The translations under genes were made by a program, and so were the position numbers. A stretch of DNA of 23,613 nt from a virus. Shown here piece by piece: positions 1-23,613 of the stretch. Numbering within the stretch: the first letter of the stretch is position 1; every line of letters begins with the position of its first letter. The DNA lies in the IMG/VR virus record IMGVR_UViG_3300025864_000054, positions 1-23,613 of that record. One strand, given 5' to 3'. The notes under the pieces were generated by a model. It had not been told where the DNA came from and ran no database searches. It saw nothing but the letters and a program-made list of their open reading frames with translations.

Positions 1-1
1 C

Positions 2-40
2 AAGCCCCGCAAGAAGGGGAAGCGGAAGGCGAAGAAATGA
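2..40 (+). CDS. 3' end of an upstream gene with a lysine/arginine-rich tail
   Basis: Only the last 12 codons and the TGA stop lie in the window. They encode a very basic tail (KPRKKGKRKAKK). The frame is supported because the stop overlaps the next start as ATGA, the same arrangement used by the next three genes. No function can be assigned from so short a piece; a basic C-terminal tail is common in nucleic-acid-binding proteins, but that is only suggestive. Confidence 0.5.
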   Translation, partial: KPRKKGKRKAKK

Positions 41-180
41 GTCATACGTTCAGCAAGGCAGCGTATATCATCAATATGTGTCGCACCCTAGGCTTGAATG
101 GCGGGGATAATTCCTGGATTGGGCTAAAGGTTCGGCGTAAGACACTTCGCTTGAACCGTTGGGGCAGAAGGAAATCATGA
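37..180 (+). CDS. small basic hypothetical protein (47 aa)
   Basis: An ORF of 47 codons starts at the ATG that overlaps the previous stop (ATGA) and itself ends in an ATGA overlap with the next gene, so three genes are translationally chained. The product has a hydrophobic start, a central GLNGGDNSWIG segment and a strongly basic C-terminus rich in Arg and Lys (RKTLRLNRWGRRKS). I do not recognise a family. The coupling to both neighbours is the main evidence that it is real; the basic tail would fit a nucleic-acid-binding accessory protein, which is inference. Confidence 0.55.
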   Translation: MSHTFSKAAYIINMCRTLGLNGGDNSWIGLKVRRKTLRLNRWGRRKS

Positions 181-365
181 GTAGCTACCAACCGAAGTTC
201 CGGCATAGAGCCGAAAAGAAGAGTTATGTGTGTGCCAAGTGTGGCAAGGTTCTTACTCCGAAAGAGGCTTGTTTCTATGTGGACGGGAACAACTGTGCCA
301 TTACGCAGGGTGCGAGGCCACTATGCCCTGAATGCTATGCCAAAACCTATGGGAGCATAACATGA
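177..365 (+). CDS. small zinc-ribbon protein (62 aa)
   Basis: The protein has two CxxC pairs, CAKC near residue 19 and CPEC near residue 50, separated by about 28 residues. This is the usual four-cysteine zinc-ribbon layout in small phage proteins. Start choice: ATG 177 overlaps the previous TGA and follows AGAAGG at 166-171. An in-frame TTG at 159 is less likely because it lies deep inside the upstream gene. The stop overlaps the next ATG as ATGA. Likely role: nucleic-acid or protein binding through one zinc ion; the exact function is unknown. Confidence 0.7.
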   Translation: MSSYQPKFRHRAEKKSYVCAKCGKVLTPKEACFYVDGNNCAITQGARPLCPECYAKTYGSIT

Positions 366-832
366 CCCCCCTTGTGGACGTGGCAACCCGCGCGGGCTAC
401 ACCGTCATCAGCAACAACTCTCCGACGGTGATGGAGTTGGCGGGAAACGGTGAATGGTTCAAGGTAGAGAAAGCCTGTCGACGGTTCATCTTGCATACTC
501 ATTTCGGACACGCGTATGACCACTATACGGTAGTCAGGCGTAATGCAGATGGAACGCGCGAATTACGGGATGTAGGCGTCAATGGTGTCAGATACGGAAA
601 TCTGCCCCCAGTGGGGTTCAAGGAGAAGCGCAAATATTATGGGTTGGGAATCCGTGGCGCCCGGAAAGAGGGTCACAGGTTCAGTAGCTGTATGTCGGTA
701 CATGGGGCCAAGGTGTATCTCGGGATGTATGATACGGCACGGGAAGCGGGAATAGCTCGAGATAAATACGTCACGGACCATAACCTTTTGGTGACGCTGA
801 ACTATCCACAAGAGGAATTGGTGACGGCATAA
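362..832 (+). CDS. AP2-domain DNA-binding protein (156 aa)
   Basis: The C-terminal 65 residues resemble the AP2 DNA-binding domain found in phage homing endonucleases. There is a YYGLGIRG strand, then SVHGAKVYLGMYDTAREAG followed by a helix (IARDKYVTDH) and LNYP, matching the familiar pattern of strand, 'LG.F.T..EAA.A.D' helix and closing 'LNFP'. The N-terminal ~90 residues carry no HNH, GIY-YIG or LAGLIDADG signature that I can see, so this is either an AP2-only protein or a degenerate relative of HNH-AP2 endonucleases. The ATG at 362 overlaps the previous stop; an in-frame ATG at 332 is possible but would overlap more. It is the last gene before the late promoter region. Confidence 0.65.
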   Translation: MTPLVDVATRAGYTVISNNSPTVMELAGNGEWFKVEKACRRFILHTHFGHAYDHYTVVRRNADGTRELRDVGVNGVRYGNLPPVGFKEKRKYYGLGIRGARKEGHRFSSCMSVHGAKVYLGMYDTAREAGIARDKYVTDHNLLVTLNYPQEELVTA

Positions 833-854
833 CCCTGAAACCCTCGTTCTTGCC

Positions 855-882
855 TTGCACGGCGGGCGTTTTCTGGTATAAT
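855..882 (+). promoter_or_regulatory. extended -10 promoter upstream of the late operon
   Basis: A -35 TTGCAC (855-860), a 16-bp spacer and a perfect TATAAT (877-882) preceded by TGG form an extended -10 promoter. The same design (TTGnnn, 16 bp, TGGTATAMT) recurs at 16030, 20733 and 21937. The predicted start is near 888-889. It is the only convincing promoter in front of the terminase-to-holin gene block. Confidence 0.8.
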
Positions 883-887
883 ATATA

Positions 888-1001
888 GCGTGACGAAAGA
901 CGTAGCTTTGTGCCGGCAAGCACAAAACAGGAAGCATTTAACGGAATCATTGACCCCTGACTACGCATACCCTCAATCGGGCTGCGCGGTTGGGGGTTTT
1001 T
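888..1001 (+). ncRNA. structured leader RNA ahead of the late operon (candidate)
   Basis: The transcript from the promoter at 855-882 would run about 115 nt to a terminator. It can fold into a three-way junction: P1 901-905/961-965 (CGTAG/CTACG), P2 907-913/920-926 (TTTGTGC/GCACAAA, loop CGGCAA), P3 928-931/956-959 (CAGG/CCTG, 24-nt loop). An alternative 5'-terminal P1 pairs 888-891 with 963-966. The P3 loop has ATTGA (949-953), complementary to TCAAT (973-977) in the 5' arm of the terminator, so loop pairing could compete with termination. Either an attenuator leader or a stable small RNA. Seen in sequence: the complementarity; function is inference. Confidence 0.5.
969..1001 (+). terminator. 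intrinsic terminator upstream of terminase
   Basis: A stem ACCCTCAA (969-976) pairs with TTGGGGGT (990-997) with one T-G pair, extended inward by weaker pairs, and runs into TTTTT (997-1001). It lies about 85 nt after the promoter -10 and 137 nt before terS, so late genes can be read only if polymerase passes it. Confidence 0.7.
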
Positions 1002-1137
1002 CCATGAGCAGGGAACAAATGAGTACATCCGGGACCTCGACACGATATGTTCCTGCGGGCGCTATCGGTCCAGTCCGAACTCGGTCCCGGCGTTCCCTTT
1101 CGTTCCAACCCTATAGGGTAATTGGGGGTCTGCGGTA

Positions 1138-1644
1138 ATGGGCAAGGTCCGGCACGATTGGCTAAGCATCCAAGCAGAATACACTAACGCAGTTCCAGCT
1201 ATTAGCCAAGTTGACCTATGCCATAAGTACGGTATCAATCCCGTAACAATGTGCCGGAAGGCTAAGAAAGAAAACTGGGAGTTCCAGCGTGACCGTTTTG
1301 TTGCCCGACTGTCAGAACAGACGTCTGAGAACAAAGCCGTAGCGGTTGCCAGCGAGGGTAAGGCATGGGACGATCGTTGCCTCGTCATGGCGAAGAAGAT
1401 CATGGACTTGGCAGATGAAGAGGTTGCCGGACATCCCGCCAAAGATCGTCAGGGTAACGTCATTGTTGATTCAGATGGCAAGCCGTGGCTGTTCCGTACT
1501 CCATCCAAAGATGTGGCAAGCGCGGTCAAGGCCATACAGGAAATAGGCAAGGCGGCGCTTGGCGATAAGGGCGACAATGGTTCTGTTGCCGTGTTTATGG
1601 TGGCGCTAGAGACGGCAACGAAAAAGAAGGCAACAATTGAGTGA
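1138..1644 (+). CDS. terS: terminase small subunit
   Basis: This 168-residue protein sits directly before the large terminase and has the small-terminase layout. An N-terminal helix-turn-helix (about residues 20-45, around SQVDLCHKYGINPVTMCRKA) would recognise packaging DNA; a helical central region for oligomerisation follows, and a charged C-terminus (KKKATIE) would contact TerL. Its role is to bind viral concatemers at the packaging start and present them to TerL. The last 8 bases overlap the terL start, indicating translational coupling. Assignment rests on context plus the HTH; small terminases are poorly conserved, so subfamily is uncertain. Confidence 0.8.
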   Translation: MGKVRHDWLSIQAEYTNAVPAISQVDLCHKYGINPVTMCRKAKKENWEFQRDRFVARLSEQTSENKAVAVASEGKAWDDRCLVMAKKIMDLADEEVAGHPAKDRQGNVIVDSDGKPWLFRTPSKDVASAVKAIQEIGKAALGDKGDNGSVAVFMVALETATKKKATIE

Positions 1645-2953
1645 TAGATTGGACGCCGATAGCATGTGTAGTGTTCTAGAATCATTCGGCTATATCCGCA
1701 CACAGGACGGTCTCTTGCCATTGCATCTGTTCCCATGGCAACGCGAGTACGTCAAGACCGTTCTGTCACATGAGCGGGTTGCGGTGTTGAAGTCTCGCGA
1801 CATTGGTTCATCTACTATTGCCGTTTGTCTCTACACCCTCATGGCATTACGTCAAGGTGGCGACTTTGTTATTGCCAGTTACAAAAAGGACAGCGCAAAG
1901 GCTCTGTTTGAGACAGCAAGGACGTTTATAACCAACCTTGCTGAATCATGGGGGCCGCTTGCCAAGTTAAAAACCGATACGGATTATCATCTCGTACTCG
2001 CTAACGGCTCCCATATCACCGCTATGGAAATGTCCGAAAGGGTCGGGAGATCGTTCAGGGCAAAGTATCTGTTGGCTTCTGAGCTTGCCTTCTGGAACAA
2101 CCCACGTGATAGCTGGGCCGCTATAACCGGTTCGGGCGTAGCTGGAATGTCAGTGACCGCAGAGAGCACCCCCAATCCCGGCCCCGAGGGTTCCCTATTT
2201 GAGAGTTTGCTGGACAACCCCGCGTGGTATCGGATGGAGCAGGACTATGCGGGCAACCCCTCTCACGATGAGAAATGGAAGGTTGCAAAATTGGCAGAGC
2301 TGGATGGCGATGAGGAAAGGTTCGCGCAGGAATACACCTGTAGTCTGAACAAAGCCTCGATGAACAAGTCTGTCATTCCCCTTGCCTCAATCATTGCCGC
2401 TATGGGGCGCGTTCCCACTGGCCCCGATCTGCCCCATGTTCTCGGAATTGACGTCGCTAGATTTGGCAGCGACAACAGTGTTTTCACCGTTCGTCATGGG
2501 AACGCGGTTGTTAGACCTCAGGAAATCATACATGGCATGGACACGATGCAGGTGGCTAAGCATGGCAGAGATATGGCGGCAGAAGACATGAGTGAGTCCG
2601 TGAACGTTGATGTGATTGGGATAGGCGCTGGTGTTGTCGACGCGCTCAATGACATGGGTGTTCAAGGCGTCAATGGTGTCAATGTCGCAGAGCAAGCATG
2701 GGACTCTGAGAAGTTTGCCAATCGCAAGGCCGAACTGTACTGGGGTCTCAGAGAGCGCTTTCTCAATGACGACATCTGCATACCCGATGATCAAGACTTG
2801 AAGCGCGAGTTGATGGTGACGTTTGACTATACCATCACTGGCAAGATTGCCATTCAATCAAAGGATAAGGTCAAGGAATCGCTAGGGCGTTCACCTGACA
2901 GGGCAGAGTCGTTGATGCTCGCATTTGCCCCCCAAATGTGTGTGGTGGCATGA
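1637..2953 (+). CDS. terL: terminase large subunit (ATPase and nuclease)
   Basis: This 438-aa protein is the DNA packaging motor. Walker A is KSRDIGSST (residues 52-60), of the R/K..G.S/T type used by large terminases. The Walker B region is YLLASELAFW (144-153), with E149 as likely catalytic glutamate. An SMNKSVIP linker leads into an RNase H-like nuclease with acidic residues in LGIDVARFGSD (D272, D279), and a third acidic site near the C-terminus in SPDRAESLMLAF. Start: TTG at 1637, spaced 6 bp after AGAAGG (1625-1630) and overlapping terS; the next ATG (1664) has no ribosome binding site. Odd point: the usual Walker B aspartate before the catalytic glutamate is serine (ASE instead of DE). 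Confidence 0.93.
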   Translation: MSDRLDADSMCSVLESFGYIRTQDGLLPLHLFPWQREYVKTVLSHERVAVLKSRDIGSSTIAVCLYTLMALRQGGDFVIASYKKDSAKALFETARTFITNLAESWGPLAKLKTDTDYHLVLANGSHITAMEMSERVGRSFRAKYLLASELAFWNNPRDSWAAITGSGVAGMSVTAESTPNPGPEGSLFESLLDNPAWYRMEQDYAGNPSHDEKWKVAKLAELDGDEERFAQEYTCSLNKASMNKSVIPLASIIAAMGRVPTGPDLPHVLGIDVARFGSDNSVFTVRHGNAVVRPQEIIHGMDTMQVAKHGRDMAAEDMSESVNVDVIGIGAGVVDALNDMGVQGVNGVNVAEQAWDSEKFANRKAELYWGLRERFLNDDICIPDDQDLKRELMVTFDYTITGKIAIQSKDKVKESLGRSPDRAESLMLAFAPQMCVVA

Positions 2954-3588
2954 TGAACGAAATCATTTGTGCTGATTGCCTAGACATCCTGAAGTCCATG
3001 CCCGACAAGTCAGTTGATCTTGTGCTGACTGACCCGCCGTATGGAATAGGTGTGGACTATGGAGACTATGAGGATAGTCAGGACAACTTGCGTGAGCTGA
3101 TTGCCAAGTTCATGCCAGAGGTATTGCGCGTTGGCAAGGTTGTTGCACTTACTCCCGGCAACAAGAACATTTTTCTGTACCCAAAGCCTGATTGGATTCT
3201 GTCGTGGGTGGTTCCTGCCGGTACAGGTGTGTCCTGCTGGGGTTTTGTCTGCTGGCATGCGATATTGGTATACGGCAAAGACCCATATCTTGTGAACAAT
3301 CTAGGCTCACGGCCCGACATTATTATCGGAGACAACCTGAAGGTTAATCATGACCACCCGTGCGCTAAACCGTTAAACGTGTGGAAGAAGATTCTGGAGC
3401 GGTGTTCTGTAAAAGAATCGGACGTTGTGCTTGACCCCTTCGTTGGCTCTGGAACAACCTGCATCGCAGCAAAGATACTCGGCAGGAAGTACATCGGGAT
3501 TGAGATCAGTCCAGTTTACGCCGCCATTGCGCGGAAACGTGTTGAACAAGCGCAGTATGAAGAGCGCCTGTTTGCTGTGACGGCATAA
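2950..3588 (+). CDS. DNA methyltransferase, N6-adenine or N4-cytosine type
   Basis: The protein has TDPPYG (motif IV, DPPY at residues 28-31) early and LDPFVGSGTT (motif I, about 161-170) late, followed by GRKYIGIEIS. Motif IV before motif I is the order of beta-class amino methyltransferases, which use S-adenosylmethionine to methylate an adenine N6 or cytosine N4. A HPCAKPLNVWKKIL segment (about 136-149) matches the motif X region. At 212 aa it is compact, with little room for a large target-recognition domain. ATG 2950 overlaps the terL stop (ATGA); a GTG at 2938 is an alternative. No restriction partner is adjacent, so it probably protects phage DNA from host restriction or modifies packaging/regulatory sites. 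Its place between terL and portal is unusual. Confidence 0.88.
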   Translation: MMNEIICADCLDILKSMPDKSVDLVLTDPPYGIGVDYGDYEDSQDNLRELIAKFMPEVLRVGKVVALTPGNKNIFLYPKPDWILSWVVPAGTGVSCWGFVCWHAILVYGKDPYLVNNLGSRPDIIIGDNLKVNHDHPCAKPLNVWKKILERCSVKESDVVLDPFVGSGTTCIAAKILGRKYIGIEISPVYAAIARKRVEQAQYEERLFAVTA

Positions 3589-3597
3589 GGAGCGGCA

Positions 3598-5610
3598 ATG
3601 GCTAACTGGTTACAACGACTGCGTGGCAAGAGTGAGGTATTGGGCGCTGTTGCCTTCAACGATATTATGTCTGTCCTCTATCCAGACAAGGGGCAAGCCA
3701 TTATCACCGACGCTCGAACGGGTGTAGACAAATCCGTGTGGGTGTATCGTGCAGTTTCAACGGTTTGCACCCGCATTGGCTCCCTACCGTGGCACCTTTA
3801 CTCTGGTGACAAAATCCACACAGGCGATGACGCTGTTTTCACTAGACCCAACCCCAACCAAACAGGTACGGAGTGGGTTGAACGTATTATTGCGTGGGAA
3901 CTGCTCAATGGAACTGGCATGGTCTATGCAGAGAAACCCCTTGCACTGGGACTTACTGTACTGGATGCCGATATGTTGCGCTCTGACCATGGGAACCTAG
4001 TATACCGTGAACTTAGCCCAACTGGAACGCCTACTGACCGTCAACTGGATAAGTCGCGTATTGTGCTGTTCCCCAACTTCAGCATCACTGGACAATTGGG
4101 ATTGAGCGAACTACGTCCGATTCTTGATACCGCCAACATGGACGAGGGCGCGAAGCAAGTCTGGAACAACCAGATGTCCTCAGGTGGTGCCTTAGCCGGA
4201 CTGATGACCACCGACTTCAAGTTGACGGGGCCGGAATTGATGGCGGCGAAGAAGGCATGGGAGGAAAAGTATTCGGGTATTCAGAAGGCGGGCGGCATTG
4301 GCTGGCTTTCTGCTGGTTACCACTTTGAGAAACTGGGAATCTCAGCAGCAGATCTGAAACTGTTGGAAGTCTCGAAGGTAACTCGCGAGGAAATCGGGGC
4401 GGCGTTCGGAGTGCCTGGCGTGTTTTTGAACGATACGCAAAGCGTGGACTACAGCAACGCTCAGACGCAAGAGCGCATCCTCTACTCGAATACCATTATC
4501 CCCAAAGCTGACAGACTAGCGGACCGGATTACCACGTTCCTGTTGCCGCTGTTGCCAGGACTGAAGGGGCTGACGTTCCGGTTTGACTATACCGGTATTG
4601 AGTGTCTACAGGTCAACCGGCTAGAGCGGGCGCAGAGTGATGAGATAGAGTTCCGTTCCGGAAAGCTGACCATCAACGAGGCGCGGATACGGGATGGATT
4701 GAAGAAGGTTGCGTGGGGCGATGTGTACTGGGCGTCCGCTATGTTGGTTCCCATTACGACCTCTGACCTTCCCGAGCCGCCCCCACCTGTTGCGCTTCCT
4801 GCAACAACCCCGGCAGATGTTCCTGTTGTGCCACCCGCCGTGCCACCTGATGCCAATTCTGGCCCCGTGGCTGAGCCGAAGGGGTTCAAGGCGTTGCATA
4901 GTCCGGAAGCGCGACAATTGATTGGCAAATCGTTCCTGTCGCGTACTGCCCCGCAGGAAAAGAAGTTCATGCAGACGACAATGGGTGTGTTCCATAAGCA
5001 AGAGAAACGCATCATTGCATGGCTGGATGGGCAGAAAGCGGTCAAGGTTCCTGTTGAGATATTCGATGAGGTAGAGATGCTTGCCGAATGGAGGCCGCTG
5101 TTCCTTGCGTTTGGTATGGCCTCTTCTGAGGCGACTGCCGCAAGGTATGAATGGGCCGTAGTTGACCCATCGGTCATCAAGAGATGGATTGACTCTCGGG
5201 GCGCGAAGTACAGCAAGTATGTCAATGAGACATCAAACAACGAGATCATGAACATTCTTGCGTCCGACCGTGCCAATGGGTTGTCCATTCCCGACATGGT
5301 GAATCACATCAAGGGTTATTTCGATGTGAACGCCAAGTCTCGCGCTGAAGCAATTGCCCGCACGCAGGTAATAGGCGCGAACAACTATGCCGATGTAGAG
5401 ACATACAAGGCCAATGGCGTAGAGAAAAAGGAATGGCTGGCCACTGGCGATGACCGCACAAGAGACTCACACGCTGCGGCAGATGGTCAAGTCGTTGGCG
5501 TAAATGAGCCATTTATCGTAGGCGGTTCAAGTTTGCAATATCCCGGTGATCCAGACGGCCCCGCTGAAGAGGTTGTCTCATGCCGGTGCACAGAAATTCC
5601 GGTCATATAG
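3598..5610 (+). CDS. portal protein fused to a MuF-like minor head protein
   Basis: This 670-aa protein combines two head proteins normally made separately. Residues about 1-400 look like an HK97-type portal: KSVWVYRAVSTVCTRIGSLPW early, and the signature VSKVTREEIGAAFGVPGVFL near 260-285. A Pro/Ala/Val-rich linker (about 390-425) follows. The C-terminal ~100 residues resemble the phage Mu gpF / SPP1 gp7 head morphogenesis domain, with SRAEAIARTQVIGANN, then TRDSHAAADGQVV and a final EEVVSCRCTEIPVI. The portal dodecamer is the DNA channel and the motor docking site; MuF-type proteins are minor capsid components. AGGAG at 3589-3593 precedes the ATG well. The fusion is read in one uninterrupted frame. 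Confidence 0.9.
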   Translation: MANWLQRLRGKSEVLGAVAFNDIMSVLYPDKGQAIITDARTGVDKSVWVYRAVSTVCTRIGSLPWHLYSGDKIHTGDDAVFTRPNPNQTGTEWVERIIAWELLNGTGMVYAEKPLALGLTVLDADMLRSDHGNLVYRELSPTGTPTDRQLDKSRIVLFPNFSITGQLGLSELRPILDTANMDEGAKQVWNNQMSSGGALAGLMTTDFKLTGPELMAAKKAWEEKYSGIQKAGGIGWLSAGYHFEKLGISAADLKLLEVSKVTREEIGAAFGVPGVFLNDTQSVDYSNAQTQERILYSNTIIPKADRLADRITTFLLPLLPGLKGLTFRFDYTGIECLQVNRLERAQSDEIEFRSGKLTINEARIRDGLKKVAWGDVYWASAMLVPITTSDLPEPPPPVALPATTPADVPVVPPAVPPDANSGPVAEPKGFKALHSPEARQLIGKSFLSRTAPQEKKFMQTTMGVFHKQEKRIIAWLDGQKAVKVPVEIFDEVEMLAEWRPLFLAFGMASSEATAARYEWAVVDPSVIKRWIDSRGAKYSKYVNETSNNEIMNILASDRANGLSIPDMVNHIKGYFDVNAKSRAEAIARTQVIGANNYADVETYKANGVEKKEWLATGDDRTRDSHAAADGQVVGVNEPFIVGGSSLQYPGDPDGPAEEVVSCRCTEIPVI

Positions 5611-5630
5611 CCATGGTCAAGGGAACGCAT

Positions 5631-6191
5631 ATGACTGTTGAATCAAGGGCATTGATCTCGAAAGCGAATCTTGGAAAGCATATGTCCATGAGTGCGAGAG
5701 AGAAGATTGCCGCCGCTAAGTTTGGGCACATTGTATCTGAGGAAACAAGGCAGAGGATTAGCGCGGGCAGGAAGGGGATACCTTGCTCAGAAGCGGCAAA
5801 AGAAGCTACTCGCAAATTGCACACTGGGGAACGCAAGTCGGCAGAGACTCGGGCGAAAATGTCTGCCCATCAACTGGGGGCGGGCAATCATCAATGGAGG
5901 GGCGGGGTCACACCAGAAGAGAAGGCGGCGCGGAATCGCCCGGAGTATGCTGCGTGGCGCACCGCCGTATTCGAGCGCGACGATTATACCTGTCCAATTT
6001 GCAACAAGCGTGGGGCTGATCTTGAGGCGCACCATATTCAGAACTTTTCGGCGCACAAAGATGAACGCCTTGATGTTGCAAATGGCGTGACGATGTGTGT
6101 TCCATGCCATGAACGATTCCACCTGATTTTTGGCAAGAGGCACAATACCCTGCAAGAATTGCAGACGTTTGTAATGGCACTGGAGGCATGA
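5631..6191 (+). CDS. HNH homing endonuclease with NUMOD3 repeats (upstream of protease)
   Basis: The N-terminal half holds several NUMOD3-like DNA-binding motifs (pattern S.E.R.KIS.A..G, for example SEETRQRISAGRKG and SAETRAKMSAHQLG). The C-terminal HNH nuclease has CPIC, EAHH and MCVPCHERFH, giving two CxxC zinc pairs around the catalytic HH. Such proteins nick or cut a specific DNA site to spread their own gene. Start ATG 5631 has AAGGGA 7 bp upstream; in-frame ATGs at 5613 and 5580 lack a ribosome binding site and 5580 overlaps portal. It inserts cleanly between portal and protease. It is a clear paralogue of the HNH gene on the other side of the protease. Confidence 0.9.
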   Translation: MTVESRALISKANLGKHMSMSAREKIAAAKFGHIVSEETRQRISAGRKGIPCSEAAKEATRKLHTGERKSAETRAKMSAHQLGAGNHQWRGGVTPEEKAARNRPEYAAWRTAVFERDDYTCPICNKRGADLEAHHIQNFSAHKDERLDVANGVTMCVPCHERFHLIFGKRHNTLQELQTFVMALEA

Positions 6192-6192
6192 C

Positions 6193-6891
6193 ATGGACGC
6201 TACACAAATGAAGCGCTTTTACTTTCCCGTTATCAAAGGTGAGACGATAGGCAATATCTCGTCTTGCATTATCACGACAAACGCACTCGATCGCCAAGGG
6301 GAAATTGTAGAGCCGGATGGCGCGAGCCTGGAAAACTACATGAGCAACCCTGTTGTCCTCTATGGTCACGCCTATCAGGGTATGGAGTCTATACCCGTTG
6401 GTCGCGCCATCTCTATGGAGATTTACCATGAAGGCGACACAAAGGGTATCCGGGCAAGCTGGGAGTGGCAGCAAGACGATGTTACCCCGCTTATCTCGGC
6501 AGTTCACAAAAGCTGGGAGAGGGGTTTCATTAATACCGCCTCTATTGGTTTTCTGGCGAACGAGTATCAGGAAAATCACGTTGCCAAGTGGGAGATGCTA
6601 GAGTACAGCCTCGTTCCTGTTCCCGCTAACCCAACGGCCCTGAGAATCAATGGGTTCACGGATGGCGAAATCAAGGCGCTCGGGGTTGATGTGACACCCG
6701 AAACGCTGATTGCTGACCTTGAAGCCTTGGTTACGACCAAGGAGGGGCGCGTGTTGTCGGCTAAGAACCGCACCCTTATTTCAGATTGTGTTTCATCGCT
6801 GAACGCCTTGCTTGCTGCTTCCGACACGACCGAGCCGAAAGCTGAATCATGGCTTGAGGTGTTGTATAAGGAGTTTGTGGGAAACAAATGA
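6193..6891 (+). CDS. prohead protease (HK97 family)
   Basis: This 232-aa protein fits the HK97 prohead protease family, which cleaves the scaffold/capsid N-terminus during head maturation. Expected catalytic residues are visible: His59 in VVLYGHAY, Ser117 in NTASIGF, and an acidic partner at Glu137 in MLEYSLVPVPANP, a hallmark segment. LDRQGEIVEPDG near the start is also typical. The gene is followed, within an ATGA overlap, by an HNH endonuclease that separates it from the major capsid gene it serves. The last ~80 residues are probably a self-processed helical tail. Confidence 0.92.
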   Translation: MDATQMKRFYFPVIKGETIGNISSCIITTNALDRQGEIVEPDGASLENYMSNPVVLYGHAYQGMESIPVGRAISMEIYHEGDTKGIRASWEWQQDDVTPLISAVHKSWERGFINTASIGFLANEYQENHVAKWEMLEYSLVPVPANPTALRINGFTDGEIKALGVDVTPETLIADLEALVTTKEGRVLSAKNRTLISDCVSSLNALLAASDTTEPKAESWLEVLYKEFVGNK

Positions 6892-7400
6892 AGCCTTTGG
6901 CATTGAGGGGACATAGATTGACCGAAGAGAACAAGGCCGCATTGTTAAAGTCACACCTTGGAATTAAGCAATCCCCCGAATGGAATGCCCACAATGCCGC
7001 ATCGCGTACGGGTCCGCTTAGTCATAATTGGAAGGGCGGGGTTACCCCACAAAAAGAGCTTATCCGAGCAAGCGCGCCCTATGCAAATTGGCGCACTGCC
7101 GTGTTTGAACGCGACGATTTCACCTGTGCAATTTGTGGTGAGCGCGGCAAGAAACTGCAAGCACATCACACGGATTGCTTTGCAGATTTTCCAGAGAAGC
7201 GATTGGACGTGGATAACGGTATCACGTTCTGTGTGGACTGCCACAAACAATTCCATCTTCAGTATGGAACAAGACACAATCGCCGGTGGCAGGCCGATGA
7301 GTTTGTGCTAGAGGCACTGAGCAAGAGTACGCCAGGAGGCGCGCAGCCCATGCCATTAGATGATTTATTTGCAACGTTAGAAGTTGAGCAAGTGACCTAG
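6888..7400 (+). CDS. HNH homing endonuclease (downstream of protease)
   Basis: A 170-aa paralogue of the HNH gene at 5631. The shared blocks are GGVTP, a WRTAVFERDD stretch, CxIC, AHH, RLDV.NGxTxC and the CHxxFH end. It has only one short NUMOD3-like element at the N-terminus (LTEENKAALLKSHLG), so its recognition module is reduced. The nuclease core carries CAIC, QAHH and CVDCHKQFH. ATG 6888 overlaps the protease stop (ATGA); AAGGAG lies 14 bp upstream, a loose spacing, so translation may depend on coupling. A ~40-residue extension past the HNH core ends with an acidic segment. Confidence 0.9.
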   Translation: MKPLALRGHRLTEENKAALLKSHLGIKQSPEWNAHNAASRTGPLSHNWKGGVTPQKELIRASAPYANWRTAVFERDDFTCAICGERGKKLQAHHTDCFADFPEKRLDVDNGITFCVDCHKQFHLQYGTRHNRRWQADEFVLEALSKSTPGGAQPMPLDDLFATLEVEQVT

Positions 7401-7410
7401 GAGGTCTATT

Positions 7411-8475
7411 GTGACTGACGAAGAGAAGAAAGTAGAACTGCTTGATGAACTGAAGAAGAGTGGGGATTTTGTTACCCGCTCGGACATGCACATTGAGCTG
7501 ATGGACGCCCTTAAAGATGTGCAGCCCGTCAGACCGAGTGCGTTTGACGCTACCACGGTTTCACAGAAAGCCATTGTTGACCGCGAGGTTGCCAACTGGT
7601 ACAGGGTTGTGCTTGGCGAGCACAAGGAATGGGAATCGACCACGACCGCAGTTGGACTTGAACTTGTGCCCTCCATCGTTTATGGTCGTATCATCGAAAA
7701 GCTGGACAATACGTTTGTCCGCAAACTCGTGACCCATTATCCGGGCGACAAGGGCGTCATTCCTGTTGAGAACCTCCAGCCGATTGCCCTCCGTATGGCA
7801 AGCCCTCGCGCTGCGACTGCTGCGGTGACGATGACCTACAATCCAATCTCCTATGCAACCGCTGGGGCAACTGCCTGGATCCTTGTGGACAACAAGCTGA
7901 TCCGCAATGCCACTATGAACCTTGTGACGTACATCGAGAACGCCATGGTTCGCGCCATTGCGCGTCTCGAACGGACTGAGTTCATCACGGGCGCGGGCGG
8001 AACTGCCTTCACTGGCCTTCGCACCGGTGCCACGAACCACGACGCAACTGCGGGCATTGATACTCTTGCAGAGCTTACCCTTGCACAGATCACCGCTGAT
8101 TACTGGGCACTGGGTGTTGATTACCGCGACAACGCGACATGGGTTATGCCTGGCTCCGTTATCGCAAAGATTCAGAGCCTGAACATCGTGGCCACGCCCC
8201 TGTTTGATCTTCCGAACAGAACCATCCTGGGCCGCCCCTTTGTCGAAGCTCCCGAAGCATTGTTCGAGTCTCCTGCCGATAAGAAGATTTACTCGTACTT
8301 CGGTGATTTCTCCTACTTCTACATGGAAGAGGACGGCCAGGTTCAATTAAAACGGAACGATCAGGGCCTTTCACTCACGACTGCCGATCAGACCGTTATC
8401 GTTGCACAGGCAGAAACCGATGGTCAGGTTGTTCTTGCCGAAGCCATCAACGCGAACGCCTACAACACTGCTTAG
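7411..8475 (+). CDS. major capsid protein, HK97 fold
   Basis: A 354-aa protein in the expected place after the protease. A charged, helical N-terminus (about residues 1-50, MTDEEKKVELLDELKK) would be a short delta-like scaffold segment removed by the prohead protease. The rest has features of HK97-fold capsids: the PSIVYGRIIEKLDN helix, GVIPVENLQPIALRMASPRA, a long spine-helix region ending in LERTEFITGAG, the TWVMPGS strand, and a C-terminal GDFSYFYMEEDGQVQLKRND before the last strands. GTG start 7411 follows AGGAGGT (7399-7405) at ideal spacing. A strong stem-loop follows the stop. Confidence 0.92.
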   Translation: MTDEEKKVELLDELKKSGDFVTRSDMHIELMDALKDVQPVRPSAFDATTVSQKAIVDREVANWYRVVLGEHKEWESTTTAVGLELVPSIVYGRIIEKLDNTFVRKLVTHYPGDKGVIPVENLQPIALRMASPRAATAAVTMTYNPISYATAGATAWILVDNKLIRNATMNLVTYIENAMVRAIARLERTEFITGAGGTAFTGLRTGATNHDATAGIDTLAELTLAQITADYWALGVDYRDNATWVMPGSVIAKIQSLNIVATPLFDLPNRTILGRPFVEAPEALFESPADKKIYSYFGDFSYFYMEEDGQVQLKRNDQGLSLTTADQTVIVAQAETDGQVVLAEAINANAYNTA

Positions 8476-8491
8476 TAACTGACGCACTATC

Positions 8492-8514
8492 GGGGGCAGC
8501 CAATAACTGCCCCC
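8492..8514 (+). other. stem-loop after the capsid gene
   Basis: GGGGGCAG (8492-8499) pairs perfectly with CTGCCCCC (8507-8514) across a 7-nt loop. There is no T-run, so it is more likely an mRNA-stabilising or processing hairpin, or a weak terminator limiting downstream transcription, than a full intrinsic terminator. A capsid gene is a natural place for differential mRNA stability. Confidence 0.6.
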
Positions 8515-8527
8515 ATCCGAGGTGAAT

Positions 8528-8710
8528 ATGAAGTATCGCGTATTGAATATGCCGGTGAACGCAGAGGGCTACAAAATGGGGGATACCGTAGAGTATGACC
8601 CCGAGGTTGCGGCTCTCTTGCTGAAGAAAGGCTACATTGAGCCCCTCGACATGGATGAGGCTAGGCAGGACAAACAACTACGGACATATCATAAAAAGGA
8701 GTACAAATGA
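8528..8710 (+). CDS. small head-region protein (60 aa)
   Basis: A 60-aa protein with MKYRVLNMPVNAEGYKMGDTVEYDPEVAALLLKKGYIEPL, a short beta/helix pattern seen in many small proteins just after capsid genes; the 'AALLLKKGYIEPL' part resembles head-closure accessory proteins, but I cannot name a family. ATG 8528 follows GAGGTG closely; GTG at 8522 is a possible alternative. The stop overlaps the next gene as ATGA, so the two are coupled. Role probably in head assembly or decoration. Confidence 0.65.
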   Translation: MKYRVLNMPVNAEGYKMGDTVEYDPEVAALLLKKGYIEPLDMDEARQDKQLRTYHKKEYK

Positions 8711-9312
8711 GTTGGGAATCACTCAATGCTAAGAATGAACCCTATCTGATTCAGGACGGGGCGGGCGTGCGTGTCCAGCGGTTGCATGGCTGGCGCTATG
8801 CTTTGACTGCGGCTCAGGCCACGGCCACAACCGCCACGGCTATTCATGCCGCCATTACACAGCAAGACGGTGTAGCACAGACCATTACCACGAACATCAC
8901 ACAACCGACCTGTCCTCGCTGCCTTTCTGTCACGGGCGGGCATGCTGATTGTGCGGGCGTAGTCACGATCACGGGAACCAACATTAATGGAGATGTTATT
9001 ACCGAGTCAATCACACAGAATGGCGTAGCAAAAGTGTTGGGTGCCAAGGCGTTCAAGTCTGTCACAAAGCTTGCCATTCCTGCGCGTTCATCTGCCAACG
9101 TCCCCACGGTTACCATTGGGGATTCAGACATCCTCGGGCTGCCGCTCATGCTTACTGCTGCAACCGACGTTCTGACCTGCTCAATCAATGGAACACTGGA
9201 AACGGTTGCGGGCGTATCGGTCAGTTCAACAGTTATCTGCTCAAACACGGTCGATCCCACGGGCGCACTCGCGGGCACCATCGTCATCTTCACGGGCGTC
9301 GTTTATTCATAA
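8707..9312 (+). CDS. predicted virion protein, beta-rich (201 aa)
   Basis: A Thr/Ala/Val/Ile-rich protein dominated by short beta-strand patterns, with a CPRCLSVTGGHADCAG segment and a repeat-like motif 'TITGTNINGDVITESI' typical of phage structural proteins made of stacked beta strands. It follows the capsid gene and precedes the head-tail connector, which favours a head decoration or stabilising protein. AAAGGAG (8696-8702) precedes the ATG. The cysteines could form disulfides or bind metal. Family not recognised; the structural role is inferred from position and composition. Confidence 0.65.
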   Translation: MSWESLNAKNEPYLIQDGAGVRVQRLHGWRYALTAAQATATTATAIHAAITQQDGVAQTITTNITQPTCPRCLSVTGGHADCAGVVTITGTNINGDVITESITQNGVAKVLGAKAFKSVTKLAIPARSSANVPTVTIGDSDILGLPLMLTAATDVLTCSINGTLETVAGVSVSSTVICSNTVDPTGALAGTIVIFTGVVYS

Positions 9313-9321
9313 GGAGTTGCT

Positions 9322-10101
9322 ATGCCGTCAGCGCTGAAGGCTATTACTTCATTCACGTTTGCAGGACTTTCGCCGGCTGTTGTTGGCACGGTCAATGAAG
9401 TAACTCACACCATTAGCGCTACCGTGCCTTATGGAACCTCCGTGACGGCACTGGTACCCACCATCGTCCAGACAGGCACCTCGGTTGCACCGCTGTCTGG
9501 CGTGGCCCAGGACTTTACTGTGCCTGTTACCTATGTCGTCACGGGGTCCGATGCATTAACGCGGGACTACGTGGTTACAGTCATATCGAGTCTAGCCCTG
9601 TTGAAGCAATACCTGATGCTCGGGGCAGATGATGTGAGCAGGGATACGCTCATTATGGGTATGTGGAATGGGGCAATCGAAACGATAGAGAATGAGCTGG
9701 GATATACGGTCTCGCTCCATGCGATTGAATATCAGTTCGCGGGGAACATTGAAATTACCCTTCCCGAACCGGCTTACTCATCGCTCATAGTCAAGTATCG
9801 CAACGATCTGACTGACACCGCTGGAACAACGGACACAACGCTCACGGCATGGGTTGACTATTACCCCTACGCGCGGCACATTGAGCTGATATCTTATCGC
9901 TGTTCAGATCCCCGAATCATTATCACCTATGTCGGTGGCTGGCCCTCATTACCGGCCCCTCTGGAAAATGCTGCCCGCATGTTGGTTGCGTATCAGCTCC
10001 AACTTGTCACAACGGCACAACCTGGCACATTCATTGACAAGCGCATACCTGCTGACGTGACGAAGGTTTTGGAACCCTTTATGCCGCTCACGTTACCATG
10101 A
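9322..10101 (+). CDS. head-tail connector with an N-terminal Ig-like/DUF5018-type domain
   Basis: Two parts are visible. Residues 1-90 (ITSFTFAGLSP, HTISATVPYGT, SVTALVPTIVQ, TYVVTGSDALTRDYVVTV) match the repeat style of bacterial surface Ig-like domains of the DUF5018 kind. Residues about 92-259 start with LLKQYLMLGADDVSRDTLIMGMWNGAIETIENELGY, a helical head typical of gp6-like head-tail connectors, then a beta core and an ITYVGGW...AARMLVAYQLQ helix. Connectors form a ring under the portal that closes the head. An adhesive Ig-like domain fused in front is uncommon and would probably project from the neck. Confidence 0.7.
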   Translation: MPSALKAITSFTFAGLSPAVVGTVNEVTHTISATVPYGTSVTALVPTIVQTGTSVAPLSGVAQDFTVPVTYVVTGSDALTRDYVVTVISSLALLKQYLMLGADDVSRDTLIMGMWNGAIETIENELGYTVSLHAIEYQFAGNIEITLPEPAYSSLIVKYRNDLTDTAGTTDTTLTAWVDYYPYARHIELISYRCSDPRIIITYVGGWPSLPAPLENAARMLVAYQLQLVTTAQPGTFIDKRIPADVTKVLEPFMPLTLP

Positions 10102-10126
10102 ACGACATACAAAATAGGAGGGCATG

Positions 10127-11437
10127 ATGGGAATATGGCATGTTGTCGGGCAATGGTTAGTTGGCAGCGATACGACACTGCTCATCTCTGCCGCAGGTGC
10201 CGAACTTATCAATGACGCCGACGCAGCGGCACAGAGAGCAACGCTTGGTCTTGATGCCGACCTTGCAACGCTCTCATTGCCAGCAAGTACAACCATTACC
10301 GCCGCCGCTCAGACCGTTCTTGATGATACGACCGTAGTGGCCATGCTTGCAACACTGGGTGGGGCTCCTTCTGCCACTGCTGTTGTTGGCCCCGCTTCTG
10401 TCGTTACTGATGGAGGCCTTGCCGTATTTGATACTACCACGGGCAAACTCATCAAGGATGGTAGCGTTCTCGGCCCATCGGTATCGCCGGAGGGGCACCA
10501 TGTGACGGTTACCATGCCCAATATACAGAATTCTCCCTCTGGAACGCTGGGCTTGCACATTAGCAAGGACGCATTGGTTGCCACGCCAGCCGGACTCATG
10601 TTTGATATTGCAGGCTCCACTATTTGGGAAATGGGTCTTGACTCCGATACCACCGATATGGTTGTTCTTTCTACACCGACTGGAGGGCTAGTAGACCAAA
10701 TACGGGTTTCTCAGGATGCTGCCGGTGTTCCGTATATGGTGTTCGGCCCCTCCGTTGGGAGTCCATCGCACATTGCAAGGCTTAAGCTTATTACTGATAG
10801 TAATGATACGACCTGCGCAGATGCGCTCCTGCTTGAATATGGCGCCAGTGCGTCAAACACTGGCTTCATCAAGTGCTATCGCGCAGACACCGCCGAAGTT
10901 GTCTTTAAGGTCGACACTGGCAAAGCGGGTGGGGTTAAAGGACAGACAACTATTGGGAATGCAGACCCCACGGGCTACGCTTCGGATAGTGCGTTACGCA
11001 TCTCCTCTCCCAATGCTGGGACTTGCGGAATCTACCTTAACAACACTGTCGCTGGCGGCAAGGCTTACAGTATTGTTGCTTCTATTCCCGGCGTAACCAA
11101 TGGGGCGGGTTTCAGTATCGTTGATTGTGGTGTACCGGCCGTTCGTTTGGCGATAACGGGCGCGGGCAATGTCGGTATTGGAACTGGAACCCCCTTATCC
11201 GAACTCTGCGTTAATGGCGGGCTTCACGTTGGCGGAGATTCCGATGTGGGAGACAACAACTTCCTTGTAGATGGGAATTGCGCCGCCGCCCAGTTCCGCC
11301 TCTCCGCTCTCAATACCGCCCCCGCCAATGCGGGAGCTACGGGAACGCTCGGAGAAATCCGCATTACTGCCAATACGATCTATGTTTGCGCGGCAACAAA
11401 TACGTGGGTTAAGGCAGCACTCGCAACATGGGCCTAA
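10127..11437 (+). CDS. tail fibre / appendage protein
   Basis: A 436-aa glycine-, alanine- and threonine-rich protein with fibre features. The N-terminus contains INDADAAAQRATLGLDADL, a fibre-shaft or attachment motif seen in many phage fibres. The middle is repetitive beta structure. The C-terminus has AGNVGIGTGTPLSELCVNGG and ends in GEIRITANTIYVCAATNTW, a trimeric beta tip common in tail fibres and receptor-binding appendages. ATG 10127 is preferred over ATG 10124 because AGGAGG (10117-10122) lies 4 bp away. It directly follows the connector, with no tail tube or tape measure gene between. Confidence 0.8.
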   Translation: MGIWHVVGQWLVGSDTTLLISAAGAELINDADAAAQRATLGLDADLATLSLPASTTITAAAQTVLDDTTVVAMLATLGGAPSATAVVGPASVVTDGGLAVFDTTTGKLIKDGSVLGPSVSPEGHHVTVTMPNIQNSPSGTLGLHISKDALVATPAGLMFDIAGSTIWEMGLDSDTTDMVVLSTPTGGLVDQIRVSQDAAGVPYMVFGPSVGSPSHIARLKLITDSNDTTCADALLLEYGASASNTGFIKCYRADTAEVVFKVDTGKAGGVKGQTTIGNADPTGYASDSALRISSPNAGTCGIYLNNTVAGGKAYSIVASIPGVTNGAGFSIVDCGVPAVRLAITGAGNVGIGTGTPLSELCVNGGLHVGGDSDVGDNNFLVDGNCAAAQFRLSALNTAPANAGATGTLGEIRITANTIYVCAATNTWVKAALATWA

Positions 11438-11466
11438 ACCGCCCCGAACGAAGGGAGATAACGCAC

Positions 11467-11643
11467 ATGACAAAAGAACAGATGACCGAACGCTTGACCA
11501 AGCTTCAACAGGACAGACAGACATTGGCCGCCAACATTGACCAAGCAGTTGCAAGGCTGCATGCAATGGAGGGGCAGATTCAACTGCTGACCGAACTGAC
11601 TCAAGTGGAAACTCCAAAAGTCGAGGTTCCGAAGGAAGAATGA
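11467..11643 (+). CDS. small coiled-coil protein (58 aa)
   Basis: A hydrophilic, mostly helical 58-aa protein (MTKEQMTERLTKLQQDRQTL then IDQAVARLHAMEGQIQLL) with heptad-like spacing, ending in a Pro/Val/Glu tail. Small proteins of this kind are common between fibre and lysis genes in phages; some are chaperones or scaffolds of the fibre. AAGGGAG lies about 9 bp before ATG 11467. The stop overlaps the next tiny gene as ATGA. The function is not known. Confidence 0.7.
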   Translation: MTKEQMTERLTKLQQDRQTLAANIDQAVARLHAMEGQIQLLTELTQVETPKVEVPKEE

Positions 11644-11726
11644 AGTTCCCGGCATGGTTGAAGGCCCTAGCGTGGGCTATTCTGGCCGCCGTAGCAGTGG
11701 CGGATGTAATTCTTTTACTGGCCTAG
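11640..11726 (+). CDS. tiny single-pass membrane peptide (28 aa)
   Basis: A 28-codon ORF whose ATG overlaps the preceding stop (ATGA). It encodes a short basic/aromatic start (MKFPAWLKALAW) followed by a hydrophobic helix rich in Ala, Val, Ile and Leu, long enough to span a membrane once. It ends just as the AGGAGG of the next gene begins. Coupling on one side and packing on the other support it as a real gene. Position between fibre and lysis genes suggests a lysis accessory (pinholin- or spanin-like) peptide, which is inference. Confidence 0.5.
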   Translation: MKFPAWLKALAWAILAAVAVADVILLLA

Positions 11727-11736
11727 GAGGTCAACA

Positions 11737-12198
11737 ATGGACGCAAACACTCAAATCATCGTCAGAACGGAAATCGTAGGGCAGGGCACCGTTGACCCCA
11801 ACATCTACCGTGGAAAGCTCGGGAGTACAAAAGACTTCAACTTCGTACCACAGAAAGGCTGGAAGGTTGCAACGGTCTATCTGCGTCCTCTCTCGCAGAA
11901 GGAAGGAAGGACGCCAGAGTACAAGTACGGCCACCAGATTTCCACCGAACCTGGGTACTTGCTTCCCGATGGGACGCCACTCTACAATCATTCTGACGAA
12001 GGGCTTCACCTGTCCATCGGGCCCGATGGTGTGGCAAAGCTGAACACCATCAATGGCGACATAGAGCACATCCTTCGTGTCGAGTTTGTTCCTGACGGTT
12101 CAGTTCCGCCTTCCTACAATGGCCCGACGCTGGAAGAGATGGACGTGAAGGCTGAGATTGCGGCGATCAAGGCACGTTTGACGAAGGCCGGACTGTAA
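11737..12198 (+). CDS. predicted virion or surface protein (153 aa)
   Basis: The first half has the signature of short beta repeats found in bacterial surface proteins: an IVGQGTVDPNIY strand, then GSTKDFNFVPQKGWKVATVYL, where a G.G.V.P motif is followed by F.P..GW.V. The second half (PLYNHSDEGLHLSIGPDGVA, INGDIEHILRVEF) continues as beta structure, and the last 25 residues form a helix (EEMDVKAEIAAIKARLTKAGL). A strong AGGAGG (11725-11730) precedes ATG. Probably a structural or fibre-associated protein; no family recognised with certainty. Confidence 0.65.
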   Translation: MDANTQIIVRTEIVGQGTVDPNIYRGKLGSTKDFNFVPQKGWKVATVYLRPLSQKEGRTPEYKYGHQISTEPGYLLPDGTPLYNHSDEGLHLSIGPDGVAKLNTINGDIEHILRVEFVPDGSVPPSYNGPTLEEMDVKAEIAAIKARLTKAGL

Positions 12199-12238
12199 AC
12201 TTGTGGGGCGGCTGATCCCGCCAACACTGGAGGGTGAG

Positions 12239-12640
12239 ATGGGAATCGATGACGAGAAGTTCCAACATAACGCAGAACTGGTAGAGGCAAATGCCGATGC
12301 CATAGCGACGTTCAGAAAGGATATGGCAGCTTCAGAGGACAAACGGGAATCCAAATTGAACGGAATGACCGTCATCCTCAATAACGTGGTCAAGGTTCTC
12401 GATCAGATAACGTTTCGGATGGATACGCCGCAAATTGGATTGTCTGACAGGCTCAATGCGCTCGACGCAAGTCAGAAGGAGATGGCAAAACTATTGGGCG
12501 AAGTTGATGCCGTCCTCGGCCCGTTGGTTGAGCGTTCCCTACAAACGCGAAAGTATATGGACTGGATTATCGGTGGTGTTGTTGTTTACATCCTTACACG
12601 ATTGCTGCCGTACATCGGGCAGTTGCTTCAGGTGAAATAG
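12239..12640 (+). CDS. XhlA-like coiled-coil membrane protein
   Basis: A 133-aa protein with a long charged helical region (about residues 10-105) containing heptad-like patterns, then a C-terminal membrane segment WIIGGVVVYILTRLLPYIGQ and a short tail. An N-terminal coiled coil with one C-terminal transmembrane helix is the layout of XhlA/hemolysin-like lysis proteins. It sits upstream of the endolysin and the second membrane protein, in keeping with a lysis role. ATG 12239 follows GGAGGG at 12229-12234; the upstream GTG at 12203 lies across a small GC hairpin (12207-12222) and is less likely. Confidence 0.65.
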   Translation: MGIDDEKFQHNAELVEANADAIATFRKDMAASEDKRESKLNGMTVILNNVVKVLDQITFRMDTPQIGLSDRLNALDASQKEMAKLLGEVDAVLGPLVERSLQTRKYMDWIIGGVVVYILTRLLPYIGQLLQVK

Positions 12641-12665
12641 GCTCACAGAGCCAAGGGAGACTCAC

Positions 12666-13214
12666 ATGGAAGATGAAGAGTTGACGCAAAAACAGAGACA
12701 CCTAAATAAAATCAACAACGTCAATGACAGCCCTGAACTTGTGGCGGTTGTGCAGTATGATGAAGGAACGAAGGAGACCGTTTGCCTTCTGAACAACCAG
12801 ACCCTTAAGCACGGCGATGAAGTGGACTATCGCGGCAAAAAGTTTCTTGTTGGCGTTCAGGTCGAGAGCCTTGGCGAAGTTCCCGATGAGGTTGATCACG
12901 GCAAGATTGACCATGTGGTTTCATCGGAAGCATGGGATCCAAAGGAACTCACCAACGTCACGACCTCTGCTACATTCTATGGCACGAAGCCTGGCCGCAC
13001 CGTTACTGGCGCTGTTGTTAGTTTGGTCATCGGCGGTACCGTGGTCAAACAAACCTCCGACGACGCAGGAAAGGGTAGCTTCGTTGTCTGCAAGCCCGAT
13101 GAAGAAAGCGACGGTGAACCCGTTATCCTCAGACGTTGGCGCTTCGTGGTTCCCAATACCGTCTGGGGATTCAATGCTGCTCCTAAACCTGGCAGGAGAC
13201 CAGCCGACGAGTAG
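12666..13214 (+). CDS. hypothetical protein between lysis genes (182 aa)
   Basis: A charged, beta-rich protein with no motif I can assign. Visible features are an acidic/basic N-terminus (MEDEELTQKQRHLNKI), a DEVDYRGKKFLVGVQVESLG strand-rich part, and an Ig-like central region (TSATFYGTKPGRTVTGAVVSLVIGG split over two strands, then VVKQTSDDAGKGSF). The C-terminus is rich in Pro/Arg. A carboxypeptidase-regulatory-like or Ig-like fold is possible from the 'G..V.G..V.L...G' rhythm and the later D.GKG.F. It is followed two bases later by the amidase gene, suggesting co-expression. Confidence 0.6.
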   Translation: MEDEELTQKQRHLNKINNVNDSPELVAVVQYDEGTKETVCLLNNQTLKHGDEVDYRGKKFLVGVQVESLGEVPDEVDHGKIDHVVSSEAWDPKELTNVTTSATFYGTKPGRTVTGAVVSLVIGGTVVKQTSDDAGKGSFVVCKPDEESDGEPVILRRWRFVVPNTVWGFNAAPKPGRRPADE

Positions 13215-13216
13215 GG

Positions 13217-13906
13217 ATGCGAATCTATCTGTCGCCAAGCGGCCAAATCCATAACAGTTACGTTCTCGGCGGCACGAACGAGGCAGTGCAGATGGAGGGC
13301 GTCGCTAGCCGTATCAAGGCCATACTTGATACCGAGTATACCTGTGAGACCACCATGGCGACGCTCTCCCTTATCGAATTGGCTGCGCGAGCAAAAGAGG
13401 CAAAGGACAAGGGGTGCAATGTCTACCTTGCGATTCATTCCAATTCAGGCGACGGCAAGGCAACGGGGGCAATGGCGTTCTACACCCCCGCCTATGCCCT
13501 TTCTAAGACCCTGGCAACAAACATCGTCAAGGAGCTGAACATTGTATGCCCTATCGCAAATACTCGCGCCCTGCCCGTACAGGATGGGATGTTGCAGTTT
13601 GGCGGCGGCGGCATGGGAGAGATCCGTGAACCGGCAAGTCTCGGGCTTATTTCAGTACTGGCAGAGACCAATTTTCACGACAACCCGCAGACAGCGCAGT
13701 GGATTATCAACAATAAGGATACCATCGCGCGGGCATACACACGCGCGCTTGCAGACACATTTGGGATCGCAAGAAAGCCGACATTATCTCCAGCACAACA
13801 GTGGGCAATAGATCAAGGTATATTCGGTGCACCCGTCGACTGGAACGCACAAGTAACCTACAACACCCTTGCCTGGGCATTCATGAAGGCAAGAGGTAAA
13901 ATATAA
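13217..13906 (+). CDS. endolysin, N-acetylmuramoyl-L-alanine amidase (amidase_3)
   Basis: The 229-aa protein matches the zinc-dependent amidase_3 family that cuts the bond between muramic acid and L-Ala in peptidoglycan. It starts IYLSPSGQIHN, the SPS.Q..N variant of the family, with likely zinc ligands His12, Glu22 and His74 (in YLAIHSNSG) and catalytic Glu150 (in LAETNFHDN). The C-terminal ~40 residues (SPAQQWAIDQGIFGAPVDWN) form a short repeat-like helical segment that resembles a cell-wall anchoring SLH-like motif but is too short to assign. There is no signal peptide, so export depends on the neighbouring holin. Confidence 0.9.
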   Translation: MRIYLSPSGQIHNSYVLGGTNEAVQMEGVASRIKAILDTEYTCETTMATLSLIELAARAKEAKDKGCNVYLAIHSNSGDGKATGAMAFYTPAYALSKTLATNIVKELNIVCPIANTRALPVQDGMLQFGGGGMGEIREPASLGLISVLAETNFHDNPQTAQWIINNKDTIARAYTRALADTFGIARKPTLSPAQQWAIDQGIFGAPVDWNAQVTYNTLAWAFMKARGKI

Positions 13907-13916
13907 GGAGGTCCGC

Positions 13917-14357
13917 ATGCCTATTGATTGGACGCCAGTTGTCCTAGCAATCATCGCGCTCATCAGCTCGGTTATTGTCACGCTGGTCCCCGTGTTCATC
14001 ACGGCATTTATCGAAGCGCACACGGCAAAGCTTTTACAGTTGAAGGCTCTTGCAGAAAATAACGAACTCATTGCGCAGAACGCCGTCCTGCTTATTCAGC
14101 AGACGTTTGGCGCATTGGCTAACTCAGTAAAATTACAGTTAGCGTTCCAGCGGGCAAATGAGGCGCTGTTAAAGGTGGGAGTAAATCTACCCCCCGATGC
14201 CATCAGAGACCTACTCAATACCGCCGTTGGTGCAATGAAGTTGGCGTGGGGAACAGATTGGGCTGCGCTTGGCGAACCAAAGCCAGAAACCCCAATACCC
14301 GATCAACCCATTCCACAAGAAACTCCGGCGGCTCCCACTGCTGACTTGCAGGGCTAG
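13917..14357 (+). CDS. holin, phage LL-H type
   Basis: A 146-aa protein with one strongly hydrophobic N-terminal helix (about residues 8-32, VVLAIIALISSVIVTLVPV) followed by an amphipathic helical region and a proline-rich tail (PKPETPIPDQPIP). One N-terminal transmembrane helix followed by a long helical cytoplasmic domain with 'AV..L' ending is the layout of LL-H family holins. It follows the amidase, and the near-perfect TAAGGAGGT ribosome binding site (13904-13912) suggests high expression. Role: membrane permeabilisation so the endolysin can reach the wall. Confidence 0.78.
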   Translation: MPIDWTPVVLAIIALISSVIVTLVPVFITAFIEAHTAKLLQLKALAENNELIAQNAVLLIQQTFGALANSVKLQLAFQRANEALLKVGVNLPPDAIRDLLNTAVGAMKLAWGTDWAALGEPKPETPIPDQPIPQETPAAPTADLQG

Positions 14358-14612
14358 GAATAGCAGTATGCTGTTAGTGGCAGCTATCTCTGCCAAGCCA
14401 GAATGAAATTGAGGCCTTCGATTCCGCACGGCAATGCCGAAGGCCTCGTGTGAGTGCTATCTGTGCCATTAAGCACAGACGAGGAGGCGACCTTTGGAGT
14501 CACCGGTCCCCATGTCAGGACGTAGCCCCTGGCACAATTCCCCTTATACCATAAGTTGTTTATTTTTGCAACCGTTGTCATTCACAATATCTACAGAGAA
14601 GGTTGACGAATA
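14358..14612 (+). other. hairpin-rich spacer after the lysis genes
   Basis: No credible gene. It contains a run of perfect inverted repeats: AGCA/TGCT (14362-14372), TGGCAG/CTGCCA (14378-14383/14390-14395), GAGGCCTTCG/CGAAGGCCTC (14411-14420/14438-14447), TCTGTGC/GCACAGA (14460-14466/14473-14479) and weaker pairs around 14486-14520. No T-run follows the strongest stem, so it is not a classic terminator. It may end late transcription in a bidirectional way, or encode a structured RNA. A weak promoter-like TTGCAA (14566)-16 bp-TATCTA precedes the next gene. Confidence 0.5.
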
Positions 14613-14915
14613 GTGGTAGTCATCACGGTTCTGAAAGTTCCGAAAAAGCTCCTGGAGGTGTATGCTGGCGCGGATGGGATCATTCCCAGCGGGATTACCT
14701 TGACCCCAAAGGGCGACGGGTTCCGCAAGCTGGAAGTGATGATTCAGGAAAAGATGTCTCGGTATCGGACGCGTCTTGTTCTTGCCCATGAACTCTATCA
14801 TTGCTTCCAACACCTGACTGATTGTGCAATGGAAGAAAAGAACAGCAACGAAATTGACGAAGTAATGGTGGCGGCACTCGTGGAAAAGAAGCGGAGACGT
14901 CATGGTCCTGCTTGA
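14613..14915 (+). CDS. small HExxH metallopeptidase-like protein
   Basis: A 100-aa protein with LVLAHELYHCFQHL (His59-Glu60-His63), the HExxH zinc-protease motif, followed by SNEIDEVMVAALVE where an acidic residue (Glu80 or Glu83) could be the third zinc ligand. This resembles the core of ImmA/IrrE-type peptidases, but much shortened. Substrate unknown; ImmA-type enzymes usually cleave repressors. GTG 14613 follows AGAAGG (14597-14602) at about 10 bp. Its end overlaps the phosphoesterase gene by 14 bases, so the two are co-translated. Confidence 0.65.
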   Translation: MVVITVLKVPKKLLEVYAGADGIIPSGITLTPKGDGFRKLEVMIQEKMSRYRTRLVLAHELYHCFQHLTDCAMEEKNSNEIDEVMVAALVEKKRRRHGPA

Positions 14916-15681
14916 AAAAGAGGACAAGCGGAACTTCGTGTACCTGTTACCCCTTGGTGATGTCCACTGTGGCTCTGCTCAGTCTGACCTGAAAAAATTT
15001 GAAGGCTATCTCGATTGGGCTAAACGTGAGAAAGCGTACATTTTTCTCATGGGGGATCTGTACGACACGGTGACAAAAGATGGGGTAAGCGATCTGTTCG
15101 ATTGCAACATGAACCTCCAGGAGTCAAAGCATTACCTCCGAGATCGGTTACGTCCCGTGAAAGACCTCATCGTTGGGGCAATCCGCGGGAATCACGAAGC
15201 GAGACTGATGCGCTATGCCCACTGTGACTTGATTGAGGACCTGTGCGATGATCTTGAAGTTCCTTATGGGAAACTGTCTGCTGTCGTTCGCTTTCGGATA
15301 GGACATACGCCACGCAAGGGGTACGAATCCACGAGAGTCAACTACCTTGGGTATTTCCATCACACGCGCGGGGGTGGGGCAACCCCTGGGGGCAAAGTCA
15401 ACCGCGTGGCGAAGCTTACGGAGATTGCCGAGGGCATGGACTTTCTGGTTGGGGCACATAACCATCAAGAGGCGGCGTTGCCTATCGATCGTTGGCGCGT
15501 CCATACTGACTCATCTGGTTCAGCTCGGTTACAATCCGACAAGGTGTTTCTCATTGATAGCGGCTCATTCCTTAATTGGAACGAGTCGTATGCAGAAGAA
15601 CAGGGGTTACCTCCAAGCCATACGGGTTGTCCAAGGATTAGGCTGGATGGCGTGAGGAAGGATATACACGTCAGCGAATGA
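14902..15681 (+). CDS. calcineurin-like metallophosphoesterase
   Basis: The 259-aa protein has the two-metal phosphoesterase motifs in order: GDVH (19-22), GDLYD (51-55), RGNHE (96-100), a histidine pair at 153-154 (YFHHTRGGG) and GAHNH (184-188). It hydrolyses phosphoesters; in phages such enzymes may act on nucleotides, DNA ends or RNA, and the substrate is not evident here. The ATG overlaps the metallopeptidase gene. No other gene follows before the structured non-coding stretch. Confidence 0.9.
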   Translation: MVLLEKEDKRNFVYLLPLGDVHCGSAQSDLKKFEGYLDWAKREKAYIFLMGDLYDTVTKDGVSDLFDCNMNLQESKHYLRDRLRPVKDLIVGAIRGNHEARLMRYAHCDLIEDLCDDLEVPYGKLSAVVRFRIGHTPRKGYESTRVNYLGYFHHTRGGGATPGGKVNRVAKLTEIAEGMDFLVGAHNHQEAALPIDRWRVHTDSSGSARLQSDKVFLIDSGSFLNWNESYAEEQGLPPSHTGCPRIRLDGVRKDIHVSE

Positions 15682-15689
15682 CGCAGTAA

Positions 15690-15703
15690 TACAATGTAAT
15701 ACA
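15690..15703 (+). repeat. left copy of a 14-bp inverted repeat flanking the endonuclease VII locus
   Basis: TACAATGTAATACA here is the exact reverse complement of 16656-16669. It also sits in a local tandem (GTAATACA at 15686 and 15696, 10-bp period). The pair brackets the tRNA-like region, the endonuclease VII gene and the first large hairpin, about 980 bp in all. Confidence 0.6.
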
Positions 15704-15710
15704 GTTTGGT

Positions 15711-15901
15711 CCATAGGGTCAGAACACGGTGGCCACATCACCCAGCGAGGTGACTAAGGCAACGGGTCCCGCTAGACCCGACCTCCTACCCATATCTTCC
15801 AGAGGTCTTCACTAGGATCGGGCGCACCAAGCCAGGCGGGGCGAACGGCCCGAAATGCTGGGGTTCAAGTTCCCTGCTATGGGTAGTGTTTGACACAACC
15901 G
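15711..15901 (+). ncRNA. tRNA-like structured region (candidate non-coding RNA)
   Basis: No protein gene is supported. Perfect stems include TCACC/GGTGA (15738-15742/15749-15753, 6-nt loop) and CGGGTC/GACCCG (15763-15768/15775-15780, 6-nt loop). CTACCCAT (15786-15793) pairs with ATGGGTAG (15879-15886), closing about 85 nt. Inside are a CGGGC/GCCCG pair and a final arm with loop TTCAAGT, the T-loop sequence of many tRNAs. The arms do not satisfy tRNA geometry: three extra bases separate the T-like arm from the closing stem and the anticodon loop is wrong. It ends in a strong terminator, as expected of an RNA gene. Confidence 0.45.
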
Positions 15902-15939
15902 TAGGCTACTGGTATTTGATATACTAGTAGCCTATTTTT
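15902..15939 (+). terminator. strong intrinsic terminator
   Basis: TAGGCTACT (15902-15910) pairs with AGTAGCCTA (15926-15934), and the stem continues inward with GGTAT against ATACT (one G-T pair), making about 14 bp with a 5-nt loop, followed by TTTTT (15935-15939). It separates the upstream region from the endonuclease VII promoter. Confidence 0.88.
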
Positions 15940-16029
15940 ATGTCAAGTCGTTCCACCTTTAGGCATAAACCTTAGTATTTATGGAGCAGAACGGCACTAT
16001 CCGATAGAATTATTCACCTTTCGTTATGC

Positions 16030-16057
16030 TTGCATTCCCCGCTATATGTGGTATAAT
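16030..16057 (+). promoter_or_regulatory. extended -10 promoter of the endonuclease VII gene
   Basis: TTGCAT (16030-16035), 16-bp spacer, TGG and TATAAT (16052-16057). The predicted start at about 16064 lies inside the longer open frame that begins at 16046, so translation should begin at ATG 16109 instead. Confidence 0.8.
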
Positions 16058-16063
16058 AAATAT

Positions 16064-16108
16064 AGCAATCCAAGAGTCATCAGTGTTCGGATTGTTGGAG
16101 AGTGTGAC
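16064..16108 (+). promoter_or_regulatory. 5' leader hairpin of the endonuclease VII mRNA
   Basis: The predicted transcript starts with AGCAATCC (16064-16071), which pairs with GGATTGTT (16089-16096; one G-T pair) around a 17-nt loop. The ribosome binding site GGAGAG follows directly at 16097. A 5'-terminal stem at +1 is shared with the leaders at 20767 and 21971, but the sequence and the loop are different here, and a loop-to-tail pairing is only 4 bp (GTCA/TGAC). Confidence 0.5.
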
Positions 16109-16519
16109 ATGGAAGATTTTGAGAGAGAGGGTCGGAACGCATATATGCGGGAATATCGGAAAACACCAAACGGCAAGATCGCCGTTGCGAAAGCGCAAAA
16201 GAAACACTATCGGGCGCATCCAGAATACAATGCCAACTATGAAAAATTACACGCCTATGACATGGCGCTCCGTAGACAGGGATTGACGACCGATGACTAT
16301 GCCGAAATGTTCATTGCACAGGGTGGCAAGTGCGCCTCTTGTGGAAAGGAACCGCCGCTCCGTGCGGGCAAACCTTGTCGCCTGTGCGTAGATCACGACC
16401 ATAAGACCGGCAAGGTACGCGGACTTCTGTGTTGGCGGTGCAACATGGCACTGGGAAACGTAGACGACAGCCCCGAGACGCTTCAGAAGTTGCATGACTA
16501 CTTGACGCACTCTGCGTAA
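16109..16519 (+). CDS. recombination endonuclease VII-like nuclease
   Basis: This 136-aa protein matches the phage endonuclease VII family, which resolves branched DNA such as Holliday junctions during packaging and also appears as free-standing mobile nucleases. The zinc pairs are CASC (Cys75, Cys78) and CWRC (Cys108, Cys111), and the catalytic segment VDHDHKTGKVRGLLC (94-108) is the hallmark. The C-terminus ends LQKLHDYL as in the family. N-terminal residues 1-50 are basic and repetitive (REYRKTPNGK, HYRAHPEY), probably for DNA contact. ATG 16109 is chosen because it lies downstream of the predicted transcript start and after GGAGAG. Confidence 0.9.
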   Translation: MEDFEREGRNAYMREYRKTPNGKIAVAKAQKKHYRAHPEYNANYEKLHAYDMALRRQGLTTDDYAEMFIAQGGKCASCGKEPPLRAGKPCRLCVDHDHKTGKVRGLLCWRCNMALGNVDDSPETLQKLHDYLTHSA

Positions 16520-16581
16520 CACATATTGGGTTACACGCTTCATGAATTGGCTTAAGGTATCTGCCATTTATACGCTTGACC

Positions 16582-17145
16582 GCATACAAGTCAAATGTGC
16601 GCTTAATGCACATTGCCCTGAGTAAGTGCATATTTTGCACCAACTTGTATGCAGATGTATTACATTGTAGTTTCCCCTCGAAGACGTAGGTATTCTTTAC
16701 TTCCCCGCACGCCTTTAGCAACTATGTGTGCGCGGTTGGCAACTTTCTGACTACAACATAATATCAGATGGTTCGAACCTACGAGGATTCCTCGTTAGTT
16801 GCCAAGCGGCTCCCACCATTTTGTCCACGTCGGCAAAATGGGAAAGTACTACAACGCGTAGCCGGTTCGAACTGTCCTATTTTCCCGGACAGTTGCGCAA
16901 GGCTTAAGAAATCCTTAAGGGTTGTGACAACTCGTCACGGTTTGCCCCTGAAAAGTGTGACCAAACACACTTATTGGGCCGTACTTCTGTGTTGCCCGTT
17001 CCGGCTGGTTACCATTATTGTATATAAATGGTAACGGACTTGCAGATCGATAACCCATCGATTTCGATGTGTTTAGAATTTCCATGTCAAACTTGTCCCC
17101 ATTTATATCCAATTTCAGGGACAGAACCATTTCCATTTTGGAAAT
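16582..17145. ncRNA. hairpin-dense region, candidate large structured RNA or DNA element
   Basis: No credible gene between 16520 and 17530. Perfect stems follow one another. A 9-bp stem (16582-16590/16644-16652) encloses two hairpins (16594-16600/16608-16614; 16626-16630/16636-16640). A second 9-bp stem (16736-16744/16797-16805) encloses TCTGA/TCAGA, the palindrome GGTTCGAACC and a 6-bp hairpin (16781-16795). Then come 8 bp (16816-16823/16834-16841), 8 bp (16870-16877/16887-16894), 5 bp (16924-16928/16934-16938), 7 bp (16953-16959/16966-16972), 9 bp (17008-17016/17027-17035), 6 bp (17046-17051/17057-17062), 6 bp (17094-17099/17118-17123) and 6 bp (17129-17134/17140-17145). Branched nesting with one-base linkers is RNA-like; an origin or recombination element is the alternative. 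Strand is not established. Confidence 0.5.
16656..16669 (-). repeat. right copy of the 14-bp inverted repeat
   Basis: TGTATTACATTGTA is the exact reverse complement of 15690-15703. It begins four bases after the first branched 9-bp stem ends (16652). Confidence 0.6.
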
Positions 17146-17263
17146 ACCTCAATAAGTGCCAATTTGCGGGGCTTTCCCGAACAGAGACGAGTACCAGTTG
17201 CTTTTAGACCCCTTCATGCGCGTAGCGGGCTTAAAACGCGTTACAGGGTATATTATGGCGCAT

Positions 17264-17292
17264 TTGCCGCAGTTACAACATTGTGCTATACT
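17264..17292 (+). promoter_or_regulatory. promoter upstream of the early-type operon
   Basis: TTGCCG (17264-17269), 17-bp spacer, TGC and TATACT (17287-17292). An inverted repeat GTGCTA (17283-17288) / TAGCAC (17302-17307) spans the -10 and the start point and could be an operator. An intrinsic terminator follows within 50 bp. Confidence 0.65.
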
Positions 17293-17310
17293 AAAACGGC
17301 GTAGCACCTT

Positions 17311-17339
17311 CCCCTACTTCGGCAAGAGTGGGGGTTTTT
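17311..17339 (+). terminator. intrinsic terminator just after a promoter
   Basis: CCCCTACT (17311-17318) pairs over 8 bp with AGTGGGGG (17327-17334; one T-G pair), loop TCGGCAAG, followed by TTTTT (17335-17339). With the promoter at 17264 it would yield a ~41-nt RNA unless polymerase reads through into the operon starting at 17531. Confidence 0.85.
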
Positions 17340-17383
17340 CTATACCCGCTCATCACTGTGAAGATTGTCTTCATATTGTGTCA

Positions 17384-17411
17384 TTGACATGGACATTGGA
17401 AAACAGATATT
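17384..17411 (+). promoter_or_regulatory. possible promoter for the 17531 operon
   Basis: A perfect TTGACA (17384-17389) is followed after 16 bp by GATATT (17406-17411), 4 of 6 matches to the -10 consensus. The 16-bp spacer agrees with the other promoters here. A second TTGACA at 17442 lacks a fitting -10. The rest of 17340-17530 holds small hairpins (GAAGA/TCTTC at 17361-17373) and no gene. Confidence 0.35.
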
Positions 17412-17530
17412 GGTATCAGCAAAGCAACCGCAACACGAACCTTGACAATCAAACACGGCTCCCGATCCTAGCCACCAAGGTGGGTACTCGGTCCTAGAAT
17501 ACGCCACAAAATCTAACATGGAGATGAGAC

Positions 17531-17785
17531 ATGAAGCGTATGACAGTCTTAACCGGTTATCGTATGGAGGTCTTGAAGCAACACGATCGCAAGAAGTACG
17601 ACAGAGTGAACGCAATGATTAGCGACGGTCTTAAGGTTAAGTCTGATGACGTTGACTGGAACTCCACTATTGGCAAACCCGAACCCAAACCCGAGCCTGA
17701 CCGTTGCGCGTGGGTATGCCCCGTAACGTGTCGGGCTTGCAAGATTGTTGATTGTGCCGACAGGCTGGCGGGAGGCGAGAAATGA
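17531..17785 (+). CDS. small cysteine-rich early protein (84 aa)
   Basis: The N-terminal half is basic and helical (MKRMTVLTGYRMEVLKQHDR) and the C-terminal part carries five cysteines in CAWVCPVTCRACKIVDC (about residues 59-75), a spacing that could bind zinc or an iron-sulfur cluster. A Pro/Glu/Lys linker (PEPKPEPD) joins them. GGAGATGAG precedes ATG 17531. It is the first gene of the early-type operon and overlaps the next gene as ATGA. I do not recognise a family. Confidence 0.65.
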   Translation: MKRMTVLTGYRMEVLKQHDRKKYDRVNAMISDGLKVKSDDVDWNSTIGKPEPKPEPDRCAWVCPVTCRACKIVDCADRLAGGEK

Positions 17786-18045
17786 ACAACGAACAGAAGG
17801 CATGTATCGAACAAAACCCCATTGGCATAGCTCGCTCTTATCACTATGAGCGCTTCTCTGATGGTGGACGTAGGGAGGCCGAATTGACCGTAACTTCTGC
17901 CATTGGTGAGCCTGTCACCATTGAAGGCAACTGCCAAACCATTGATGAGCTGGAAATTGCAGTGGCGCGGCTCATCGCAACCGCCCGCAAGGAGGTGTCA
18001 CATGGAAAAGCAGTACAACCCACTAGAGAATTGGCGCACGCATGA
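17782..18045 (+). CDS. hypothetical early protein (87 aa)
   Basis: A small alpha/beta protein. A beta-rich middle (IARSYHYERFSDGGRREAELTV cut by loops) leads to TIDELEIAVARLIATARKE, an amphipathic helix. ATG 17782 overlaps the upstream stop and follows GGGAGGCGAG. It overlaps the next gene by 44 bases in a different frame, an unusually long overlap for this window, so either its C-terminal end is dispensable or both frames are under constraint. No family recognised. Confidence 0.65.
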   Translation: MNNEQKACIEQNPIGIARSYHYERFSDGGRREAELTVTSAIGEPVTIEGNCQTIDELEIAVARLIATARKEVSHGKAVQPTRELAHA

Positions 18046-18226
18046 AAGCCTGACGATGCTTGGCGCAGCCCGTAGGTGTGGCTGGGGGGTGGCGACATGG
18101 AAACGGATGGAGATGTCGCCAGACAAATCTCGCGTCACAACGCAACGCATTTTTCATCTGCAAGACGTAACGCGAATCAACTTGGAAACACTCATTGATT
18201 ACTTTGCACAAAAGGAGGTAGTGTAA
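18002..18226 (+). CDS. small helix-turn-helix regulator (74 aa)
   Basis: The 74-aa product has a helical pattern compatible with a Cro/XRE-type fold: ESLTMLGAARRCGWGVATWKR as the helix-turn-helix region, then RIFHLQDVTRINLETLIDYF, the typical last helices where XRE proteins end 'I..I....L..L.DYF'. Strong AAGGAGGTG precedes ATG 18002. It could be an early transcription regulator acting on the promoters at 17264 or 17384. Sequence similarity is modest, so regulator function is a guess from fold-like pattern and position. Confidence 0.55.
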   Translation: MEKQYNPLENWRTHESLTMLGAARRCGWGVATWKRMEMSPDKSRVTTQRIFHLQDVTRINLETLIDYFAQKEVV

Positions 18227-19119
18227 TGTTTACACCCGACACAAAACTAGCAGACGATTACGTCATCCCAGCTGGCAGTTACGCGGCCAGACTCTACATG
18301 CTTGTCGATCTCGGACACCAATATGTCCAGTACCCCGGTAAGGAGGGCGCTTGGAGCCGCAAGATCCGGCTTGGATGGGAGATTCCCGAGCTGACGGCAG
18401 AGTTTGAGGACAAAGAGACTCACGAAAAGGAGATCAAGCCTCGCGTCATCGGTCGTGAGTATACCCTGTCCTATTATGCCTCTGCTCACCTGAAGGTTGA
18501 TATCCAGTCATGGATTGGACGCGACCTGACAGCAGACGAACAGGAAAAGGGCTACAATTTGCCCGGACTGCTGGGCAAGACCTGTATGCTCTCTGTTGCG
18601 CATAAAGAGGGCAAGAACAAGGATGGTCAGGCAAAGACCTTTGCCAATGTTGCCGGTATCATGGCTTGCCCGCGTGGGCTGTCTGTGCCGGAACAGTTCA
18701 ATCCGACAATGCTCTATGAAATCGACAACGACCCCGGCAATAAGGTATTCGATAATCTGTATGAGTGGCTGCAACTGAAAATCAAGAAGGCAAGAGAGTT
18801 CCAGCCCGAGACAGAGACTGAACCTGAGACCGAACCGACAGCAGAAGAGCTTGCTGATACGTCCGCTCCCTTCGAGTTTCCCGATGAACCAGCCGTACCG
18901 GTTACGCCCCCCGAGACCTATGTCTACGGCCCCAAGTCCTACAGTCGCGCTGAGTGGCTGGACTCACTCCATCAAGCGTCCAAGGTTGCCAGTCTGACCG
19001 AGCCGGTAGATATGGACAAACTCGGGCATGACGATCTTCAGGCTGCCGGTGTTGTGATGATTCGACAGCTTCAGGACTGGAGCGCCACGAACAAGAAGAA
19101 AGCAGCGAAGGTGACGTGA
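18226..19119 (+). CDS. probable ssDNA-binding-like phage replication/recombination protein
   Basis: This 297-aa protein has two parts. Residues 1-190 are beta-rich, beginning IPAGSYAARLYMLVDLG, with RKIRLGWEIPE, REYTLSYYASAHLKVDIQSW and LPGLLGKTCMLSVAHKEGK followed by TFANVAGIMACPRG. This arrangement is common in phage proteins placed next to recombination and replication genes and usually annotated as single-strand-binding-like. The C-terminal 100 residues are acidic and Pro/Glu-rich (PETETEPETEPTAEELAD), then helical. An acidic tail is also a feature of SSBs. It starts within one base of the previous stop. Function is based on recollection of the family, not a motif. Confidence 0.55.
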   Translation: MFTPDTKLADDYVIPAGSYAARLYMLVDLGHQYVQYPGKEGAWSRKIRLGWEIPELTAEFEDKETHEKEIKPRVIGREYTLSYYASAHLKVDIQSWIGRDLTADEQEKGYNLPGLLGKTCMLSVAHKEGKNKDGQAKTFANVAGIMACPRGLSVPEQFNPTMLYEIDNDPGNKVFDNLYEWLQLKIKKAREFQPETETEPETEPTAEELADTSAPFEFPDEPAVPVTPPETYVYGPKSYSRAEWLDSLHQASKVASLTEPVDMDKLGHDDLQAAGVVMIRQLQDWSATNKKKAAKVT

Positions 19120-19472
19120 TGATTGAAATGGGCAAGAGGTACCAGACCCGTGACGGGCGGGCGGTGAGGATTCTGTGTGTGAATGGACCAAACCATTCGT
19201 GGCCCGTTATCGGTTTTGTTGGGGATGAACGTCAAGTTGATTGGTGGACTGCGAACGGATTTCACGGTAGCGCGGTCAATAATCGTGACGACCTCATTCC
19301 CGTCCCCACGAAGCATGAGGGGTGGATTGTGGTGACCAACCTCAATGCTTTTCGTAATAGCAGCGAATGTTGGTCAATGTCTCATTCCACCCTCTATCAC
19401 ACGCGTAGGGAGGCCGAGGAATCCATCAGCAATCCTGTTCTGCGGGTTGCTCACGTCACTTGGGAGTCGTGA
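19119..19472 (+). CDS. conserved phage hypothetical protein (117 aa)
   Basis: The protein starts MIEMGKRYQTRDGRAVRILCVNG and continues through PVIGFVGDERQVDWWTANG to DDLIPVP, a pattern I know from many phage hypothetical proteins in early regions, with no defined function. The second half (WIVVTNLNAF, LYHTRREAEESI) adds a short alpha/beta unit. ATG 19119 overlaps the previous stop; a GTG three bases upstream is a possible alternative. Probably a small beta-barrel protein. Confidence 0.7.
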   Translation: MIEMGKRYQTRDGRAVRILCVNGPNHSWPVIGFVGDERQVDWWTANGFHGSAVNNRDDLIPVPTKHEGWIVVTNLNAFRNSSECWSMSHSTLYHTRREAEESISNPVLRVAHVTWES

Positions 19473-19476
19473 TGAA

Positions 19477-19641
19477 ATGGTCACAACAGAGCAAGCCCCA
19501 AGTGTGGAAACAGTCGTCGCTATGGTGGCTCTACTTCAGGGCCGCCCGCAAGCTGAGGTGTTGGAACAACTGTATGAGACCGGACAGCAATCAGTCGTCG
19601 ACGACCCATCAGCATACGGGCTGGTAGGCACGCCATGCTGA
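19477..19641 (+). CDS. small helical protein (54 aa)
   Basis: A 54-aa hydrophilic helical protein (SVETVVAMVALLQG, AEVLEQLYETGQQSVVDDP). ATG 19477 starts five bases after the previous stop; GGGAG at 19462-19466 lies about 10 bp upstream. The competing frame from ATG 19472 is rich in Trp/Arg/Cys and less protein-like. Its end overlaps the next tiny membrane gene by 7 bases. Function unknown. Confidence 0.5.
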   Translation: MVTTEQAPSVETVVAMVALLQGRPQAEVLEQLYETGQQSVVDDPSAYGLVGTPC

Positions 19642-19730
19642 CAGAAGTTATCGCCATTGTTGCTCTTGTGTTTGGCTTTGCTGGTTTTGTATTCGGTCTG
19701 ATTTGTCTGCTCGATTTGATGAGGCGGTGA
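19635..19730 (+). CDS. tiny membrane peptide (31 aa)
   Basis: A 31-aa ORF encoding MLTEVIAIVALVFGFAGFVF and then a further hydrophobic stretch ending DLMRR. This is one long hydrophobic helix with a basic cytoplasmic end, as expected of a single-pass membrane peptide. It overlaps the upstream gene by 7 bases and the next ATG follows one base after its stop, so it is packed as a real gene. Possible roles are superinfection exclusion or inhibition of a host membrane protein; neither is shown by the sequence. Confidence 0.55.
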   Translation: MLTEVIAIVALVFGFAGFVFGLICLLDLMRR

Positions 19731-19731
19731 C

Positions 19732-19893
19732 ATGAACAAGCGTGTCTATTTGTGCTTCGATTGCAAATATTGGCTCAGGCTGAAGAACTTTGGAAAACTG
19801 GCACCTTACTGCACCGCCTCCGGGGTCAAGGTCTGGCAGCGTTCACCACTGACGCGCTGCAACAATCACATACCAATAAAGGTGAGGGCATGA
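19732..19893 (+). CDS. small cysteine-containing protein, possible zinc finger (53 aa)
   Basis: A 53-aa basic protein with LCFDCKYW near the N-terminus (Cys8, Cys11) and later Cys27 and Cys43, a four-cysteine set that could bind zinc. It starts one base after the previous stop and its stop overlaps the next ATG (ATGA). Basic residues dominate the middle (RLKNFGK), so nucleic-acid binding is possible. Confidence 0.6.
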   Translation: MNKRVYLCFDCKYWLRLKNFGKLAPYCTASGVKVWQRSPLTRCNNHIPIKVRA

Positions 19894-20078
19894 AACATGA
19901 TATTACCATCGTGTTTGACGATGGCGCAAATCTAACCGTAAAGAATATCCTGTTTACTATCGGCGATCACCTTCTATATGTGGATGGATTTGCCGACGAA
20001 CCCAACAAAATGGCGGTGTATCCAATGTGTCACATATTTTCGATAGTAACGAAACCGACAGAGGGAGTGAGAGCATGA
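19890..20078 (+). CDS. hypothetical early protein (62 aa)
   Basis: A small beta-rich protein (HDITIVFDDGANLTVKNILF, DHLLYVDGF, MAVYPMCHIFSIV). The ATG overlaps the previous stop (ATGA) and the stop overlaps the next ATG, so it is inside a translationally chained series. GGTGAGG lies directly before the start. The domain looks like a small beta-barrel; no family is recognised. Confidence 0.6.
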   Translation: MKHDITIVFDDGANLTVKNILFTIGDHLLYVDGFADEPNKMAVYPMCHIFSIVTKPTEGVRA

Positions 20079-20317
20079 GCGAGAAAATTATCCGCACGTT
20101 GACCATCAAAGCAGAAGGTGACCTTGGGGTTGTTCCCAGTGTTGCCGATGTCATTCAGGCTTGCGTAAGGATGCACAGTGAGAATGGAAGGGAAACGGGC
20201 GACCTCTACTTTGAGGATTTGCACGTCACCTATTCCTATGCTGAACACAAGGTTGTCCACAAGGGACCGAAAAAGAAATATGCGGCTAATTCCTGCGAAG
20301 CCATGGGGATGGACTAG
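20075..20317 (+). CDS. hypothetical early protein (80 aa)
   Basis: An 80-aa alpha/beta protein: IIRTLTIKAEGD strand, PSVADVIQACVRMHSENG helix, DLYFEDLHVTYSYAEHKVV strands, and a basic C-terminal end (HKGPKKKYAANS). ATG 20075 overlaps the previous stop and is preceded by GAGGGAG. Upstream in-frame ATG at 20027 lies inside the previous gene. No family recognised. Confidence 0.6.
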   Translation: MSEKIIRTLTIKAEGDLGVVPSVADVIQACVRMHSENGRETGDLYFEDLHVTYSYAEHKVVHKGPKKKYAANSCEAMGMD

Positions 20318-20319
20318 CC

Positions 20320-20724
20320 ATGCTGACACCTCCCTGCAACACGCAAGCGAACGAGTATATCGATAAGATGTTTGCAGCTCTGGCAACGCTTGGTACTCTC
20401 AATGAGTTGTACCGTGTTGAGCTGGACGACTCAATCAACAAGTCTGCTGCGTTCAAGCTGCTCTATGCCACGGTGCTGATTGAGGAATCGACTGCTGCCG
20501 AAAAGGTAACAGTTGACAAGCTGAAAGCAAAAGTCACCGGGCGCGTCAATGTTGCCGAAAAGGTTGCCGACATTGCCGAAGCGCTGTGCAAGGGAACCAG
20601 AGAAGCCATGGATCTTCAACGTGAAATAATTGGTGTCTGTCAAAGCGCATTGGCGTATTCTCGTGCTGAATTTGGGAGTACACCAAATGCCGATCCAATC
20701 TGGAACACCAATCACGTAACCTAG
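20320..20724 (+). CDS. helical hypothetical protein (134 aa), last gene of the early operon
   Basis: A 134-aa protein predicted to be almost wholly helical and rich in Ala, Glu and Lys (KSAAFKLLYATVLIEES, TVDKLKAKVTG, EKVADIAEALCKGTREAMDL), with LQREIIGVCQSALAYSRAE near the end. This resembles phage helical proteins in replication regions that follow SSB-like genes, but the function is unknown. It starts two bases after the previous stop without a clear ribosome binding site, so it may rely on coupling. A separate promoter follows immediately. Confidence 0.65.
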   Translation: MLTPPCNTQANEYIDKMFAALATLGTLNELYRVELDDSINKSAAFKLLYATVLIEESTAAEKVTVDKLKAKVTGRVNVAEKVADIAEALCKGTREAMDLQREIIGVCQSALAYSRAEFGSTPNADPIWNTNHVT

Positions 20725-20732
20725 TTCCTGCC

Positions 20733-20760
20733 TTGACTTGCAACACTTTTGTGGTATAAT
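20733..20760 (+). promoter_or_regulatory. extended -10 promoter of nuclease cassette 1
   Basis: TTGACT (20733-20738), 16-bp spacer, TGG and perfect TATAAT (20755-20760). The predicted start, 7 bases after the -10, is G20767, exactly the first base of the leader's closing stem. Confidence 0.85.
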
Positions 20761-20766
20761 AAATAT

Positions 20767-20852
20767 GGCAGCTAGTGCGGCTTTATAACCCGCGCGAATA
20801 CGGACTCAATCCCGCCGCTGCCACAGTCAAAACGATTGAGAAAGGATTGAGT
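20767..20852 (+). ncRNA. pseudoknotted leader RNA 1 of a nuclease gene (candidate)
   Basis: P1 GGCAGC/GCTGCC (20767-20772/20817-20822); P2 GTGCGG/CCGCGC (20775-20780/20790-20795); P3 CGG/CCG (20801-20803/20812-20814) with loop ACTCAATC (20804-20811). The loop is complementary over 7 bases to GATTGAG at 20834-20840 and over 8 bases to GATTGAGT at 20845-20852, two tandem copies around the AAAGGA ribosome binding site. A homologous leader is at 21971. The complementarity is seen directly; a regulatory role is inference. Confidence 0.7.
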
Positions 20853-20859
20853 GAGAGAC

Positions 20860-21378
20860 ATGAGACTAGGAAGTCATCAAACAGAAGAATCCAAGGCAAA
20901 GAATTCCATGGCGCACCTAGGGCGTACCATGTCCCCGAGTGCGCGGGCAAAGATATCTGCGGCAAACGCCGGAAAATCTTTATCACCCGAGACTCGAGCA
21001 AGAATATCTATGGCACAAATGGGGAATGGGAATTGCCTTGGACAACACTGTTCAGATGAAACCAAAGCAAAGATTTCTGCCGCAAACAGTAATCCATCTG
21101 CTGAGACTAGAGCAAAGATTTCATTAGCGCGCTGGAAAGGTGGCAAGCAGATAAACAACGCCAAAATGCACGCTAAGCGCCGCATTCTTGGCTTTACTTC
21201 CCTAAACTCTTGGTTTAAGGGTTGCGAAGGCCACCATGTAGACAACGAACTGGTTATCTTCATTCCTAGAGAACTTCATTGCAGCATCTCACACAATCAG
21301 TGGACCGGTCGCAACATGGCCGTCATCAATTCTCTAGCATTTGAATGGTTGGCAAAGGAGGAACAATGTCAACTTTAG
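20860..21378 (+). CDS. homing endonuclease-like protein with NUMOD3 repeats (cassette 1)
   Basis: A 172-aa protein with at least three NUMOD3-like DNA-binding motifs in the first 90 residues (SPSARAKISAANAGK, SPETRARISMAQMG, SDETKAKISAAN, SAETRAKISLARW). The C-terminal ~70 residues are a compact His-Me-finger-type domain with GCEGHHVD (His125, His126), IPRELHCSISHN and INSLAFEWL. The same C-terminal domain is in the protein at 22066, with a different N-terminal module. ATG 20860 is used because it aligns with the start of cassette 2; an in-frame GTG at 20851 lies closer to AAAGGA (20841-20846) and may be the real start. Confidence 0.8.
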   Translation: MRLGSHQTEESKAKNSMAHLGRTMSPSARAKISAANAGKSLSPETRARISMAQMGNGNCLGQHCSDETKAKISAANSNPSAETRAKISLARWKGGKQINNAKMHAKRRILGFTSLNSWFKGCEGHHVDNELVIFIPRELHCSISHNQWTGRNMAVINSLAFEWLAKEEQCQL

Positions 21379-21524
21379 ACACATTGCAATTACGCAAGCA
21401 CGACTTGCGGCAAGACCTTGTCCACACAGCTAAAACCTATGGCAAGGCTGCCAGGGAGACGACGAAGGTGTGGCATAAGATACAAGAGGTCCAGCGGGCA
21501 GAGAACTATCTGAGGCGAGCGTGA
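21366..21524 (+). CDS. small basic helical protein (52 aa)
   Basis: A 52-aa helical, charged protein (LDTLQLRKHDLRQDLVHTAK, KAARETTKVWHKIQE, AENYLRRA). A strong AAGGAGG (21355-21361) precedes ATG 21366, which lies 13 bases inside the end of the upstream nuclease, so it is well expressed and probably co-transcribed with it. The stop overlaps the next GTG start. Function unknown; it resembles small helical phage early proteins. Confidence 0.65.
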   Translation: MSTLDTLQLRKHDLRQDLVHTAKTYGKAARETTKVWHKIQEVQRAENYLRRA

Positions 21525-21808
21525 GTGAGGAATTGTTCCCTGAACCGCTTAAGCCCTTGGAATGTTGGGATCCCGAGACGGGCGATTTTGTGATTGGGGC
21601 ACATGGCTGGTTTCAGCGATCGCCCGTTTATGGCCCCGATAGGGCGGGCAAGTATTGGGCACTCTATGGAGATAAAGAGGGGCCGGACAATCATTGCTTT
21701 GTCTGCGTGTCCTCTGCCCCTACAGGGGAATATGCTCTTGCTTGCCCTCCAGGGGACACATGGGAGAGGAAAAAGAGATTGCCCTCTAGCATTAACCGCG
21801 ATTTGTGA
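21521..21808 (+). CDS. hypothetical protein (95 aa)
   Basis: A 95-aa protein rich in Pro, Gly, Trp and Tyr (ECWDPETGDFVIGAHGWFQR, AGKYWALYGDKEGPDNHC) with cysteines in CFVCVSS and ALACPPGD. It starts at GTG 21521 within GTGA, overlapping the previous stop, which supports a translationally coupled pair. No known motif. The C-terminus is basic (ERKKRLPSS). Between its end and the next promoter (21809-21936) there is no gene; a GTTGCC/GGCAAC inverted repeat spans 21838-21871. Confidence 0.55.
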   Translation: MSEELFPEPLKPLECWDPETGDFVIGAHGWFQRSPVYGPDRAGKYWALYGDKEGPDNHCFVCVSSAPTGEYALACPPGDTWERKKRLPSSINRDL

Positions 21809-21936
21809 ACCCGCCAATGCTAGACTGCGTTCTGAGTAGTTGCCAAATATGCACATACCCCCGGAAGGCAACAACAGAGGATTCATCTGTGGTTCAACCC
21901 CACCATACGGGGGGCGGTATACGGTACACTGCTGCC

Positions 21937-21964
21937 TTGCACCGCGAAGCCTTTGTGGTATACT
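21937..21964 (+). promoter_or_regulatory. extended -10 promoter of nuclease cassette 2
   Basis: TTGCAC (21937-21942), 16-bp spacer, TGG and TATACT (21959-21964). The predicted start, 7 bases after the -10, is G21971, the first base of the leader's closing stem, as in cassette 1. Confidence 0.85.
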
Positions 21965-21970
21965 AATAAC

Positions 21971-22056
21971 GGCGGCTAGTGTGGGAATGATCCCCTGCAC
22001 GACACTGGACCTGACCCCAGGCCGCCACATATCAGAAAGGTCAGGAAGGGCCAGGT
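21971..22056 (+). ncRNA. pseudoknotted leader RNA 2 of a nuclease gene (candidate)
   Basis: Homologous to 20767-20852: P1 GGCGGC/GCCGCC (21971-21976/22021-22026); P2 GTGTGGG/CCTGCAC (21979-21985/21994-22000, two wobble pairs); P3 CTGG/CCAG (22005-22008/22017-22020) with loop ACCTGACC (22009-22016). GGTCAGG (22039-22045) is complementary to 7 loop bases; a second copy, GGCCAGGT (22049-22056), is complementary with one mismatch and overlaps the AGGTG ribosome binding site. The TA between P1 and P2 is identical in both leaders, while all paired positions have drifted with compensation. Confidence 0.7.
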
Positions 22057-22065
22057 GAAAAACAA

Positions 22066-22512
22066 ATGTCTGCATATAACAAAATCGTTCAAGCACAGTA
22101 TTATGTAGATCATCGTGAAGAAAGAAAGGCATGCAGATTGGCTTACTATGCTACCCATCGAGAAGAAGAAAAAGCAAGGGGGCGGGTCTGGTATGCTCTG
22201 CATCGAGAGCAAGGAAAGGCCACTAGTATGGCTTGGGAAAAGGGCCATCCTGCTCAGGTTGGAGCCTGGCGCACCATCCATCCAGAAAAATTGCGTCTAT
22301 ATGCTGCCAAGCACAAAGCAAAACGCCGTACGCTTGGCTTTGTGCCAATGAATACATATTTTGAGGGCTGCGAGGCTCATCATCTTGACCATGATCATAT
22401 TGTCTACATGCCAAAAGCTTTACATCGCAGCATTTTCCATCGACAGCGTGACGGTCAGGGCATGGAGAAAATCAATGCTCTGGCCCTTCAATGGCTAGCA
22501 CAAAACCCATGA
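22066..22512 (+). CDS. homing endonuclease-like protein with HREE repeats (cassette 2)
   Basis: A 148-aa protein whose last ~65 residues match the C-terminal domain of the cassette 1 nuclease: GFVPMNTYFEGCEAHHLD (His105, His106), MPKALHRSIFHR, INALALQWL. Its N-terminus is different: a tandem repeat with a 15-residue period, HREERKA (16-22), HREEEKA (31-37), HREQGKA (46-52), HPAQVGA (61-67), likely helical and possibly the DNA-reading module. ATG 22066 follows AGGTG in the leader. The stop overlaps the initiator gene as ATGA. A homing nuclease role is inferred from the His-Me-finger domain and from its sister gene. Confidence 0.75.
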   Translation: MSAYNKIVQAQYYVDHREERKACRLAYYATHREEEKARGRVWYALHREQGKATSMAWEKGHPAQVGAWRTIHPEKLRLYAAKHKAKRRTLGFVPMNTYFEGCEAHHLDHDHIVYMPKALHRSIFHRQRDGQGMEKINALALQWLAQNP

Positions 22513-23402
22513 GTCGTGATAATCCACAGCTTGAAGACGGCTACTTGAAAGTTGTCAATTCTGTTGCCGAAGCCCTTGCCCGTACCCAGCTATCGGGGTA
22601 TGAATCGAGAATCTTGTGGTTCCTGTGGCGCAAGACCTACGGGTGGGGCAAGAAGACCGACCTTATCCCCCTCAGTCAGTTCGTGGACGGCACCGGGATC
22701 AACAAGAGACACGTCATCAATACCATATCCCGATTGGTCAAACGGGGCATCATTTTTAAGGATGGTACCGAAATCCGTACCAGAAAACCAGCAACGTATG
22801 AATTCAACAAACATTTTGGTGAATGGAAAGATGTACCGAAATCCGTACCAGTGCCGAATACGGTACCGGAATCTGTACCCAAATTGGTACCGAAATCGGC
22901 ACCCTCAATAGATAGAGTACTTTCAATAGAAAAAGGATTAAAGAGTAGTCTTTTGCCAAAACCCCTCGATTCAACGAACTACCAAGGATTTGAAGACGCC
23001 TGGATTTCCATCTGCGTTTCTGCTGGACTTCATGGTGTCCGGGATTGGAGTACCTGGCATGAGCGGATTAAGGGGGCATGGAACAGGATTGCTGCTAGTA
23101 AGGATTCGTCATGGTCTGTCCTGTCTCCCCTGGAACGTATCTGTGACTTGTTTACTCATGCCGCCAAGATTCCTTTCTTGGCTGGCGATAACAGTCGGAA
23201 GTGGAAGGCAGACCTAGAGTTCGTCCTAAGGCCCCTTTCGATTGACCGGATTATGGGGGGCTATTATTGCGATATGGTACAGTCTGAACCATTGAAGCCA
23301 ATTCCAGTCCGGACGGCTGAAGAGGATCGGCTGCAACGAGAGCGGGGGCTGGCGTGGTTAGACCCGGATAAGGTCAAAGAGGAAGTTAAAGATGAGAGGT
23401 AG
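22509..23402 (+). CDS. replication initiator, lambda O-like
   Basis: A 297-aa protein with the N-terminal winged helix of phage replication protein O: NSVAEALARTQLSGYESRIL, WRKTYGWGKKTDLIPLSQF, TGINKRHVINTISRLVKRGI (about residues 18-80). This domain binds origin iterons, and the C-terminal part, after a Val/Pro/Lys/Ser-rich hinge (VPKSVPVPNTVPESVPKLVP), would recruit the helicase loader or helicase. The hinge is encoded by the iteron DNA (see 22764-22903). ATG 22509 overlaps the previous stop. A DnaA-box-like TAATCCACA (8 of 9) lies at 22520-22528. The initiator is not accompanied here by a P-like or helicase gene, which may lie beyond the window. Confidence 0.88.
   Translation: MSRDNPQLEDGYLKVVNSVAEALARTQLSGYESRILWFLWRKTYGWGKKTDLIPLSQFVDGTGINKRHVINTISRLVKRGIIFKDGTEIRTRKPATYEFNKHFGEWKDVPKSVPVPNTVPESVPKLVPKSAPSIDRVLSIEKGLKSSLLPKPLDSTNYQGFEDAWISICVSAGLHGVRDWSTWHERIKGAWNRIAASKDSSWSVLSPLERICDLFTHAAKIPFLAGDNSRKWKADLEFVLRPLSIDRIMGGYYCDMVQSEPLKPIPVRTAEEDRLQRERGLAWLDPDKVKEEVKDER
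22764..22960 (+). repeat. origin iterons and AT-rich region inside the initiator gene
   Basis: Four 18-bp near-palindromic iterons of consensus GGTACCGAAATCCGTACC: 22764-22781 (exact), 22832-22849 (first base T), 22862-22879 (two changes) and 22886-22903 (two changes, ...CGGCACC). A fifth, weaker copy overlaps at 22850-22867. Directly downstream, 22904-22960 is AT-rich and purine/T-tract-like, a plausible unwinding element. Copy 1 lies in a different reading frame (encoding GTEIRT) from copies 2-4 (VPKSVP, VPESVP, VPKSAP), so the DNA itself is conserved. This is the same plan as the lambda origin within gene O. Confidence 0.85.
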
Positions 23403-23428
23403 GGCAATTGTGGCAAAGGAGGCCAAGC

Positions 23429-23613
23429 ATGACTGCTAGCAAGATGGAGATACTGCGAGGGGAGATTCTTCTTTCATCAGTTGATGACATCCTGAATATG
23501 TTGAATATGCTTGCCGCCGCCCGCGAGGACGAACAACAGAAGCAGAAAGAAGCCGTAATCTGGCTCTACAAATGGACGCTAGATGGCAAGCACTATGTTC
23601 TTGCGCACAGTGA
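23429..23613 (+). CDS. start of a coiled-coil-like protein (partial, 61 codons)
   Basis: The reading frame runs off the window. AAGGAGG (23416-23422) lies 6 bp before ATG 23429. The visible part is helical and charged (KMEILRGEILLSSVDDILNM, AAAREDEQQKQKEAVIW) and ends WLYKWTLDGKHYVLAHS. Its place right after the initiator suggests an early or replication-region gene, but no family can be named from this fragment. Confidence 0.65.
   Translation, partial: MTASKMEILRGEILLSSVDDILNMLNMLAAAREDEQQKQKEAVIWLYKWTLDGKHYVLAHS

What the first reader, a model, noticed from the sequence alone, without database searches (positions are those of the whole stretch)
20767..22066. Two nuclease genes share a pseudoknotted 5' leader with compensatory changes in every helix
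Both leaders begin at the predicted transcription start and have the same plan: P1, 'TA', P2, short joiner, P3, P1', then an A-rich linker and two tandem copies (10-11 nt apart) complementary to the P3 loop, with the second copy overlapping the ribosome binding site. Between the copies P1 changes GGCAGC/GCTGCC to GGCGGC/GCCGCC, P2 GTGCGG to GTGTGGG, P3 CGG to CTGG, and the loop ACTCAATC to ACCTGACC while the downstream partner changes from GATTGAG to GGTCAGG. Pairing is kept although the sequence is not. A choice between copy 1 and copy 2 would hide or free the ribosome binding site. The layout (three-way junction plus loop-to-tail pseudoknot) recalls glutamine or THF riboswitches, but I see none of their conserved bases.
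Basis: partly seen in the sequence, partly recalled or inferred. Interest (0 to 1): 0.88.

Follow-up and report, generated by a model that had tools for sequence, protein, structure and literature searches.

The report
Phage nuclease genes' shared pseudoknot leader
A group of uncharacterised phages puts the same kind of folded RNA in front of many DNA-cutting genes; one loop of it can pair either with the ribosome landing site or with a decoy copy just upstream, so it very probably limits or times how much nuclease is made.

Summary
The two leaders are real and belong to an undescribed structured-RNA family. Starting from them I found about 25 further leaders in related IMG/VR phage contigs. 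They share P1, two hairpins, and a P3 loop that pairs with each of two tandem downstream copies. Covariation is strong: loop/copy 1 is 99% paired with 52 double-changed cells (shuffles at most 28), loop/copy 2 is 97% with 49. RNAalifold finds P1, P2 and P3 unaided. In 23 of 23 leaders with a start codon checked, copy 2 lies in or overlaps the Shine-Dalgarno (SD) stretch 3-9 nt before the start. A -10 box 11-15 nt before P1 implies that transcription begins at P1. Leaders precede nucleases of unrelated families (GHH, endonuclease VII, HNH, HNH_5). Two 92% identical leaders precede unrelated nucleases, homology ending at the start codon, so the leader moves as a cartridge. There is no Rfam match and none in named phages or plasmids. 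Best explanation: a cis-acting, near-isoenergetic translational switch (copy 2 paired = SD hidden; copy 1 paired = SD free). The structure is shown; the switching is inferred. A ligand-binding riboswitch is not supported: linker bases are poorly conserved and P2 can be absent.

The parts
20733..20760 (+). Promoter of leader 1: -35 TTGACT (20733-20738), 16-nt spacer, -10 TATAAT (20755-20760)
   Evidence: sequence; -10 six of six at -12 from P1, -35 five of six
20767..20859 (+). Leader 1 RNA: P1 20767-20772/20817-20822, P2 20775-20780/20790-20795, P3 20801-20803/20812-20814, loop ACTCAATC 20804-20811, linker 20823-20833
20834..20840 (+). Leader 1 copy 1 (GATTGAG), pairs loop positions 2-8
20844..20852 (+). 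Leader 1 copy 2 (GGATTGAGT), pairs loop positions 1-8 plus one P3 base; inside the SD stretch AAAGGATTGAGTGA
20860..21378 (+). 172-aa free-standing endonuclease: NUMOD3 motif plus C-terminal GHH domain
   Evidence: (NUMOD3 1.9e-15), (homing endonuclease phrog_314)
21937..21964 (+). Promoter of leader 2: weak -35 TTGCAC (21937-21942), -10 TATACT (21959-21964)
   Evidence: sequence; -10 five of six at -12 from P1
21971..22063 (+). Leader 2 RNA: P1 21971-21976/22021-22026, P2 21979-21985/21994-22000, P3 22005-22008/22017-22020, loop ACCTGACC 22009-22016, linker 22027-22038
22039..22045 (+). Leader 2 copy 1 (GGTCAGG), pairs loop positions 2-8
22049..22056 (+). Leader 2 copy 2 (GGCCAGGT), pairs loop positions 1-8 with one mismatch at position 6; holds the SD (AGGTGA)
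22066..22512 (+). 148-aa free-standing nuclease with C-terminal GHH domain, 47% identical over that domain to the first nuclease
   Evidence: no Pfam, PHROG or NCBIfam match

Best explanation
The leader is a portable 5' regulatory RNA carried, with its own promoter, by free-standing nuclease genes (probable homing endonucleases) of one phage group. Transcription starts at the first base of P1. P1 and P3 present an 8-nt pyrimidine-rich loop, in effect a built-in anti-SD. The loop has two mutually exclusive partners: copy 2, which is the SD region itself (paired = translation off), and copy 1, a decoy about 10 nt upstream (paired = SD free, translation on). The two pairings differ in most leaders by about one A-U pair, so the RNA is near-bistable and translation should be low but not zero. 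Shown: the family, all helices, both alternative pairings, the SD overlap, and exchange of the leader between unrelated nucleases. Inferred: that the two states interconvert in the cell, which state dominates, and that the purpose is to limit or time nuclease synthesis.
For: Covariation in nested helices (32 double-changed cells, 0/500 shuffles), loop/copy 1 (score 0.877 against 0.336, 0/500) and both copies in 21 leaders. RNAalifold finds P1-P3 unaided. Copy 2 overlaps the SD in 23/23, 3-9 nt from the start. Pairing energies of the two copies lie within about 1.2 kcal/mol in most leaders. Where the copies differ, 6 of 8 differences keep pairing with the loop, five of them A/G exchanges opposite U. 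Leader 92% identical to one in G007 while the ORFs differ, homology ending at the start codon. A -10 box at a fixed distance before P1 in 24/25. Known phage endonucleases are held down by RBS-sequestering RNA structures (PMC2988022).
Against: No measurement of structure or expression. The two copies resemble each other, so their covariation tests are not independent, and the leaders are related by descent. In 4 of 22 distinct sets, leader 2 of the window included, copy 1 is stronger by 2-4 kcal/mol, so not every leader is balanced. SD strength varies. All members come from a limited set of related metagenomic phages.
Confidence: 0.65

Rival explanations
1. A constitutive attenuator: the loop exchanges quickly between the copies and merely fixes a low translation rate and protects the 5' end of the mRNA; nothing is sensed or timed.
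For: Near-equal pairing energies; no conserved sensor domain; P2-less members work with a single hairpin; low expression alone could suffice for a homing endonuclease.
Against: Does not by itself explain why a second, equally well paired copy 1 is kept in every leader.
Confidence: 0.2
2. A ligand-sensing riboswitch: the three-way junction binds a metabolite and the loop-tail pseudoknot is its expression platform, as in glutamine or THF riboswitches.
For: Three-way junction with loop-to-tail pseudoknot at the SD; UA in J1/2 and GA in J2/3 are fairly conserved, and UCA in the linker of close members.
Against: No Rfam match; linker bases lost in diverged members L043, L117, L125 and L203; P2 absent in L048 and L127-L129; downstream genes share no metabolic pathway.
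Confidence: 0.08
3. A protein operator: a phage or host protein (the nuclease itself, an ssDNA-binding protein, or S1) binds the pseudoknot and controls translation, as gp32 does on its own mRNA.
For: T4 gene 32 and tisB show that 5'UTR pseudoknots can be protein sites (PMC3014915; PMC7708055).
Against: Leaders precede unrelated nuclease families and non-nuclease genes, so self-binding is unlikely; loop and copies are free to change sequence. A general protein such as S1 is not excluded.
Confidence: 0.05
4. The leader is a guide RNA or DNA-level element: the variable loop directs the nuclease to DNA, as in OMEGA or bridge RNA systems.
For: Variable loop next to nuclease genes; other mobile elements encode guide RNAs beside their nuclease.
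Against: Copy 2 always sits at the SD; leaders also precede non-nuclease genes; NUMOD3 repeats give the first nuclease its own DNA-binding part; no match to Rfam guide-RNA families.
Confidence: 0.02

Closest known systems
RBS-sequestering RNA structures of T4/Aeh1 homing endonucleases (I-TevI, I-TevII, I-TevIII, segB, mobE)
   Same: Phage endonuclease genes whose ribosome binding site is hidden by RNA structure, with a promoter close by (PMC2988022)
   Different: Those are simple hairpins, and in I-TevI the late promoter removes the structure; here the gene's own promoter includes the whole structure, the block is a loop-tail pseudoknot, and a second decoy copy competes with the SD
Glutamine (glnA, Downstream-peptide) and THF riboswitches
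   Same: Compact junction RNA with long-range pairing that can reach the RBS (from general knowledge)
   Different: No Rfam match; P2 dispensable; no conserved ligand core; two alternative partners for one loop
T4 gene 32 pseudoknot; tisB standby pseudoknot
   Same: 5'UTR pseudoknot controlling translation initiation (PMC3014915; PMC7708055)
   Different: Single pseudoknot partner, with gp32 or S1/30S as the binder, one gene each; here a family shared by unrelated genes with tandem partners
HEARO / OMEGA RNA of IscB
   Same: Structured RNA upstream of an HNH-type nuclease gene
   Different: No Rfam match; small ORFs with no RuvC match; the element carries the SD of the mRNA

Membership tests
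Glutamine / THF riboswitches | match to the covariance model of the family | tested here: not met
   cmscan of the window at E <= 1: nothing; 19 related loci: three sub-threshold matches to unrelated families, outside the leaders
Glutamine / THF riboswitches | binding of glutamine or tetrahydrofolate | not testable with these tools
   needs in-line probing; no metabolic gene downstream
RBS-sequestering leaders of phage homing endonucleases | downstream gene is a probable homing endonuclease | tested here: met
   NUMOD3 and homing endonuclease PHROG for nuclease 1; endonuclease VII, HNH, HNH_5 behind other leaders; homing itself untested; a minority precede non-nucleases
RBS-sequestering leaders of phage homing endonucleases | an RNA structure that can cover the ribosome binding site | tested here: met
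   copy 2, paired with the P3 loop, overlaps the SD in 23/23; pairing shown by covariation, not by probing
RBS-sequestering leaders of phage homing endonucleases | measured repression of translation | not testable with these tools
   needs reporter fusions or toeprinting
HEARO / OMEGA RNA | match to the RNA family and an IscB-type (RuvC plus HNH) ORF | tested here: not met
   no Rfam match; ORFs of 148-172 aa without a RuvC match

The most novel reading that the evidence does not exclude
The tandem copies make a kinetic timer. The loop first pairs co-transcriptionally with copy 1, leaving the SD open for the first ribosomes, then branch-migrates to the slightly stronger copy 2 and shuts translation, so each mRNA gives only a pulse of nuclease. 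This would be a ligand-free RNA pulse generator that spreads as a cartridge among selfish nuclease genes.
Probability: 0.25. Interest if true: 0.82.

Novelty: new variant of a known kind. Interest (0 to 1): 0.72.

Why it matters
How free-standing phage endonuclease genes keep potentially harmful products in check has been worked out mainly in T4-like phages and rests there largely on simple hairpins. This is a covariation-supported RNA family in other phages, with an unusual layout (one loop, two competing partners, one of them the SD), that is swapped between unrelated nuclease genes. It gives a directly testable two-state RNA device and a seed for a new Rfam family, and a tunable expression element if the switch is confirmed.

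Tried and rejected
Protein search of the second nuclease in viral contigs and named phages: nothing. Exact promoter-plus-leader pattern in viral contigs: none. Conserved-tail pattern in viral contigs: 36 stretches; those with a family leader lay in already known phage records, and a covariance-model search of the 32 others gave only chance-level scores. Leader blastn against phages and plasmids: no match. Genome collection with the GHH domain: nothing, then two distant relatives in a WOR-3 MAG and Methanoperedens, without leaders. A first loose structural descriptor was useless because it hit everywhere; it was replaced by the covariance model and the blind design scan. Within-contig diversification of loops (no two leaders of one contig share a loop) was considered, but by my own estimate fewer than one identical pair would be expected from recurrence between contigs, so it proves nothing. 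Riboswitch, protein-operator and RNA-guide readings were set aside for the reasons given under rivals.

Full report
What is there. The window is an IMG/VR viral contig with terminase, portal, major head, endolysin and replication-O genes. Leader 1 (20767-20859) precedes a 172-aa endonuclease with NUMOD3 and a GHH-type C-terminal domain (20860-21378); leader 2 (21971-22063) precedes a 148-aa GHH-type nuclease (22066-22512). The two nucleases align only over the C-terminal domain (47% identity). Corrections: P2 differences between the two leaders are one-sided, and copy 2 of leader 2 has one mismatch.

Relatives. Nothing matches in named phages, plasmids or Rfam. Related phage contigs were found through the terminase and the GHH domain. 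blastn, inspection of ORF upstream regions and a covariance model (R1, built from 12 leaders) then gave about 25 more leaders. R1 found nothing at E <= 1 in two prokaryotic genomes of 3.9 and 3.7 Mb, which serves as a rough negative control (there only 150 candidates per genome were scored).

Covariation. On the 12-sequence alignment RNAalifold returns exactly P1, P2 and P3, with 10 of 15 pairs showing double changes. Nested helices: 90% of cells paired, 32 double-changed cells, 0/500 shuffles as high, and every slid register far worse. Loop with copy 1: 95% paired, covariation score 0.877 against 0.336 shuffled, 0/500. On a hand-registered set of 21 leaders (19 distinct): P1 100%, P3 98.4%, loop/copy 1 99.3% with 52 double changes, loop/copy 2 97.0% with 49, against shuffle maxima of 81%/28 and 82%/28. 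Swapping copies between leaders drops pairing to 67-68%. Caveats: the leaders are related, the two copies resemble each other so their tests are not independent, and the 21-leader register was set by eye, which favours pairing.

Anatomy. A -10 box (at least 5/6 TATAAT in 24 of 25) lies 11-15 nt before the first base of P1, so the transcript should start at or near P1; -35 matches range from perfect to poor. The SD-like stretch AAAGG...GUGA contains or overlaps copy 2 in 23 of 23 leaders whose start was set, 3-9 nt before the start. The copies start 9-12 nt apart (19 in L057). Copy 1 pairs loop positions 2-8, copy 2 pairs 1-8, so in most leaders they differ by one A-U pair, -1.2 kcal/mol; copy 2 is stronger in 17 of 22 distinct sets and weaker in 4, leader 2 among them. 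The longer linker to copy 2 would offset part of this (inference). Where the copies differ, 6 of 8 differences keep the pairing, as expected if copy 2 must be both an SD and a partner of the loop.

Cartridge behaviour. Leaders precede GHH, endonuclease VII, HNH and HNH_5 nucleases and a 70-aa ORF of unknown family. Leader 1 and a leader of contig G007 are 92% identical over window 20748-20860, from the -10 region to the start codon, while the ORFs behind them are unrelated (GHH versus endonuclease VII). A P2-less form (one hairpin, loop CCCAACCC or CTCACCC, tandem copies) precedes a GHH nuclease, a 105-aa protein resembling the window ORF at 14613 (weak, below-cutoff M78/IrrE match for the latter) and a proteasome-like protein. 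In contig G002 a leader with two perfect copies stands directly before repO with no nuclease ORF.

Mechanism. The loop is complementary to the SD region, so pairing with copy 2 should block 30S binding. Copy 1 does not touch the SD and would have no reason to be kept if repression alone were selected; its strict pairing suggests that the SD-open state is functional. I therefore favour a two-state translational switch, with a kinetic timer as its most interesting version. Against a small-molecule riboswitch: P2 is dispensable, linker bases are lost in diverged members, and the controlled genes share no pathway. Against autoregulation: unrelated proteins share the leader. T4 and Aeh1 endonucleases are known to be held down by RBS-sequestering structures (PMC2988022), which makes the biological role plausible. 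None of this has been measured for the present RNA.

Verdict. The switch is likely but inferred. It is a new variant of cis-acting translational leaders, not a member of a known riboswitch class.

Noticed in passing
L022:11555 (-) and L071:1043-1095 (+): A second leader design before nuclease genes: a 12-bp hairpin whose 6-nt loop (CTATCC, CTAGTC) is fully complementary to the loop (GGATAG, GACTAG) of a following small hairpin whose stem holds the SD; fold z-scores -5.1 and -4.6.
   Followed up: partly
L199, just upstream of the ATG at 494: In another phage contig a GHH nuclease gene has an 8-bp hairpin just after a TATAAT box, with loop ACCAGTC complementary to a single copy GACTGGT right before the start.
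   Followed up: partly
window 16024-16519: A third nuclease gene (endonuclease VII-like) has the same TGTGGTATAATAAATAT promoter core but a different short leader (CAATCC...GGATTG hairpin just before the SD).
   Followed up: no
window 17277-17340; also L024:18966, L026:2500 (-), L028:5188: A promoter-like TTGTGCTATACTAAAA followed after about 30 nt by a terminator-like hairpin and T-run, conserved in relatives: possible small RNA.
   Followed up: no
L028:9764-9930 (contig G002): A family leader with two perfect copies stands directly upstream of repO with no nuclease ORF: remnant of a lost nuclease gene or a leader reused for repO.
   Followed up: partly
L059 and L060 (contigs G007 and G008): Two nearly identical phages differ by one base in P1 (GGTGTC versus GGTGGC), a natural variant that breaks one P1 pair.
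   Followed up: no
L127:53-123 (-), L129:157-227 and L128:148-211: P2-less leaders precede non-nuclease genes: a 105-aa protein like the window's ORF at 14613 and a proteasome-like protein (PF00227 1.6e-5).
   Followed up: partly
window 5580-6191, 6888-7400, 16109-16519, 20860-21378, 22066-22512: Five nuclease genes in 23.6 kb: an unusually heavy load of probable homing endonucleases.
   Followed up: no
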